From: Streptococcus cuniculipharyngis
Lineage (GTDB): Bacteria; Bacillota; Bacilli; Lactobacillales; Streptococcaceae
Assembly (NCBI RefSeq): GCF_007859195.1
Contig: NZ_VOHL01000001.1
Span: 1 to 64,000, forward strand
DNA length: 64,000 nucleotides
Direction of reading: 5' to 3'
The notes beneath the pieces are model-generated. The model was not told where the DNA came from. It did no database searches and saw only the letters and a list, made by a program, of their open reading frames with translations. Below are positions 1-64,000 of this stretch, piece after piece. Both the position numbers and the translations under genes were made by a program. Within the stretch, counting starts at the first letter, position 1, and each line of letters opens with the position of its first letter.

Positions 1-1
1 A

Positions 2-109
2 GTTGCGAAATACATTCGCGAGCAGGAGAAAAATGACATTGCACTTGATAAATTGAGTGTCAAAGAGTATGAAGATCCATTTTCAGATGGCAGTTTTAGA
101 ACAAGATAA
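2..109 (+). CDS. C-terminal end of an unidentified protein (partial)
   Basis: An open frame enters from the left edge and ends at TAA 107-109, giving 35 residues that end in EYEDPFSDGSFRTR. The stretch is charged and looks like the tail of a small soluble protein. I do not recognise the family. A multi-hairpin element follows directly, which would end its transcript. With so little sequence it could also be a chance frame, although the stop right before a GC-rich terminator-like hairpin argues that it is real. Confidence 0.45.
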   Translation, partial: VAKYIREQEKNDIALDKLSVKEYEDPFSDGSFRTR

Positions 110-110
110 A

Positions 111-253
111 AGCCCGTTGTTACGGGCGTTAGTCAAGTAATTATAGCACTAACCTGAACGAAGTTCAGCGAACGTCTTTAGACGTCGCTGGAGAGAAACG
201 GCTTACAGCCGGTGTATAAGCCACCCGTTTTCACGGGCGGTTATGACTTGATT
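111..253. other. Multibranched hairpin element between two genes
   Basis: Several hairpins stand in a row. GCCCGT/ACGGGC pairs at 112-127. CAGCG-ACGTC pairs with GACGT-CGCTG at 166-190 around a TTTA loop, and competes with CTGAAC/GTTCAG at 154-168. CGGCT/AGCCG pairs at 199-211. A bulged stem around CCCGT/ACGGG spans 216-244. An eight-pair stem, 131-138 with 246-253, encloses all but the first. The outer stem reaches the glnQ stop codon, so the element ends glnQ on one side and the partial gene on the other. It could be a bidirectional terminator, a repeat element, or a structured RNA. Confidence 0.5.
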
Positions 254-992
254 AAGCATTCAAGACCTTGTCAAGGAAGTCTTTGAGGCGAGGGTGTTGC
301 GGGTTATCAAAGATTTGTTCTGGTGTACCGTCTTCGATAAATTCACCACCATCAGTAAAGATGACACGATTGGCAACACGGCGGGCAAAGCCCATCTCGT
401 GGGTGACAATCAACATGGTCATGCCTTGCTCTGCCAGGTCACGCATAACATTCAGAACGTCACCGACCATCTCAGGGTCAAGGGCTGAAGTTGGCTCGTC
501 AAAGAGCATGATGTCTGGATTCATGGCTAAACTGCGGGCGATGGCCACACGTTGCTTTTGTCCGCCTGAGAGGCTGTCTGGTAGGGCATCACGTTTGTCA
601 GCCAAACCAACTTTTTCTAGCAATTCCATGGCGACCTTGTCGGCTTCTTCCTTGGTCAATTTACCTAGTTCCACAGGAGCAAAGGTGATATTGTCTAATA
701 CACTCATGTGGGGGAAGAGGTTGAAGTGTTGGAAGACCATGCCGATATTTTCACGGGCCTTATCTACGTTGACCTTGGGGTCGGAGAGGTCAAATCCATC
801 AACCACGACCTTACCACTGGTAATGCTTTCTAGCAAATTAAGTGTTCGTAGGAAGGTTGATTTTCCAGAACCTGATGGGCCGATGATACAAACCACATCA
901 CCTTCGTAGAACTTGGCATCAATTCCTTTTAGGACTTCATTTTTACCATAAGACTTATGTAAATTTTGAACATCAATTTTTAATTCTGCCAT
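252..992 (-). CDS. glnQ: Glutamine/amino-acid ABC transporter ATP-binding protein GlnQ
   Basis: This is the cytoplasmic ATPase that powers amino-acid uptake through GlnP. It has 246 residues, the usual length for polar amino-acid transporter ATPases. Walker [10 protein letters not shown] lies at about 38-46, the ABC signature LSGGQ at 141-145, and Walker B IMLFDEP at 161-167. The ATG overlaps the TAA of glnP by one base (TAATG), so the two are translationally coupled. The assignment as glutamine/glutamate transporter rests on the two-receptor GlnP next to it; the exact substrate is inferred. Confidence 0.93.
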
Positions 993-3172
993 TAGTTAGC
1001 CCTCTTTTCTAAGCGTTTTGCTAAACGTGTCAACAGCGTGATAATGACCAGATACATGACTGCCAAGATTGCATACATGCGGAAACTTTGGTAGTTACGT
1101 GCAATAATGATTTTACCTGTTTGGAAGAGTTCGACCAAACCGATAGCAGACACGATAGTCGTATCTTTCAATGAGATAACAAATTGGTTGATAAAGCTTG
1201 GTAGCATGAGTTTAACTGCTTGAGGTAGGATAACCTTTCTCATGGTTGTGCCATAAGGAATACCCAAGCTGCGGCTGGCTTCCATCTGACCAGTCGGTAC
1301 AGCTTCAATACCACCGCGGACAATTTCGGCAATGTAAGCACCACCGTTGAGGGATAGAGCAATGGTTGCTGCGACAAAGTCATTGATTGGGCTTTGCTTA
1401 CCAGTGAGAGATTCCAATAGGTTTGGAATGCCCCAGAAGATAAAGGCCGCCACAATCATCAATGGGATACCACGAACCACATCAACGAAGATAGCTGAGA
1501 TGGTGCGTAGGGTTTGGTTTGGAGCCACGCTCATCATACCAAAGATGATACCGATGATGGTCGCAATAGCAAAGGACACCAGGGTCAAGCTGAGAGTAGT
1601 TCCCAGACCAGCCAGGAGTTGTTTGTAGTTGTTTGACAAGAGGCCACCGATAGTGGTTTCGTCAACAGTTTTTTCAGTAGTTGAGCTTGAACCGAGATAC
1701 TTGCCAACGATTTTGTCGTATTGGCCAGAGGCTTTCAAGGCCGCCAGACCATTGTTGAACATTTCGAGCAATTCAGGGCTGGTTCCTTTTTTGACCGCAA
1801 AACCATATTCACCAGATTTTTCTCCAGCAATTGGTGTTTCAAAATCACGACCTTGTTGAATAGCATATTTAAGGACAGCCTCATCGTCCATGATGGCATC
1901 AACTGAGCCAGAATTCAAGCTGTCATACATGGTAGACCCTTCATCAAATGCCTTGACGGTGTAACCGTATTTGGCAGCATTGTCACTCAGGAAGGTGTAA
2001 GAGGCAGTTCCGTTTTTAGCTCCAACGGTTAGGCCTTTCAGGTCTTCATAAGACTTGATAGTGCTGCCTTTTTTAACAGCAAGGATGACGTTTGAGGTAT
2101 AGTAAGGGTCAGAGAAATCAAAGATTTCCTTGCGGGCATCGGTGATAGACATTCCAGCGATAACCCCATCGGCCTGACTAGATTGAACAGCGTTGAGGGC
2201 TGCGTCAAAGCCTGGGTTGCTAACGTCAAGAGTGAAGCCTTGTTGTTTAGCAATGGCCTGAATCAATTCCATGTCAATCCCAGTGTATTTGCCAGCGTCA
2301 TCTTGGAATTCAAATGGGGCAAATGATGAGTCAGAAACAATTTTATAGCTTTTCTTGACTGGTGTAGCCTTGGCATTAGCATCACCAGTTGATGTCAGAT
2401 TAGGCGTAGCAGTGGCAGAAGCGGTTGAGCTACCTGTCCATTTTTCAATGATTTGAGCGTAAGTGCCATCAGCCTTCATATCAGCGAAAGCCTTGTTAAA
2501 TTCCTCAATCAGGTACTCATAGTCGCTACCTTTTTTAACGGCAAAGGCAAAGCTACCAACTTTTTCACCATCCATATTGATGGCATAGTTTTTACCTTGG
2601 TTGATAGCGTATTGGACAACCGGTTGATCGTCCATGGCAGCATCAACTGCACCTGAATCCAAACTATTGTTCATGAGGTCACTGGTGTCAAAAGTTTTGA
2701 GCGTGTAACCATACTTGTCTTGATTTTCTTGAAGAAAGGCTTGGGCAGCCGTACCATTTTTGACACCGACTGTTTTACCTTTCAATTGATTGTAATCACT
2801 GATTTTCTTATCGCCACGGGTATAGATAACAACGGCCGTGTCATAATAAGTATCAGAGAAAGTGAAAACCTTCTTACGAGCATCTGTAACAGTCATCCCA
2901 GCCATGATAGCATCGGCTTGGCCAGACTGGACAGCATTGACTGCGGCATCAAAGCCAGGAAAGGTCATATTGACATCCCAGCCAGCACGTTTGGTGACTT
3001 CGTTGATGATATCAACGTCAATTCCTTTATAAGTTTGATCTGAATCCTTGAATTCGAACGGGGCATAAGCAGTGTCTGAAACAATGTCAATGGTTTCAGC
3101 GGTAACTTTTGTCCCTAACATTAAGAAACATGATAGAATTGTTAGCATAAATAGCTTAATGTTGTTCTTCAT
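992..3172 (-). CDS. glnP: GlnP: two substrate-binding domains fused to an ABC permease
   Basis: This 726-residue protein joins receptor and channel in one chain. A signal sequence covers about 1-25 ([14 protein letters not shown], then A-E). Two SBP_bac_3 domains follow at roughly 28-250 and 277-495, both with the VSD..(Y/F)APFEF start and GID(V/M) motifs. The membrane permease domain covers about 510-726. This tandem-receptor design is known from lactococcal and streptococcal glutamine/glutamate importers. The RBS is a perfect AGGAGG. glnQ follows with a one-base overlap. The second receptor probably arose by duplication and may differ in affinity. Confidence 0.93.
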
Positions 3173-3202
3173 GTTAACCTCCTTTTATAAAAATTACTAC
3201 TT

Positions 3203-3231
3203 ATTATAGCAAAAAAGGAAAGATTAAGCAA
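3203..3231 (-). promoter_or_regulatory. glnPQ promoter
   Basis: Read on the minus strand, TTGCTT (3226-3231) and TATAAT (3203-3208) are spaced by 17 bases, about 30 bases ahead of the glnP start. It stands back to back with the uvrB promoter. Confidence 0.7.
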
Positions 3232-3293
3232 GTTTTGAAATCACTCATGTAAGAAAATATAACATAAGGTGTCCTTTGTGTTTTGTTGGAAAA

Positions 3294-3299
3294 TATAAT
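3294..3299 (+). promoter_or_regulatory. uvrB promoter -10
   Basis: A TATAAT lies 22 bases upstream of the uvrB ATG. No good -35 hexamer is visible at the right distance. Confidence 0.5.
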
Positions 3300-3321
3300 A
3301 AAATAGAAGAGAGGTAAGAAG

Positions 3322-5313
3322 ATGATCGATAGAAAAAATGATAATCAGTTTAAGTTAGTATCTAAGTATGAGCCCTCTGGTGATCAGCCCCAAGCCATCG
3401 CCCAGCTAGTAGATAATATCGAAAACGGGGAGAAATCGCAGATTCTCATGGGGGCAACAGGGACTGGTAAGACCTATACCATGAGTCAGGTCATTCAACG
3501 GGTCAATAAACCTACCCTGGTCATTGCTCATAATAAGACTCTGGCTGGCCAGCTCTATGGGGAATTCAAGGAATTTTTCCCTGATAATGCCGTGGAATAT
3601 TTTGTTTCCTATTATGATTACTATCAGCCTGAGGCCTATGTGCCCTCTAGTGATACCTATATTGAAAAAGACAGTTCGGTCAATGATGAGATTGACAAGC
3701 TCCGTCATAGTGCCACTTCAGCCTTGCTAGAACGTAATGATGTGATTGTGGTGGCTTCGGTATCTTGTATTTATGGGTTGGGGTCACCCAAGGAATATGC
3801 CGACAGTGCTGTCAGCCTGCGACCAGGTCAGGAAATCTCTCGTGACCAGCTGCTCAATAGTTTGGTTGATATTCAGTTTGAGCGCAATGATATTGACTTT
3901 CAACGAGGGCGGTTCCGTGTGCGTGGTGATGTGGTGGAGATTTTTCCAGCTAGCCGTGACGAGCATGCCTTTCGGATAGAATTTTTCGGTGATGAGATTG
4001 ACCGTATCCGTGAGATTGAGAGCTTGACAGGAAAGAGCCTGGGCGAAGTTGACCATTTGGTTCTTTTTCCAGCCACCCACTTTGTCACCAATGAGGAACA
4101 TTTGGAACAGTCCATTGCCAATATTCAAGCAGAATTAGCCCAGCAGCTCCAACTTTTTGAGAGCGAGGGCAAACTCTTGGAAGCTCAGCGATTGAAACAA
4201 AGGACTGACTATGACATGGAAATGTTACGGGAGATGGGCTATACCAATGGGGTGGAAAATTATTCCCGTCACATGGACGGCCGTAGCGAAGGTGAGCCGC
4301 CCTATACCCTCTTGGACTTTTTCCCAGAGGATTTCCTGATTATGATTGATGAGAGTCACATGACCATGGGTCAGATTAAGGGCATGTACAATGGTGACCG
4401 CTCTCGTAAGCAGATGTTGGTGGACTATGGTTTTCGCTTGCCATCAGCCCTAGACAACCGACCGCTGCGCCGAGAAGAATTTGAAAGCCATGTCCATCAA
4501 ATTGTCTATGTCTCAGCGACACCGGGTGATTATGAGTTGGAGCAAACAGAGACGATTGTTGAGCAAATTATCCGTCCGACTGGTCTGCTTGACCCAGAAG
4601 TGGAAGTCCGTCCAACCATGGGGCAGATGGATGATTTGCTAGGTGAGATTAACCAGCGTGTGGCAAAAGGTGAGCGGACCTTTATCACCACCTTGACCAA
4701 AAAGATGGCTGAGGACCTGACCGATTATCTCAAAGAAATGGGCATCAAGGTCAAATACATGCACTCAGATATCAAGACCTTGGAGCGGACAGAGATTATC
4801 CGTGACCTGCGACTGGGTGTTTTTGATGTCTTGATTGGGATTAACCTGCTTCGTGAGGGGATTGACGTTCCTGAAGTGAGTTTGGTGGCTATCTTGGACG
4901 CTGACAAGGAAGGTTTCCTGCGAAATGAGCGAGGGCTTATCCAGACTATCGGTCGGGCAGCTCGAAATAGCAACGGTCATGTCATCATGTATGCTGACAC
5001 CATGACCCAGTCCATGCAAAAAGCCATTGATGAAACGGCCCGCCGCCGTCAGCTTCAGATGGCCTATAATGACAAACATGGCATTGTGCCGCAAACCATC
5101 AAGAAAGACATTCGCGATTTGATTGCCATTACCAAGGCGGATAGTTCAACAGAAGTGGCAGAGCCAGTTAACTTCTCTAGTCTGACGAAAGCAGAGCGTC
5201 AGGCAAGCATCAAGAAACTTCAAGGACAAATGCAAGAAGCTGCTGAACTCCTTGACTTTGAACTGGCCGCCCAAATTCGTGATATGATTTTGGAGCTCAA
5301 GGCTTTGGATTAG
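3322..5313 (+). CDS. uvrB: Excinuclease ABC subunit B
   Basis: UvrB is the damage-verifying helicase-like subunit of nucleotide excision repair. It receives damage from UvrA and recruits UvrC. The 663 residues match streptococcal UvrB in length. Walker A GATGTGKT is at 44-51, the beta-hairpin region [20 protein letters not shown] near 97-116, and helicase motif [11 protein letters not shown] in the second half. A C-terminal UVR domain (about 628-660) contacts UvrC. A GAGAGG ribosome site precedes the ATG. It is divergent from glnPQ and is followed by two genes on the same strand with short gaps. Confidence 0.97.
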
Positions 5314-5345
5314 CGATTAAAAAAGTAGATGAAGAAAGTATAATC

Positions 5346-5495
5346 ATGGAAAAACAAATCATTGCAATTTTACTCTTCTTATTCGTCATGCGGATGGTTA
5401 TTGTTTTTACCGCCAGCCGTTTGATAAAACCCCAAGAACTGTCTGAGCAAGACAAGGAAAAGTTTGACGAGCAAGAAGATGACCGTTTGACTTAG
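5346..5495 (+). CDS. 49-residue single-membrane-span protein of unknown function
   Basis: A 49-codon frame starts at ATG 5346 and ends at TAG 5493-5495. Residues 4-26 form one hydrophobic segment (IIAILLFLFVMRMVIVFTAS). A charged tail follows, rich in Glu and Asp (EQDKEKFDEQEDDRLT). It sits between uvrB and the nucleoside phosphorylase gene, whose RBS lies 4 bases after its stop, so co-transcription is likely. The ribosome site is weak. I do not recognise the family; a small membrane-anchored acidic protein is all that can be said. Confidence 0.55.
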   Translation: MEKQIIAILLFLFVMRMVIVFTASRLIKPQELSEQDKEKFDEQEDDRLT

Positions 5496-5509
5496 AAGGA
5501 GAGTCGTTT

Positions 5510-6280
5510 ATGATGTTAGAAGAATTTGACCCAACCAAAGAGGCGGTGATTAACGCTGCCGATACCATGGGGGAGCGACTGGCTGATTTTCCCAAGACAG
5601 TGGTGTCTTGCTTTGCCCGTGAGACCTTTGCCCGCTTGCTCAAAGCATATCCCCATCGTCAGCTTTTTACCACCTCAATGGCCTGTATAGAAATCCCCTT
5701 TTATGAACTGGATGTCAACGGCACTAAAATTGGTTTTTTCAATTCTCTTGTCGGAGCAGCTGGTTGCGTCGCCATCTTAGAAGATATGATTTATATGGGC
5801 ATGGAAAATCTGGTGCTTTTTGGCACTTGTGGGGTTTTGGAAGAGATTGAGGAAACCAGTATCATTATCCCAACGGCTGCCCTTCGTGATGAGGGAACCA
5901 GCTATCATTATCAACCAGCCAGCCGTGAAATTGCGGTCAACCAAGATTATCTACCAGCCTTGGAAGATTTTTTCAAACAACGTCAGATTAGTTATACCGT
6001 TGGTAAGGCCTGGACAACTGACGGGGTTTACCGAGAAACGGCGCAAAAAGTGGCCCAGCGTCGGCAAGAAGGAGCAATCTGCGTTGATATGGAATGCTCA
6101 GCAGTAGCAGCCCTGGCCAAGTTTCGTGGGCTGAACCATGTTCATTGTTTTTATTCGGCAGATAGCTTGGCCAATGAAAGTTGGGACCCAAGAACCTTAT
6201 CCAACCTTGATGACCTTGAGAAAAAAGACAAGATTGGTCATCTCATGCTGGAATTTGCTGTTGAGCAGTTTGAAAAATAG
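5510..6280 (+). CDS. Nucleoside phosphorylase (uridine phosphorylase-like)
   Basis: The protein belongs to the PNP_UDP_1 family, which splits nucleosides with phosphate into base and pentose-1-phosphate. It has 256 residues. Family landmarks are GTCGVL near residue 103, the TTDGVYRET stretch near 170, and the substrate-binding (V)DMECSA motif near 193, where Met-Glu-Cys contacts the ribose. The RBS AAGGAGAG precedes ATG 5510. The nearest characterised relatives are uridine phosphorylases, but base preference cannot be read from sequence, so no gene symbol is given. Confidence 0.82.
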   Translation: MMLEEFDPTKEAVINAADTMGERLADFPKTVVSCFARETFARLLKAYPHRQLFTTSMACIEIPFYELDVNGTKIGFFNSLVGAAGCVAILEDMIYMGMENLVLFGTCGVLEEIEETSIIIPTAALRDEGTSYHYQPASREIAVNQDYLPALEDFFKQRQISYTVGKAWTTDGVYRETAQKVAQRRQEGAICVDMECSAVAALAKFRGLNHVHCFYSADSLANESWDPRTLSNLDDLEKKDKIGHLMLEFAVEQFEK

Positions 6281-6298
6281 ATTTTCTTGATTTTTTAG

Positions 6299-6327
6299 TA
6301 GATTTTTTCACAAATTTTTTGTATAAT
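6299..6327 (+). promoter_or_regulatory. gpmA promoter
   Basis: TAGATT (6299-6304) and a perfect TATAAT (6322-6327) are 17 bases apart. The start codon follows at 6375 after a short leader. Confidence 0.65.
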
Positions 6328-6374
6328 GAAAAGGTATTACTTTGGATTTTCCAAAAAATAAAAGGAGACTTACA

Positions 6375-7067
6375 ATGGTAAAATTAGTATTTGCCCGTCA
6401 TGGTGAATCAGAATGGAACAAGGCCAACCTTTTCACAGGTTGGGCAGACGTGGATCTTTCAGAAAAAGGAACACAACAAGCAATCGACGCTGGTAAATTG
6501 ATTAAAGAAGCCGGTATTGAGTTTGATATCGCTTTTACATCAGTTTTGAAACGCGCGATTAAAACAACTAATCTTGCACTTGAACATTCAGACCAACTTT
6601 GGGTGCCTGTTGAGAAATCTTGGCGGTTGAATGAGCGTCATTATGGTGGTTTGACTGGAAAAAATAAGGCTGAAGCCGCAGCAGAATTTGGTGATGAGCA
6701 AGTGCATATCTGGCGTCGTTCTTATGATGTTTTGCCACCAGAAATGGCTAAGGACGATGAACATTCAGCGCATGCTGATCGTCGTTACGCCTTACTTGAT
6801 GACTCAGTTGTGCCAGACGCAGAAAACTTGAAAGTAACGCTTGAGCGTGCCCTTCCATTCTGGGAAGACAAGATTGCACCAGCTCTTAAATCTGGCCAAA
6901 ATGTTTTCGTTGGTGCTCATGGTAACTCAATCCGTGCCCTTGTGAAACACATCAAAGGTTTGTCAGATGATGAAATCATGGATGTGGAAATCCCTAACTT
7001 CCCACCACTAGTCTTTGAATTTGACGACAAACTAAAGGTCACAGCGGAATACTATCTAGGTAAATAA
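6375..7067 (+). CDS. gpmA: 2,3-bisphosphoglycerate-dependent phosphoglycerate mutase
   Basis: GpmA interconverts 3- and 2-phosphoglycerate in glycolysis. The chosen start, ATG 6375, has AAAGGAG eight bases upstream and gives 230 residues, the normal streptococcal length; the open frame extends 11 codons further upstream without a ribosome site. The phosphohistidine motif RHGESEWN begins at residue 8, and [10 protein letters not shown] near 180 carries the second catalytic histidine. Codon use is biased as in highly expressed genes. It stands alone with its own promoter and an unusual triple terminator array. Confidence 0.96.
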
Positions 7068-7191
7068 AAAGGTCCAGTGGACCTTTTTATCATGTCACCG
7101 AAAAATAAGAAAGTGGCATCAGGTCCAGTGGACCTTTTTATCATTTTGCCAAGAAATTAGAAAGCAAAATTAGGTCCAGTGGCCCTTTTTA
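7066..7191 (+). repeat. Tandem array of three terminator hairpins, 51-bp period (copy 1)
   Basis: GGTCC-AGT-GGACC hairpins followed by T5 start at 7071, 7122 and 7173, exactly 51 bases apart. The first extends to a 10-pair stem (AAAAAGGTCC with GGACCTTTTT). The third has GGCCC in its right arm, which breaks one pair. Between the hairpins lies a second small stem: ATGTCAC/GTGGCAT (one G-T pair) in the first spacer and ATTTTGC/GCAAAAT in the second. The array follows the gpmA stop directly. A near-identical array lies behind the helicase gene at 19526-19650. Confidence 0.85.
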
Positions 7192-7208
7192 TCATGTTGT
7201 CAAGACAC

Positions 7209-7251
7209 CGATGGGAAAGACTAGGATAAGTTCCTAGTCTTTTGATATCGG
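7209..7251 (+). terminator. Long hairpin downstream of the gpmA array
   Basis: AAAGACTAGGA (7216-7226) and TCCTAGTCTTT (7232-7242) form a perfect 11-pair stem with a 5-base loop, with an outer CCGAT/ATCGG pair. There is no strong T tract after it, so it is either a weak terminator or an mRNA 3' structure. Confidence 0.5.
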
Positions 7252-7320
7252 AAGATTGTCTGAGATTGGAAAAATTCTCTCCAAGTCATCAAAGTAAAAC
7301 AGTTTTTTTTTGAGGAATTA

Positions 7321-7329
7321 TGGTAGAAT
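7321..7329 (+). promoter_or_regulatory. pbp2b extended -10 promoter
   Basis: TGG-TAGAAT is an extended -10 element about 33 bases ahead of the GTG start. No clear -35 was found. Confidence 0.45.
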
Positions 7330-7361
7330 ATTCATAGCAGATAAGACGAGTGAGGATTAGT

Positions 7362-9422
7362 GTGATAAAAAAAGGAAGCAATGATAAGTCAATGACCAAT
7401 ACCTTATTGCGGAGAATTTATCTCCTCTTTTTTGTGGTAGTTAGTTTATTTTCAATTTTGGTCTTTCGGCTAGCCCAGATGCAGTTAGTTAACCGTTCTT
7501 TTTATGACGATAAGCTAACAGCCTCAACAACCTACACGGTAACCACTTCTAGTCCTAGGGGGCAAATTTATGATGCCAAAGGGCAGGCCCTAGTTGGTAA
7601 TACTGTTAAAGAGGCTATTTCCTTTACGCGGAGCAATACCATGACCGCCCAGGACATTAAGGAGATTGCCCAACGCTTGGCAAGCTATGTGACCCTGACG
7701 GAGACCAAGGTGACCGATCGGGCAAAGAGGGATTATTATTTGGTGGATGAAGCACGTTTCAAAGAGGTGGTGGAGCAGTTACCTGATGATCAAAAATATG
7801 ATCAATTGGGTAATAATCTGACAACGGCTACTGTGTATAACAATGCCATTGCTGCAGTGCCAGAAGAGGCGGTGAATTATAGTGAGGAAGAACTCAAGAT
7901 TATTTATATTTTTAATCAAATGAATGCGGCGGGGACCTTTGATACGGTCTTTCTAACAACAGGAGACTTGTCACCAGAGCAGATTGCGTATGTAACGGCT
8001 AATAAGGCTAAGTTGGATGGAATTGCTGTCCGTACCAATTGGCAGCGACAAGACATTGCAACATCCCTCTCTTCCATCATTGGTCGTGTCTCAACAGAGC
8101 AGACGGGTTTGCCACAGGAAGAGGCTGACGATTACCTGAAAAAAGGCTATGCCCTGAACGATCGGGTAGGAACTAGCTATCTTGAAAAACAATACGAAGA
8201 AGTTCTTCAAGGAAGCCGGACGGTTCGTACAGTGACGGTTGATAAAAAGGGAAGTATTTTATCAGACACGGTTGATCAGCAAGGGGAAAAAGGAAATAAT
8301 ATCAAGTTAACGATTGACCTTGCCTTCCAAGAGGGGGTTGAAAATATTCTCCGTGACTATTATAATGCAGAGTTAGCCAAGGGAAATGTAGCCAATTCCG
8401 AAGGGGTCTATGCGGTGGCCCTGAATCCAGAAACAGGTGCTATTCTGGCGATGGCAGGCCTAGCCCACGATACCAAGACTAATGAGCTAACAACAGATGC
8501 CTTGGGTACCATTACCAAGGTCTTTACACCAGGTTCGGTTGTTAAGGGGGCAACCCTGTCAGCAGGTTGGGAAAATGGTGTTATTGCTGGGAACCAGACG
8601 CTCTATGACCAACAGATTGACACCATTAAATCGTGGTTTACAGATTTAGCAGGTGGTTCCATGCCCATCACAGCAACCCAATCCTTAGAATACTCCTCTA
8701 ACACCTACATGGTTCAAGTGGCCCTAAAATTAGCTGGCCAAGACGGCATGACAGAGGACCTCTTAAAAGAATCGGTTTATCAAAGAGCTATGGAAAAATT
8801 ACGGACCAGTTATGCCCAGTATGGCCTAGGCGTAGCAACTGGTATTGATTTGCCTAGTGAATCAACGGGTTTTATCCCAAAGGATTATAGCCTAGCGAAT
8901 GTGATGACAGAAGCCTTTGGTCAGTTTGATAACTATACGACGATGCAATTGGCTCAGTATGTTGCCACAGTGGCCAATGGCGGAAAACGTCAGGCCCCTC
9001 ACCTAGTAGAAGGGATTTATGCGAATGATGCTTCAGGTGGTTTAGGTGCCTTAATCAAGCCAATTGAGCCACAAACCCTTAATCAAGTTGGGATTAGCTC
9101 AGACGAGATGGCCTTGATTCAAAACGGATTTTATAATGTGGTTAATGGTGGTGGAGCCTTTACAACTGGACGAGAAATTGGCTACGGTGCCAGTGTAGCC
9201 ATTTCTGCCAAAACTGGTACAGCCGAGGCCTATGTGACTGATGAGGCTGGTAATTCTATTTATACTAGTAATCTCAATGTGGTGGCCTATGGACCGAGCG
9301 ATGATCCACAAATTGCGGTTGCAGTGGTCTTGCCCCACAGTACGGATCTGACGGGTAAGACCAGTCATCACATTGTCAGGGACATTATCAATTTATACAT
9401 GTCACGTCGTGGACAAGATTGA
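7362..9422 (+). CDS. pbp2b: Penicillin-binding protein 2b (class B transpeptidase)
   Basis: PBP2b is the elongation-specific peptidoglycan transpeptidase, anchored by one N-terminal membrane span (about 17-40). Position upstream of recR and close similarity to the pneumococcal sequence identify it. The transpeptidase motifs are all present: SVVK near 392-395, SSN near 445-447 and KTG near 617-619. The residue after SSN is Thr, the form linked to beta-lactam susceptibility in pneumococcus. I chose GTG 7362 because GAGTGAGGA lies five bases upstream; GTG 7350 and ATG 7392 are alternatives. The GTG start with a weak site suggests low expression. Confidence 0.93.
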   Translation: MIKKGSNDKSMTNTLLRRIYLLFFVVVSLFSILVFRLAQMQLVNRSFYDDKLTASTTYTVTTSSPRGQIYDAKGQALVGNTVKEAISFTRSNTMTAQDIKEIAQRLASYVTLTETKVTDRAKRDYYLVDEARFKEVVEQLPDDQKYDQLGNNLTTATVYNNAIAAVPEEAVNYSEEELKIIYIFNQMNAAGTFDTVFLTTGDLSPEQIAYVTANKAKLDGIAVRTNWQRQDIATSLSSIIGRVSTEQTGLPQEEADDYLKKGYALNDRVGTSYLEKQYEEVLQGSRTVRTVTVDKKGSILSDTVDQQGEKGNNIKLTIDLAFQEGVENILRDYYNAELAKGNVANSEGVYAVALNPETGAILAMAGLAHDTKTNELTTDALGTITKVFTPGSVVKGATLSAGWENGVIAGNQTLYDQQIDTIKSWFTDLAGGSMPITATQSLEYSSNTYMVQVALKLAGQDGMTEDLLKESVYQRAMEKLRTSYAQYGLGVATGIDLPSESTGFIPKDYSLANVMTEAFGQFDNYTTMQLAQYVATVANGGKRQAPHLVEGIYANDASGGLGALIKPIEPQTLNQVGISSDEMALIQNGFYNVVNGGGAFTTGREIGYGASVAISAKTGTAEAYVTDEAGNSIYTSNLNVVAYGPSDDPQIAVAVVLPHSTDLTGKTSHHIVRDIINLYMSRRGQD

Positions 9423-9434
9423 GAGAGGAGACAC

Positions 9435-10031
9435 ATGCTTTATCCAACACCCGTTGCAAAATTGATTGACTCATTTTCTAAATTACCTGGAATTGGGATA
9501 AAAACAGCGACACGTCTAGCCTTTCATACGATTAGTATGACGGATGAAGAGGTTAATGAGTTTGCGAAAAATTTGTTGGCCGCCAAGCGTGAGTTGACCT
9601 ACTGTAGCATCTGTGGCAATCTGACAGATGAGGATCCCTGTGCTATTTGTCAGGATCAGACTCGTGATGGGAGCTTGATTTTGGTGGTTGAAGCTAGTAA
9701 GGATGTCTCGGCCATGGAAAAGATTCAAGAATATAAGGGGCGCTATCATGTCCTTCATGGCTTGATTTCACCCATGCAAGGCATCGGTCCAGATGATATT
9801 AACCTCAAATCCTTAATTAATCGGTTAATGGATGATCAGGTACAGGAGGTTATCATTGCGACCAATGCGACTGCTGATGGTGAGGCCACATCGATGTATG
9901 TGTCACGTCTTTTAAAACCTGCTGGAATCAAGGTCACGCGCTTAGCCCGTGGTTTAGCAGTAGGAAGTGATATTGAATATGCTGATGAGGTAACCTTACT
10001 ACGGGCTATTGAGAATCGGACAGAACTGTAA
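9435..10031 (+). CDS. recR: Recombination mediator protein RecR
   Basis: RecR works with RecF/RecO to load RecA on gapped DNA. The 198-residue chain has the helix-hairpin-helix [14 protein letters not shown] near 18-30, a four-cysteine zinc finger with Cys57, 60, 69 and 72, and a Toprim domain starting at [11 protein letters not shown] near 82. It lies 12 bases after pbp2b and probably shares its transcript; the pbp2b-recR pair is conserved in streptococci. A strong terminator follows. Confidence 0.96.
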
Positions 10032-10058
10032 GACTAGAAGGATTTCTAGTCTTTTTTT
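10031..10058 (+). terminator. recR terminator
   Basis: AGACTAGAA and TTCTAGTCT form a 9-pair stem with a 4-base loop, followed by an uninterrupted run of T to 10058. Confidence 0.85.
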
Positions 10059-10102
10059 GGCATTAAGATTATCTTTAAGTCTAACCACTTTTTTTACTTT
10101 TT

Positions 10103-10131
10103 TTGAAAAAAGATTGATTTTATGATATGAT
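10103..10131 (+). promoter_or_regulatory. ddl promoter
   Basis: TTGAAA (10103-10108) and TATGAT (10126-10131) are spaced by 17 bases, 33 bases ahead of the ATG. Confidence 0.65.
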
Positions 10132-10164
10132 AGGAGAGAAAAATAGAGAAGAAAAGGGGAAATC

Positions 10165-11211
10165 ATGTCGAAAGAAACCTTGATTTTACTATACGGTGGA
10201 CGTTCAGCAGAACGTGATGTTTCTGTCTTGTCGGCAGAGAGCGTCATGCGAGCGGTCAATTATGATAAATTTACTGTAAAAACCTATTTTATTAGCCAAA
10301 GAGGGGAGTTTATCAAGACACAGGAGTTTAGCCAAACACCAGCAGCTGATGAAAAATTGATGACTAATGACACGGTTGATTTCAGCAAACAAATCAAACC
10401 AAGTGACATTTATGAGCAAGGAGCGGTGGTCTTTCCAGTTCTTCACGGTCCCATGGGGGAAGACGGCTCGGTCCAAGGATTCCTTGAAGTCTTGAAGATG
10501 GCCTATGTGGGAACCAATGTCCTCAGCTCAGCCGTGGCCATGGATAAAATCATTACCAAGCAAGTTCTCCAGACGGCAGGCATTCCGCAAGTGGCCTATG
10601 AGACCTTTATTGAAGGACAGGATGTAGACGCAGCGATTGCTCGGGTTAAGGACCACCTCAGCTACCCAGTTTTTGTTAAGCCAGCTAATATGGGTTCCAG
10701 TGTGGGGATTTCCAAGGCTGATGATGACAGTCAACTCCGAGAAGCGATCACGCTTGCCCTCAAATACGACAGTCGTATTCTTATCGAGCAGGGTGTTGTG
10801 GCTCGTGAGATTGAGGTTGGTATTTTGGGGAATACTGACGTTAAGACGACAGAGGCCGGTGAAGTGGTTAAGGACGTGGCCTTTTATGATTATCAGGCTA
10901 AATACATTGATAACAAGATTACCATGGAGATTCCAGCCAAGATTGATGGTCACATCATGGAACAGATGCGGGAATATGCTGCCCAAGCCTTCCGTGCCAT
11001 CGGTGGCTGCGGTATGGCTCGTTGTGACTTTTTCCTAACAGAAGATGGGCAACTCTATCTCAATGAATTAAACACTACCCCTGGTTTTACCCAATGGTCT
11101 ATGTATCCCTTACTTTGGGAAAATATGGGCTTGGCTTATAGCGATTTGATTGAAGAATTGGTTGCTTTGGGCAAGGAGATGTTTGCCAAACGTGAAAGTC
11201 ACTTAATTTAA
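10165..11211 (+). CDS. ddl: D-alanine--D-alanine ligase
   Basis: Ddl makes the D-Ala-D-Ala dipeptide, which MurF then adds to the cell-wall precursor. The 348 residues show the ATP-grasp ligase layout, with [14 protein letters not shown] at 12-25, HGPMGEDGS near 93-101, the [11 protein letters not shown] loop near 172-182, and [11 protein letters not shown] at the metal site near 295-305. The omega-loop region carries AKY, with a Tyr as in D-Ala-specific (vancomycin-sensitive) ligases rather than Phe; that reading is an inference. It has its own promoter and terminator, and murF lies beyond the inverted folT gene. Confidence 0.96.
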
Positions 11212-11217
11212 GATCAG

Positions 11218-11253
11218 AAAAAATCAGAGTAGGGATGATACTCTGATTTTTTT
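11218..11253. terminator. Bidirectional terminator between ddl and folT
   Basis: AAAAAATCAGAGTA (11218-11231) pairs with TACTCTGATTTTTT (11239-11252), a 14-pair stem with a 7-base loop and A/T tracts on both sides. It can end both converging genes. Confidence 0.88.
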
Positions 11254-11815
11254 ACTTATCTGCTTTGACTAATTTTTTTAATTCTGGAATTTTTTGTAGC
11301 TGCGGCAGAACTAGCATGGTGACAAAAATTCGTAAGGGGATTTCAAAAATCTTTAACCAACGACCAGCTAGATACTGGGCAATAAATGGGGTACCAAAGT
11401 AGGTCTGAACTAGAAATGGTGTGACAAGGAAGGTGCTAAAGGTCATGATGACCAAGGTTGCCAAGGTGACTTTTAGCCAGTCCTTTTTCTCGTCACGAGC
11501 AAGCAATTGTCCATGGAAGAAGAGGCCGTAGAGAAAGCCTTCAACCGCCTCCATCAGGGTCCACCAGATGATGAAATTTCCCTGACCACTGCTGAGATTG
11601 TCAACCACATCAATGAGGGCAAGGCTGATAAAGCCCCAAATTGGCCCTGCCACCATCCCAATGACCGTGTTGACGATAAAGGTAAAACTCACCATCAATT
11701 GGTTGGGAATGACTGTAATGGAAAATTTACTGATGATAATGGCCAAGGCTGCCAACATGGCTAAGGTGACCAAGCGTTGGTTGGTCATTTTAGGGCTAGA
11801 AAAAGATAGTTTCAT
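11252..11815 (-). CDS. folT: Folate ECF transporter substrate-binding subunit FolT
   Basis: FolT is the membrane S component that captures folates and docks on the shared ECF energising module. The 187-residue protein has about six hydrophobic segments and the ECF-S pattern: a positive, short N-terminus, then LAMLAALAIIISKFSI and a GPIWGFISLALIDVVDN segment. The THF riboswitch directly upstream strongly supports folate as substrate, as no ECF ATPases are encoded nearby. The gene is monocistronic and convergent with ddl. Confidence 0.92.
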   Translation of the reverse strand: MKLSFSSPKMTNQRLVTLAMLAALAIIISKFSITVIPNQLMVSFTFIVNTVIGMVAGPIWGFISLALIDVVDNLSSGQGNFIIWWTLMEAVEGFLYGLFFHGQLLARDEKKDWLKVTLATLVIMTFSTFLVTPFLVQTYFGTPFIAQYLAGRWLKIFEIPLRIFVTMLVLPQLQKIPELKKLVKADK

Positions 11816-11819
11816 AAAA

Positions 11820-11943
11820 ATGCTCCTTTCAAGGTGGAGCTGTTATCAAGATAACAGCGGATGCAATGATTTACCGCACCGAGAGGTTTCGTTGTGTGAC
11901 AACATCCCATTCACACACACTTAACGCAAATCATCTACTCTGT
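11820..11943 (-). promoter_or_regulatory. THF (tetrahydrofolate) riboswitch with translational expression platform
   Basis: The minus strand from 11943 to about 11857 carries the class-I THF aptamer core: AGTAGATGATTTGCGTTAAG, then GTGTGTGTGAATGGGATG, a GTCACACAACGA arm and GGTAAATCATTGCATCCGC. It closely resembles the crystallised S. mutans folT aptamer. P1 pairs ACAG with CTGT. Downstream, GCTGTTATC/GATAACAGC (11839-11858) can form only if P1 opens. A third hairpin, GCTCC/GGAGC (11822-11840), buries the folT Shine-Dalgarno. Bound folate should therefore favour P1 and hide the ribosome site. Confidence 0.95.
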
Positions 11944-11970
11944 AAGGTGGTTTGTTTGCCACCGTTTTCT

Positions 11971-11998
11971 ATTATAGCACATGTTTTAAGAATGGCAA
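11971..11998 (-). promoter_or_regulatory. folT/riboswitch promoter
   Basis: On the minus strand TTGCCA (11993-11998) and TATAAT (11971-11976) are 16 bases apart, placing the start of transcription shortly before the aptamer. Confidence 0.7.
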
Positions 11999-12008
11999 GG
12001 CTGGTTTA

Positions 12009-12017
12009 TGGTATAAT
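12009..12017 (+). promoter_or_regulatory. murF extended -10 promoter
   Basis: TGG-TATAAT is a perfect extended -10, 32 bases ahead of the chosen murF start and divergent from the folT promoter. Confidence 0.6.
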
Positions 12018-12049
12018 TGAAAGGAAGTAAAAGAGAAAGATGGAAGACA

Positions 12050-13411
12050 ATGAAACTAAGTTTGCAAGAAATCGCCCGTCTTCTTGGGGCAAAAAATGAT
12101 GTCACCAAGCTGGCAGATGTGACCATTTCCAAGATTGAATTTGATAGTCGCTTGATTGGGAAAGGCGACCTCTTTGTTCCTCTCAAGGGAGCAAGAGACG
12201 GTCATGACTTTATCCCCTTGGCCTTTGAAAATGGCTGTGCGGTTACCCTGTCAGAAAAACCTCTGGCTGTCCCTCACATCCTCGTGGATGACTGTTTGCT
12301 CGCCTTACAAACCTTAGCCAGCTACTATCTGGATAAGATGGCAGTAGATGTCATTGCCGTAACGGGTTCTAATGGCAAGACAACGACCAAAGACATGATT
12401 CATGACCTTTTGGCGACTAGCTATAAGACCTATAAAACCCAAGGCAACTACAATAATGAAATTGGCCTTCCCTATACTGTTCTCTCAATGCCAGATGATA
12501 CGGAAAAGCTGGTTTTGGAAATGGGGCAAGACCATTTGGGGGATATTGAACTCTTATCCAAGATTGCCCGGCCTAAGTTGGCGGTAGTGACCCTGATTGG
12601 TGAGGCCCACTTGGAATTTTTTGGCACACGCCAAAAAATTGCCCAAGGTAAGATGCAGATTAGCGCAGGCATGCAGCCAGAAGATCTACTCTTGCTACCG
12701 CAGGATGACTTGCTTGACGACTTGATTCCAGTAGGTCAACGCCTGTTACGTTTTGGTCCTGGGGGCGACCTTTATGTGACGGATTTAGTGGAGGCCAAAG
12801 ATTCTTTGACCTTTAAGACAAATTTCTTGGCGAAGAAGTTGACCATCCCTGTGACGGGTAAGTACAATGCCACCAATGCCATGCTGGCTGCCTATGTGGC
12901 CAAGGAAGAGGGCGTGTCAGAGGATAAAATTGTTGCTGCCTTAGCAAACATTCAACTGACGCGTAATCGGACAGAATGGAAAAAAGCAAGTAATGGGGCG
13001 GATATTCTTAGTGATGTCTATAATGCCAATCCAACAGCCATGCGGTTGATTTTGGAAACCTTTGCCAATATTCCCAAGAATGAGGCTGGTCGAAAATTGG
13101 TGGTTTTAGCGGATATGAAAGAGTTGGGGCCTACTTCGTTTGCCTTGCACGAGCAGATGATTGATAGCCTGTCACCAGCTGATTTTGACCGTCTCTACCT
13201 CTATGGTCAAGAGATTAAGGGCTTGGCAGATTTGGCAGTTGATAAGTTTGGGGCTGAGGCCGTGGCTTACTTTGTTAAAAGCAATCAAGAGGATGCCTTT
13301 GATGACTTGTTGGCAGCGATTAAAGAAGATTTGCAGGCCCAAGACCAAGTCTTGCTCAAAGGCAGTAATTCCATGAATTTAGCCAAGATTGTCGAAGAAC
13401 TGGAAAAGTAG
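12050..13411 (+). CDS. murF: UDP-MurNAc-tripeptide--D-Ala-D-Ala ligase MurF
   Basis: MurF adds the D-Ala-D-Ala made by Ddl to the UDP-MurNAc tripeptide, the last cytoplasmic step of precursor synthesis. From ATG 12050 (MKLSLQEIARLLGAKNDV) it has 453 residues, matching streptococcal homologues. The Mur ligase P-loop TGSNGKTTTKD is near 108-118, followed by NNEIGLP and the Mg-binding E..HLEFFGT. The D-Y-N-A-N-P-like SDVYNANPTAM near 322-332 is diagnostic for MurF. An upstream in-frame TTG at 12017 would overlap the -10 box and is rejected. Confidence 0.95.
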   Translation: MKLSLQEIARLLGAKNDVTKLADVTISKIEFDSRLIGKGDLFVPLKGARDGHDFIPLAFENGCAVTLSEKPLAVPHILVDDCLLALQTLASYYLDKMAVDVIAVTGSNGKTTTKDMIHDLLATSYKTYKTQGNYNNEIGLPYTVLSMPDDTEKLVLEMGQDHLGDIELLSKIARPKLAVVTLIGEAHLEFFGTRQKIAQGKMQISAGMQPEDLLLLPQDDLLDDLIPVGQRLLRFGPGGDLYVTDLVEAKDSLTFKTNFLAKKLTIPVTGKYNATNAMLAAYVAKEEGVSEDKIVAALANIQLTRNRTEWKKASNGADILSDVYNANPTAMRLILETFANIPKNEAGRKLVVLADMKELGPTSFALHEQMIDSLSPADFDRLYLYGQEIKGLADLAVDKFGAEAVAYFVKSNQEDAFDDLLAAIKEDLQAQDQVLLKGSNSMNLAKIVEELEK

Positions 13412-13479
13412 TCGGAAAAGGGGCAGTGACTTTCTGTCTCAATCTAAAAGACTGAAAAAAGATGAAGGGGCCAGTCACT

Positions 13480-14181
13480 ATGCTAGCCGAATTTTTTACT
13501 GACCATATGACCCAGGAACCACATTTACGTTTAGAAGACCGTCTGCTTATCTTCTTATTTTTAGTCGTGGTGATTTATCTAACGAGTCGTTGGTATCAAA
13601 AACCTTGCTACCTTGCTTTTTTTCGATGGTTACAAATGGTGCAAATTATCAGTCTTTACAGCTGGTATCTATTGGTAGGGTGGCCCTTGTCAGAAAGTTT
13701 ACCCCTTTACCATTGTCGTTTGGCCATGTTTGTTCTGCTTTGGGGGAGAGAGGGGCGTTTGAAAGCTTATTTTGCCTGTCTGGGCCTGATTGGTTCCGTT
13801 GTGGCCTTGACTTATCCAGTTTTGGATCCCTTTCAGTTTCCTCACCTGACCTTCTTTAGTTTTGTTATTGGCCATTATGCCTTGGCAGCCAACGCTCTTA
13901 TGTATTTGTTGTCTCATCAGGCTGACAAACCTTTGCCACTAAAAGCAGTTTTTAGCTATACTCTGATGATGAATGGACTGATATTAATGGTCAATCTTGT
14001 ATTGGGAGGCAATTATGGTTTTCTAAGTCAACTGCCCTTGATTCACAGTAATCATCTAGTCTTTAATTTTTTGCTGATGACAAGCGTGCAGGTGATTGCC
14101 ATCTGGTTTATCAATGACTTTTTTCATGGTTTGGAAAAACATCACGCCGGTTTCCAAAAAGAGCAGCAACTCAAGGAATGA
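13480..14181 (+). CDS. TIGR02206/YwaF-type integral membrane protein
   Basis: This 233-residue protein has about six to seven hydrophobic helices and no soluble domain. Features such as W-P-L-x(4)-L-P-L-Y-H-C-R-L near 72-84 and FPHLTFFSFVIGHYAL near 121-136 are shared with the TIGR02206 (YwaF) family, whose function is unknown. The start at ATG 13480 is chosen because AAGGGG lies nine bases upstream; ATG 13462 would add six residues. It follows murF after a 68-base gap, and a terminator overlaps its stop codon. Confidence 0.75.
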   Translation: MLAEFFTDHMTQEPHLRLEDRLLIFLFLVVVIYLTSRWYQKPCYLAFFRWLQMVQIISLYSWYLLVGWPLSESLPLYHCRLAMFVLLWGREGRLKAYFACLGLIGSVVALTYPVLDPFQFPHLTFFSFVIGHYALAANALMYLLSHQADKPLPLKAVFSYTLMMNGLILMVNLVLGGNYGFLSQLPLIHSNHLVFNFLLMTSVQVIAIWFINDFFHGLEKHHAGFQKEQQLKE

Positions 14182-14197
14182 GTGACTGCTCTTTTTA
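14156..14197 (+). terminator. Terminator overlapping the end of the YwaF-like gene
   Basis: AAAAAGAGCAG (14156-14166) pairs perfectly with CTGCTCTTTTT (14186-14196). The 19-base loop contains the TGA stop of the upstream gene, so the last codons are part of the terminator. Confidence 0.8.
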
Positions 14198-14221
14198 AAT
14201 AAATCTAGCCAAGTGATGTCT

Positions 14222-15019
14222 TTAGTCTGCCATCACGTAGAGTACCATGTCTAAAAAGATGAGAAGGCTCAAGCTGCTAATGATAGCAGAGACCGGGCCG
14301 ACGTTTAATGGTGAATTCCAGAAAAAATGGCAGATAACTGGTGCGAGAATCCATAACCAAATCTTGGATTTGGAAACCTGCTTGCTTTGGGAAATTAGTA
14401 ATGCGACCCCAACAGTGAGGAGGGCCGTATAGAGGTAGTGAGAGCTAAGGCTTCCAGCAATCCGATAGAGGGCAGATGGAATTGTGTTACTGAGTTTTTC
14501 AAGACCACCGAGATAGATGTATTCAATGTCCTCAATAACTTGAAAACCCATGCCCGTTGTGATACCAAGAAGGAAAGCCCATTTTTTGTCCCATTTGCCG
14601 AAGATGGCCAGTAGGCAGATTGCAATACCGGTCTTGACTAATTCTTCAATAAGTGGAGCCGTTAGAGCCATTTCCCAATCAGCTAGAAATTTTTTATCTA
14701 GAAAAATTGCCCAAAAGCTAGCTAGTAGGTCGTTGCCCTCCACGGCAGTCCAACTGGAGGCAAAGAGGGAAACGAAAAAGGTTAGCGGCAGCACAAAAGA
14801 GGGAATCTGCCAGTTTTGTTGGGCTTTACGAAGATAGATGATAAAAGGGACAAGATAGATACTGATGAGTAGGCTGGCTAGGATGACATAGGGATAGAGC
14901 GAGAGGGAGGGATTTCCCCCAGTTAGGGTTTCAATTTCATAATCAATACCGTAGCAAGTTGCCAGTAGCAAGAGCCCAATCAGACTCCACTGTTTACGGG
15001 TGAGTTGTAGTTGGTTCAT
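14222..15019 (-). CDS. PrsW-family intramembrane metalloprotease
   Basis: A 265-residue membrane protein with about eight hydrophobic segments. Three motifs place it in the PrsW/CAAX-protease-like group: APLIEELVKT near 120-129 with the paired glutamates, GFQVIEDIEY near 158-167, and conserved histidines in SSHYLYTAL near 192-200 and CHFFWN near 235-240. Family members cleave membrane substrates such as anti-sigma factors. No sigma/anti-sigma pair lies nearby, so the substrate is unknown. It is transcribed alone, convergent with the YwaF-like gene. Confidence 0.8.
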   Translation of the reverse strand: MNQLQLTRKQWSLIGLLLLATCYGIDYEIETLTGGNPSLSLYPYVILASLLISIYLVPFIIYLRKAQQNWQIPSFVLPLTFFVSLFASSWTAVEGNDLLASFWAIFLDKKFLADWEMALTAPLIEELVKTGIAICLLAIFGKWDKKWAFLLGITTGMGFQVIEDIEYIYLGGLEKLSNTIPSALYRIAGSLSSHYLYTALLTVGVALLISQSKQVSKSKIWLWILAPVICHFFWNSPLNVGPVSAIISSLSLLIFLDMVLYVMAD

Positions 15020-15079
15020 GCCTTTTCCTTTCTAGCCCTATTATAGCATGACTAAAGCCTTTTCACAATGCTGGAATCA

Positions 15080-15108
15080 TTGCCAAAAAAAGGCAGATGG
15101 GGTATAAT
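15080..15108 (+). promoter_or_regulatory. prfC promoter
   Basis: TTGCCA (15080-15085) and TATAAT (15103-15108) are separated by 17 bases. The leader before the prfC ATG is about 55 bases. Confidence 0.75.
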
Positions 15109-15168
15109 GAAAGGGCTGAACATCAGGTGTGATGTGATTTGTTATTTGCAAGAGAAAAGGAAGTAGTT

Positions 15169-16713
15169 ATGTCATTACAAGAAGAAATTCAGAAGCGTCG
15201 GACCTTTGCCATTATTAGTCACCCGGACGCTGGTAAAACGACCATTACTGAGCAGTTGCTTTATTTTGGTGGCGAGATTCGTGAGGCTGGTACAGTGAAG
15301 GGGAAAAAAACAGGGAATTTTGCCAAGTCTGACTGGATGGACATTGAAAAACAAAGGGGAATTTCGGTGACCTCATCGGTCATGCAATTTGACTATGCCG
15401 GTAAGCGGGTCAATATCCTCGATACGCCAGGACATGAGGATTTTTCTGAAGATACCTACCGTACCCTGATGGCGGTTGATGCTGCCGTTATGGTGGTTGA
15501 TTCGGCCAAGGGGATTGAGGCCCAGACCAAAAAACTCTTTGAAGTCGTCAAGCATCGCAATATTCCAGTTTTTACCTTTATCAATAAATTGGACCGAGAT
15601 GGTCGTGAGCCCCTGGACTTGCTAGAAGAGTTGGAAGAGGTTTTGGGCATTGCCAGCTATCCCATGAACTGGCCCATTGGTATGGGGAAATCCTTTGAAG
15701 GGCTCTATGACCTCTATAACAAACGTTTGGAACTCTATAAGGGCGAGGAACGTTTTGCCTCTTTTGACAAGGGTGCCCAGCTATTTGCTAACAATCCTTT
15801 CTATGAGCAGGTTTTGGAAGATGTGGAACTGTTGGAAGAAGCAGGTAATGACTTCTCTCGTGAAGCCATCTTAAAGGGAGAACTGACCCCCGTATTCTTT
15901 GGCTCGGCCCTAACCAATTTTGGTGTTCAAACCTTCTTGGATTCCTTCCTTGAATTTGCCCCAGAACCTCATGGGCATAAAACGGCTGATGGCCAGTTGA
16001 TTGACCCTTTGACTCAGGATTTTTCAGGCTTTGTCTTCAAAATTCAAGCCAATATGGACCCTCGCCATCGTGACCGTATCGCCTTTGTCCGTATTGTTTC
16101 CGGTCAATTTGAGCGAGGCATGGCGGTCAATCTGCCTCGTACGGGCAAATCTGCCAAACTATCTAATGTCACTCAATTTATGGCTGAAAGCCGAGAAAAT
16201 GTTGAAAATGCCGTGGCCGGTGATATTATTGGGGTCTATGACACAGGGACATATCAGGTCGGTGATACCCTAACTGTTGGTAAAAACAAGTTTGAATTTG
16301 AACCGCTGCCAACCTTTACCCCAGAGTTGTTTATGAAGGTAGCGGCCAAAAATGTCATGAAACAAAAATCCTTCCATAAGGGGATTGAGCAACTGGTCCA
16401 AGAAGGAGCTGTTCAGCTCTATAAAAATTATCAGACTGGTGAGTACATGTTGGGGGCTGTCGGTCAGTTGCAGTTTGAAGTTTTCAAACACCGCATGGAG
16501 GGAGAATACAATGCCGAAGTGGTGATGACACCTATGGGCAAGAAAACTGTCCGATGGATTAAGGAAGAAGATTTGGATGAACGCATGAGTTCCAGTCGTA
16601 ACATTTTAGCCCGCGACCGCTTTGACCAGCCTGTCTTTCTCTTTGAGAATGATTTTGCTTTGCGGTGGTTTGCGGATAAATATCCAGAGGTCACATTAGA
16701 AGAAAAGATGTAA
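15169..16713 (+). CDS. prfC: Peptide chain release factor 3
   Basis: RF3 is the GTPase that removes RF1/RF2 from the ribosome after termination. From ATG 15169 ([16 protein letters not shown]), with AAAAGGAAG upstream, it has 514 residues, the expected length. The G1 motif HPDAGKTT is near 17-24, DTPGHEDF near 85-92 (G3) and NKLDRDGR near 139-146 (G4), with the elongation-factor fold behind. The bicistron with the PH-domain gene 10 bases later suggests co-expression, with no functional link known. Confidence 0.96.
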
Positions 16714-16723
16714 GGAGAAGATG

Positions 16724-17104
16724 ATGGGATTATTTTCAGGTTTATTAGGCAATGCCTCACAAAAAGATACCACTAAGGTCGAGCAAGACTTGGCTCATGT
16801 GTTGGTGACCGATGAGGTGGTTGAGCTAGCTTTCAGTCTGGTTCGTGATTTGGTTGTGTTTACGGACCGTCGTTTGATTTTGGTGGATAAACAGGGAGTG
16901 ACAGGGAAAAAAACATCCTACAAGTCCTTGCCTTATCGTTCCATTTCACGGTTTACCGTAGAAACATCAGGTCATTTTGATCTTGACGCTGAGCTAAAAA
17001 TTTGGATTTCATCAGGTGTCGAGCCCGCTGAAACACTACAATTCAAGAATGATAAAAACGTTATTCAAATCCAACAAGCCTTGGCTGAAGCGGTTTTAAG
17101 ATAA
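16724..17104 (+). CDS. Bacterial PH-domain protein
   Basis: The 126-residue protein looks like one bacterial pleckstrin-homology domain of the YdjZ/DUF1696 type. It shows a beta-rich chain with FTDRRLILVDKQG in the middle (about 47-59), Y-R-S-I-S-R-F and D-A-E-L-K-I-W strands, and a C-terminal helix. It starts 10 bases after prfC; AAGGAG lies six bases before ATG 16724, so this is preferred over the ATG one codon earlier. No signal sequence is present. The role of this family in firmicutes is not established. Confidence 0.75.
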   Translation: MGLFSGLLGNASQKDTTKVEQDLAHVLVTDEVVELAFSLVRDLVVFTDRRLILVDKQGVTGKKTSYKSLPYRSISRFTVETSGHFDLDAELKIWISSGVEPAETLQFKNDKNVIQIQQALAEAVLR

Positions 17105-17109
17105 GAAGT

Positions 17110-17140
17110 AAAATCCTTGGTTGTAAAACCAAGGATTTTC
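17110..17140 (+). terminator. Terminator behind prfC operon
   Basis: AAAATCCTTGGTT (17110-17122) and AACCAAGGATTTT (17127-17139) form a perfect 13-pair stem with a GTAA loop. Confidence 0.85.
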
Positions 17141-17181
17141 ATCTGTATGGTAAAATAAAAGAAAACATAAAGGAGAAAGCC

Positions 17182-17775
17182 ATGTTACGCAAAGCTATTG
17201 TTTCCCTTTTCCTTCTAGCAGGTTTGCTTGTTGGTGGATATTTTTTCCTCAACGACACTGGTCTTGTCAAGACCTTTTCACAAACTACCTCGTCGAGTGT
17301 GGTGCAATCTATCGAAAAGGTTAAAGAAACGGTTTTTCTTACTGCTGCTATTCAGCAGGTAGAAACACAAAAAAATAAGACGACACTATTTTCTCGTTTG
17401 GATTTGCCTTTTACCGAGAAAAAAGCTATCATTATCTTAAATTATCAAGCCAAGTTTGGGATTAAACAGGCTATTGCCATTGAGCAGACTGGGGACAACC
17501 GTTATCAAGTGACAGTTCCTAAATTTGACGTGATTGGAGTGGAGCTGGACAAGGAAACTCCTTACCAACTGTATGATGCCAGCGGTCAACTCCTCAGTCT
17601 GTTTACCCAGAATGTCGATACCGGTGACTTAGTCACAAAGACCTTGAGCAATAAGGAACAAGAGAACTATCTGACCAAATATAAGGGACAGATTCGAGAA
17701 GCAGCTCAGGAGTATTACCAAACCCTGTTCAAATCAATTGACCCAAAGATTGAACTGGACTTTGTTTTCCAATAA
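17182..17775 (+). CDS. Membrane-anchored DUF4230-like protein
   Basis: The 197 residues start with a hydrophobic segment (about 5-24, AIVSLFLLAGLLVGGYFFL) with no lipobox Cys, so the protein is probably tethered and faces outward. The middle part has EKKAIIILNYQAKFGIKQ followed by beta strands ending in VTVPKFDVIGVELD. That pattern resembles the DUF4230 family, but the match is by eye only. It has its own extended -10 (TGG-TAAAAT near 17148-17156) and an AAAGGAG ribosome site. Function unknown. Confidence 0.6.
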   Translation: MLRKAIVSLFLLAGLLVGGYFFLNDTGLVKTFSQTTSSSVVQSIEKVKETVFLTAAIQQVETQKNKTTLFSRLDLPFTEKKAIIILNYQAKFGIKQAIAIEQTGDNRYQVTVPKFDVIGVELDKETPYQLYDASGQLLSLFTQNVDTGDLVTKTLSNKEQENYLTKYKGQIREAAQEYYQTLFKSIDPKIELDFVFQ

Positions 17776-17857
17776 ATCGAAATACCCAAAGGTGTTTTTC
17801 GATGAAAACGATTTATTTTTCTTTTCAAGGTAAATCTGCTTCATTCTGGTCAGATTA

Positions 17858-17866
17858 TGATATACT
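17858..17866 (+). promoter_or_regulatory. Helicase gene extended -10 promoter
   Basis: TGA-TATACT is an extended -10 about 108 bases ahead of the start codon, leaving a leader of roughly 100 bases. Confidence 0.55.
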
Positions 17867-17936
17867 AGATAGGTTGCAAGTCTGATCTTCGCTTTAGGGC
17901 AGATTGGACAACTATTGTTACAAAAACAAGCGTCAT

Positions 17937-17960
17937 AAGACAGCTTCGCACTGTCTTTTT
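17937..17960 (+). promoter_or_regulatory. Terminator-like hairpin in the helicase leader
   Basis: AAGACAG and CTGTCTT form a 7-pair stem with loop CTTCGCA, followed at once by TTTTT minus one base (to 17960). It lies inside the 5' leader, 13 bases before the ATG and just ahead of the AAAAGGAA ribosome site. It has the form of an intrinsic terminator, so it may attenuate expression. Confidence 0.5.
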
Positions 17961-17973
17961 AGAAAAGGAACTT

Positions 17974-19527
17974 ATGAAATTTACAGATTTAAACCTATCA
18001 GCAGAGATTTTATCTGCTGTTGAAAAAGCTGGCTTTGTTGAACCATCTCCGATTCAAGAAATGACCATTCCTTTGGCCCTTGCTGGCAAGGATGTCATCG
18101 GTCAAGCGCAGACAGGGACAGGAAAAACCGCAGCCTTTGGTTTGCCAACCTTGAACAAGATTCACACAGAGGATAATACCATTCAAGCCTTGATTATTGC
18201 TCCAACCCGTGAGTTGGCAGTGCAATGTCAGGAGGAACTTTTCCGTTTTGGGCGTGATAAGGGGGTCAAGGTACGGTCGGTTTATGGTGGCTCAAGTATT
18301 GAAAAACAAATCAAGGCCCTACGTTCTGGTGCTCATATCGTGGTTGGCACACCAGGTCGTTTGTTGGATTTAATCAAACGTAAGGCTTTGAAGTTGTCTG
18401 ATATTGAAACCTTGATTTTGGATGAGGCTGATGAAATGCTCAATATGGGCTTTTTGGAAGATATTGAGAGTATTATCAGCCGAGTGCCAGACAGCCGTCA
18501 AACCCTGCTCTTTTCAGCGACCATGCCAGAACCGATTAAGCGTATTGGCGTGACCTTTATGAAAGAACCTGAGCATGTTAAGATTGCGGCCAAAGAACTA
18601 ACGACGGAATTGGTGGACCAATATTATATCCGTGTGCGTGAGCAAGAAAAATTTGACACCATGACCCGTTTGATGGATGTTGACCAACCAGAATTAGCCA
18701 TTGTCTTCGGTCGGACCAAGCGTCGTGTGGACGAATTGACGCGTGGTTTGAAACTGCGTGGTTACCGTGCCGAGGGCATCCACGGTGATTTAGATCAGGG
18801 CAAACGCCTGCGTGTCCTTCGTGATTTCAAAAATGATGGTCTTGATATCCTTGTCGCTACCGATGTGGCGGCGCGTGGCTTGGACATTTCTGGGGTGACC
18901 CACGTTTACAACTATGATATTCCCCAAGACCCAGAAAGCTATGTTCACCGTATCGGACGGACAGGACGTGCCGGCAAACATGGACAGTCCATTACTTTTG
19001 TTTCACCAAATGAAATGGGCTACCTATCCATTATTGAAAATCTAACCAAGAAGCGGATGAAGGGCTTAAAACCAGCGACTGCTGAGGAAGCCTTCCAAGC
19101 TAAGAAAAAAGTCGCCTTGAAAAAAATTGCCCGTGATTTTGCCGATGAAAAGGTGCAGGCTAGTTTTGAGAAATTCAGGGCAGATGCCATCAAGTTAGCA
19201 AATGATTTTAGCCCAGAAGAGTTAGCCCTTTACATTCTTAATTTGACGGTTCAAGACCCAGATAGTCTGCCAGAAGTTGAGATTGCTCGTGAAAAACCGC
19301 TGCCATTTAAACCGTCAGGCAATGGGTTTGCGAATAAGGGGCGTGGAGGCAATAACAACCGGTCATTCAATCGTCAATCAGGGAAACGTGAGGGAGGTCG
19401 CCGAGATTTCAAACGTCGTTCCAACAAAAATTCCCGTGATTTTGACAATAAAGGCAACAAACGCCCACACCGCACCTCAAGTGAAAAGAAAAATGGCTTT
19501 GTTATCCGTAACAAGGGAGATAAATAA
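17974..19527 (+). CDS. cshA: DEAD-box ATP-dependent RNA helicase (CshA-type)
   Basis: A 517-residue DEAD-box helicase that unwinds RNA in mRNA decay and ribosome assembly, often cold-induced. Motifs appear in order: Q motif [10 protein letters not shown] near 24-33, Walker A AQTGTGKT near 45-52, DEAD in LDEADEML near 149-156, SAT in LLFSATMP, and [10 protein letters not shown] near 326-335. The last 90 residues are a basic, Gly/Arg/Asn-rich tail ([17 protein letters not shown]) typical of CshA RNA-binding extensions. The gene stands alone between a possible leader attenuator and a triple terminator array. Confidence 0.93.
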
Positions 19528-19650
19528 AAAGGTCCAGTGGACCTTTTTATCATTTTGCCCAAAAAAGGACAGCAAAATCAGGTCCGGTGGACCTTTTTAT
19601 CATTTTGCCTAAAAAAAGGACAGCAAACTCAGGTCCAGTGGACCTTTTTA
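19526..19650 (+). repeat. Tandem array of three terminator hairpins, 50-51-bp period (copy 2)
   Basis: GGTCC-A/G-GT-GGACC hairpins with T5 start at 19531, 19581 and 19632, at periods of 50 and 51. The spacers keep TTATCATTTTG and a second stem ATTTTGC/GCAAAAT (19550s to 19570s). The middle hairpin has a CGG loop variant. The array begins directly at the helicase stop codon, as copy 1 does behind gpmA. Confidence 0.85.
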
Positions 19651-19867
19651 TCATTTTGTCAAAAAGGAGAAGTAAAATCTAGGACTAAGGGATCATTTTA
19701 TTATGAATACTCATAATAAAAAGAATATTTGACTATGTTAGTATGGTTGATAATGATTAAACTATAACAATGAAGTCAGTGAACATCATAAATATTCTAT
19801 ACTTATGTGATAAATTAGCTAGGAGAATTTCGCTAATATTTGGTTTTTTCTAGAGTTTTTACAAACT
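19651..19867. other. AT-rich spacer before the restriction-modification operon
   Basis: These roughly 220 bases hold no gene I can support. The composition changes from moderate to clearly AT-rich at about 19680, which marks the left boundary of the accessory island. No inverted repeat, direct repeat or integrase remnant was seen. Confidence 0.5.
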
Positions 19868-19896
19868 TTGAGAAGTTTAATGGACTATGATATAAT
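19868..19896 (+). promoter_or_regulatory. Promoter of the restriction-modification operon
   Basis: TTGAGA (19868-19873) and TATAAT (19891-19896) are 17 bases apart, with TGA before the -10 (extended). It is a strong consensus promoter 30 bases ahead of the methylase start. Confidence 0.75.
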
Positions 19897-19926
19897 AAAT
19901 CTAAATAGAAAAGAAGGATAATAAGA

Positions 19927-21912
19927 ATGATAGATAATTTTTTTAAAGATAAAAATTTCAATCTTGAGCAGTTTACTGATAAAGAAATTCTAGCTCTTAA
20001 AAATCGAATTACCGAAAAAACTACCAAAACTGGAAAAATTTCGTATAACATCAAATGTTTTATTAGGGAAAAAAATGTTGCTTTAAAACCTGAAGAGTTG
20101 GTAAGACAGCTCTATTTGTACAAGCTGATTCATGATTATGATTATCCAGTGAATCAAATAGCAGTGGAATATAGTGTATCTTTTGGTCGTGAGAAAAAGC
20201 GTGCGGATATTGTTGTTTTTGATAAGCAAAATACAACAGCACCATATATCATTGTTGAAGTAAAAAAAGCCAAGTTAAAAGATGGAAAAGAGCAACTGAA
20301 AAGCTATTGTAATGCGACGGGTGCTCCGATTGGTGTTTGGACAAATGGGAAACAGATTTCTTTTTATAATCGTAAAGATCCCAATTATTTTGAAGATATT
20401 CCAAATATTCCTAAATATACTGAAAAATTATCTGATATTCTTAGTGAGCGTTGGAATATTGCAGACTTAATTCAAAACGATAAGCTGGTGACTGAGCGTA
20501 AAAGTCTGAAGGATCTCATTTTAGAAATGGAAGATGAAGTGTTGGCAAATGCTGGGGTCGATGTTTTTGAAGAAGTTTTCAAGTTAATTTTTACAAAACT
20601 TTATGATGAATTAGAAAGTACTCGAAATAAAACACGTCATCTGTCTTTTAGAAATTATGGAGATACAGATACGGAATTAAAAGATCGTATCCAGCAACTA
20701 TTTGTAAACGCCCAAAATAAGTGGGAAGGTGTTTTTGAAGAAAATGCGAAAATCATGCTAAGTTCATCCCACTTATCTGTTTGTGTGTCTAGTTTGCAAG
20801 ATGTTAAATTATTTAATTCTAATTTAGATGTTGTGGATGATGCTTTTGAGTATTTGATGAGTAAGTCAAGTAAGGGCGAAAAAGGTCAGTATTTTACACC
20901 ACGTTATGTCATTGATATGTGTGTTAAGATGCTTAATCCTACCAAAGATGAAACCATGATTGATACAGCAAGTGGTAGTTGTGGTTTTCCGGTTCATACA
21001 ATGTTTCATGTGTGGAAACAAATTTTAGACGAAAAAGGAATTAAACAGAGTCATTTATTTACTGCTGAAGAAAAACCAACGGAATGTGAAGATTATGTAA
21101 AATCAAAAGTTTTTGCTATTGATTTTGATGAAAAAGCTGTTCGAGTTTCTAGAACTTTGAATCTTATCGCTGGAGATGGGCAAACCAATGTTTTACATCT
21201 AAATACTTTAGATTATGAGCGTTGGGACGAAACTGTTCAACAAGAAGAGTGGACTGATACTTATAATCAAGGGTGGAAACGTCTCAAAAAACTTCGTCAA
21301 TCTAAAAATAGTAACTACGCATTTCAATTTGATGTTTTAATGGCAAATCCGCCTTTTGCAGGTGATATTAAGGAAAGTCGAATTATTACGAAATTTGAAT
21401 TAGGTAAAAATGCAAAAGGAAAATATCAAACTAAAGTTGGACGAGATATTCTATTCATAGAACGTAATTTGAACTTCTTAAAACCTGGTGGACGCATGGC
21501 AGTTGTTCTCCCTCAAGGACGCTTTAACAATTCTAGTGATAAGTATATTCGAGACTATATTGCCGAACATTGTCGTATTTTAGCAGTTGTTGGTCTGCAT
21601 GGCAATGTTTTTAAGCCACATACAGGAACGAAAACAAGCGTCTTATTTGTTCAAAAATGGGATGATGAACTATGTCCGAAAGTGGAGGATTATCCAATTT
21701 TTTTTGCTACCATGCAAGAACCAAGTAAAGATAATAGTGGTGATAAAATTTATCTCAAAGATGAAAATGGCTCTCCAATTTTAGATGAACATGGGCATCT
21801 GATTGTGAAACATGACCTCTATAATCATGATGGAAAAACACAAGATGGTATTGCTGAAGCTTTTATTGAATTTGCTAAAAAGGAAAAACTTTCTTTTGTG
21901 GGAAAGGATTAA
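19927..21912 (+). CDS. BcgI-like restriction-modification protein: HsdR-N nuclease fused to N6-adenine methyltransferase
   Basis: The 661-residue protein combines cleavage and modification. Residues about 40-150 form a type I R-protein N-terminal nuclease domain: Asp94 in RADIVVF, Glu111 and Lys113 in VEVKKA, and a Q-x3-Y (123-127), together a PD-(D/E)xK centre. Residues about 210-650 are an HsdM-type N6 methyltransferase with QYFTPR (321-326), the SAM motif DTASGSCGF (346-354) and catalytic NPPF (474-477). No helicase domain or hsdR gene is present. This R-M fusion with a separate S protein is the plan of type IIB/IIG enzymes such as BcgI. AT-rich codon use suggests transfer. Confidence 0.88.
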   Translation: MIDNFFKDKNFNLEQFTDKEILALKNRITEKTTKTGKISYNIKCFIREKNVALKPEELVRQLYLYKLIHDYDYPVNQIAVEYSVSFGREKKRADIVVFDKQNTTAPYIIVEVKKAKLKDGKEQLKSYCNATGAPIGVWTNGKQISFYNRKDPNYFEDIPNIPKYTEKLSDILSERWNIADLIQNDKLVTERKSLKDLILEMEDEVLANAGVDVFEEVFKLIFTKLYDELESTRNKTRHLSFRNYGDTDTELKDRIQQLFVNAQNKWEGVFEENAKIMLSSSHLSVCVSSLQDVKLFNSNLDVVDDAFEYLMSKSSKGEKGQYFTPRYVIDMCVKMLNPTKDETMIDTASGSCGFPVHTMFHVWKQILDEKGIKQSHLFTAEEKPTECEDYVKSKVFAIDFDEKAVRVSRTLNLIAGDGQTNVLHLNTLDYERWDETVQQEEWTDTYNQGWKRLKKLRQSKNSNYAFQFDVLMANPPFAGDIKESRIITKFELGKNAKGKYQTKVGRDILFIERNLNFLKPGGRMAVVLPQGRFNNSSDKYIRDYIAEHCRILAVVGLHGNVFKPHTGTKTSVLFVQKWDDELCPKVEDYPIFFATMQEPSKDNSGDKIYLKDENGSPILDEHGHLIVKHDLYNHDGKTQDGIAEAFIEFAKKEKLSFVGKD

Positions 21913-21941
21913 GCCCATTTAACCCTGCCAAATATCAGGCA

Positions 21942-24083
21942 TTGTTAGATGGGCTGGAAGTGAGTGAAATTAGTTTATCCGTTGTTGATAAAAATAAAGA
22001 TTGTAGATTTGATACTGACTTTTGGACAAAAGAACCAAAACGTAATCCACAATTAACATATATTAAAATAGGTGATTGCCTTTTAAAATCACAATATGGA
22101 ATTTCTATTTCTATGAATGAAATTGGAGATGGTATTCCAATTTATAGAATGAATGAAATTCATAATATGTTATGTGATTTTTCTGTATCAAAGTATGCAA
22201 ATGTATCAAATTTAGAGAAAGAAACCTTTTTATTAAAAGATAGAGATGTTTTGTTTAACAGAACAAATTCGTTTGAGTGGGTTGGGAGAACAGGTATTTT
22301 TTATCAGCAAGACGATAGTGATTTTATTTTTGCTTCTTATCTTGTGCGTTTTGTTCCAAATGAAGATATTATTTTACCTGAATACCTAACAGCATATTTA
22401 AATACGAAATATGGTATTTGGGACTTAAAAAGGCGGGCTAGACAATCTATTAACCAAACCAATATAAACCCAGAAGAGGTAAAAGAAACCTTTATTCCAT
22501 TACTTGATAGAGATTTTCAATTAAAAATAAAAGACTGCTTCGATAATGCAAAACTATCTTTGAAAAAATCTCAAAACATCTACATCGAAGCCGAAACTTT
22601 ATTGCTAGACAATCTTGGTTTAACTGATTTTCAAGCTATACAAAATCCTGTAAATATCAAATCGCTCAAAGATAGCTTTTTACAAACAGGGCGATTGGAT
22701 GCAGAGTTTTATCAACCCATTTATGAGCAATTAGAAAAATTTATTCAAACTCATTCAAATGGTTTTGAAAAATTAGGTAAAGTATGCCGTTTGCACGATG
22801 AGAATTACACGCCAAACGAAAACCAAGAATACGACTATATTGAGCTTTCCAATATCGGTAAATCAGGTGAAATTACAGGTAGTACAAAAGCATTAGGCAA
22901 AGACTTGCCATCTCGTGCTAGACGGAAAGTGCGAACAAATCAAGTGATGATTTCCAGCATTGAAGGCTCTTTGCAAAGTTGTGCAATTGTACCACCGCAC
23001 TATGATAATTCTTTATGTTCGACAGGATTTTATGTATTGTCATCTGATAAAATCAATGCAGAAACTTTATTGGTGTTGTTCAAATCATCACTTATGCAAC
23101 AGATTTTAAAGAAAAACTGTTCAGGAACGATTTTAACGGCAATCAATAAAGAGGACTTATTAAATATCCCGCTGCCGATTATTTCTCAAAATACGCAAGA
23201 AAAAATCGCTGAATATATCCGTCAAAGCAACGATTTACGTGAGCAAGCCCAACAGTTATTGACTGAAGCAAAAGCATCTGTTGAAAATGAAATCGAAAAC
23301 TCTGTGAAAGTTTCACGGGGGGGGGGGGGGGTAGAGATTGACTCTCTCCTTGCTAAAGCCCTCTATTATGAGCGCTTAGCAGAGTGGACACTCATAGAAT
23401 TGTTAATCGAGCAAAAAACAAGCAATGTCTCTGTTCAAACTTTATCACAATCATTTGGTATGAGTGGGCGTTTAGATGCTGAATATTATCAACCGAAATT
23501 TACACAACTTTTAGAAAGTATGGCTAAATTTGATTGTGTACGTTTAGGTGATATAGTAGACTTGTATAAATCAATTGAGCCAGGTTCACAAGCATATCAG
23601 AGTCAAGGAGTACCATTTGTGCGTGTATCAAATTTATCTAAATATGGTATTACAAAATCAGACAAGTTTTTAGATCCTGAATCCTTTAATGAAGCTATTC
23701 GTCCTAAAAGAGACACTATTTTATTATCTAAAGATGGGACAGTTGGGATTGCCTATCGGGTACCAGAAGATTTAGATGTGATTACATCAGGAGCGATTGT
23801 CCATTTATCTCTAAAAACAGATAGAGTGCTACCTGACTATCTTGCTTTAGTTATAAATTCGGCAGTAGTACAATTACAAGCAGAACGTGATGCAGGTGGT
23901 TCAATTATCCAGCATTGGAAACCGTCAGAGATTTTAGACGTGCGTATTCCAGTATTACCTAGAACCATTCAGCTAAGGATTAGTGAAAAAATTCAACAAA
24001 GTTTTACACTGAAAGCCAAAAGTGAAGAACTATTAGCTGAAGCTAAAAGGTTAGTAGAAAATGAAATTGAAAATATGAGGTAG
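21942..24083 (+). CDS. Three-unit specificity (S) protein with an internal poly-G tract
   Basis: The frame encodes 713 residues in three target-recognition units, each opened by a related motif: CRFDTDFW (near 22), GRLDAEFYQP (near 248) and GRLDAEYYQP (near 506). Each ends in a helical segment; those after units 2 and 3 are similar (LLTEAKASVENEIEN and LLAEAKRLVENEIEN). HsdS proteins normally have two units and about 400 residues. A run of 15 G encodes R-GGGG-V at 459-464, between units 2 and 3. The only canonical start is TTG 21942 with no clear ribosome site, while the frame is open further upstream (see findings). It probably dictates the DNA site of the methylase-nuclease. Confidence 0.85.
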   Translation: MLDGLEVSEISLSVVDKNKDCRFDTDFWTKEPKRNPQLTYIKIGDCLLKSQYGISISMNEIGDGIPIYRMNEIHNMLCDFSVSKYANVSNLEKETFLLKDRDVLFNRTNSFEWVGRTGIFYQQDDSDFIFASYLVRFVPNEDIILPEYLTAYLNTKYGIWDLKRRARQSINQTNINPEEVKETFIPLLDRDFQLKIKDCFDNAKLSLKKSQNIYIEAETLLLDNLGLTDFQAIQNPVNIKSLKDSFLQTGRLDAEFYQPIYEQLEKFIQTHSNGFEKLGKVCRLHDENYTPNENQEYDYIELSNIGKSGEITGSTKALGKDLPSRARRKVRTNQVMISSIEGSLQSCAIVPPHYDNSLCSTGFYVLSSDKINAETLLVLFKSSLMQQILKKNCSGTILTAINKEDLLNIPLPIISQNTQEKIAEYIRQSNDLREQAQQLLTEAKASVENEIENSVKVSRGGGGVEIDSLLAKALYYERLAEWTLIELLIEQKTSNVSVQTLSQSFGMSGRLDAEYYQPKFTQLLESMAKFDCVRLGDIVDLYKSIEPGSQAYQSQGVPFVRVSNLSKYGITKSDKFLDPESFNEAIRPKRDTILLSKDGTVGIAYRVPEDLDVITSGAIVHLSLKTDRVLPDYLALVINSAVVQLQAERDAGGSIIQHWKPSEILDVRIPVLPRTIQLRISEKIQQSFTLKAKSEELLAEAKRLVENEIENMR
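23317..23331 (+). repeat. Poly-G tract of 15 bases inside the S gene (phase-variable)
   Basis: Fifteen consecutive G follow TTTCAC. With 15 G the frame reads CGG GGG GGG GGG GGG GTA GAG and continues. With 14 G it reads TAG directly after the tract; with 16 or 13 G it reads GGT AGA GAT TGA. Every length that is not 15 modulo 3 therefore truncates the protein at about residue 463-467, after two units. Confidence 0.92.
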
Positions 24084-24085
24084 GT

Positions 24086-24718
24086 ATGTCTGGTAGTAGT
24101 CAAGATTTAAAAAAAGAATGGTTTGAAAAAGCAAGGATTGATTACCATTCACTATTTATTATGCTTTGGCTAAGTTGTAATAGCTGGTATAATTTTCATT
24201 ATTCTTTGACAAATGATAGAGAACATATTAATAAAATAAAGTCTGATCGTTCTTCTAACAATAAATTATACCAATCATTTGAGCGATTGTTTTTATCAGA
24301 TGATAAAGAAGGTGCTGATTTTAGGAATAATATTACCCAACTACACTATGCTTTAATACAAGCAGAGTTAGAGTATCGTGGAAATGATATTCCGAATGGT
24401 TATACTAAAATGATTTTTGAGAATTTACTAACTGATTTTAATAAGAAAACAGATAATACTAGCTACCAAAATGTGATTATTAGTGATGCGAGAACAAAAA
24501 CTGGAAAGTTAAAGAAAAAGTATAGTGATACTCATGATTTAGGTGACTTGGTTGTAGTAGAGGATTTAGGTATTCTTTTTGCGGGAATTTTTGAAATTAT
24601 TTATCAAGTCCGTTGTCATTTGGTACATGGTAGTTTAAAACCTAGTAAGGAAAATCATGCAGTAGTAAGATGTTGCTATTTAATCCTTTGGGATTGTTTA
24701 AAGGGGTTTTGTGAATAA
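24086..24718 (+). CDS. HEPN-motif protein of the restriction-modification operon
   Basis: A 210-residue, mostly helical, soluble protein starting two bases after the S stop codon, with GAGGTAGGT as ribosome site. Near the C-terminus lies YQVRCHLVHGS, in which Arg176 and His181 form the Rx4H motif of HEPN RNases, including the hydrophobic-H-G context seen in many HEPN proteins. I recognise no other family feature. HEPN proteins often act in defence as RNases or as partners of toxins. A role in the R-M system, for example as a back-up or assembly factor, is only inferred from the operon. Confidence 0.6.
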   Translation: MSGSSQDLKKEWFEKARIDYHSLFIMLWLSCNSWYNFHYSLTNDREHINKIKSDRSSNNKLYQSFERLFLSDDKEGADFRNNITQLHYALIQAELEYRGNDIPNGYTKMIFENLLTDFNKKTDNTSYQNVIISDARTKTGKLKKKYSDTHDLGDLVVVEDLGILFAGIFEIIYQVRCHLVHGSLKPSKENHAVVRCCYLILWDCLKGFCE

Positions 24719-24773
24719 TTTCCATATTAAATATATGATATGAGTAATTTCCAATCATTATCATATTTAGAAA

Positions 24774-24825
24774 AAAGACATATAAAAAGGAAACATTCCA
24801 ATATCCTTTTTATATGTCTTTATAA
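24774..24825. terminator. Strong bidirectional terminator at the right edge of the island
   Basis: Eighteen bases (24774-24791) pair perfectly with 24804-24821, with a 12-base loop. A-rich and T-rich flanks allow it to end both the R-M operon and the converging trmN6/GIY-YIG genes. Confidence 0.88.
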
Positions 24826-24892
24826 TTATCCTGTGGCACAGTTGGTTTAAGAGGTGATTACAGTTTTTCGAAGGAGTGGTTCCATAATTGTT

Positions 24893-25162
24893 CTATGGCT
24901 TGTTTTGGGCGATATAATTTAACTTTTCCTGTCTCGTTTTCTTTTTAAACTGGCTTTCAGCTGACATGGCCAGGGACTTGCTAGCAAATTTTTCCACATA
25001 AAGGAGTTGGACCGGTAGTCTGGCTTTGGTATACTTGGCTCCTTTGCCAGCTTGATGGGTCTTAACACGTCTATCTACATCAGTGGTGTAGCCCGTGTAA
25101 AGAGAGTCATCCTGACAACGAAGCACATACATGTAGGCCTTAATTGCTTTTATTTTTTCCAT
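24893..25162 (-). CDS. GIY-YIG nuclease superfamily protein
   Basis: The 89-residue protein has the GIY-YIG core, [18 protein letters not shown], with Tyr and the TGYT turn, then the conserved Arg in [16 protein letters not shown]. It belongs to the small UPF0213 group found widely in firmicutes; its biological role is unknown. The start is the ATG at 25162, which begins 23 bases inside trmN6, so the two genes are translationally coupled. A longer frame reaches 25267 but lacks a ribosome site. Confidence 0.85.
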
Positions 25163-25901
25163 AATAAATCTCAAAAATCTCATCGCTATAATCGCCATTG
25201 TCCTTGTGAACAATGAGTGGGGGTAGGATTTTGAACCCCTCCAAAGAACCGTCCTTGATGGCTTCAATCAGTAGCATATTAGCTTCCTTGCCTAATTTAG
25301 GGTAGATGAATTGAACCCGTTTGGGAGCGAGCTTGTATTTTTTTAGGGTGTCCATGATTTCCAAAAACCGATCTGGGCGATGGACCATAGCCAATCGACC
25401 ATTGGATTTGAGTGCTTGCTGGCTGACGCGACAAATTTCATCAAGGTTGGTGGTGATTTCATGGCGGGCCAAGAGGTAATGCTCAGAAAGATTTTTCTTA
25501 GAGCTTTCCCTATCCTTAAAATAAGGGGGATTACAGACAATCAAATCCACCTGCGAAGCTGGCACATGGTCTAAGAGGTGCTTGAGGTCATCTTGGATAA
25601 TGTCAACCTGCTCTTCCAGCTGGTTAAGGATAACGGAACGTTTAGCCATGTCAGCTAAGCGTTCTTGAAGTTCCACAGCTAAAATCTTGACAGGGGTCTG
25701 ACTGCTGGCAAAGAGGGCGACAGCTCCATTACCACTGCAAAGATCGACAATCAAGCCCTTTCGTTGAGGGTATTGGGGAAAGCGAGAGAGGAGGACAGAG
25801 TCCAGAGAATAGCTAAAAACTTCCCGATTTTGAATAATCTTAACATCGGTTGAAAAAAGTTGGTCAACTCGTTCATTGTCTAGTAAAAGATTTTTTGTCA
25901 T
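25140..25901 (-). CDS. tRNA1(Val) (adenine(37)-N6)-methyltransferase TrmN6-like
   Basis: The 253-residue Rossmann methyltransferase shows the SAM motif [13 protein letters not shown] near 49-61 and the catalytic NPPYF near 124-128, as in YfiC/TrmN6, which methylates A37 of a valine tRNA. The N-terminal [20 protein letters not shown] segment is typical of the streptococcal members. It overlaps the GIY-YIG gene, a pair conserved in streptococci. It has a TATAAT reading leftward near 25907-25912. Substrate is inferred by family. Confidence 0.85.
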
Positions 25902-25988
25902 GTTTTTATTATAGCATAAGATTTCCCTAGAGAATAGACAGAGCTTGTTTTTACAAGAAATAGATTAGCCAAGATTAGGAAGGGCTAA

Positions 25989-26017
25989 TTGTCCTTTTGA
26001 CTGAAATATGATACAAT
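25989..26017 (+). promoter_or_regulatory. plsC promoter
   Basis: TTGTCC (25989-25994) and TACAAT (26012-26017) lie 17 bases apart, with TGA before the -10. Confidence 0.65.
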
Positions 26018-26068
26018 GAAGGCACTGATCTTATTGACCGAATTTAGCAGAAAGAAAAGGAAATCAAG

Positions 26069-26809
26069 ATGTTTTATGCCTATCTTCGAGGTCTGGTAGT
26101 GTTTTTACTGTGGATTATCAATGGCAATGTCCACTATCATAATCAGGACAAGATTCCTGACCAGGATGAAAATTATATCTTAGTTGCCCCCCATAGGACT
26201 TGGTGGGACCCTGTCTATATGGCTTTTGCCGCCCGACCTAAACAGTTTATTTTCATGGCTAAGAAAGAATTGTTTACCAATCGGATTTTTGGTTGGTGGA
26301 TCCGTATGTGTGGAGCCTTTCCGATTGATCGTGACAATCCAGGCCAAGAAGCCATTCGCTACCCTGTCAATATGCTGAAAAAAAGCCAACGCTCGCTGAT
26401 TATGTTCCCTAGTGGTAGTCGTCATTCCAGTGATGTTAAGGGGGGGGTAGCTGTGATTGCCAAGATGGCTAAGGTTCGGATTATGCCTTCGGCCTATCTG
26501 GGACCTTTGTCGATCAAAGGGCTTTTATCTCGTGAGCGGATTGACATGAACTTTGGTGCCCCTATTGATATTTCAGATATTAAGCGGATGGATAATGCAG
26601 GGGTGGAAGAGGTTGCCAGACGGATTCAAGAGGCCTTTGACCAACTAGATGAGGAAAATCAAAGCTACCATAATGCTAAAAAACCAAGTGTTTTTTGGTA
26701 TCTTGTTCGCATTCCAGCAGCCTTAGTGGCTATTGTCTTGGTTATTTTGACCTTGATGTTTAGTTGGCTAGCTAGTTTCGTTTGGGATCCTGATAAACAC
26801 CGCAAGTAA
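26069..26809 (+). CDS. plsC: 1-acyl-sn-glycerol-3-phosphate acyltransferase
   Basis: PlsC adds the second acyl chain in phosphatidic acid synthesis at the membrane. The 246 residues contain the acyltransferase motif HRTWWD (Hx4D, near 43-48), FPSGSRHSS near 111-119, and a hydrophobic C-terminal segment (PAALVAIVLVILTLMFSWLA). The N-terminal GLVVFLLWIIN is a second membrane contact. A run of eight G (26440-26447) codes K-G-G-V in the middle of the gene and may be prone to slippage. Terminators follow, so it is monocistronic. Confidence 0.92.
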   Translation: MFYAYLRGLVVFLLWIINGNVHYHNQDKIPDQDENYILVAPHRTWWDPVYMAFAARPKQFIFMAKKELFTNRIFGWWIRMCGAFPIDRDNPGQEAIRYPVNMLKKSQRSLIMFPSGSRHSSDVKGGVAVIAKMAKVRIMPSAYLGPLSIKGLLSRERIDMNFGAPIDISDIKRMDNAGVEEVARRIQEAFDQLDEENQSYHNAKKPSVFWYLVRIPAALVAIVLVILTLMFSWLASFVWDPDKHRK

Positions 26810-26844
26810 ACTGCCTGTAATCACTTGCCTAATCATCAGGCAGT
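26810..26844 (+). terminator. Hairpin behind plsC
   Basis: ACTGCCTG (26810-26817) pairs with CAGGCAGT (26837-26844) across a 19-base loop. The T tract is weak; the stronger terminator follows at 26860. Confidence 0.45.
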
Positions 26845-26859
26845 CTTAATAGCATATCA

Positions 26860-26886
26860 GAGGATTTTATGAAAATCCTCTTTTTG
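26860..26886 (+). terminator. Terminator upstream of comEA
   Basis: GAGGATTTT and AAAATCCTC form a 9-pair stem with an ATG loop and are followed by TTTTTG. It isolates the competence operon from plsC read-through. Confidence 0.85.
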
Positions 26887-26896
26887 TGTGGTCAAT

Positions 26897-26904
26897 TACG
26901 AATA
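26897..26904 (+). promoter_or_regulatory. Cin-box (SigX/ComX promoter element)
   Basis: TACGAATA, the exact streptococcal combox, lies 42 bases ahead of the comEA ATG, behind a T-rich stretch. It is the promoter element used by the competence sigma factor SigX. Confidence 0.92.
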
Positions 26905-26938
26905 AAAAGATAAGCAGGGATGTTTAGAGGAGGTCATG

Positions 26939-27586
26939 ATGGAAGAAGTCTTAGCACAAATTAGAGAACGGAAGCTAGTTGTCGGAGGTTTACTGGGCCT
27001 TGTGGCCCTGGTCTTTATCTATCTTAGCTTTTTACAAACCGACAAACCTAGTGAATCAGAACTTTTAAACTCGGCAAGTTCCTCTTTGGTAAGCCAGTCG
27101 ACAGCTCAGGAAGATTATCCCTCTTCAAGCAAGGAGGAGGCTGACTTGGTCGTTGATGTTAAGGGGGCTGTGCAAAAGGAAGGGGTTTACCAGTTACCAG
27201 CAGGGAGCAGAGTTGATGATGCCATCAGATTGGCAGGTGGTTTAACAGAAACAGCTGATAAAAAGTCCATCAATTTAGCTCAAAAATTGAGTGACGGCAG
27301 TGTGGTTTATGTGGCTAGCCAAGGAGAAAATATCAGTGTGATTTCTACCTCTTCAGCTACCAATCCATCAGACACGAGTGGGGTAGGAACTGGTAAGGTT
27401 AATATTAATCGGGCCAGTGTTAGTGAACTGCAAACCATTTCAGGGATTGGTGCCAAACGGGCTCAAGACATCATTGATTATCGGGAAAGCAGTGGCTTCT
27501 TTAAGTCTGTCGAAGACTTGCAGAAGGTTTCAGGGATTGGTCAAAAGACCTTTGACAAGATTAAGGAGATGATTACCGTTGACTAG
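26939..27586 (+). CDS. comEA: Competence protein ComEA, DNA receptor
   Basis: ComEA is the membrane-anchored receptor that holds double-stranded DNA during transformation. After one membrane span (about 13-33) and a Ser-rich linker come an SLBB domain (VDVKGAVQKEGVYQLPAGS, near 71-89) and a C-terminal helix-hairpin-helix domain with two G-I-G motifs (ISGIGAKRAQDI and VSGIGQKTFDKI). ATG 26939 is preferred over 26936 because the AGGAGG site needs five bases of spacing. It is the first gene of the cin-box operon and overlaps comEC. Confidence 0.95.
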   Translation: MEEVLAQIRERKLVVGGLLGLVALVFIYLSFLQTDKPSESELLNSASSSLVSQSTAQEDYPSSSKEEADLVVDVKGAVQKEGVYQLPAGSRVDDAIRLAGGLTETADKKSINLAQKLSDGSVVYVASQGENISVISTSSATNPSDTSGVGTGKVNINRASVSELQTISGIGAKRAQDIIDYRESSGFFKSVEDLQKVSGIGQKTFDKIKEMITVD

Positions 27587-29810
27587 GTTTTTTCCCCTAC
27601 CACCGATTTATTTGGCGGTTTTATCAGCCCTGCTCTATTTTTCTTTGGTTTATCGGCAGTTGCCCATTCTAATCTTCTTGGCTGTCACTTTGGCAGCCTT
27701 ATTTTGCCAGTATTCCAAGAAAATTATCGGTCAAGTGCTTGTCTATTTGACAGCTTTGACCATCTTTTTGACGGGTCACTTTCAGCAAATGGAGCAGGCT
27801 TACCAAACAGCCCCTGAGACTATCAGAACTATTCAGTTAATTCCTGATACCATTAGCATTAATGGGGATCGTTTGAGTTTTCAAGGAAGATCTGCGGGGC
27901 GTCGCTACCAGGTCTTTTATCGGCTAGCTTCTGAGCAAGAACGTGATTATTTTGCTAATCTAGACCAGGTTGTCAGCTTGCAGGGAGAGATTAGGCTAAT
28001 TGAGGCAGCAGAGCAAGGCAATTTTTCTGGTTTTAATTATAGGGAATATTTGAAAAATCAAGGGATTTATCGCTTGGCCCAGCTAGAGCGATTGCAGGCT
28101 ATTGAGCCAGTTCAATCGTTAAGTTTTCTTGATTACTTAGCTCAGTGGCGACGACAGGCTATTTTACAGGCAAAAACACGATTTCCTGCTCCTATGAGCC
28201 ACTACATGACAGGCTTGTTGTTCGGTTACTTGGATAAGGACTTCGCAGATATGAGTGACCGGTATGCTGACTTGGGCATTATTCATCTTTTTGCCTTGTC
28301 AGGGATGCAGGTTGGCTTTTTTCTCACTCATTTCCGGAAAATTTTCCTGCGTTTGGGTTTGCGTCAGGATGTGGTAGATGGCATGCAAGTTCCTTTTTCT
28401 CTTTTTTATGCAGGACTGACCGGTTTTTCCATTTCCGTCATTCGTAGCTTAATCCAAGCGTTCTTGGGGCGATATGGTATTAAAGGAGTCAATAATTTTG
28501 CGGTGACCTTTTTGATTTGTTTGTTTATCCTGCCTAATTTTTTATTGACAGTCGGAGGGGTGCTTAGTTTTGCCTATGCTTTTGTCATCAGCATGATGGA
28601 CTTTAGTCACCTGTCAGGTTACCGACAAAAATTAGCAGAGGGCTTAACCCTAACCCTAGGGATTTTGCCCTTATTGTTGGCTTATTTTTCAGTTTTTCAG
28701 CCCTGGTCTGTGGTTTTGACAACCTTATTTTCACTTTGTTTTGACTACTTGTTTCTTCCCTTACTATCAGTTGCCTTTCTCTTGTCCCCAATCTTAGCTC
28801 TGACTTTCTTTAATCCTTTGTTCATTTTTGTGGAAAATCTAGTCAAGGGAACGGGCGGTCTTTTGAGTAAGCCCTTGATTTTAGGCCAAGCAACTGGTTT
28901 AATGCTCGTATTACTTTTGCTTTGTTTGACGGTCTTATATGATTACTACCAGAATAAGAAGGTTTTGGTCAGTCTGGTTGCTTGTTTAGCTCTGCTATTT
29001 ACCCTTGTAAAGCATCCCTTGACCAATGAAGTGACCATGTTAGATGTGGGGCAAGGAGATAGCCTGCTTTTGCGGGATATGCGTGGCAAAACCATCCTGT
29101 TGGATATTGGTGGTCGTTTGGAAATTGGTCAGAAAGAGGCTTGGCGTCAGGGAGTGACAGCGAGCAATGCCCAGCGGAGCCTAATTCCTTATCTGAAGAG
29201 TAGGGGCATTGGACGGATCAATCAGCTTGTCATTAGTCATGCTCATGCTGATCACATGGGGGATTTGGAAGTATTGGTCAAGGAAATAAGGGTTGATGAG
29301 ATTTTGGTTAGCCAGGGGGCCTTGACCAAGACCAGTTTTGTCAACCGCCTACAAGCTCTGAACATTAAGGTTAGGACAGTTAGGGCAGGGGATTCTCTGT
29401 CTATTATGGGGAGTCGTCTTCAGGTTCTCTCACCTCTTGGGGTGGGTGATGGCGGCAATGATGATTCCCTTGTCCTTTATGGTCGCTTGCTAGGTCTAAA
29501 TTTTCTCTTTACAGGGGATTTAGAGGCAAAAGGAGAGGAAGATTTGTTGGCAAGCTATTCTAACCTACCAGTTGATGTGCTTAAGGTAGGACATCATGGG
29601 AGTAGAGGGTCGTCGTCAGCTGCCTTTTTAGAAAGAATTCAGCCCAAGTTAGCTCTCATTTCTGTGGGCCAGAACAACCGTTACCAACACCCTCATCAAG
29701 AGGCTCTGGCACGTTTGCAAAAACAAGGCATTAGGATTTATCGGACAGATCAAGATGGGGCCATTCGTTTTTCTGGTCAACGAACCTGGCAGTTGGAAAC
29801 AGTTAGGTAA
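27579..29810 (+). CDS. comEC: Competence protein ComEC/Rec2, DNA uptake channel
   Basis: ComEC forms the channel that brings single-stranded DNA into the cell. The 743 residues comprise an N-terminal DUF4131 part, a multi-span competence domain (about 180-470) with FALSGMQVGFF, and a C-terminal metallo-beta-lactamase-like domain with MLDVGQGDSLL and HAHADHMGD. The start is TTG 27579, overlapping the comEA stop by eight bases, with AAGGAG ten bases upstream. The gene is full-length, so the uptake machinery in this window looks intact. Confidence 0.95.
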   Translation: MTRFFPLPPIYLAVLSALLYFSLVYRQLPILIFLAVTLAALFCQYSKKIIGQVLVYLTALTIFLTGHFQQMEQAYQTAPETIRTIQLIPDTISINGDRLSFQGRSAGRRYQVFYRLASEQERDYFANLDQVVSLQGEIRLIEAAEQGNFSGFNYREYLKNQGIYRLAQLERLQAIEPVQSLSFLDYLAQWRRQAILQAKTRFPAPMSHYMTGLLFGYLDKDFADMSDRYADLGIIHLFALSGMQVGFFLTHFRKIFLRLGLRQDVVDGMQVPFSLFYAGLTGFSISVIRSLIQAFLGRYGIKGVNNFAVTFLICLFILPNFLLTVGGVLSFAYAFVISMMDFSHLSGYRQKLAEGLTLTLGILPLLLAYFSVFQPWSVVLTTLFSLCFDYLFLPLLSVAFLLSPILALTFFNPLFIFVENLVKGTGGLLSKPLILGQATGLMLVLLLLCLTVLYDYYQNKKVLVSLVACLALLFTLVKHPLTNEVTMLDVGQGDSLLLRDMRGKTILLDIGGRLEIGQKEAWRQGVTASNAQRSLIPYLKSRGIGRINQLVISHAHADHMGDLEVLVKEIRVDEILVSQGALTKTSFVNRLQALNIKVRTVRAGDSLSIMGSRLQVLSPLGVGDGGNDDSLVLYGRLLGLNFLFTGDLEAKGEEDLLASYSNLPVDVLKVGHHGSRGSSSAAFLERIQPKLALISVGQNNRYQHPHQEALARLQKQGIRIYRTDQDGAIRFSGQRTWQLETVR

Positions 29811-29885
29811 GGCCAATCCCTTTTCTTTTAAGCTTAGGTATGGTAAACTAATAACCTAATTTATTGTAATTATAAGGAGTTTATC

Positions 29886-30329
29886 ATGTTAAAAGCAATG
29901 GAAGTTTATCTGGTTACCAATGGTGACGGCTTAGAGGCGATTGAATTTTATAAGGAAGCCTTGGGAGCAAGTGTGGAACAAGTCACTCTTTATAAGGACT
30001 TTATGCCAGATTGTCCTGCTGAACTTGAAAATTTTGTCATGAATGCCCAATTCCGTCTGAATGGTCAACGCTTTATGTTATCAGACAACAATCCTGAAAT
30101 GCCTTATACTGTCGGTGACAATATTACAGTTGCTCTAGTGACAGATGATGCAGAAACAGCGACTGACCTCTACCAAAAACTATCGGTGGATGCCAAGGCC
30201 ATTCATCTGGAACTTCAAGCAACCCCTTGGTCGCCTGCCTATGGTAATATAACGGATAAATTTGGTATTACTTGGCAAATCAATGCTGAAGTGGCTGACC
30301 ATGGTCAAGAATTCTACGCAGACAAATAA
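29886..30329 (+). CDS. PhnB-like VOC family protein
   Basis: The 147-residue protein belongs to the vicinal-oxygen-chelate superfamily, PhnB-like branch, with two beta-alpha-beta modules: YLVTNGDGLEAIEFYKEAL near 8-26, then RFMLSDNNPEM near 59-69, and WSPAYGNITDKFGITWQI near the end. No activity is established for close relatives. TATAAGGAG-like ribosome site AAGGAG precedes the ATG, and an extended -10 TGG-TAAACT lies near 29840. It stands alone between comEC and a convergent hydrolase. Confidence 0.75.
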   Translation: MLKAMEVYLVTNGDGLEAIEFYKEALGASVEQVTLYKDFMPDCPAELENFVMNAQFRLNGQRFMLSDNNPEMPYTVGDNITVALVTDDAETATDLYQKLSVDAKAIHLELQATPWSPAYGNITDKFGITWQINAEVADHGQEFYADK

Positions 30330-30330
30330 G

Positions 30331-30364
30331 AAAATCCCTAGCCAATTTGGCTAAGGATTTTTTC
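30331..30364. terminator. Terminator behind the VOC gene
   Basis: AAAATCC-C-TAGCCA pairs with TGGCTA-A-GGATTTT around an ATT loop, with one C-A mismatch, followed by T. It can also serve the convergent hydrolase gene. Confidence 0.8.
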
Positions 30365-30406
30365 TTGGTGACAGCAGCCAAAGCCAAGAAAATGAGTTCT
30401 TGCTTG

Positions 30407-31360
30407 TCATTGTCTGCTATTTTGTATCAGAAATTCTGTTAGAGCAGGAAGAGCGATTTGATTAAAAGCTTGGTCAATCCAGTGTTGTCCTTCTGGAACA
30501 GTTACCAATGTGGCCTGAGGGAAGAGGTTACTCGCTTCTTGAGCATAGCTATAGGGAACAACCTGATCATCGGTTCCTTGAATGATCAGGACAGGCTGGT
30601 TGACAGCTTGCATTTTTTGTTTGATATCAATGGTTAAGGCATCGGTCAGATAAATACTGCCTAGTTGGGCATTACGGTGGCTGATGATAGCTGGTAGTTG
30701 GTCTGGACTAGCTACCCCAAGCTGATTATAGGTTTCCTTGACATCATCAAAGAGGACGAAGGCGGGGAATATGAGGAGGAGTTTGCTAATCTTTTGGGGA
30801 TTGTCAGCGGCATAGAGGGTGGAAACCACCCCGCCTTGGCTGACACCGAGGAGACTGATATTCCTGGTGTCAATAAAGGACTCTTGGCTGAGTTTATTGA
30901 CCACAGCCGCTAGGTCCGCCTCTTGGGTCAAGACAGACATGTTTAGCATGTCTGTACCCCCACTTCTGGAACGCGTGCTACCGCCGTAGAAATCAAAGCT
31001 ATAAACCACATAACCTAGTTTGGCAAGATATTGGGCATAGTCATCATACATGTCCAAGGTGTTGTTAAAACCATGGGCAATAATGACCAGTGGTCGTTTT
31101 TCTTGTTTGAAGGTTTTGGGGGCTGTCAACTTGCCGTAAAGAGTGATTTGTTCCCGGTCAACGGTATAGGTCTCGTTCTCAAGCTCTTGACTGGGTTTGG
31201 GAGCGACAGAAGGGGTGCTTGTTGCTAGCGAGTTTTTTGTACTGGTCAGATTAGCTTGCTCAGTGCTTGGTTGGGTCTTGACTTGGACATGGGCTTGTAA
31301 AAAGAGCCAAACCAATCCCAGGAAAAGCAGGGCAATCAGTAAATAGAGGTATTTTTTCAT
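30407..31360 (-). CDS. Membrane-anchored alpha/beta hydrolase
   Basis: The 317-residue protein has an N-terminal hydrophobic anchor (about 4-22) and a Ser/Thr-rich linker, so the enzyme faces outward. The hydrolase fold shows HGFNNTLD at the oxyanion position near 96-103, the nucleophile elbow GVSQGG near 172-177, an Asp in GTDDQVVP and the catalytic His in EGQHWID near 290. It resembles the peptidase S9/acyl-esterase-like group (DUF). Substrate unknown. The gene is divergent from holA. Confidence 0.75.
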   Translation of the reverse strand: MKKYLYLLIALLFLGLVWLFLQAHVQVKTQPSTEQANLTSTKNSLATSTPSVAPKPSQELENETYTVDREQITLYGKLTAPKTFKQEKRPLVIIAHGFNNTLDMYDDYAQYLAKLGYVVYSFDFYGGSTRSRSGGTDMLNMSVLTQEADLAAVVNKLSQESFIDTRNISLLGVSQGGVVSTLYAADNPQKISKLLLIFPAFVLFDDVKETYNQLGVASPDQLPAIISHRNAQLGSIYLTDALTIDIKQKMQAVNQPVLIIQGTDDQVVPYSYAQEASNLFPQATLVTVPEGQHWIDQAFNQIALPALTEFLIQNSRQ

Positions 31361-31387
31361 GATTTTCTCCTAGGGATACTTACTGCT

Positions 31388-31411
31388 ATTATACCAAATT
31401 TTTGATATAAT
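31388..31411. promoter_or_regulatory. Divergent promoters of the hydrolase gene and holA
   Basis: Leftward, TGG-TATAAT is an extended -10 whose hexamer is 31388-31393. Rightward, TGA-TATAAT has its hexamer at 31406-31411. The rightward -10 ends only six bases before the holA ATG, so transcription should begin at or next to the start codon. Confidence 0.6.
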
Positions 31412-31417
31412 AAATAC

Positions 31418-32458
31418 ATGATTGTGATAGAAACAGTAAAGCAATTAAGTCGAGCGACCTTACCGCAGATTTTAGTGCTAGCAGGCGATGATAGTGGGCA
31501 ATACCGTGACAGCAAGTCAGCTTTGTTTGAGGCGGTTGGTTTTGATCCCAGTGATTTGACCTATTCCTATTTTGACCTGGAAGAAAGCAGTTTTGAAGAG
31601 GCAGCCCTAGATTTGGAAAGCTTGCCCTTTTTTGCGGATGAAAAAGTGGTTATATTGGATAATTTGAGTGATATTACCACTGATAAGAAAAAGGTTTTAG
31701 ATGATGCACAACTTAAACAATTTGAGGATTATCTCCTCCAACCAGTAGCTAGCACTCGCTTGATTATTTGTGCCCCAGGGAAGTTGGATGGGAAACGTCG
31801 TCTCGTCAAATTGCTCAAGCGAGATGCCTTGGTATTGGAAGCCAATAGCTTAAAGGAACAGGAATTACGACAGTATCTGGAAAGACTGGCTCAAAAGCGA
31901 CAATTGACTTTTGCAGCAGGGGCCTTGGAGGATTTATTAATAAAATCGAATTTTGATTTTAGTGAGAGCCTCAAAAATTTGGCCTTCTTAGAGACTTATA
32001 AGGGAAGAGAAGTCATTGAACAGGCAGATATTATCGAAGCGATTCCAAAGAGCTTGCAGGATAATATCTTTGATTTGACGCAATATGTCTTAACCGGCAA
32101 GCTAGCAGAGGCACGAGAGCTCAGTCGTGATTTGAGTTTACAAGGTGAGGACGTGATTAAGCTGCTGGCTATTATGTTGGGGCAACTTCGTTTTTGGTTA
32201 CAGGTCAAACTTTTGGCCCAGGCCAATAAGTCAGAAGCTCAGCTGGTGGCTGACTTGTCAGATTACCTTGGACGACGCGTCAATCCTTATCAAGTCAAAT
32301 TTGCCTTGCGGGATTCTAAAGCCTTGTCACTGGCCTTTCTCAAAAAAGCCCTAGTCATTTTAATTGATACGGATTATCAAATCAAGACTGGCCGTTATGA
32401 CAAAGATTATCTTTTTGATTTGGCCCTCTTAAAATTAACCTATGAGAAAAACGGTTAA
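31418..32458 (+). CDS. holA: DNA polymerase III subunit delta
   Basis: HolA is the clamp-loader subunit that opens the beta clamp. The 346 residues start MIVIETVKQLSRATLP and continue with VLAGDDSGQYRDSKSAL, DLESLPFFADEKVVILDN and CAPGKLDGKRRLVKLLKR, which are hallmark stretches of streptococcal HolA; family alignment thus supports ATG 31418. There is no Shine-Dalgarno sequence and almost no leader, consistent with leaderless translation. sodA follows on the same strand with its own promoter. Confidence 0.93.
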   Translation: MIVIETVKQLSRATLPQILVLAGDDSGQYRDSKSALFEAVGFDPSDLTYSYFDLEESSFEEAALDLESLPFFADEKVVILDNLSDITTDKKKVLDDAQLKQFEDYLLQPVASTRLIICAPGKLDGKRRLVKLLKRDALVLEANSLKEQELRQYLERLAQKRQLTFAAGALEDLLIKSNFDFSESLKNLAFLETYKGREVIEQADIIEAIPKSLQDNIFDLTQYVLTGKLAEARELSRDLSLQGEDVIKLLAIMLGQLRFWLQVKLLAQANKSEAQLVADLSDYLGRRVNPYQVKFALRDSKALSLAFLKKALVILIDTDYQIKTGRYDKDYLFDLALLKLTYEKNG

Positions 32459-32463
32459 AATAG

Positions 32464-32492
32464 TTGTCAAAAGTGAGATTTTTCGGTAGTAT
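32464..32492 (+). promoter_or_regulatory. sodA promoter
   Basis: TTGTCA (32464-32469) and TAGTAT (32487-32492) are spaced by 17 bases, 34 bases ahead of the sodA start. Confidence 0.7.
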
Positions 32493-32526
32493 GAAAGGGT
32501 AACTATAAAGAAAAGAGGACAGATTT

Positions 32527-33135
32527 ATGGCCATTATTTTACCAGATTTACCTTATGCTTACGACGCCTTGGAACCCTATATTGATGCAGAAACCATGAC
32601 TCTTCATCATGACAAGCACCATGCGACTTATGTGGCTAACGTCAATGCTGCTCTGGAAAAACACCCTGAAATTGGTGAAGATTTGGTGGCACTTCTGTCT
32701 GATGTGGACAGTATTCCGGCAGATATCCGCCAAGCAGTGATTAACAATGGTGGTGGTCATCTTAACCATGCCTTGTTCTGGGAACTCTTGTCGCCAGAGA
32801 AAACAAGCCCTTCAGCAAGCTTATTGGCAGAGCTTGAGGCGACCTTTGGTTCATTTGACGCCTTCAAAGAAGCCTTTACTGCGGCTGCCACTACCCGTTT
32901 TGGTTCAGGATGGGCCTGGTTGGTTGTCAATGCAGAAGGCAAGCTAGAAGTCATGTCAACTGGTAATCAGGATAGCCCAATCATGGATGGAAAACAACCT
33001 ATTTTGGGGCTAGATGTCTGGGAACATGCCTACTATCTCAATTACCGTAATGTTCGTCCAAACTACATCAAGGCCTTCTTTGATGTGATTAACTGGAACA
33101 AGGTTGATGAGCTTTACCAGGCTACTCAAGCTTAA
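32527..33135 (+). CDS. sodA: Superoxide dismutase (Mn/Fe)
   Basis: SodA converts superoxide to oxygen and peroxide in the cytoplasm. The 202 residues are full length. Metal ligands are visible: His27 in [10 protein letters not shown], His82 in HLNHALFW, and the C-terminal [13 protein letters not shown] carrying Asp and His. The context [14 protein letters not shown] and a Gly-Gln-rich segment fit the streptococcal manganese enzyme; Mn versus Fe cannot be proven from sequence. AAAGAGGA serves as ribosome site. It has its own promoter and terminator. Confidence 0.96.
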
Positions 33136-33147
33136 GAACACGTCAAG

Positions 33148-33175
33148 AAAAAAGCTGAACGTCTCAGCTTTTTTC
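33148..33175 (+). terminator. sodA terminator
   Basis: AAAAAAGCTGA (33148-33158) pairs with TCAGCTTTTTT (33164-33174) around ACGTC. Confidence 0.88.
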
Positions 33176-33207
33176 TGTGTAAATGATTGGAAAAAAGAAA
33201 GAAAATA

Positions 33208-33216
33208 TGGTATAAT
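33208..33216 (+). promoter_or_regulatory. Promoter of the serine-hydrolase gene
   Basis: TGG-TATAAT is an extended -10 ending nine bases before the first possible ATG (33226), so the mRNA leader would be only a few bases if that ATG is used. Confidence 0.6.
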
Positions 33217-33225
33217 GGCTATATT

Positions 33226-34272
33226 ATGAAAAGTATGAAAAAATTAGTTTTGGGATTGGTAACTGGTCTGCTCGTATCCCTTTTTATTGTTGTCTTGGGT
33301 CGAAGCTATGGTGGCTCTGTTAATCTTAAGCAATGGTTTACCAAAGAGGAAACAAAGGTTAGTCAGGACGAAACAAAACCTAAGATTATTCCGACTAATA
33401 AGAGTGCTAAAGCTAAAAAACAGGCAATGGCAGAAGATTTAGCGGTAATGGAATCTTATGGCCTGTATTATGATTATGCTAATTTGAGTTTAGAAGAGAC
33501 GGTTAAGGCTTACTTGGATGAATTTGGCATCGATCCTAAAGCTGTTGCCTTTTCCTACAAAAATATGGTGACAGGTGAAACTTTTGCCATGAATGATACC
33601 CAGTTGATGACAGCGGGTAGTACTTATAAATTACCACTTAATATGCTGATTGTTGATGCTGTGAATGACGGAAAACTGTCTATGGACAAGGCCTATGACA
33701 TCACCAAGACAGATTATGAGTATGAGGGAGAATACTTGGCTTATCGGGGTCAGTTCGGTGACGACATGACGATTTCAGAGATGCAAGAATATTCTTTGGT
33801 TTATTCTGAAAATACTCCAGCCCATGTGATGGCTGGGTTGTTGGGAGGCTTTAAGAAAGCTTATAGCCAGTTTGATCGTTACGGTCAATCTAAAGCTTCC
33901 GTCAAAACAATCCGTCTAGAAGGTAATAAAACAACAACGGACTATTACATCCAAGTGTTAGACTATCTTTGGAAGAACAAGGAAAAGTATGCGGCTATTT
34001 TAGACTTTCTAGATCAATCCTTCCCAGGGGAATACTACGAAACCTATCTACCAGGTTTACAAATTTATCAAAAACCCGGTTATGTCAGGGAAGCATTGAA
34101 TGTTGATGCCATTGTTGAAGAGCAAACCCCTTATATGGTTGCGATTTATACTGCTGGCCTTGGTGGGTCCAATGAGGAGACTGAGGAAATCAATCCTGAA
34201 GGTTATAATCAATTAGCCCAGCTAGCCTATGTCATTAACCAGTGGCATCGGGTCAATATGAACACAAACTAA
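33226..34272 (+). CDS. Membrane-anchored serine hydrolase of the class A beta-lactamase fold
   Basis: The 348-residue protein has an N-terminal membrane anchor (about 6-26) and a PF13354-type domain. The nucleophile motif STYK is at 132-135, S-x-N is SEN at 194-196, and KPG replaces KTG near the end, so the active-site framework is present. No signal for a secreted beta-lactamase is seen; streptococcal homologues are surface-anchored and unproven as beta-lactamases, and may be muropeptide enzymes. ATG 33226 or 33235 are both possible starts; neither has a ribosome site. Confidence 0.75.
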   Translation: MKSMKKLVLGLVTGLLVSLFIVVLGRSYGGSVNLKQWFTKEETKVSQDETKPKIIPTNKSAKAKKQAMAEDLAVMESYGLYYDYANLSLEETVKAYLDEFGIDPKAVAFSYKNMVTGETFAMNDTQLMTAGSTYKLPLNMLIVDAVNDGKLSMDKAYDITKTDYEYEGEYLAYRGQFGDDMTISEMQEYSLVYSENTPAHVMAGLLGGFKKAYSQFDRYGQSKASVKTIRLEGNKTTTDYYIQVLDYLWKNKEKYAAILDFLDQSFPGEYYETYLPGLQIYQKPGYVREALNVDAIVEEQTPYMVAIYTAGLGGSNEETEEINPEGYNQLAQLAYVINQWHRVNMNTN

Positions 34273-34284
34273 TACGAAAAATTT

Positions 34285-34312
34285 ATCTCTCGGTTTTGAC
34301 TGAGAGATTTTT
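34285..34312 (+). terminator. Terminator behind the serine-hydrolase gene
   Basis: ATCTCTCGG pairs with CTGAGAGAT (one G-T pair) around TTTTGA, followed by a T run. Confidence 0.8.
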
Positions 34313-34346
34313 ACTATCTAAAAATGATTAAAAATGAGCAAAATAG

Positions 34347-34468
34347 TTTACAAAATAGGGAGAGGGGTAGTATGATGAGATGTCCTAGATAAATTCAACT
34401 GACTCTGTTAGTCATAGTGGCAGAGAGAGATTTGAATGCTAGAGCTAATAAACGATTAAGGAGTTATC
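34347..34468 (+). promoter_or_regulatory. K+ channel gene promoter and structured leader
   Basis: TTTACA (34347-34352) and TATGAT (34371-34376) are 18 bases apart. The following leader of about 85 bases can fold: CTAG and ATTCAA near 34384-34398 face TTGAAT and CTAG near 34432-34441, enclosing a TGACT/AGTCA hairpin with loop CTGTT. A good AAGGAG site precedes the ATG. Whether the fold is regulatory is open. Confidence 0.5.
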
Positions 34469-34813
34469 ATGTTAACATTTTGGCTACAAGTTCGCCGCGT
34501 CGGCAAGACTTTGGTCTCTATCTTGAAGGACGAAGAGTCACGGTCTTTGCTTTTTCTGACCCTATTTATCTTGTTGATTGGTAGTATGTTTTATAGTCAG
34601 GTAGAGGGTTTTACCTTTTTAGATGCTTTTTATTTTTCTTTTACCACACTGACAACCATTGGTTTTGGTGACCTTTACCCTGTTACAGCCCTTGGCAAGA
34701 TTTTTACCATTTTATATACGGTTATCGGACTTGGTTTGATGGGGATGTTCTTAACGGTCTTTATCAACCATTACCTCAATTTAACCAAAAAATCTCGTCA
34801 ATCAAAATCATAA
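34469..34813 (+). CDS. Two-transmembrane potassium channel
   Basis: This 114-residue protein has the minimal K+ channel plan: a first helix (about 28-42), a pore helix, the selectivity filter TIGFGD at 63-68, and a second helix (about 74-97), followed by a short basic tail. It belongs to the Ion_trans_2 family. There is no cytoplasmic RCK domain, so gating would come from other proteins or voltage/pH. It has its own promoter with a structured leader and converges on queA with a shared terminator. Confidence 0.88.
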   Translation: MLTFWLQVRRVGKTLVSILKDEESRSLLFLTLFILLIGSMFYSQVEGFTFLDAFYFSFTTLTTIGFGDLYPVTALGKIFTILYTVIGLGLMGMFLTVFINHYLNLTKKSRQSKS

Positions 34814-34856
34814 GAAAAAGCTTTCCTAGCCAGTTGAACTAGGGAAGCTTTTTCTT
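34812..34856. terminator. Bidirectional terminator between the K+ channel gene and queA
   Basis: An 18-base arm at 34812-34829 pairs with 34839-34856 with one wobble and a 9-base loop. It contains the last base of the channel stop region and the queA stop codon. Confidence 0.88.
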
Positions 34857-35883
34857 ATTTGACAAACATGGCATCGCCAAAGCTGAAGAAACGGTAGTCT
34901 TGCTCAACCGCATGTTGATAGGCTTCTAGGGTGAAGTCACGACCAGCAAAGGCTGCGACCAACATGACCAAGGTTGATTTTGGCAAGTGGAAATTGGTGG
35001 AGAAGGCATCAACGACCTTAAATTGGTAGCCTGGTTTGATAAAAATATTGGTCCAGCCAGAATCAGCTTGCAACTGACCATCATATTTTGCTCCAATCGT
35101 TTCCAAGGTCCGAATAGAGGTTGTCCCGACAGCAACAATACGACCGCCCTTTGCTTTAACCTGATTGAGTGTTTTGGCAGCTTGGGCTGATAAGTGATAA
35201 AATTCTGAGTGCATGTCATGGTCCTCAATATTGTCAACGGAAACAGGGCGGAAAGTGCCCAAGCCCACATGCAGGGTTAGGTAGACTAGCTTGACTCCTT
35301 TGGCTTCAATAGCAGCCAGTAATTCTGGGGTGAAATGCAGACCGGCGGTTGGGGCAGCAGCAGAGCCATTTTCCTTGGCATAGACGGTCTGGTAGCGTTC
35401 GCGGTCGGCTAATTTTTCGTGGATATAGGGTGGCAGTGGCATCTCTCCAAGACTTTCTAGGACTTCGAGGAAAATTCCTTGATAGTCAAATTCAACAATT
35501 CGGCCACCGTGTTCCAGTTCTTCAATGACTGTCGCCATGAGACGTCCGTCCCCGAAAGAGACCTTGCTGCCAACCTTGAGCCGTTTGGCTGGCTTGGCTA
35601 AGACTTCCCATTGATTGTCCTGAGTATTTTTCAAGAGTAAAAATTCTACGTGGCCATGGGTGTCAGGCTTCTCGCCATAGAGGCGAGCAGGCAAGACACG
35701 GGTGTTATTCATGACCAAGGCATCGCCGGGATTTAAGTGGTCAATAATGTCATGGAAATGCCCGTCAGTCATGCTTCCTTGCTCTCTGTCAAGGACGAGC
35801 AGTTTGGAAGCGTCTCTTTTTTCTAAAGGGGTTTGGGCAATCAGCCTTTCTGGTAGATAAAAATCAAAATCGTTTACGTTCAT
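34855..35883 (-). CDS. queA: S-adenosylmethionine:tRNA ribosyltransferase-isomerase QueA
   Basis: QueA transfers ribose from SAM to preQ1 in tRNA to make epoxyqueuosine. The chosen start [24 protein letters not shown] (ATG at 35883, AAAGGAGA upstream) gives 342 residues, the standard length. Diagnostic segments are [10 protein letters not shown] near 60, [10 protein letters not shown] near 215 and VAAGTTS-like [12 protein letters not shown] near 260. It shares a narrow intergenic region with divergent nagB. No other queuosine gene lies in the window. Confidence 0.96.
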
Positions 35884-35907
35884 AGAGTCTCCTTTTTCTG
35901 CCTTTTT

Positions 35908-35916
35908 ATTATACCA
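35908..35916 (-). promoter_or_regulatory. queA extended -10 promoter
   Basis: On the minus strand TGG-TATAAT, hexamer 35908-35913, is 25 bases ahead of queA. Its upstream region overlaps the nagB -35. Confidence 0.6.
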
Positions 35917-35930
35917 AAAATGATAAAAAC

Positions 35931-35959
35931 TTGACATCGGCAGCCTATCCTGTTAGAAT
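35931..35959 (+). promoter_or_regulatory. nagB promoter
   Basis: A perfect TTGACA (35931-35936) and TAGAAT (35954-35959) are separated by 17 bases. Confidence 0.8.
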
Positions 35960-35968
35960 AAAGAAAAA

Positions 35969-35980
35969 TGGTATATACCA
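35969..35980 (+). promoter_or_regulatory. Palindromic operator at nagB (likely NagR dre site)
   Basis: TGGTATATACCA is a perfect 12-base palindrome placed at the expected transcription start, ten bases past the -10 and before the AAGGAG site. It resembles the operators of GntR/HutC-type NagR repressors, which bind upstream of nagB in streptococci. The repressor gene is not in the window. Confidence 0.65.
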
Positions 35981-35992
35981 AAGGAGAGACAG

Positions 35993-36706
35993 ATGAAATT
36001 AGTTGTCGTGGATAATCAGCAGGCAGGTAGTAAGATAGCTTTTGATGTAATCGCTGAAAAAATAAAAGCTGGTGCTCAAGTTTTAGGGTTAGCAACAGGT
36101 AGTAGTCCTATTGCTCTTTACCAGCAAATGGTGGCCTCATCTCTGGATTTTTCAAGGATAAGGACCATTAATCTTGATGAATATGTTGGTTTGTCTGCTC
36201 AGGACCAGCAGTCTTACCATTACTTCATGGAGCAACAGCTATTTGGTCACCGGCAGTTTAAGGAGCATTTTTTACCTAATGGTTTGGCAGAGGATTTGGT
36301 GGCTGAAACTGAGCGTTATAATCAAGTCTTGCAAGCTTATCCGATTGATGTTCAAATTTTAGGCTTGGGGCAAAATGGTCATATTGGGTTTAATGAACCA
36401 GGAACCCCCTTTGATAGTCAGACCCATGTGGTTGATTTGGCAGCTAGCACGATTCAGGCCAATGCACGCTTTTTTGAAAATTCTGAGCAAGTACCTCGCC
36501 AAGCTATTTCTATGGGCATTGCCTCAATCATGTCAGCTAAAAGTATTATTCTGATGGCCTACGGTCTGGAAAAGGCAGCAGCTGTCAAGGCAATGGTGGA
36601 AGGCCCCGTCAATCCAGACCTACCAGCCAGTATTTTACAAGAACATGACGACGTTTTGGTTATTTTAGATCAGGAAGCAGCTAGTCAATTGAGTCAACAG
36701 AGATGA
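35993..36706 (+). CDS. nagB: Glucosamine-6-phosphate deaminase
   Basis: NagB turns glucosamine-6-phosphate into fructose-6-phosphate and ammonia, linking amino sugars to glycolysis. The 237 residues show the family motifs [14 protein letters not shown] near 33-46, NLDEYVGL near 61-68 with the catalytic Asp, and [14 protein letters not shown] near 124-137 with the ring-opening His. The length is typical of the short gram-positive type. A NagR-like palindrome overlaps its transcription start, so induction by N-acetylglucosamine-derived sugar phosphates is likely. Confidence 0.95.
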
Positions 36707-36723
36707 GATAAATTAATAGAAAA

Positions 36724-36746
36724 AACCAGCCTGAAGGGCTGGTTAT
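36724..36746. terminator. Terminator between nagB and the DUF1827 gene
   Basis: AACCAGCC (36724-36731) pairs with GGCTGGTT (36737-36744) around TGAAG, with A-rich left and AT-rich right flanks, so it can act both ways. Confidence 0.75.
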
Positions 36747-36750
36747 AATT

Positions 36751-37053
36751 TTAGGCTTTGAGTGGAATTGACATCTCAATCAAATTTGGAGTATGTAAGG
36801 TTTTTAACTGATCAAAAAGGGCAAGATCCTTGTCGATTTTACGCTTCATGAAAAAGTCACGAATGATTTCAATTTCATCATCCTTAATAGCACGATGTTT
36901 GTTAGAAATTAAAATCTCATAATGCTTGGGAGCCTTGGTAAAGACAACGTCTGTATTACCAGCTGAATAAACCTCAACTAGCTCGGCATCCGTATTTCTT
37001 AGTTGATTTTTAACCAGGCTAGCATGGCTACTAGTTGTATTGATAAGTCGCAT
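36751..37053 (-). CDS. DUF1827 family protein
   Basis: The 100-residue soluble protein starts MRLINTTSSHASLVKNQL and continues with ELVEVYSAGNTDVVFTKAP and HYEILISNKHR, which match my recollection of the streptococcal DUF1827 family. No enzyme motif, membrane segment or metal site is visible. It has its own promoter reading leftward (TGG-TATAAT, about 37086-37094) and a GGAGCAA ribosome site. Function unknown. Confidence 0.75.
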   Translation of the reverse strand: MRLINTTSSHASLVKNQLRNTDAELVEVYSAGNTDVVFTKAPKHYEILISNKHRAIKDDEIEIIRDFFMKRKIDKDLALFDQLKTLHTPNLIEMSIPLKA

Positions 37054-37131
37054 AGGTTGCTCCTTTCTGAAAGTTATGATGGCACTATTATACCATAAAA
37101 TTGTGAAGTCATTAACAGTTTTCGCCTAATT

Positions 37132-37578
37132 TTAATGAGATTTTTTCCAGGCTTGAACTCCCCATTGATGACTGCCACGCTTCAGTTTGGTAATGGCTTC
37201 ATCGACAGGGAACCAGGCCAACTGGTTGAAATCCTCTAGGGGACTTTGATCTTGTTTAAAATCAGTGACTTGATAAATGTAGGCTGGGTTATAAAAATGC
37301 TGGTCACGGTGGCTAGAGTAGAAATATTCATCGGCTTGACCGTAATATTGGCCAATAGTGGCTGTAAATCCTAGCTCTTCCAATAATTCACGTTTCAAAG
37401 CAGTTAAATGATCTTCGCCAGCTTCAATTTCTCCGCCGGGCAAGAACCAAGAACCATTGGGGGCTTGAACAAGAATAATCTTTTCATGCTTGGCATCGGG
37501 AATAATAGCGTAGACGCCTAAGCGAGTGGTATAGGTGATTTGGTCTTCTTTTTGGCCAAATGTGGGATTCTTTGTCAT
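37132..37578 (-). CDS. NUDIX hydrolase
   Basis: The 148-residue enzyme has a complete Nudix box: GGEIEAGEDHLTALKRELLE followed by ELGF, matching GX5EX7REUXEEXGU. The start MTKNPTFGQKED (ATG at 37578) has AGGAGAAAA upstream; the longer frame to 37650 would run into the clpE terminator. Nudix proteins cleave nucleoside diphosphates linked to another group; the substrate is not predictable here. A TATAAT at 37598-37603 (leftward) gives it a promoter separate from clpE. Confidence 0.85.
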   Translation of the reverse strand: MTKNPTFGQKEDQITYTTRLGVYAIIPDAKHEKIILVQAPNGSWFLPGGEIEAGEDHLTALKRELLEELGFTATIGQYYGQADEYFYSSHRDQHFYNPAYIYQVTDFKQDQSPLEDFNQLAWFPVDEAITKLKRGSHQWGVQAWKKSH

Positions 37579-37617
37579 AGTTTTCTCCTTTGGTTCTATT
37601 ATAACCCGAAAAATGAG

Positions 37618-37648
37618 GAAAATCCAGCATTGAATTTGCTGGATTTTC
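37618..37648 (-). terminator. clpE terminator
   Basis: Reading leftward, GAAAATCCAGCA pairs with TGCTGGATTTTC around a 7-base loop, then CTCATTTTTC follows. Confidence 0.75.
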
Positions 37649-37652
37649 AAGC

Positions 37653-39911
37653 CTAATCAGTCTGGCTACTTGCTGCTAGATCGGTTTCAGGCTCTGTTTT
37701 TTTGGCTGATTTAATTAGGATATTGCCAGTTGAGGTCATGACTGCCTTGAGGTCTTTCTCGGTTGGATGTTCTAGATAGAAATCAGTGATGGCATCTTCA
37801 ATGTGGTCTTGAATGGTACGACGTAGGGGACGGGCTCCCATTTTAGGATCGTAGCCTAGGTCAACCAGTTTTTCCTTGACTTTATCGGTAACATCAAGGT
37901 GGATGCCATTGTTGGCCAAGCGGTCATTGACGCTAGCTAGCATCAAATCAACAATGGTCAAGAGATTTTCCTTGCTTAGAGCTTGGAATTCAATGATGCC
38001 ATCAAAGCGGTTCATAAATTCTGGACTGAAGAAATCACCCAGTTGATTGAGGACAGAATTAGTCCGTCCTTCACGACTAGCCCCAAAGCCAACGGAAGCC
38101 TCGACCTTGCCTGTACCGGCATTTGAGGTCATGATGATAATGGTGTCCTTGAAGCTAACCGTCCGTCCTTGGCCATCTGTCAGGCGACCATCGTCTAGTA
38201 CCTGCAAGAACATGTGCATGACATCTGGATGGGCCTTTTCCACCTCATCTAGGAGAATGAGTGAGTAGGGATTGCGACGAACTTTTTCAGTCAGTTGGCC
38301 GGCCTCATCATAACCGACATAGCCTGGAGGGGCACCAACTAATTTTGCCACAGCGTGTTTTTCCATGTATTCACTCATGTCAAAGCGAATCATGCTATCA
38401 GCTGAGCCAAAGAGTTCAATGGCTAGTTGTTTGGATAGCTCGGTTTTACCGACACCAGTTGGTCCGACGAAGAGGAAGGAACCAATTGGGCGATTTGGTG
38501 AGCCGAGACCGACACGATTACGGCGGATAGCCTTGGCAATTTTATCCACGGCTTGGTCTTGGCCGATGACGTGTTGTTTCAAGTCGTCAGCTAGGTTGAG
38601 CAATTGTGATTGCTCTTTTTCTTTCAAGTCGCCAACAGGAATATTGGTTTTTTGTTCAACAATGGCCTCGATATGTTTTTCGGTAATGATGGGCATGTCT
38701 TGGTCATCAATTTTTTGCTCTTGCATTTCCTTGTATTTGGCAATTTGGTCGCGGAAGTAAGCAGCTTTTTCATAATCCTCGTCACGAGTGGCCTGGGCCT
38801 TGAGATTTTCAGCCTCAATTAAGCGCTTGTCAATCTCTTTAGGGTCAACAAAGTTGAGGGTTAAATTCATCTTAGACCCAGCCTCGTCCAAAAGGTCGAT
38901 GGCCTTATCTGGCAAGAAGCGGTCTTGGATATAGCGGTTAGAGAGGGTTGCCGCAGCCTCAATGGCCTCATCAGTGTATTTGACATGATGGTAATCCTGA
39001 TATTTGGATTGGATACCACGGAGAATGGTAATGGTTTCTTCCACACTCGGTTCATCAACCTTGACGGGTTGCATGCGGCGTTCTAGGGCGGCATCTTTTT
39101 CAATGATACGGTATTCATTGAGCGTGGTTGCTCCTACCAGTTGCAACTCGCCACGAGCAAGGGCTGGTTTGAGGATATTACCGGCATCCATATTGCCGTC
39201 ACCAGCCGAGCCAGCACCGACAATTTCGTGGATTTCGTCAATGAAAAGAATGACATCTTGACGTTGACGGATTTCGTCCATGAGTTTTTGCATGCGTTCT
39301 TCAAACTGACCTCGAATACCAGTTCCTTGAACCAGGCTAACGACATCTAGGCGGATGACTTGTTTGCTCTGTAATTTTTGCGGAACATTGCCATCAACGA
39401 TTTTTTGAGCCAAGCCTTCAACGACAGCAGTTTTGCCGACCCCAGGTTCGCCAATGAGAACAGGATTGTTCTTAGTGCGACGGTTGAGAATTTCAATGAC
39501 ACGGACAATCTCTTGGTCACGTCCGATAACGGGGTCAATATTGCCCTGCCGAGCGATGTCAGTGACATTGATACCAAACTCGTCTAAAAGTCCTTTGGCT
39601 TGTTGGGGAGCTGCTGGTCTGCGGTTGGAGCGGTTGCCACCGTTACCAGAATTGCCGCCGCCAGACTGAGTTTTAGGGGCATTTGGCAAATCTTGATTGA
39701 AGGCACGGAAATTATTTAAATCGCCGAAGAAATCATCAAAGAGGGGATTGAGGGATGAACTATTAGTTAAAGATTGGCGCGAACGATTATCGGGTTCCGC
39801 TTTCATGATTTGATAGCAGTTCTGGCAGAGATCAATTTGCTGTTGCTGGCCATTAAGGTTAGTATAAAGATGGATTGTTGCTTCATTAAGTTGACAGTTT
39901 TTACATAACAT
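37653..39911 (-). CDS. clpE: ATP-dependent Clp protease ATP-binding subunit ClpE
   Basis: ClpE is an Hsp100 unfoldase that feeds misfolded proteins to ClpP. From [16 protein letters not shown] (ATG at 39911, AAAGAGG upstream) it has 752 residues. A CxxC zinc finger (Cys3, 6, 29, 32) replaces the usual N-domain, followed by a Gly/Asn-rich linker. The first AAA domain has GEPGVGKTA near 173 and the second GPTGVGKTE near 478, with a UVR-like coiled region ([17 protein letters not shown]) between. A CtsR-type box overlaps the transcription start, so heat-shock control is expected. Confidence 0.97.
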
Positions 39912-39964
39912 GGTCGATACCTCTTTCCTTAGAAGTTTCAGTATAAAAGTTGCTTTCACCTTTT

Positions 39965-39981
39965 GGTCAATATTGGTCAAA
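39965..39981 (+). promoter_or_regulatory. CtsR-type operator at clpE
   Basis: GGTCAAT-ATT-GGTCAAA is a direct heptamer repeat with three-base spacing and one mismatch to the CtsR consensus. It lies just downstream of the clpE -10, where bound repressor would block transcription. Confidence 0.85.
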
Positions 39982-39994
39982 CTTTTATAGTTTC

Positions 39995-40022
39995 ATTATA
40001 CACCAATCTATAAAATAAGCAA
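39995..40022 (-). promoter_or_regulatory. clpE promoter
   Basis: On the minus strand TTGCTT (40017-40022) and TATAAT (39995-40000) are 16 bases apart, with the CtsR box right behind. Confidence 0.7.
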
Positions 40023-40154
40023 GCAAAAAGATGGTTTTGGCTGAAAAATTACTAGTAAGGTAGAGAAGATTGGCAAAAAGTACCTGTTTCTTTGCGTCTT
40101 TACTGACTTTTGTGATAAAATAGAGGGGTAGTATTTAGAAAATAGGAGAATAAA

Positions 40155-40385
40155 ATGGAATCACATTTAGTAAGAATTATCAATCGCCTGGAGTTGATGG
40201 CGACTGACGGTGGTAATTTGAAGCGTAATTTTGAGCGTGAAGGTGTCGTTGTGGCAGAGGTGTCGTTTAACAATGACCCAGAAGCAGGAGCAGTCTTTAC
40301 TCTACGTGATGTTGAAGCACGGGAAACCTATACCTTTGATAGCATTGACTTGATTGCGATGGAAATTTACGACTTGCTTTATTAG
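40155..40385 (+). CDS. DUF1797 (YkuJ-like) protein
   Basis: The 76-residue protein starts MESHLVRIINRLELMATD and ends in DSIDLIAMEIYDLLY, both typical of the DUF1797/YkuJ family. It is a small alpha-beta protein with no membrane segment or catalytic motif. B. subtilis YkuJ has a known fold but no settled function. An extended -10 TGA-TAAAAT sits near 40113-40121 and AGGAG near 40145. It is divergent from clpE and ends in a terminator before folD. Confidence 0.8.
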   Translation: MESHLVRIINRLELMATDGGNLKRNFEREGVVVAEVSFNNDPEAGAVFTLRDVEARETYTFDSIDLIAMEIYDLLY

Positions 40386-40390
40386 GCCTA

Positions 40391-40413
40391 AGAACACCGT
40401 TAGGTGTTTTTTC
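40391..40413 (+). terminator. Terminator between the DUF1797 gene and folD
   Basis: AACACC pairs with GGTGTT around GTTA, followed by TTTTTTC. The folD ribosome site lies directly behind, so some read-through into folD is likely. Confidence 0.7.
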
Positions 40414-40433
40414 TTAGACAGAAAGGAGAAGAC

Positions 40434-41291
40434 ATGGCAAGACTGATAGATGGTAAAGCCTTGGCTCAAAAGATGCAGCTGGCCTTGGCAGACAAAGTCA
40501 AAGATTTGAAGGAAAAGACAGGCATTGTCCCCAAGTTAGTGGTGATTTTGGTGGGTGAGGATCCAGCCAGTCAGCTTTATGTGGGTAACAAGGAGCGGGC
40601 AGCCTTGGCGGCTGGTTTTGCTAGTGAGATTGTTGGCCTGCCTGAAAGCATTAGTCAGGCTGAGCTATTGCAAGTGATTGGGACCTATAATGAGGACAAG
40701 GACTGTCACGGGATTTTAGTGCAGTTGCCCCTGCCAGACCATATTGATGGCCAGGCCGTCTTGCTAGCTATTTCGCCTGACAAGGATGTAGATGGCTTTC
40801 ATCCCATGAACATGGGACAGTTATGGTCAGGTCATCCCGGGCTTCTGCCCTGTACGCCGGCGGGGATTATGGCCATGTTAGAAGCTTATGAGGTGGATTT
40901 GGCTGGCAAAACGGCGGTGGTGATTGGCCGCAGCAATATTGTTGGCAAACCCATGGCTCAACTGCTTTTGGATAAGAACGCTACGGTGACCATTGCCCAT
41001 TCCCGGACCAAGAATCTTGCCCAGGTGGCCAAGCAGGCTGATATTTTGGTGGTGGCCATTGGTCAAGGCCATTTTGTCACTAAGGACTTTGTTAAGGAGG
41101 GGGCGGTTGTCATTGATGTTGGCATGAATCGCCACCATGATGGTCGATTTGTCGGTGATGTCAATTTTGATGAGGTGGCAGAAGTGGCCAGTCTTATCAC
41201 ACCAGTTCCAGGTGGTGTCGGCCCCATGACCATTACCATGCTTTTGGAGCAGACCTATCAGGCTGCTAAAAAAGCCGCTGAAACAGTATAA
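40434..41291 (+). CDS. folD: Methylenetetrahydrofolate dehydrogenase/cyclohydrolase FolD
   Basis: FolD interconverts 5,10-methylene-, methenyl- and 10-formyl-THF with NADP. From [14 protein letters not shown] (ATG at 40434, AAAGGAG upstream) it has 285 residues. Motifs are [16 protein letters not shown] near 44-59 with the catalytic Lys, [10 protein letters not shown] near 92, [11 protein letters not shown] near 141 and [14 protein letters not shown] near 262-275. No promoter of its own is clear. It is the second folate-linked gene in the window, but it lacks a riboswitch. Confidence 0.96.
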
Positions 41292-41327
41292 CCCTAAGCA
41301 GACTGTTCTGCCTAGGGTTTCTTTTTG
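41291..41327. terminator. Terminator between folD and merR-type gene
   Basis: AACCCTAAGCAGA pairs with TCTGCCTAGGGTT (one A-C mismatch) around CTGT, followed by TCTTTTT. The right arm overlaps the end of the convergent regulator gene. Confidence 0.8.
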
Positions 41328-41728
41328 GGGTCTTGAAGATTAGTTTGTATCTTGTTTAGCTCTTCTAAAATGGTAAACTCTTCAGCCTCGACACCCAAGT
41401 CTAAGACATAGGTTAGATTGGTTTCCAATTTTTTGAGGGCATCTAATTTTGCTTGGATTTGGTGACGCTTTTTCTCAATGACTTGCTCTACCCAGTCAGC
41501 TTCAATGTTTTTCTGGCGAATAGTTGCCATAATGTCTTGAATTTCTTTGAGGGAAAAATCAAAACAAATCAAAAGTTTGATAAAATCAAGTAAGACCAGG
41601 GTCGTTTCTGGGTAATCCCGATAGCCATTGGTCTGACGAGGTGGGGCTGGAATTAACCCTAATTGTTCATAGTAGCGAATGGTTGAAATGGGTATTTGAC
41701 TGAGTTGGGATATTTTTTTACTGTTCAT
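41312..41728 (-). CDS. MerR-family transcriptional regulator
   Basis: The 138-residue protein has the MerR HTH with SQIPISTIRYYEQLGLIPAP near 11-30 (one span of typical YYE-G-L), then GYRDYPETTL and a long dimerisation helix (about 75-115). There are no cysteines in the C-terminal part, so metal or redox sensing through Cys is not visible; an organic effector is more likely. It is divergent from the esterase gene and the shared promoter has a 20-base spacer, the hallmark of MerR activation. Confidence 0.85.
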   Translation of the reverse strand: MNSKKISQLSQIPISTIRYYEQLGLIPAPPRQTNGYRDYPETTLVLLDFIKLLICFDFSLKEIQDIMATIRQKNIEADWVEQVIEKKRHQIQAKLDALKKLETNLTYVLDLGVEAEEFTILEELNKIQTNLQDPKKKP

Positions 41729-41740
41729 GAACTTTCTTCC

Positions 41741-41772
41741 TTGACTATCAAGTATCCTTTATAGTTTATAAT
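41741..41772 (+). promoter_or_regulatory. MerR-type long-spacer promoter of the esterase gene
   Basis: TTGACT (41741-41746) and TATAAT (41767-41772) are 20 bases apart instead of 17. ACTAT and ATAGT form a dyad across the spacer, and CTTGA-CTA-TCAAG lies at its left edge. MerR regulators bind such dyads and untwist the DNA to activate. Confidence 0.75.
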
Positions 41773-41800
41773 AATCTTATCAAAAAATAAAGGAGTTCTT

Positions 41801-42796
41801 ATGAAAAAACTAAGAAAATTTGTCATCTATCTGTTAGCTAGTATCTTGTTACTAGCAGCAGGTTTGGCCGCCTACACCAATCTTGTTGAGGGGCGGTCTG
41901 CTCGAAGTTGGTTGGTGGAAAGGTATTTGTTTTTACAAGGGAAGTCAAGCTTGACAGAACAAAGTCAGGAGAGTTTTGCAAAAGTCTTGCAGGCAGGTCA
42001 AGCTAAGAGTGACCAAGCCTATCCCAATCCTGAAAAATGGGTAGGTATGCCAGTCACTGAAACAAGTGTTGATGGCATGCAGACCTTTGTCTGGAATGAT
42101 AAGAAAGACAAGAATCAAAAGGCCATTCTCTATATCCATGGTGGGGGTTATCTCAATCAGCCAACCTCTTATCATTTTGAGACAGTGGCCGCCCTTGCCA
42201 AGCAGCTAGATGCTAAGGTGGTCTTTCCCATCTATCCTAAGGTTCCGCGTTATAGCTATAAAGATGCCTTTCCAAAAATGCTGACGCTTTATAAGGAAAT
42301 CTTAGAAAATACCTCAGCTGACAAACTGACGGTCATGGGAGACTCTGCCGGTGGTGGTTTCAGTCTTGGTTTGGCCTTAGCCCTCAAAGATGAGAACTTG
42401 CCTCAACCCAAGGATATTATTCTCTTATCCCCTTGGGTGGATGTTAAGACCGATAATCCAGACATCGCAGACTATGAGGCCAAAGACCCGATGTTATCAG
42501 CCTGGGGCTTGAACCAGCAAGGGGCTATTTGGGCAGGTGGTGCGTCTGAGATGGACAATCCTTATGTCAGTCCCATTAAGGGCGATTTGACAGGTCTTGG
42601 TAAGATTTCTATCTTTGTTGGTACTCATGAGATTTTCTTACCAGATAATGAAAAATTGAGCCAAAAATTAACCAGCCTGGGCATTGACCATAACTATACC
42701 GTGGCAGATAAAATGAACCATGTCTATGCGATTTATCCCATTCCAGAAGCTAAAAAAGCTCAGGCAGAGATTGTGACAATTATTGAGCAGGACTGA
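41801..42796 (+). CDS. Alpha/beta hydrolase (HSL-type esterase), membrane-anchored
   Basis: The 331-residue enzyme starts with a hydrophobic anchor (about 8-27). The HSL-group features are YIHGGGY near 112-118 (oxyanion hole), GDSAGGG near 183-189 with the catalytic Ser, and the acid and His near the end (GTHEIF and MNHVYAI). It probably hydrolyses small acyl esters or related compounds at the membrane. It is the likely target of the divergent MerR regulator, which suggests induction by a specific small molecule. Confidence 0.85.
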
Positions 42797-42805
42797 TGAT
42801 TTGAG

Positions 42806-42830
42806 AAGTGCCTTTTGGCACTTTTTTTGT
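42806..42830 (+). terminator. Terminator between the esterase gene and xseA
   Basis: AAGTGCC pairs with GGCACTT around TTTT and continues into a T run. TATACT right behind it may be the xseA -10 (42831-42836). Confidence 0.8.
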
Positions 42831-42866
42831 TATACTGATAAGGATAGTGAAAGAAGTGGAGGGGCT

Positions 42867-44207
42867 ATGTCAGACTATTTATCCGTATCGTCTTTAACCA
42901 AGTATCTAAAGATGAAATTTGACCGTGATCCGTATCTGGAACGGGTTTATTTGACTGGACAGGTGTCTAATTTTCGGCAGCGTCCCAGCCATCAATACTT
43001 TTCTTTGAAAGATGACAAGGCGGTCATTCAGGCGACCATGTGGGCGGGTGTTTATCGTCAGCTGGGTTTTACCTTAGAAGAGGGCATGCAGGTCAATGTG
43101 GTGGGGCGGATTCAGCTTTATGAACCAGGCGGGTCTTATTCCATTATCATTGAAAAAGCAGAGCCTGATGGTGTTGGTGCCCTGGCCCTGCAATTTGAAC
43201 AGTTGAAGAAAAAATTAAGTGCAGCAGGTTATTTTGACAATCGTCATAAACAGCCCTTGCCTCGCTTTGTTCAAAAGATTGGCATTATCACCAGTCCCAG
43301 TGGAGCAGTGATTAGGGATATTATCACCACCATTTCTCGGCGTTTTGCCGGTGTTGAGCTATTACTCTTTCCGACCAAGGTCCAAGGCAAGGGGGCGGCC
43401 GAGGAGATTGTCGCTAATATTGCCCTTGCCAATCAAATGAAAGACCTAGACCTCTTGATTGTTGGTCGGGGCGGTGGCTCTATTGAGGATTTGTGGGCTT
43501 TTAATGAAGAAATCGTGGTGGAAGCTATTTTTGCCTCACGCTTGCCAGTGATTTCTAGTGTGGGTCATGAAACAGACGTGACCTTGGCTGATTTTGTGGC
43601 AGACCAGCGGGCAGCAACGCCGACAGCAGCAGCGGAGCTAGCCACTCCTGTGACTAAGGCAGATGTTTTGGCTGGCTTGCTAGATTGGGAGAAACGTCTC
43701 TACCAAGCCAGTCAGCGACAGCTTCAAGCCTTGAGCAAGCGATTGGAACGCTGGCAGCAGTCAGTTGTTTTTCGACAGCCGGAGCGACTATATGATGGTT
43801 ATTTGCAACGGGTGGCTTATTTGAGTACTCGCTTGACGGATAGAATGGACAAGCGAGTTAGGACCCAGCAGCAAAGGGTTCAAACCCATCAGCAAGGTTT
43901 GCTGAGCTTGGGCTTACCGGTCAAAATCCAGTCTTATCAAGACAAGATAGGCCAGCTAGAACGCTTGTTGCTCAGCCACATGGCCAATCAGTATGACCGA
44001 CAGGTCAGTCGTTTTCATAAGGCTCAAGATGCTCTTTTAGCCCTTGATACGCAGAAGATTGTTGAGCGAGGCTATGCCCTTGTCCAAAAAAATCAAGCTA
44101 TCCTAGATTCGGTAGCGGGAATTAAACCAGGCGATAACTTGGAGCTAAGCATGCGAGATGGATATTTAGAAGTAGAGGTAAAAGATGTCAAAGCAAAAAA
44201 CATTTGA
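42867..44207 (+). CDS. xseA: Exodeoxyribonuclease VII large subunit
   Basis: XseA is the catalytic subunit of the single-strand exonuclease VII. From [16 protein letters not shown] (ATG at 42867, AAGTGGAGG upstream) it has 446 residues, the typical length. It begins with an OB-fold ([24 protein letters not shown]) and continues with the catalytic region including [16 protein letters not shown] and [16 protein letters not shown], then a long coiled coil. It heads the xseA-xseB-ispA-tlyA-recN operon. Confidence 0.96.
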
Positions 44208-44397
44208 AGAAAATTTGCAGGAGTTGGAAGCTATTGTCAGCAAGTTAGAAAATGGCGATGTGCCCTTGGAGGAGGCCTTGGCTGAATTTCAAAAAGGAAT
44301 GGGGCTGTCGCAGCAGTTGCAAACAACCTTGCAGGAGGCTGAAAAGACGCTTGTTAAGGTCATGCAGCCAGATGGTAGTCAGGTGGAGATGGACTAG
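44185..44397 (+). CDS. xseB: Exodeoxyribonuclease VII small subunit
   Basis: The 70-residue XseB binds the XseA coiled coil. It is helical throughout, with the family segment [20 protein letters not shown] and [13 protein letters not shown]. It overlaps xseA by 23 bases in another frame, which implies translational coupling and balanced subunits. Its stop is directly followed by the ispA start. Confidence 0.95.
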
Positions 44398-45261
44398 ATG
44401 ATGATGGAAAAAATAGACCAGACCATGCTGGCCTTTTATGAACAAGCTGACTTGTCTCCTGATTTAGTTAAGGCCATCACTTATTCGATTAAGGCTGGTG
44501 GCAAGCGGATTCGTCCCTTGCTGTGTTTGCAAGTCTTGGCTGGTTTTGGCCTAGACTTGACGGCTAGCCACTATCAGGTGGCAGTGAGTGTGGAATTGAT
44601 TCACACGGGAAGTTTGATTCATGATGATTTGCCGGCCATGGACGATGATGATTTTCGGCGGGGGTTGCCGACCAACCATAAGCAATTTGGTGAGGCCCTG
44701 GCCATTTTGGCAGGAGATGGTCTGTTTCTTGACCCCTTTGCCCTGCTAGCCGAAGCTGATTTACCAGAGGCTATCCGTTTGCGTTTGATTAGTGAATTGT
44801 CACGGGCGGCGGGGAGTTTTGGCATGGTAGCTGGTCAGGCTCTAGATATGGCTGGTGAGGGACAAAGCTTGGCCTTGGCTGATTTGCAGGCCATTCATGC
44901 CAATAAAACGGGGAAATTATTGACCTTCCCCTTTGTGGCTGCTGGCTTAATGGCAGGGCAGAGTCAGCCAGTGCTTGAGCAGTTACGTCAGGCTGGTCAA
45001 TTGGTGGGTTTAGCCTTTCAGGTGCGTGATGATATTTTAGATGTTACCGCAGATTTTGCAGATTTGGGTAAAACCCCTCAAAAAGACTTGCTGGCGGAAA
45101 AATCTACCTATCCAAGTTTATTAGGCTTGGATAAGTCCTATGAGATTCTAGATAGTAGTCTAGACCAAGCGCAGGCCATTTTTGCGGATTTGGCCTTGAC
45201 ACAAGGTTTTGAGCAGACAGCTATTCAGGAGACAATAGAAAGGTTACGATTACATGCCTAA
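44398..45261 (+). CDS. ispA: Polyprenyl (farnesyl) diphosphate synthase
   Basis: IspA condenses isopentenyl diphosphate with allylic primers to give farnesyl diphosphate, feeding undecaprenyl carrier synthesis. The 287 residues hold the first aspartate-rich motif in DDLPAMDDDD near 79-88 and the second in FQVRDDILD near 205-213, as well as GGKRIRP near 33. Three adjacent ATG codons open the gene (44398, 44401, 44404); GTGGAG upstream supports any of them. It abuts xseB and overlaps tlyA by eight bases. Confidence 0.93.
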   Translation: MMMEKIDQTMLAFYEQADLSPDLVKAITYSIKAGGKRIRPLLCLQVLAGFGLDLTASHYQVAVSVELIHTGSLIHDDLPAMDDDDFRRGLPTNHKQFGEALAILAGDGLFLDPFALLAEADLPEAIRLRLISELSRAAGSFGMVAGQALDMAGEGQSLALADLQAIHANKTGKLLTFPFVAAGLMAGQSQPVLEQLRQAGQLVGLAFQVRDDILDVTADFADLGKTPQKDLLAEKSTYPSLLGLDKSYEILDSSLDQAQAIFADLALTQGFEQTAIQETIERLRLHA

Positions 45262-46084
45262 GGAAAGAGTGGACGTATTGGCCTATCAGCAGGGCTTATT
45301 TGAAACGCGTGAGCAAGCCAAACGTGGTGTTATGGCAGGTCTGGTGGTTTCCCTACTCAATGGCCATCGCTATGATAAGCCAGGTGAGAAGATTGATGCT
45401 GCTACGGAATTAAAATTAAAGGGAGAGAAACTCAAGTATGTTAGCCGTGGGGGGCTCAAGCTAGAGAAAGCCTTGCAGGTTTTTGACTTGTCTGTGGCAG
45501 ATTTGCTGACCTTAGATATTGGGGCTTCAACAGGTGGCTTTACGGATGTCATGTTACAACATGGTGCCAAGCAGGTCTATGCGGTAGATGTTGGCACCAA
45601 TCAATTGGTTTGGAAACTTCGGCAAGATGAACGGGTTATTAGCATGGAGCAGTATAATTTCCGTTATGCTGACCTAGCTGATTTTGAAGTGGGTCAGCCG
45701 GTCTTTGCTTCGATTGATGTCAGTTTCATTTCTCTCAGTCTGATTTTACCCGCTCTGCATCGGATTTTAGCACCAGGTGGTCAGGTTGTTGCCTTGGTCA
45801 AGCCGCAATTTGAAGCGGGTCGGGAGCAGATTGGGAAACATGGGATTGTTAAAAATCCTGCTATCCATGAAAAAGTTCTCCATCAGGTGACGGAAATGGC
45901 TGTGACTGAGGGCTTTAGTGTCAAACAGGTGGATTTTTCGCCTATCCAAGGAGGGCAGGGCAACATTGAATTTTTACTTCATTTGGAAAAGGCAGAGCAG
46001 GCGGTTAATTTGGTTGCCAATCAGCTGGTAGAAGTGGTTGAGGCAGCCCAAGCTCAATTCAAGCAGGGCGCAGAGGAGCAGTAG
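45254..46084 (+). CDS. tlyA: TlyA-family rRNA 2'-O-methyltransferase (hemolysin A family)
   Basis: The 276 residues combine an N-terminal S4 RNA-binding domain (about 1-65, VDVLAYQQGLFETREQAKR) with an FtsJ-like methyltransferase (LDIGASTGGFTDVMLQHGA near 93-111). A conserved SRGGLKLEKAL links the two. The family methylates ribosomal RNA cytidines; the haemolysin name is historical. It overlaps ispA by eight bases, and its stop TAG abuts the recN ATG with no base between, so argR is missing here. Confidence 0.92.
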   Translation: MPKERVDVLAYQQGLFETREQAKRGVMAGLVVSLLNGHRYDKPGEKIDAATELKLKGEKLKYVSRGGLKLEKALQVFDLSVADLLTLDIGASTGGFTDVMLQHGAKQVYAVDVGTNQLVWKLRQDERVISMEQYNFRYADLADFEVGQPVFASIDVSFISLSLILPALHRILAPGGQVVALVKPQFEAGREQIGKHGIVKNPAIHEKVLHQVTEMAVTEGFSVKQVDFSPIQGGQGNIEFLLHLEKAEQAVNLVANQLVEVVEAAQAQFKQGAEEQ

Positions 46085-47743
46085 ATGTTATTAAGCATTT
46101 CCATTAAAAATTTTGCGATTATTGAAGAAATCTCCCTCAATTTTGACAATGGGATGACGGTTTTAACCGGAGAAACAGGGGCTGGGAAGTCCATCATCAT
46201 TGATGCCATGAATATGATGCTGGGGGCGCGTGCTAGTACAGAGGTTATCCGTCATGGAACGGCTAAGGCGGAAATTCAAGGATTTTTCTCACTGGCTCCC
46301 AATCCAGTTTTGGAACAAATTCTAGTAGATAATGGCATTGATGTCAGTGATGAATTGATTATCCGTCGAGAGATTTTTGCTAATGGTCGGAGTATCAGTC
46401 GGATTAATGGTCAAATGGTCAATCTAACCACCTTGAAAAGCATTGGCCAATTTTTGGTAGATATTCACGGTCAACATGATCAGGAGGAACTCATGCGTCC
46501 TCAACGCCATATTTCCCTCTTGGATAGTTTTGGTGATGATGAATTTGTGGCGATTAAGCGCCATTATCAGACCACTTTTGATCAGTACCGTCGCTTGCGT
46601 CAGCGTGTCTTGGCTAAGCAGAAAAATGAAGCCGAGCATCAGGCGAGAATTGAGATGTTGGAGTTTCAACTGGCTGAGATTGAGGCAGCTGATTTACAAA
46701 AGGGTGAGGATGAGAGCCTGCAGCAGGAGCGAGAAAAATTACTGAATCACAAGCAGATTGCTGATACCCTGACCAGTTCCTATCACTTGTTAGATGATGA
46801 GGAATTTTCCAGTCTCTCCAATATCCGTTCGGCTATGAATGACTTGATGACCTTGGAAGACTATGATGCTGCTTATAAGGAAATGTCCGCCCACCTCAGC
46901 GAAGCCTATTATGTGTTGGAAGATGTCAGTAGGCGGTTGGCCGATACCTTGGATGGTTTGGATTTTGACGGTGAGCGACTAATGGTTATTGAGGCCCGCT
47001 TGGATGTGATCAATAGCATTACCCGTAAATATGGGGGAACGGTTGCGGATGTTTTGGCCTATTTTGACAGTATTTCCAAGGAATATAACCACTTGACTGG
47101 TAATGATTTGGCGGGGGATGACCTAGAAGGGCAGTTAAAGGTGCTGGAAAAAGAGCTACGGACAGCAGCCATAGCCTTGAGCCAGAAACGCCATGCCATA
47201 GCTGAAAGCCTAGCCCAAGAAATCAAGCAGGAATTGGCTGACCTTTATATGGAAAAGGCAGATTTTCAAGTTCAATTTAGCAAGGGCAAGTTTAACCGTG
47301 ATGGGCATGAATTAGTGGAATTTTATATTTCAACCAATCCAGGGGAAGGCTTTAAGCCTCTTGTCAAGGTAGCTTCTGGTGGGGAATTATCACGGTTGAT
47401 GTTGGCCATTAAATCGGCTTTTTCTCGCAAAGAAGACAAAACCAGCATTGTTTTTGATGAGGTGGACACAGGTGTCTCTGGACGGGTGGCCCAGGCGATT
47501 GCTCAAAAAATCTACAAGATTGGTCAGCATGGTCAGGTCTTGGCCATTTCACATTTACCACAAGTGATTGCTATTGCAGATGACCAATTTTTCATTGAAA
47601 AACGCAGCAGTGAGTCATCAACGGTTTCTGTGGTGCGACTGTTGACAGAGGAAGAGCGAGTGGAAGAAATTGCCAAGATGTTGGCTGGCCACGATGTTAC
47701 TGAGGCAGCTCGCATTCAAGCTCGAGAATTATTAAAAAAATAG
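46085..47743 (+). CDS. recN: DNA repair protein RecN
   Basis: RecN is an SMC-like ATPase acting early at double-strand breaks. The 552 residues carry Walker A TGETGAGKSI near 30-39, a long coiled coil around about 150-340, the ABC signature ASGGELSRLMLAI near 428-440 and Walker B SIVFDEVDTGVSG. It ends the operon, followed by a terminator. The start directly after tlyA is unusual for streptococci, where argR normally lies between. Confidence 0.96.
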   Translation: MLLSISIKNFAIIEEISLNFDNGMTVLTGETGAGKSIIIDAMNMMLGARASTEVIRHGTAKAEIQGFFSLAPNPVLEQILVDNGIDVSDELIIRREIFANGRSISRINGQMVNLTTLKSIGQFLVDIHGQHDQEELMRPQRHISLLDSFGDDEFVAIKRHYQTTFDQYRRLRQRVLAKQKNEAEHQARIEMLEFQLAEIEAADLQKGEDESLQQEREKLLNHKQIADTLTSSYHLLDDEEFSSLSNIRSAMNDLMTLEDYDAAYKEMSAHLSEAYYVLEDVSRRLADTLDGLDFDGERLMVIEARLDVINSITRKYGGTVADVLAYFDSISKEYNHLTGNDLAGDDLEGQLKVLEKELRTAAIALSQKRHAIAESLAQEIKQELADLYMEKADFQVQFSKGKFNRDGHELVEFYISTNPGEGFKPLVKVASGGELSRLMLAIKSAFSRKEDKTSIVFDEVDTGVSGRVAQAIAQKIYKIGQHGQVLAISHLPQVIAIADDQFFIEKRSSESSTVSVVRLLTEEERVEEIAKMLAGHDVTEAARIQARELLKK

Positions 47744-47753
47744 GATGACAAAG

Positions 47754-47782
47754 AAGCGACCTTCACTGGAAGGCCGCTTTTG
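47754..47782 (+). terminator. recN terminator
   Basis: AAGCGACCTTC pairs with GAAGGCCGCTT (one A-C mismatch) around ACTG, followed by TTTGTG. Confidence 0.75.
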
Positions 47783-47788
47783 TGATTG

Positions 47789-48469
47789 TCAATCATGGTC
47801 AATTATTTTTTCTAAGACCCTTTGGGGTTCTGTTAGCATGAGCAGATGGTCTTCTTGGCTAATGGGCCTGTGGGCTAGTCCTATCGGCCTACTTGAGAAA
47901 ATACAGATTTCCTCTATTTGGTTTAATACGGTTGTCAGTTCCGCTGCGATATCCAAATTAGAATAGATAGAAAGGTAGGCTAGGGTATTTTTGGTGTTAA
48001 GTTTGGGCCTATAGCGTCCATTGTGGACGATTAAATTGCCAGTCAAAATCTCCAATAATTGGGTGTCGTTTTTTTCATCATCAGACAGCATCTCATCATA
48101 GTAATCGGATAAGTACTGATAAGTGACATCTTCTAGGTCGGCAAAGGTCTCCTTGAGCTCCTCTAAGGAGGGCATCTGATCAAGACCATCAATCATCAGG
48201 ACTTGTTTTACGACTAGATGATGATGTTTCAAACAGCTGATTAAGGCTGCTGTCCCATAAGAGGAGGTAATGACCCAACCATTTTTTGAAAGCTGACTGA
48301 GGCGGTGCTTGATCCGTCTGTTAATCTCATCTTCTGAAATGATGTCAAAGGAATCGTTCAAAAAGTCAATGATGTCAATAGATTTTTCTTGAAATCTCTT
48401 GTCTTTTAGTAGTTTGTTCCAGACCTTCTTACTCCAGCCCAAGGGCGAGATAAATAGATAATCAATCAT
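47789..48469 (-). CDS. Protein of unknown function with a degenerate alpha/beta-hydrolase look
   Basis: The 226-residue protein has no clear family. Its N-terminus, FISPLGWSKKVWNKLLKD, resembles the G-W-x(6)-W-x(2)-L opening of alpha/beta hydrolases, and SSYGTAAL near 95-102 could be a degenerate nucleophile elbow. The middle is acidic (LSDDEKNDTQ), and the end carries RPIGLAHRPISQEDH, where a His might fit the third catalytic position. A strong GGGAGG site precedes the ATG at 48469. It is convergent with recN and divergent from rnc. Confidence 0.6.
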   Translation of the reverse strand: MIDYLFISPLGWSKKVWNKLLKDKRFQEKSIDIIDFLNDSFDIISEDEINRRIKHRLSQLSKNGWVITSSYGTAALISCLKHHHLVVKQVLMIDGLDQMPSLEELKETFADLEDVTYQYLSDYYDEMLSDDEKNDTQLLEILTGNLIVHNGRYRPKLNTKNTLAYLSIYSNLDIAAELTTVLNQIEEICIFSSRPIGLAHRPISQEDHLLMLTEPQRVLEKIIDHD

Positions 48470-48590
48470 TGGCAGTCCTCCCTCTTATCATCCTGATAAG
48501 GCTATGATAGATGATTTTAGCTTATTGGTCAAGAAAATGACTAAGCCCTGCGAGAAGAAATCAGAAAATCTCCCTTAAAAAGCAAGATTT

Positions 48591-48599
48591 TGTTATAAT
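48591..48599 (+). promoter_or_regulatory. rnc extended -10 promoter
   Basis: TGT-TATAAT (48591-48599) lies 32 bases ahead of the rnc ATG. Confidence 0.6.
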
Positions 48600-48631
48600 A
48601 AAAGTATGTTAACTATAGAAAAGGAGTGTTT

Positions 48632-49345
48632 ATGAAGGCACTAGAAGACAAAATTCGTCGTGATTTTGGCATTGTTTTTTCCGATTCCAATCTTTTAAAA
48701 ACAGCTTTTACTCATACCAGCTATGCCAATGAGCACCGCCTCCTAAAGGTTTCACATAATGAACGTTTGGAATTTTTAGGAGACGCTGTTTTACAGTTGC
48801 TAATCTCACAATACCTGTTTAAAAAATATCCTAATCAGGCAGAAGGAGACCTGTCAAAAATGCGGTCTATGATTGTGCGGGAGGAAAGCTTGGCTAGCTT
48901 TTCACGTCAATTGGGTTTTTCAGAATACATCTTGCTCGGGCGGGGTGAGGAGCGTTCGGGAGGAAGAGAGCGAGCGACTATTCTAGGGGACTTATTTGAA
49001 GCCTTCTTGGGGGCTTTATTGCTAGATAAGGGGGTAGAAACTGTTTCGAACTTTATCAACCAGGTCATGATTCCGCAAATTGAACAGGGGAATTTTGAAA
49101 AAGTTCGAGATTATAAGACTCACTTGCAGGAATTATTACAGGCTAAGGGGGAAGTTGACATTGACTATCAAGTAGTTGGTGAAACAGGTCCTGCCCATGC
49201 CAAGACTTTTGAAGTTTTAGTTCGCGTCAACCAGAAGGAGATTAGCCTTGCCAAGGGACGCTCTAAAAAATTAGCAGAGCAGGAAGCTGCTAAAAAGGCC
49301 CTAGAACGATTAGAACGAGGGGATTATGTTTTTAAAAGCGATTGA
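48632..49345 (+). CDS. rnc: Ribonuclease III
   Basis: RNase III cuts double-stranded RNA in rRNA processing and regulation. ATG 48632 has AAAGGAG at normal spacing; the GTG at 48626 would be too close to it. The 237 residues show the signature [14 protein letters not shown] near 44-57 with the catalytic acids, [11 protein letters not shown] near 120-130, and a C-terminal double-strand RNA-binding domain ending [18 protein letters not shown]. It overlaps smc by 20 bases. Confidence 0.96.
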
Positions 49346-52300
49346 AATGCAAGGCTTTAAGTCATTTGCTGATAAGACTAAAATTAGCTTTGAACCTGGG
49401 GTAACAGCAGTTGTTGGCCCCAATGGTTCAGGAAAAAGTAATATCACTGAAAGTTTACGTTGGGCCCTTGGGGAGTCCAGTGCCAAAAGTTTACGCGGCG
49501 GCAAGATGCCAGATGTTATTTTTGCTGGAACAGAGAATCGTCATGCTTTGAATTATGCCCAAGTCACAGTTGTTTTGGATAATTCGGATGCTTTTATTGC
49601 TCACGCGGCTTCAGAAATTCGAGTGGAACGACATGTGTATCGCAATGGTGACAGTGATTATTTGATTGATGGTAAAAAGGTTCGCTTACGCGATATCCAT
49701 GATTTATTTATGGATACAGGTTTAGGGCGGGATTCATTTTCCATTATCTCCCAAGGACGGGTGGAGGCTATTTTCAATAGTAAACCAGAGGAGCGGCGAG
49801 CTATTTTTGAGGAGGCTGCTGGCGTTTTAAAATATAAAACCCGTAAAAAAGAAACTGAACAAAAATTGGGGCAAACCCAGGATAATTTAGATCGTCTCGA
49901 GGATATTATTTATGAGTTGGAATTGCAGGAGCAGCCACTCAGACAACAGGCTGAGGTGGCCCAGACCTTTTTGAGGTTAGATGGTGATCGTCAGCAGTTA
50001 CAACTCAATCTTTTGGTTGCAGATGTTCAACAGGTTAATCAAGCCTTGGCAGATAACCAGTACCAGCTGGCTCAGGTAAAAAAAGAACTAACAGGCTACT
50101 ACCAGCAAAGGGATGAGTTGGAGACAAGCAACCAGGTCTTGAAGGAAAAACGTCAGTCCCTACAAGGTAAGCAGGAGAGTTTACAGAAGGACTTGTTAGA
50201 GAATACCCGACTGTTGGCGGATTTGAGACGGCAAATGGATTTGGCAAAGCTCGCATCTTCGCAAAAATCAGAACAAAAATTATCAGTGCAGAAACAACAG
50301 GCTGACTTGCAGGAACAGAAAATCAAGTTGACCGGTCTGATTGCAGATAAGGTAGAAAAGCTTGAACAGATTAATCAGGACCTAGACCAGGTTAGGCACC
50401 ATTTGCAAGCGTTGGAGAAGGAGTTGATCCAGTATTCATCGACTCCAGACCAGATGATGGAAGAACTAAGGGAACAATTTCTGGAATTGATGCAAACAGA
50501 AGCTGATTTGTCCAATGAGTTAACGGCCTTGCAAGCTACCCTGTCCAGTCAGGAAGAGCAGTCGCGACAAAAATCCGTCGCTTTGGAACAGCTACAGGTG
50601 GAACATGACCAAGTGACCCGGGATTACCAAATGGCGGCAGAGAGCCTAGCTGAAAGTCGCTCTCAGCTTGATCAGTTATTGGCAACCTACCAGAGCTTGC
50701 AAAAGAGTTTGGCAGAAAAAGAAAGTACCTATCGCCAGAAACAAACCGCCTTATTTGACTTGATGGATGAGATGAAAACCAAAAAAGCCCGTCATCAGAG
50801 TTTGACAGGCATTTTGAAAAATCATAGTCATTTTTATGCCGGGGTCAAATTTATTTTGCAACAGGCCGCAGATATTGGTGGCATTGTTGGAGCAGTTAGT
50901 GAACATGTTAGCTTTGATTTAACCTATCGGACAGCCATGGAGGTTGCCTTGGGAGCTAGCAGCCAGCATATTATTGTGGCAGATGAGGGGGCAGCTAAGC
51001 GCTCTATTGACCTCTTGAAAAAAAATCGTCAAGGGCGGGCAACCTTTTTACCACTGACGACGATTAAGCCTCGTCAAATTCCTCCCCATCAATTAGCCAT
51101 TTTACAAAAAAGTCCTGGTTTTTTAGGGGTAGCTAATGATTTGGTAACCTATGACCAAAGTGTGTCAGTTATTTTTGGCTACCTCTTAGGGGCAATAGCT
51201 GTGTTTGAAAACTTGGATCAGGCCAATCAAGCGGCTCGACACTTAGGCTATCAACTACGATTGGTGACCTTGGATGGTAGTGACTTGCGACCAGGAGGTT
51301 CTTTTGCTGGTGGTGCCAATCGGCAAAACAATATGACCTTTATCAAGCCTGAATTAGAAGAGCTAACCAAGGAATTAAGCCGGCAAGAGCAGGCTATTCA
51401 AGTGGCTGAAAGTGACTTAGGGAAGGACCAGGCAGAATTGGCAGGCTTGACTAATCATTTGGCGGAAATCAAGGAAGAAGGGGAACAGGCTCGCTTGGTG
51501 GAGCAAAAATCTCGCTTGGAGCATGAACAACTGGAGCAGCGCCTGGCGGATCTGACTAGCTTATTGGCAAGGAATCAAGGGGATCATCAAGAGGAAATTA
51601 GAGCGGACTTGATTCAGCGACAAAGGGTTTTAGAAGGTCGTTTGCTTGACGTAGAAGAAGCAAAAAGTCGTTTAACACAAGAGTTGAATCAGATCAAGGA
51701 TAACAAGGACCATGTCCAAGAACGCTTGGCTGCTCTAAGAGAGCAAGTTCAGGAGACCAAGTTAAGGGAGCGTGATCTCGTTAGTGCCAATCGTTTTGAG
51801 CGAGCTAATTTAAACCAATTAGAAGAGGACGTCAAGCAACTAAGTCATCAATTGACTAAGATTGACCAGCAGCTTCAAACTTACGCTCAGGAGGACAATC
51901 CCAAATATCTGGCACAAATTCAGGAAGAATTGGTTCGCCTTGAAGGGCTAAAGAATCAACAGGAACAGGCCAATATTCGACAGAAATTAGAACTGGAGGA
52001 TTGCGATGCGGCCCTGGAGGAAGTAGCGGAACGTCTCTTAAGGTCAGGTCAGAAAAATGAAGAGTTGATTCGAGCGCAGACACAGCTAGAATTGGCCATT
52101 GATGGTCAAACGAATCAACTTCGCCAGTTTGCCCATCAATTGGCTGAGGATTATCAAATGAGTTTTGATGAAGCCAAGGAAGCAGCCCAGGTCTTATCAG
52201 ATTTTCAGCTAGCTCGTCAGCAATTAAAGGCCTTGGTCAAGGAAATCAAGGTCTTGGGTTCAGTTAATTTAGAGGCTATTCAGCAGCATCAAGAAGTGAA

Positions 52301-52868
52301 ACAGCGCTTGACTTTTTTGACTAATCAAAAAGAAGATTTGGTGGAAGCCAAGCGATTGTTAACCACAACGATTGATGAGATGAACAATGACGTTAAGGAA
52401 CGTTTTAAGGCTAGTTTTGAAGCTATTCGTCAGAGTTTTAAACACACCTTTAAGCAGATGTTTGGTGGCGGTAGCAGTGACCTCATTCTTACCGAACAGG
52501 ATTTGTTGACTGCGGGGATTGAGATTTCTGTGCAACCGCCTGGCAAAAAGATTCAGTCCCTCAATTTGATGAGTGGGGGAGAAAAAGCCCTGTCAGCTCT
52601 AGCTCTGTTATTTGCTATTATTCGGGTAAAAACCATTCCTTTTGTGATTTTGGACGAGGTGGAAGCAGCTCTGGATGAAGCAAATGTGAAGCGTTTTGGC
52701 GACTATCTCAATCGTTTTGATAAGTCAAGTCAATTTATTGTTGTGACTCACCGCAAGGGAACCATGGCTGCCGCTGACAGTATTTATGGGGTGACCATGC
52801 AGGAGTCAGGAGTGTCAAAAATTGTGTCGGTCAAGTTGGCTGAAGCAGAAAAATTGATGACTAAGTAG
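49326..52868 (+). CDS. smc: Chromosome partition protein Smc
   Basis: Smc is the ATPase of the condensin-like complex with ScpA/B. The 1180-residue chain has the head motif GPNGSGKSN near 32-40, two long coiled coils, a hinge (about 510-640 with [23 protein letters not shown]), and the C-terminal signature [14 protein letters not shown] with Walker [17 protein letters not shown]. It starts inside rnc (20-base overlap, GAGGGG site). rnc-smc-HAD-ftsY is a conserved streptococcal operon. Confidence 0.97.
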
Positions 52869-52880
52869 AGGGAGAAATAG

Positions 52881-53705
52881 ATGGAAGAAATCAAATTATT
52901 AGCCTTGGATTTGGACGGTACCTTGTTAACCAGCCAAAAAGAAGTGACGTTGGCCAATCGTCTAGCCTTGCAGGCAGTCAAAGACTTGGGAATTAAGGTG
53001 GTCCTGACAACTGGACGGCCATTGAAGGCTATTGAGCATTTGTTGGCAGATTTGGATTTGCTTAAGGAGGATGATTATAGCATCACCTTTAATGGTGGCT
53101 TGGTTCAATCAAATACGGGGCAGATTTTGGCAAAGAGTGAATTGAGTATGGCAGAGTTGGAAGAGATTTATCAGGCCTTGCAGGCTCTTGATTTACCCAT
53201 GGATATTTTAAGTGAGGGGACGGTTTACAGCTTAGCCAGTCAGACCCGTCAGTCGCTCTATCCCAAAGTTAATCCCATGTTAGACTTTGTTGAGATTAGT
53301 GCTTTGGCAGATTTACCGAAAAATGCTGTCTTTAACAAGGCAGTCTGTGTTTATGAGCAGGCCATTTTGGATCAAGAAGTTAGTAACTTACCAGCCAGTT
53401 TGGCGGACAAGTTTGAATTGTTTAAGTCACGCGATATTGTCTTTGAAATCATGCCCAAGGGTGTGCACAAGGCTGTCGGCTTGGACCTGTTGACCAAACA
53501 TCTGGGCCTAACCGCCGCCCAAGTCATGGCCATGGGCGATGAAGAAAATGACATGACCATGTTAGGTTGGGCTGGCCTGGGTGTGGCCATGGCTAATGCT
53601 AGCCAGCAGGTCAAGGCAGTCGCAGCTGCCGTGACCAGTCGCACCAATGAAGAGTCAGGAGTAGCTGAAGCCATTGAACGTTATATTTTGAAAGGAAGAG
53701 AGTGA
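52881..53705 (+). CDS. Cof-type HAD phosphatase
   Basis: The 274-residue protein is a Cof subfamily (IIB cap) HAD hydrolase. The motifs are LALDLDGTLL near 7-16 (motif I, Asp nucleophile), TTGRP near 46, and GDEENDMTMLGWAG near 219-232 (motif IV). Such enzymes dephosphorylate sugar phosphates or FMN, and the substrate is not predictable. It lies 12 bases after smc, and its TGA stop overlaps the ftsY ATG by one base (TGATG), so it is part of this operon. Confidence 0.88.
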   Translation: MEEIKLLALDLDGTLLTSQKEVTLANRLALQAVKDLGIKVVLTTGRPLKAIEHLLADLDLLKEDDYSITFNGGLVQSNTGQILAKSELSMAELEEIYQALQALDLPMDILSEGTVYSLASQTRQSLYPKVNPMLDFVEISALADLPKNAVFNKAVCVYEQAILDQEVSNLPASLADKFELFKSRDIVFEIMPKGVHKAVGLDLLTKHLGLTAAQVMAMGDEENDMTMLGWAGLGVAMANASQQVKAVAAAVTSRTNEESGVAEAIERYILKGRE

Positions 53706-54970
53706 TGGGATTATTTGATCGTTTATTTGGTCAAGACCTAACCGACCAAGAGGAAGAAACAGTAGAGCTTGCGGAGCGTGAACAGACGGAGCAAGATAAC
53801 CAGTTTACAGAAGAAGATGTCATGGCCAAGTTGGCCCGTCTCCGCCAAGAATTTGCCCAACAGGAAGCAGAAAAAAATAGCAGAGCTGACGACCAGCCAG
53901 AGGAGGAATTAAACAGCCATTCTGACCAAGGAGACTTGTCTGAGGAGTTTAGTCCGAGTGGCCAGCTAGTTGAGGCGGAGCAGTCAGTAGGGGCAGAACC
54001 AGTAAGTTCTGAGACAGAGGATGAGAGCTCCCTTGCTGGTCAGGAAACTGAGACCGAAAAATATCATCGCACCCTATCTAAGACCAGAACTGGTTTTGGT
54101 GCCAAATTAAATGCCTTTTTCGCTCAATTCCGTCGGGTTGATGAAGAATTTTTTGAGGAATTAGAAGAATTACTCATCATGTCAGATGTGGGGGTCAAGG
54201 TGGCCACCAATTTGACAGAAGCCCTACGCTATGAAGCCAAGCTAGAGAAGGCCAAGAAACCAGAAGAATTACGTCGAGTCATCATTGAAAAGTTAGTTGA
54301 CATCTATGAAAAAGACGGTCATTTTAATGAAGCCGTCAATATGCAAGAAGGGCTGACCGTTATGATGTTTGTTGGTGTCAATGGTGTCGGTAAAACCACT
54401 TCCATCGGTAAACTAGCCTATAGTTATAAGCAGCAAGGCAAGAAAGTCATGCTAGTAGCAGCTGATACCTTCCGTGCAGGAGCTGTTGCCCAGTTGGTTG
54501 AATGGGGGCGTCGAGTGGGGGTTCCCGTGGTGACAGGGGCTGAAAAATCAGACCCTGCTAGCGTGGTCTATGATGGTGTTGCCCAAGCAGTGGCGGAAGA
54601 GGTTGATGTCTTGATGATTGACACGGCTGGTCGCTTGCAAAACAAAGATAATCTCATGGCTGAATTGGAAAAAATGGGGCGGATTATCAAGCGGGTGGTC
54701 CCAGATGCCCCTCATGAAACCCTCCTGGCACTGGATGCCTCAACTGGTCAAAATGCCCTCAGTCAGGCCAAGGAGTTTTCAAAAATTACCCCGTTGACAG
54801 GGCTAGTTTTGACCAAATTAGACGGTACGGCTCGTGGTGGTGTGGTCCTTGCCATTCGAGAAGAATTGGATATTCCGGTTAAATTTATCGGTTTTGGCGA
54901 GAAGATTGATGACATTGGTCTCTTTAATTCAGAAGAATTTGTCAAAGGCCTGCTAGATGGTCTGGTATAA
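53705..54970 (+). CDS. ftsY: Signal recognition particle receptor FtsY
   Basis: FtsY docks SRP-ribosome complexes at the membrane. The 421 residues start with an acidic, low-complexity A domain (about 1-130, rich in Glu, Gln and Ser), followed by the NG GTPase domain with GVNGVGKTTSIGKL near 225-238, DTAGR near 306 and TKLDGTARGG near 363-372. ATG 53705 overlaps the preceding stop. The last gene of the rnc-smc operon, ended by a strong terminator. Confidence 0.95.
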   Translation: MGLFDRLFGQDLTDQEEETVELAEREQTEQDNQFTEEDVMAKLARLRQEFAQQEAEKNSRADDQPEEELNSHSDQGDLSEEFSPSGQLVEAEQSVGAEPVSSETEDESSLAGQETETEKYHRTLSKTRTGFGAKLNAFFAQFRRVDEEFFEELEELLIMSDVGVKVATNLTEALRYEAKLEKAKKPEELRRVIIEKLVDIYEKDGHFNEAVNMQEGLTVMMFVGVNGVGKTTSIGKLAYSYKQQGKKVMLVAADTFRAGAVAQLVEWGRRVGVPVVTGAEKSDPASVVYDGVAQAVAEEVDVLMIDTAGRLQNKDNLMAELEKMGRIIKRVVPDAPHETLLALDASTGQNALSQAKEFSKITPLTGLVLTKLDGTARGGVVLAIREELDIPVKFIGFGEKIDDIGLFNSEEFVKGLLDGLV

Positions 54971-54974
54971 GCAA

Positions 54975-55002
54975 AAAATCCTTGGAAAATCCAAGGATTT
55001 TA
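54975..55002. terminator. Bidirectional terminator between ftsY and the VOC gene
   Basis: AAAATCCTTGGA (54975-54986) pairs with TCCAAGGATTTT (54990-55001) around AAA. It overlaps the stop codon of the convergent gene. Confidence 0.88.
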
Positions 55003-55365
55003 GCTTTCTCTAATGGTATAGAAGTGGCCACTAGGTGATTGAAAATTAAAGTTTTTAAAAGGAAGGGGATTTAAATCACTGACCTGGTTAGTGATTTTTT
55101 TGACCTTTTGATAGATGGTTTCAATGTCGGAGCTAGTAAATAAGAGATTGGGCTGATTGGTAGCAATACTTGGCGAATACCGTTCAATAAATGAGAGGGA
55201 ATAAACGGTAAAGGAACAATTCGACTGCTCACTAACTCGCATGTCAAAGGTTGGATAGCCTAGAACCTCCTGTTCATTTTCAATAATGAAACCCAGTTGC
55301 TGCCAAAATGCTTTCTCTGCGTCAACGTCTTTGACATAGAGCATAATTTTAAACTCATTATTCAT
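55000..55365 (-). CDS. VOC (glyoxalase/bleomycin-resistance) family protein
   Basis: A 121-residue VOC protein with FKIMLYVKDVDAEKAFWQQLGF at the start (first beta-alpha unit) and NFQSPSGHFYTIRES at the end. It has the usual length of single-domain members. Metal-ligand positions are not all obvious, and no function is established. AGGAGACC precedes the ATG. It lies alone between two terminators. Confidence 0.75.
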   Translation of the reverse strand: MNNEFKIMLYVKDVDAEKAFWQQLGFIIENEQEVLGYPTFDMRVSEQSNCSFTVYSLSFIERYSPSIATNQPNLLFTSSDIETIYQKVKKITNQVSDLNPLPFKNFNFQSPSGHFYTIRES

Positions 55366-55424
55366 GATGGTCTCCTCAGCTTGTGATATGTTCTATCTTA
55401 TCAAAAATATGATAAAATAGCTAT

Positions 55425-55460
55425 AAAAACTACCAGCAGACCTAATCTCTGGTAGTTTTT
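55425..55460. terminator. Terminator between the VOC gene and nrdF
   Basis: AAAAACTACCAG (55425-55436) pairs perfectly with CTGGTAGTTTTT (55449-55460). It ends the nrdHIEF operon on the minus strand. On the plus strand the T tract also reads as a terminator. Confidence 0.85.
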
Positions 55461-55462
55461 AA

Positions 55463-56425
55463 TTAATTTTCTAGGCCAATCAAATAGTCGCTATCCTGCA
55501 TGGCCTCAACGGTTCCAAGTAGATAACCATTTCCCACCTGACTAAAGAAGTCATGGTTGCTGGTTCCTGTTGAAATACCATTCATGACAATAGGGTTGAC
55601 ATCATTGGCAGTATCAGGAAAAAGGGGATTTTGCCCTAAATTCATCAAGGCCTTGTTGGCATTGTAGCGCAGGAAGGTCTTGACTTCCTCGGTCCAGCCG
55701 ACACCATCATAGAGGTATTCGGTGTAGGCTTCTTCGTTTTCGTAGAGGGTATAGAGCAGGTCATACATCCAGTCACGGAGTTTTTCTTGCTCTCTTTCGT
55801 CCAATTCGTTAAAGCCAAGCTGGAATTTATAGCCGATATAGGTGCCGTGGACAGATTCATCACGGATAATCAGCTTAATGATTTCGGCCACGTTAGGCAG
55901 TTTGTTGTTGCCCAAATAATAAAGCGGGGTAAAGAAACCAGAGTAGAAAAGGAAGGTTTCAAGGAAAACGCTGGCTACTTTTTTCTCCAAGGGACTACCA
56001 TGCTTGTAAATTTCATTGACAATCTCTGCCTTCTTCTGCAAGTAAGGATTTTCAGCTACCCAGTCAAAAATCTCCTCAATTTCTGACTTAGTGTTCAGGG
56101 TTGAAAAGATTGACGAATAAGACTTGGCATGAACCGACTCCATAAATTCAATATTGTTGAGCACAGCTTCTTCATGAGGGGTACGGACATCTTTTTTAAG
56201 GGCTGCCATCCCACTTTCTGACTGGACGGTATCAAGCAGGGTCAAACCACCAAAAACCTTGCCGACCAAGTCCTTTTCCATGTCGGAGAGCTTACGCCAG
56301 TCGTCCAAATCATTGGAAAGAGGAATTCTTGTATCTAACCAAAACTGTTCGGTCAGCTTTTCCCAGGTGGATTTATCAACGGAATCTTCAATTTCGTTCC
56401 AGTTAATTGCGTTATAGTAGGTCAT
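55463..56425 (-). CDS. nrdF: Ribonucleotide reductase class Ib beta subunit NrdF
   Basis: NrdF carries the Mn/Fe tyrosyl radical for deoxynucleotide synthesis. The 320 residues contain the metal ligands Asp65 in LTLLDTVQ, Glu and His in EFMESVHAKSYS, and Glu-His in RDESVHGTY, with the radical Tyr in the SY(S)SIF segment. The C-terminus (DSDYLIGLEN-like) would dock to NrdE. It is the last gene of the operon, 15 bases after nrdE. Confidence 0.95.
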   Translation of the reverse strand: MTYYNAINWNEIEDSVDKSTWEKLTEQFWLDTRIPLSNDLDDWRKLSDMEKDLVGKVFGGLTLLDTVQSESGMAALKKDVRTPHEEAVLNNIEFMESVHAKSYSSIFSTLNTKSEIEEIFDWVAENPYLQKKAEIVNEIYKHGSPLEKKVASVFLETFLFYSGFFTPLYYLGNNKLPNVAEIIKLIIRDESVHGTYIGYKFQLGFNELDEREQEKLRDWMYDLLYTLYENEEAYTEYLYDGVGWTEEVKTFLRYNANKALMNLGQNPLFPDTANDVNPIVMNGISTGTSNHDFFSQVGNGYLLGTVEAMQDSDYLIGLEN

Positions 56426-56440
56426 TAGTAACTCCTTTTT

Positions 56441-58600
56441 CTAAATCACACAGCTTTCGCATTGATTTGAGCCAACCTCTTCGCCATCATCAGTAAAGGT
56501 ACGGATGTAGTAGATGGATTTGATGCCCTTGTTAAAGGCATAGTGGCGAAGAATTGACAGGTCACGAGTGGTTTGTTTGGTTTCCGTTTTCCATTCGTAA
56601 ATGCCCATCGGAATTTCACTACGCATAAAGAGGGTCATGGATAGGCCTTGGTCAACGTGTTCAGTGGCTGCCGCATAGACATCGATGACTTGACGCATGT
56701 CCATGTCATAGGCAGATGTATAGTAGGGAATGGTGTCGGTTGAAAGACCATTGGCAGGGTAGTAGATTTTACCGATTTTCTTCTCTTGCCGTTCTTCAAT
56801 CCGTTGTGTAATGGGATGGATAGAGGCTGAGCAGTCATTGATATAGCTGATTGACCCATTAGGGGCAACGGCTAGACGGTTTTGATGGTAAAGACCGTGG
56901 GCCATAACAGCTTGACGCAAGTTTATCCAGTCCTCAGCCTGCGGGATAAAGTGACCGGCAAAGAGTTCTTTAACCAAGTCTGATTGAGGGACAAATTGAC
57001 CAGTGATATACTTGTCAAAATAGCTTCCATCGGCATAGGTTGATTTATCAAAATTGACAAAGGTTTTGCCCCGTTCACGAGCGATATTGTTGGACTCAAC
57101 CAAGGTCCAATAGTTCATCAACATAAAGTAGATGCTAGTAAATTCGATGGACTCTGGGCTACCATAGGTCATGTGATGTTGGGCAAAATAACTATGCAAG
57201 CCCATGGCTCCAAGCCCGATGGTATGGGCTTGGTCATTGCCATTTTTGATGGTCGGCACAGCCTCAATGCTTGAAGCGTCAGTGACAAAGGTCAAGGCCC
57301 TAGTCATGGTGCGAATAGAGCGGCCAAAATCAGGTGAGGTCATCATGTTCAGCACATTGGTTGAACCAAGATTACATGAAATGTCTGTTCCTAGCTTGAC
57401 AAATTCTTGCGCATCATTGATTTGACTAGGTGTTTGCACTTGGAGAATTTCTGAGCAGAGGTTACTCATGATGATTTTACCATCAATAGGACTGGTTCTG
57501 TTGGCGGTATCAACATTGATAATATAAGGATAGCCTGATTCTTGTTGGAGTTTGGAAATCTCTGTTTCTAAATCACGGGCCTTAATCTTGGTCTTAGTGA
57601 TATTGGGATTAGCCACCAATTCATCGTACTTGCTGCTAATGTCAATATAACTGAAAGGCACACCGTATTCACGTTCAATGGAGTAGGGGCTAAACAGATA
57701 CATGTCCTCATTATTACGAGCCAGTTCGTAGAATTTATCAGGGACAGTAATGCCTAGGGAGAGGGTTTTCACACGGATTTTTTCATCAGCATTTTCCTTT
57801 TTGGTAGAAAGGAAGTTGAGAATATCAGGGTGAAAAACATCCAAGTAAACCACGCCAGCCCCTTGGCGTTGGCCCAGCTGATTAGAATAAGAGAAACTAT
57901 CCTCAAAGAGTTTCATGACAGGAACAACCCCGCTGGCTGCTCCGGCAAAGCCCTTGATAGGAGCACCGGCCTCACGCAGATTGCTTAGTGAGATACCGAC
58001 ACCCCCCCCGATACGGGATAATTGCAGGGCTGAATTGATGGAGCGACCGATGGCATTCATGTCGTCAGTCACTTGAATGAGGAAACAAGACACCAATTCG
58101 CCACGGCGGCTGCGACCGGCATTGAGGAAACTTGGGGTGGCGGGTTGATAGCGCTGATTAATCATTTCCATGGCCAAGTCACGCGCCAATTCTTCATTGC
58201 CATCAGCAAAATAAAGAGCATTAAAGAGGACCCGGTCTTCAATACTTTCGAGATAATAATGGCCATCATTGGTTTTGAGGGCATATTGCTGGTAGAATTT
58301 ATAGGCCGCCATAAAGGACTTAAAGCGGAAGTTTTCATTCTTGAGAGCTTGAGCCAATTCTTCGATAAATTCAGGGCGATAGGCTTGAATAAAAGCTTCT
58401 TCCAAGTAGTCGTGCTCTAGTAAATAGGCAATTTTGTCGCTAATAGTAGCAAATGACTTGGTGTTTGGCAGAACATTCTCATGAAAGAAGGCTTTGAGAG
58501 CCTCTCTATCCTTGTGGAGAGGAATTTGCCCATTAACAGGGCGGTTAATTTCATTGTTGAGACGGAAATAGGATACGTCGGTCAGATTTTTAAGACTCAT
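56441..58600 (-). CDS. nrdE: Ribonucleotide reductase class Ib alpha subunit NrdE
   Basis: NrdE is the catalytic subunit that reduces ribonucleoside diphosphates. The 719 residues have LVSCFLIQVTDD with the first redox Cys near 178, NLCSEILQ with the thiyl-radical Cys near 391, and the C-terminal redox pair QCESC at 713-717 that passes electrons from NrdH. A GGGGGGGG run (58003-58011 region) encodes IGGGVGIS in the substrate-binding part and is a possible slippage site. It overlaps nrdI by 11 bases. Confidence 0.96.
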   Translation of the reverse strand: MSLKNLTDVSYFRLNNEINRPVNGQIPLHKDREALKAFFHENVLPNTKSFATISDKIAYLLEHDYLEEAFIQAYRPEFIEELAQALKNENFRFKSFMAAYKFYQQYALKTNDGHYYLESIEDRVLFNALYFADGNEELARDLAMEMINQRYQPATPSFLNAGRSRRGELVSCFLIQVTDDMNAIGRSINSALQLSRIGGGVGISLSNLREAGAPIKGFAGAASGVVPVMKLFEDSFSYSNQLGQRQGAGVVYLDVFHPDILNFLSTKKENADEKIRVKTLSLGITVPDKFYELARNNEDMYLFSPYSIEREYGVPFSYIDISSKYDELVANPNITKTKIKARDLETEISKLQQESGYPYIINVDTANRTSPIDGKIIMSNLCSEILQVQTPSQINDAQEFVKLGTDISCNLGSTNVLNMMTSPDFGRSIRTMTRALTFVTDASSIEAVPTIKNGNDQAHTIGLGAMGLHSYFAQHHMTYGSPESIEFTSIYFMLMNYWTLVESNNIARERGKTFVNFDKSTYADGSYFDKYITGQFVPQSDLVKELFAGHFIPQAEDWINLRQAVMAHGLYHQNRLAVAPNGSISYINDCSASIHPITQRIEERQEKKIGKIYYPANGLSTDTIPYYTSAYDMDMRQVIDVYAAATEHVDQGLSMTLFMRSEIPMGIYEWKTETKQTTRDLSILRHYAFNKGIKSIYYIRTFTDDGEEVGSNQCESCVI

Positions 58601-58958
58601 GGGATAAGATTCCTTTTACATATTCAAGATCTTGGTCAGTTCCATTAAATTCAAATTCATGAAGAATGGGGAGACCATAGGTTTGAGCGTAGCGTCTTGC
58701 GGTTTTACAAAATTCTGGGCCAAAGTTGCGGTTTCCAGAGCCCAGCAATCCTTGACAAAGGGCGACATTCTCTGTTAAAAAGTCGTCAACCAGTTCAACA
58801 TCACTATCATCATAGCTAGGGACAAGCAAGATAAAAGGGCTAGTCATTCTTGGATAGTTAGCAGTAGACTTGAGTTCGATACTGGTATCCAATAAGCCCA
58901 ACTTGTCAACAAAACGACGACATTGGCCGGTTAACGAGTAAAAAACAAGTGTAATCAT
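58590..58958 (-). CDS. nrdI: NrdI flavodoxin-like maturation protein
   Basis: NrdI reduces oxygen to superoxide for building the Mn-tyrosyl cofactor of NrdF. The 122 residues begin MITLVFYSLTGQCRRFV, the phosphate-binding loop of the flavodoxin fold, and include GLLGSGNRNFG near 69-79, a diagnostic NrdI segment. It overlaps nrdH by four bases and nrdE by 11, so it is translated as part of the operon. Its place inside nrdHIEF is compact and complete. Confidence 0.93.
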   Translation of the reverse strand: MITLVFYSLTGQCRRFVDKLGLLDTSIELKSTANYPRMTSPFILLVPSYDDSDVELVDDFLTENVALCQGLLGSGNRNFGPEFCKTARRYAQTYGLPILHEFEFNGTDQDLEYVKGILSHES

Positions 58959-59179
58959 AGAAGCTCTTTCAATTTGTCTGGTTGGAAGCCAGAAAAGACT
59001 AAATCACCAGCTTCTATGACAGGGGCCGCTGTAAAACCAAGATTCTTCACATAGTCAATGTATTGGGGCTCTTCATCTAGATTAATTTCCCTATAGCTAA
59101 GGTTTTTGTCGTCTAAAAATTTCTTAGTCATCTTACATTGCACGCAATTATTCTTGGAAAAAACGGTTACAGTTGACAT
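58955..59179 (-). CDS. nrdH: NrdH glutaredoxin-like electron donor
   Basis: The 74-residue NrdH supplies electrons to NrdE. The redox motif is CVQCK(MT) at 12-16, with the typical NrdH start TVTVFSKNNCVQC, and the C-terminal part ends with a GFQPDKL segment. It opens the operon behind a clear promoter and NrdR-like boxes. RBS AAGGAG lies before the ATG. Confidence 0.95.
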   Translation of the reverse strand: MSTVTVFSKNNCVQCKMTKKFLDDKNLSYREINLDEEPQYIDYVKNLGFTAAPVIEAGDLVFSGFQPDKLKELL

Positions 59180-59229
59180 TCTTTTGTTCTCCTTATATTC
59201 ATTTGGCTAGACCAAAATTTTACCCTACT

Positions 59230-59258
59230 ATCATACCTAAAAAAGGGAGAGATTGCAA
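59230..59258 (-). promoter_or_regulatory. nrdHIEF promoter
   Basis: On the minus strand TTGCAA (59253-59258) and TATGAT (59230-59235) are 17 bases apart, about 50 bases ahead of nrdH. Confidence 0.75.
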
Positions 59259-59266
59259 TAAAAAAA

Positions 59267-59314
59267 TTTCAAGATATAGTGTTTGATGTTCTGCTCACCT
59301 ACTATATCTTGTGT
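59267..59314. promoter_or_regulatory. Pair of NrdR-like boxes
   Basis: ACACTATATCTTGAAA (reverse strand of 59267-59282) and CTACTATATCTTGTGT (59299-59314) both fit the NrdR box consensus around ACACTATATNTTG. Their starts are 32 bases apart, three helical turns, upstream of the nrdH -35. NrdR, an ATP/dATP-sensing repressor, is expected to bind here. Confidence 0.8.
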
Positions 59315-59424
59315 TATTCCTTGAAAATCCCCATGTTGAAGGGAGAGGAGGAGAGGTCTTGAAACAATATATGTAAATAGTGAAAATATGAAAAGGAAAT
59401 TTAGGAAGTAAGAGCATTTTATAC
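59315..59424. other. Remainder of the nrdH-ptsH intergenic region
   Basis: The 337-base gap between nrdH and ptsH holds the two promoters and the NrdR boxes. In these 110 bases I see only AT-rich sequence and a purine-rich stretch, with no gene or hairpin. Confidence 0.5.
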
Positions 59425-59453
59425 TTGATAAAAAAAGATTAGTGTGCTATAAT
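59425..59453 (+). promoter_or_regulatory. ptsHI promoter
   Basis: TTGATA (59425-59430) and an extended -10 TGC-TATAAT (hexamer 59448-59453) are separated by 17 bases, a strong promoter. Confidence 0.85.
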
Positions 59454-59516
59454 TTATCATTGTAAGGGTTATCATGAATAACTCAAAAAATTAGTAGAAT
59501 TAAAAGGAGAACCATT

Positions 59517-59780
59517 ATGGCTTCAAAAGATTTCCACATTGTGGCAGAAACAGGTATTCATGCACGTCCAGCAACTTTGCTTGTTCAAGCAGCTAGCAAA
59601 TTTGCTTCAGACATCACGCTTGATTACAAAGGGAAAGCAGTTAACCTTAAATCAATCATGGGCGTTATGAGTCTTGGTGTAGGTCAAGGTGCAGATGTGA
59701 CAATCTCAGCAGAAGGTGCAGATGCAGATGAAGCTCTTGCTGCTATTGAAGAAACAATGACAAAAGAAGGTTTGGTTTAA
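59517..59780 (+). CDS. ptsH: Phosphocarrier protein HPr
   Basis: HPr carries phosphate from enzyme I to sugar-specific PTS permeases and, as Ser46-P, helps CcpA in catabolite repression. The 87 residues show the catalytic His15 in GIHARPAT and the regulatory Ser46 in [12 protein letters not shown]. The RBS is AAAGGAGA. It lies two bases ahead of ptsI, and codon use is biased as for very highly expressed genes. Confidence 0.98.
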
Positions 59781-59781
59781 T

Positions 59782-61515
59782 ATGACAGAAATGCTAAAAG
59801 GAATTGCAGCATCTGATGGTGTTGCTGTTGCTAAGGCATATCTACTTGTTCAACCAGATTTGTCATTTGAAACAGTAACTGTTTCTGATACAAGTGTAGA
59901 AGAGGCTCGTTTAGATGCAGCTCTTGAAGCATCGCAAAACGAGCTTTCTCTTATCCGTGAAAAAGCAGTAGATAGCCTTGGTGAAGAAGCGGCAGCAGTA
60001 TTTGATGCTCACTTGATGGTTCTTGCTGACCCAGAAATGATTGGTCAGATTAAGGAAACAATCCGTGCCAAACAAGTCAATGCAGAGACTGGTTTGAAAG
60101 AAGTGACGGACATGTTTATCACGATTTTTGAAGGCATGGAAGATAACCCATACATGCAAGAGCGTGCAGCAGATATCCGTGACGTGGCTAAGCGTGTGTT
60201 GTCACACTTGCTTGGTGTTAAATTGCCAAACCCTGCAACAATCAGTGAAGAGTCAATCGTGATTGCCCATGACTTGACACCATCTGATACGGCTCAACTT
60301 GATAAAAAATTTGTTAAGGCCTTTGTTACCAATATCGGTGGTCGTACCAGTCACTCAGCCATCATGGCTCGTACCCTTGAAATTGCTGCAGTTCTAGGAA
60401 CAAACAACATTACGGAATTGGTTAAAGATGGTGATGTTCTAGCAGTTAACGGAATTACTGGTGAGGTTGTTATCAACCCAACAGAAGAGCAAATCGCTGA
60501 CTTCAAGGCAGCAGGTGAAGCCTATGCCAAACAAAAGGCTGAGTGGGCTTTGTTGAAAGATGCTCAAACCGTAACTGCTGATGGTAAGCATTTTGAGTTA
60601 GCTGCCAATATCGGAACTCCGAAAGATGTTGAAGGTGTCAATGACAATGGTGCAGAAGCTGTCGGTCTTTATCGTACAGAATTCTTGTACATGGATTCAC
60701 AAGACTTCCCAACAGAAGATGAGCAATATGAAGCTTACAAGGCTGTTCTTGAAGGCATGAATGGGAAACCAGTTGTCGTTCGTACCATGGACATTGGTGG
60801 CGATAAGGAATTACCATATTTTGATTTACCAAACGAAATGAACCCATTCCTTGGTTTCCGTGCCCTTCGTATCTCGATTTCTGAAACAGGGGATGCCATG
60901 TTCCGGACGCAAATCCGTGCCTTGCTTCGTGCTTCTGTTCACGGTCAATTACGTATCATGTTCCCAATGGTTGCCTTGTTGAAAGAATTCCGTGCGGCTA
61001 AGGTTGTCTTTGATGAAGAAAAAGCTAAATTGCAGGCAGAAGGCGTTGCTGTTGCTGATGATATCCAAGTGGGGATTATGATTGAAATTCCAGCGGCAGC
61101 CATGTTGGCTGACCAATTTGCCAAAGAAGTTGATTTCTTCTCAATCGGAACCAACGACTTGATTCAATACACCATGGCAGCAGACCGGATGAATGAACAA
61201 GTGTCTTATCTTTATCAACCATATAACCCATCAATCCTACGCTTGATTAACAATGTGATCAAGGCAGCCCACGCTGAAGGCAAATGGGCAGGTATGTGTG
61301 GAGAGATGGCTGGTGACCAACAGGCTGTACCACTTCTTGTGGGTATGGGACTGGATGAGTTCTCAATGAGTGCCACATCAGTTCTTCGGACACGTAGCTT
61401 GATGAAGCAGCTTGATACTGCTAAGATGCAAGAGTATGCTCACCGTGCTTTAACAGAATGTTCAACGGCAGAAGAAGTGCTTGCCCTTGAAAAAGAGTAT
61501 GTTAATTTTGACTAA
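59782..61515 (+). CDS. ptsI: Phosphoenolpyruvate-protein phosphotransferase (enzyme I)
   Basis: Enzyme I transfers phosphate from PEP to HPr. The 577 residues have the phosphohistidine region [12 protein letters not shown] near 186-197, the PEP-binding [14 protein letters not shown] near 333-346, and the C-terminal catalytic MCGEMAGD with Cys near 503. It follows ptsH after one base, a single ptsHI operon. A 14-pair-type terminator follows. Confidence 0.98.
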
Positions 61516-61541
61516 GTCATCAGTAGTCACCGATGATTAAC

Positions 61542-61582
61542 AAGGTTTAGTTCTATAATGGAGGAACTAAACCTTTTTGTTG
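61542..61582 (+). terminator. ptsI terminator
   Basis: AAGGTTTAGTTC (61542-61553) pairs with GAACTAAACCTT (61564-61575) and is followed by TTTTG. Confidence 0.85.
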
Positions 61583-61617
61583 AAAAGACTGACAAAGAGC
61601 ATTGAGATCTTGTCTGC

Positions 61618-61646
61618 TTGAAATAAGATGAAAAAGTCTTTATAAT
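61618..61646 (+). promoter_or_regulatory. gapN promoter
   Basis: TTGAAA (61618-61623) and TATAAT (61641-61646) are 17 bases apart, 30 bases ahead of the start. Confidence 0.8.
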
Positions 61647-61676
61647 AGTAGTCAGTAAAGGTTAAAGGAGACAGTT

Positions 61677-63104
61677 ATGTCAAAACAATACAAGAATTAT
61701 ATCAATGGCGAATGGAAGACTTCGGAAAAGGAGATTGCCATTTTTGCCCCTGCTGACAATGAAGCTCTAGGAACTGTACCTGCCATGAGTCAGGCTGAAG
61801 TTGATGATGCCATGGCAGCAGCTCGTGCGGCCCTACCAGCTTGGCGGAGTCTATCTTATGTGGAGCGTGCAGCTTACCTGCATAAAGTGGCTGACATTTT
61901 GGTTCGCGACCAGGAGAAAATTGGTGCGATTTTATCTAAGGAAGTTGCCAAGGGCTATAAGGCCGCTGTTAGTGAGGTTGTTCGGACAGCAGACATTATC
62001 CGTTATGCCGCTGAAGAAGGGGTTCGTCTATCTGGTGAGGTCCTTGAGGGGGGAAGTTTTGAAGCCGCTAGCAAGAAAAAAATTGCGGTGGTTCGTCGTG
62101 AACCTGTTGGAGTGGTCTTGGCCATTTCACCATTTAACTACCCAGTTAACTTGGCGGGTTCTAAGATTGCCCCAGCCTTGATTGGGGGAAATGTCGTTAT
62201 GTTCAAGCCACCAACACAAGGTTCTATCTCAGGCTTGCTTTTGGCAGAAGCCTTTGTTGAAGCGGGCTTACCAGCAGGTGTCTTCAACACAATCACTGGC
62301 CGTGGGTCAGAAATTGGGGACTACATTGTTGAGCATCCAGAAGTTAACTTTGTCAACTTTACAGGCTCAACCCCAGTCGGTGAGCGGATTGGTCAGTTGG
62401 CTGGTATGCGTCCGATTATGTTGGAACTTGGTGGTAAGGATTCAGCCATTGTCTTAGAAGATGCTGATTTGGAATTGACTGCCAAGCAAGTGGTGGCAGG
62501 TGCTTTTGGTTACTCTGGTCAGCGTTGTACAGCAGTTAAGCGTGTCCTTGTGATGGACAGTGTAGCGGATAAACTAGCAGATTTGATTAAGGCAGAAGTG
62601 CTGAAGTTGAGCGTCGGGATGCCAGAAGATAATGCAGATATTACACCATTGATTGATACAGCGGCTGCTGATTTTATTCAAGGTTTGGTTGAGGATGCCG
62701 CTGATAAGGGGGCGACAGCCCTGACTGAATTTAAGCGTGAGGCTAATCTCATCACACCTGTCTTGTTTGACAAGGTGACCACAGACATGCGCTTGGCTTG
62801 GGAAGAGCCATTTGGGCCGGTTTTGCCAATCATTCGTGTGACTTCGGTTGAGGAGGCCATTGCCATTTCTAACCAATCAGAATATGGTTTGCAGGCGTCA
62901 GTCTTCACGCAAAACTTCCCACAAGCCTTTGCCATCGCAGAGCAGTTAGAAGTTGGAACGGTACATATTAACAACAAGACCCAACGGGGAACAGATAATT
63001 TCCCATTCTTGGGGGCTAAAAAATCAGGTGCGGGCGTGCAAGGGGTGAAATATTCTATTGAAGCCATGACCCAGGTCAAATCTGTTGTGTTTGACATTCA
63101 GTAA
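61677..63104 (+). CDS. gapN: NADP-dependent glyceraldehyde-3-phosphate dehydrogenase (non-phosphorylating)
   Basis: GapN oxidises glyceraldehyde-3-phosphate directly to 3-phosphoglycerate and makes NADPH, the main NADPH source in streptococci that lack the oxidative pentose pathway. The 475 residues of the ALDH fold include VNFTGSTPVGERIG near 223-236, LELGGKDS with the catalytic Glu near 250, and GYSGQRCTAVKR with the nucleophile Cys284. AAAGGAG precedes the ATG. The ptsHI-gapN order is conserved in pyogenic streptococci. Confidence 0.97.
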   Translation: MSKQYKNYINGEWKTSEKEIAIFAPADNEALGTVPAMSQAEVDDAMAAARAALPAWRSLSYVERAAYLHKVADILVRDQEKIGAILSKEVAKGYKAAVSEVVRTADIIRYAAEEGVRLSGEVLEGGSFEAASKKKIAVVRREPVGVVLAISPFNYPVNLAGSKIAPALIGGNVVMFKPPTQGSISGLLLAEAFVEAGLPAGVFNTITGRGSEIGDYIVEHPEVNFVNFTGSTPVGERIGQLAGMRPIMLELGGKDSAIVLEDADLELTAKQVVAGAFGYSGQRCTAVKRVLVMDSVADKLADLIKAEVLKLSVGMPEDNADITPLIDTAAADFIQGLVEDAADKGATALTEFKREANLITPVLFDKVTTDMRLAWEEPFGPVLPIIRVTSVEEAIAISNQSEYGLQASVFTQNFPQAFAIAEQLEVGTVHINNKTQRGTDNFPFLGAKKSGAGVQGVKYSIEAMTQVKSVVFDIQ

Positions 63105-63178
63105 GTAGCCGTTAATCGTTTAGATGTAAGAAAAAGAAATCATTAGGAACTAGGGATTATTAGCAGAAGGTGAGGTAG

Positions 63179-64000
63179 ATGAAAAAATATTTGGATTTGG
63201 CATTGGTCGTTTCAATCAGTCTCTTGTTGGGCCTACTCTTGTGGAACTCTGTTTTTAACTGGGTGGTGCAGCTTTCAGTGGCGCATGCCGTGAATGCCGA
63301 GAAAAAAATATCGCAAAAGAGTGTTAACATCAAGGTAGTTGACCAAACTAATGGCAAGGTTAATCCGGTTTACTACTTGAGTCCAACGGAAAAAGGGACA
63401 CCAGTTTATGAGAATATGGTATTGGCCCCAAAAGCCATTCCAACTGATAAAAAAAATCCAAAGATAACTGTTGTTTACCCAACTGCTACCGATACTAGTC
63501 TTAAAGGGGTTAAGCAGCTAGAAATTCATCAGGTGACTTATGATAAAGGTCCTTTTGGAGTTAAAAATCGATCAGATAAGATTATTAACTCCATGCGGGT
63601 CAAGGGGGATAGCAGTCCCTTTAGCCTAGGCCATTTATTTAAGGATAATGGAAATGGCATGGAGCGTTTAGAAGAAGAATTGGCGGTTCTTTACCCAGAA
63701 CAAGAAATTAAGGTTAGTCAGTCTGATGACTTTGACTATCAGAAAGGAAATCTGATATTAGCTGATGGTGTTAAAGTTCCTTTGAAAAATCTTTATGATG
63801 TGATTAATAGTGAGTATTTACAAGATAAGGATTTGGAAGCCTACCAGCAATATTTACGTGAAAATAAAATTTTTACAGAAAAGGTTGTTGCTCTAACACT
63901 CGACGATGGACCAAAGAGTGAAACCACTGCCCAAGCCCTAGCCATCTTAGAAGACTATAAGGTCAAGGCTACCTTTTATCTGGTTGGACAGAATATCGCC
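63179..64000 (+). CDS. Peptidoglycan N-acetylglucosamine deacetylase-like protein (partial, PgdA type)
   Basis: An open frame of 274 codons runs from ATG 63179 (AAGGTGAGGTAG upstream) to the right edge. Residues about 4-26 form a membrane anchor (LDLALVVSISLLLGLLLW). A long extracytoplasmic part follows, then at about 238-246 the NodB polysaccharide deacetylase motif VALTLDDGPKSETT, with the catalytic and metal-binding Asp pair, and KATFYLVGQNIA at the edge. This matches the architecture of streptococcal PgdA, which deacetylates peptidoglycan and gives lysozyme resistance. The C-terminal half lies outside the window. Confidence 0.85.
   Translation, partial: MKKYLDLALVVSISLLLGLLLWNSVFNWVVQLSVAHAVNAEKKISQKSVNIKVVDQTNGKVNPVYYLSPTEKGTPVYENMVLAPKAIPTDKKNPKITVVYPTATDTSLKGVKQLEIHQVTYDKGPFGVKNRSDKIINSMRVKGDSSPFSLGHLFKDNGNGMERLEEELAVLYPEQEIKVSQSDDFDYQKGNLILADGVKVPLKNLYDVINSEYLQDKDLEAYQQYLRENKIFTEKVVALTLDDGPKSETTAQALAILEDYKVKATFYLVGQNIA

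What the first reader, a model, noticed from the sequence alone, without database searches (positions are those of the whole stretch)
23317..23331. Poly-G tract that toggles a specificity subunit between two and three recognition units
Seen: 15 G lie in frame exactly between target-recognition units 2 and 3 of the S protein. Loss or gain of one G gives a stop at once (TAG directly after the tract with 14 G; TGA three codons later with 13 or 16 G). The truncated product, about 463 residues, ends just after the VENEIEN helix that also ends unit 3, so it looks like a complete two-unit protein. Known: long homopolymer tracts slip, and poly-G in the HsdS of NgoAV in Neisseria changes specificity. 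Inference: this is a phase-variable switch between two specificities, not only on/off. Such a tract in a streptococcal type IIB/IIG system is, to my knowledge, unusual.
Basis: partly seen in the sequence, partly recalled or inferred. Interest (0 to 1): 0.93.

Follow-up and report, generated by a model that had tools for sequence, protein, structure and literature searches.

The report
Repeat-gated third DNA-recognition module
A run of 15 Gs in a Streptococcus DNA-defence gene sits exactly where gaining or losing one G cuts the encoded protein from three DNA-reading modules to two, and relatives in distant bacteria carry different slippery repeats at the same spot in both states, so the run likely lets cells flip which DNA sequences they mark and would attack.

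Summary
The tract is real: 15 G at 23317-23331, in frame, the longest G/C run in this 1.51 Mb genome (next: 10). 15 G reads into unit 3; 13, 14, 16 and 17 G stop within three codons of the tract. The gene is the S subunit of a two-gene RM+S system (nuclease-methylase fusion plus S; BsaXI/BcgI-like, no adjacent HsdR). The switch is not a local oddity. Of 82 fetched RM relatives, 9 have a third unit, and all 9 carry a simple repeat at this joint: G, C, AG or AGAC. Seven are truncated, 2 fused (3 of 10 fused with the window). Of 65 two-unit relatives, 1 has any repeat near the joint, past its stop. One lineage (with a Leyella stercorea record) shows all three frames in near-identical proteins. 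Unit 1 fits the first-slot profile; units 2 and 3 both fit the second-slot profile. The fused form would thus carry two alternative partners for unit 1, so slippage likely adds or swaps a recognition sequence rather than turning the system off. The specificity change is untested. H. pylori has close precedents, so this is a new variant of a known kind.

The parts
19927..21912 (+). RM subunit, 661 aa: N-terminal HSDR_N_2 nuclease domain with D94...E111-x-K113, and N6-adenine methylase with NPPF motif
   Evidence: Pfam PF13588, PF02384, PF07669; D94, E111, K113 and N474-F477 invariant in the 10 aligned RM proteins; PADLOC PDLC03034 at 1156 bits. That D/E/K are the catalytic residues is recalled.
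21942..24083 (+). S (specificity) gene, 713 aa from TTG 21942 in the 15-G phase; frame open upstream of 21912, so the start codon is inferred
   Evidence: Methylase_S PF01420
21912..22652 (+). Unit 1 (first-slot TRD and connector helix)
   Evidence: slot-1 profile 219 vs slot-2 52 bits
22653..23309 (+). Unit 2 (second-slot TRD and connector helix ending VENEIEN)
   Evidence: slot-2 profile 240 vs slot-1 86 bits
23317..23331 (+). G15 tract, the switch; encodes R-GGGG-V in a loop predicted with low confidence
   Evidence: AF2 pLDDT below 50 at residues 465-472
23332..23334 (+). TAG directly after the tract, used with 14 or 17 G
23339..23341 (+). TGA used with 13 or 16 G
23332..23423 (+). Linker between tract and unit 3, mostly a predicted helix
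   Evidence: helix 473-498 in AF2 model
23424..24080 (+). Unit 3 (a further second-slot TRD, the most conserved unit among three-unit systems)
   Evidence: slot-2 profile 239 vs slot-1 99 bits; mean pairwise identity 64% vs 35% (unit 1) and 49% (unit 2) in 10 systems
23257..23299 (+). 43-nt direct repeat, copy 1 (end of unit 2)
24031..24073 (+). 43-nt direct repeat, copy 2 (end of unit 3), 77% identical
24086..24718 (+). 210-aa ORF with HEPN-like R-x4-H motif (RCHLVHG), likely third gene of the operon
   Evidence: homologs near S in 14 of the RM-relative loci; R, H and G of the motif invariant in 13 aligned sequences; no Pfam, NCBIfam, PADLOC or PHROGs hit for the window protein

Best explanation
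The G15 tract lies in the hinge of an S gene so that 15 G encodes three recognition units while one G more or fewer ends the protein after two, and replication slippage there is predicted to switch the partner RM enzyme between one recognition sequence and an added or replaced second one. Shown by sequence: the three reading frames, the one-plus-two slot make-up, and the recurrence of slippery repeats at this joint in both phases among relatives. Inferred: in the short phase units 1 and 2 pair, as in ordinary two-unit S proteins, to read one bipartite site. In the long phase unit 3, a second-slot unit like unit 2, competes for pairing with unit 1 (or pairs with unit 2), so a second site is methylated, and cut if unmethylated, instead of or beside the first. 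Cells of one clone would thus hold different methylation patterns and restriction ranges. Commitment: specificity gain or switch rather than ON/OFF.
For: Frames. A repeat at the joint in 9 of 9 three-unit relatives, of four kinds (G, C, AG, AGAC), against 1 of 65 two-unit relatives, where it lies past the stop. A profile search of the downstream frames found a complete third unit in the same 9 loci and no others. The joint repeat is the only one, at the thresholds used, in each of 10 S genes. Both phases occur: 3 of 10 fused, 7 of 10 truncated. Near-identical natural proteins in different phases: P0020 (465 aa, ends GGG) identical over 450 aa to P0002 (715 aa); P0275 (ends GGVK) 1 difference in 449 and P0278 (ends GGG) 0 in 338 from their closest three-unit proteins; P0109 and P0114 differ only by one glycine at the tract. 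Slot profiles: unit 1 first slot in 10 of 10, units 2 and 3 second slot in 10 of 10 each. Unit-3-type TRDs (at least 40% identity) are the second unit in 30 of 65 two-unit relatives. The tract region is a low-confidence loop between helices. Two other relatives (L098, L109) have S frames about 245 aa longer without a repeat, but that extension is DUF6577, not a TRD. Precedents: a repeat-gated extra TRD changes specificity of HpyAXVI/Hpy99XIV, and three-TRD JHP1422 gives two motifs (PMC3936762, passages); Type IIB S units can be rearranged to new specificity (PMC9159934, abstract).
Against: No methylome or reads: neither slippage in this strain nor any recognition sequence was measured. The near-identical pairs are mostly metagenomic protein records, so assembly errors in homopolymers could mimic some phases; the AG and AGAC loci are less open to that. 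P0278 has an odd N-terminus and may be a contig fragment. The three-unit model has pTM 0.58, so unit arrangement is not resolved. Loss of unit 3 could also be neutral, or unit 3 could modulate activity instead of specificity. The slot profiles were trained on units located by similarity to units 1-3, which is partly circular, and their 126-of-126 control used the training units. Some tracts are short (C8, G8, G9), where slippage rates may be low.
Confidence: 0.72

Rival explanations
1. The tract is a phase switch, but unit 3 is needed for activity, so the short phase is OFF (or the long phase is misfolded and OFF).
For: ON/OFF is the usual outcome of coding repeats (established knowledge); a BcgI-like H. 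pylori S gene has a poly-G whose 13-G form prevents full translation (PMC3936762, passage).
Against: Two units are the S architecture of 65 of the 74 readable relatives, and the truncations in all 10 systems fall after unit 2. The joint holds the only repeat of each gene, whereas an OFF switch could lie anywhere upstream.
Confidence: 0.14
2. RNA polymerase or ribosome slippage on the long G run makes both products at once, so the tract sets a ratio of isoforms rather than a heritable switch.
For: Slippage bypass on homopolymers is documented (PMC3812077, start of the abstract seen in the listing); G15 is long.
Against: The same joint uses AG and AGAC repeats in L043, L065 and L036, where such slippage is not expected; natural genes and proteins are found in different phases.
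Confidence: 0.07
3. Unit 3 is made as a separate half-S protein in the truncated phase and forms its own complexes.
For: Half-S proteins are proposed to work as dimers in other systems (PMC3936762, passages); unit 3 is intact in all 7 truncated loci.
Against: No shared start site: after the tract some loci (L036, L089) offer only TTG codons in the unit-3 frame; the L101 gene, which is in the fused phase, has none before unit 3 begins.
Confidence: 0.04
4. The tract is neutral: a chance homopolymer in a dispensable linker, or an assembly length error.
For: Exact length rests on one draft assembly (14 contigs).
Against: Rarity of such runs, four repeat types at the joint in 9 of 9 three-unit relatives versus 1 of 65 two-unit ones, and intact unit 3 in truncated loci.
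Confidence: 0.03

Closest known systems
Type IIG HpyAXVI / Hpy99XIV (HP1353-HP1354, JHP1272), H. pylori
   Same: A second homopolymer decides whether an additional C-terminal TRD-like domain is translated; adding it changed the methylated motif experimentally (PMC3936762, passages).
   Different: Single-chain enzyme with a portion of a TRD added; no separate S subunit, and a first tract acts as ON/OFF.
Type I S subunit JHP1422 (M.Hpy99XV), three TRDs, H. pylori
   Same: Three consecutive TRDs in one S protein; two recognition sites methylated (PMC3936762, passages).
   Different: TRD2 and TRD3 identical; variants differed by TRD and helix rearrangement in the passages read, not by a repeat at the joint. 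Here units 2 and 3 share 31% identity.
NgoAV HsdS, Neisseria gonorrhoeae
   Same: Poly-G in hsdS toggles truncated and fused S with different specificities (PMC9577141, passages).
   Different: Type I with HsdR; one versus two TRDs.
Type IIB BsaXI and BcgI-like HP1471/JHP1364
   Same: RM fusion plus separate S; RM matches RM.BsaXI (1.5e-26), S matches S.BsaXI (1.2e-5; Foldseek 5.1e-18), though Type I S subunits score slightly better for S; poly-G in the H. pylori S gene.
   Different: RM here is 661 aa versus 916; two TRDs in BsaXI; the H. pylori poly-G is described as preventing full translation.
MADS (MAD2/MAD5)
   Same: RM and S match MAD2 (329.7 bits) and MAD5 (202.6 bits).
   Different: Both far below the curated cut-offs of 720 and 400; the other neighbours were not scanned for further MADS genes.

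Membership tests
Repeat-driven phase-variable gene | Hypermutable simple repeat inside the coding frame, with stops in the other frames | tested here: met
   Repeat and frames. Hypermutability itself is inferred from length and type.
Repeat-driven phase-variable gene | Different repeat lengths or frames in otherwise near-identical genes | tested here: met
   In relatives only, at protein level; not in the window's own strain or species
Repeat-driven phase-variable gene | Observed reversible switching in a clone | not testable with these tools
   no reads or cultures
Type IIB (BcgI/BsaXI-like) | Nuclease and methylase fused in one RM subunit | tested here: met
   HSDR_N_2 + N6_Mtase in one ORF; D94, E111, K113 invariant in 10 aligned proteins; activity untested
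Type IIB (BcgI/BsaXI-like) | Separate S subunit with two TRDs | tested here: inconclusive
   Separate S met; two units in the short phase, three in the long
Type IIB (BcgI/BsaXI-like) | Bipartite site with cleavage on both sides | not testable with these tools
   needs purified enzyme
Type I R-M | HsdR translocase beside M and S | tested here: not met
   The one TIGR00348 (hsdR) match of the genome lies on contig C9, near other S frames, not at this locus
MADS | MAD2 and MAD5 above curated cut-offs | tested here: not met
   329.7 of 720 and 202.6 of 400 bits
NgoAV-like specificity switch | Two S forms give different methylated motifs | not testable with these tools
   methylome needed

The most novel reading that the evidence does not exclude
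A widespread class of RM+S systems carries a built-in spare second-slot recognition unit behind a slippery hinge. Four kinds of repeat (G, C, AG, AGAC) occupy the same joint in different phyla, and slippage adds a second methylation and restriction specificity while keeping the first. It is an add-a-target switch, not ON/OFF and not recombination shuffling, and the spare unit is the conserved member while the two standing units diversify.
Probability: 0.5. Interest if true: 0.82.

Novelty: new variant of a known kind. Interest (0 to 1): 0.72.

Why it matters
If true, a clone can hold subpopulations that mark and cut different DNA without losing protection, because the two-unit core stays in frame in every phase. 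Three-unit genes were read in Streptococcus, Parvimonas, Pasteurellaceae, Moraxella and Bacteroidales, and truncated proteins ending at the glycine run bear Neisseria and Capnocytophaga names, so this could be a common source of epigenetic and phage-resistance diversity in host-associated bacteria. It makes a concrete question testable: what a third TRD does in an S subunit, using natural allele pairs that differ almost only at the tract. Gene callers would likely list truncated members as ordinary two-TRD S genes followed by a remnant.

Tried and rejected
Searched for a second full-length copy in the genus: 47 of 284 genomes have some S match, but only the own genome has a full-length one; the next best covers one unit at 49%. 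Considered MADS membership: below cut-offs. Considered Type I: hsdR lies elsewhere. Considered the third unit as a separately translated half-S: no shared start. Considered unit 3 as a non-recognition domain: it fits the second-slot TRD profile in 10 of 10. Tested whether any relative has a third unit without a repeat: two long S frames (L098, L109) turned out to end in DUF6577 instead. Viral scan: 3 RM relatives, no third unit in the 2 readable; plasmids and phages gave 2 and 1 records at 60-80% identity, not followed. A search of 140 genomes of the Mannheimia genome's family added 2 genomes with matches to the two-unit region only (L131 has two units; L132 was not read). The HEPN-like ORF's fold was not confirmed: no PDB match at E 0.001, a weak Pfam HEPN hit in 1 of 13 members at E 0.12, nothing on plasmids. 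One paper search was uninformative. No description of a repeat-gated third TRD in this RM+S family appeared in the listings of searches; that library lacks most subscription papers, including the SSR survey cited as ref. 14 of PMC7394358 (passages), which I did not read. The BsaXI structure paper PMC11997821 was seen only in a listing.

Loci dropped before counts: 8 of 82 (L071, L072, L074, L077, L080, L085, L088, L115) because the second unit could not be placed; L118 left out because its RM match is cut. Protein searches scored only the roughly 8,000 candidates sharing most words and list 120 each, so counts of short and long proteins there are not frequencies.

Full report
What is there. 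The window holds 15 G at 23317-23331 inside the ORF that ends at 24083. In the 15-G frame the S protein has three units; with 14 or 17 G it ends at TAG directly after the tract, with 13 or 16 G at TGA three codons on. The run is exceptional: five G/C runs of 8 or more exist in the whole 1.51 Mb assembly (15, 10, 9, 8, 8), and the tract is the sole simple repeat of the S gene at the thresholds used.

The system. Upstream lies a 661-aa RM protein with HSDR_N_2 nuclease and N6-adenine methylase domains. D94, E111, K113 and the NPPF motif are invariant in the 10 RM proteins aligned. Its best match among solved chains is RM.BsaXI; the S protein and its model resemble Type I S subunits and S.BsaXI. 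No HsdR is adjacent; the genome's one hsdR match sits on another contig near other S frames. It is thus an RM+S system like Type IIB, with cleavage untested. It looks inserted: in relatives G002 and G277 the helicase and methyltransferase genes that flank it here lie about 0.4-0.5 kb apart. No other of 284 genus genomes has a full-length S match. Gene names of these neighbours are recalled from sequence, not from a search.

The family-level test. Mapping the three window units onto the DNA downstream gave 9 loci with a third unit, 65 with two, and 8 that could not be placed. A profile search of the downstream reading frames found a complete third unit in the same 9 and no others (L038, L071 and L099 show extra pieces only because a unit is split). 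All 9 carry a simple repeat at the joint: Parvimonas parva (AGAC)13, a Moraxella MAG (AG)11, Moraxella lacunata (AG)12, two Bacteroidales MAGs C8, Rodentibacter rarus G10, Mannheimia haemolytica G10, Xylanibacter caecicola G8, Phocaeicola coprocola G9. Of the 65 two-unit loci, one has a repeat between 45 nt before and 150 nt after the second unit's end, a T8 past the stop codon. In each of the 10 three-unit genes the joint repeat is the only one found. Two loci with S frames about 245 aa longer (L098, L109) and no repeat end in DUF6577, not in a TRD. In each of the 10 genes one frame reads into unit 3 and the other two stop soon after unit 2. The window, M. lacunata and X. caecicola are in the fused phase, the other 7 truncated, close to the one third expected if phase is random.

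Phases in near-identical proteins. Protein searches returned pairs that differ essentially only in phase. P0020 (465 aa, ending GGG) equals P0002 (715 aa) over 450 aa. In one lineage (one record is named Leyella stercorea, P0247), three-unit proteins with 2, 4 or 5 glycines at the tract (P0064, P0076, P0070) stand beside P0275, which ends GGVK (1 difference in 449 from P0070, 2 from P0064), and P0278, which ends GGG (0 in 338 from P0064 and P0076): all three frames. P0109 and P0114 differ in nothing but one glycine. These are protein records, many metagenomic, so assembly error cannot be fully excluded; P0278 starts oddly and may be partial.

What the third unit is. Profiles built from 62 first and 64 second units of two-unit S proteins assign unit 1 to the first slot and units 2 and 3 to the second slot in 10 of 10 systems each; the training units themselves were assigned 126 of 126, which is an optimistic control. 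In 30 of 65 two-unit relatives the second unit is of the unit-3 type, in 13 of the unit-2 type, in 22 neither, at 40% identity. Among the 10 three-unit systems unit 3 is the most conserved (mean pairwise identity 64%, against 49% and 35%). The fused protein therefore has one first-slot unit and two alternative second-slot units. The AlphaFold model (mean pLDDT 81.6, pTM 0.58) puts the tract in a low-confidence loop between the unit-2 connector helix and a linker helix, a place likely to tolerate glycine-number changes.

Mechanism and status of each step. Shown: tract, frames, family recurrence, coexistence of phases in natural sequences, slot assignment. Inferred: replication slippage as the source; activity of both forms; pairing of unit 3 with unit 1 or 2; change of methylated motif. 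Precedents make the last steps plausible: H. pylori HpyAXVI and Hpy99XIV change motif when a second homopolymer lets an extra TRD be translated, and the three-TRD JHP1422 methylates two motifs (PMC3936762, passages); NgoAV swaps motifs by poly-G length (PMC9577141, passages); BsaXI units can be deleted, duplicated and permuted with new or retained specificity (PMC9159934, abstract and outline); three TRDs arising by recombination at repeats are described in PMC3077401 (passages). Transcriptional slippage as the common mechanism is made less likely by the AG and AGAC loci.

Novelty. Specificity switching by a homopolymer and three-TRD S proteins are each known, and 7.9% of Type I hsdS genes are reported to contain simple repeats (PMC7394358 citing its ref. 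14, passages). The combination seen here (a repeat at one fixed joint, gating a spare second-slot TRD in an RM+S system, in several phyla with four repeat types) was not found in the searches listed under Tried and rejected. I file it as a new variant of a known kind.

A third gene. The 210-aa ORF at 24086-24718 has homologs near S in 14 of the RM-relative loci (the L089 and L041 copies are broken or cut), with an invariant R-x4-H-G motif in the 13 aligned sequences, a hallmark recalled for HEPN proteins. The fold search gave no support, so this label is tentative.

Noticed in passing
24086-24718: 210-aa ORF two bases after the S stop, with C-terminal RCHLVHG (HEPN-like R-x4-H); homologs sit near S in 14 RM-relative loci though no library searched names it. 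Fold search gave no PDB match.
   Followed up: partly
26440-26447: A second poly-G (8 G) inside an acyltransferase-like ORF (26069-26809; name recalled), one of only five G/C runs of 8 or more in the genome; another, C8, lies at 58002-58009.
   Followed up: no
23257-23299 and 24031-24073: 43-nt direct repeats, 77% identical, bracket unit 3; recombination between them would remove it.
   Followed up: no
21900-21945: The RM stop (21910-21912) lies inside the open S frame, and in several relatives (L082, L099, L106, L111) RM and S read as one ORF; the true S start is unclear.
   Followed up: no
G000:C9:21662-26855: The same genome has an hsdR match near two S frames (403 and 221 aa), apparently a separate Type I locus that may itself vary by recombination.
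   Followed up: no
L098:9432-10169 and L109:3972-4709: In two relatives the S frame runs on into a DUF6577 domain instead of a third TRD, with no repeat at the joint.
   Followed up: partly
19527-19680: Three tandem copies of a sequence like AGGTCCAGTGGACCTTTTTATCATTTTG follow the helicase gene, possible repeated terminators.
   Followed up: no
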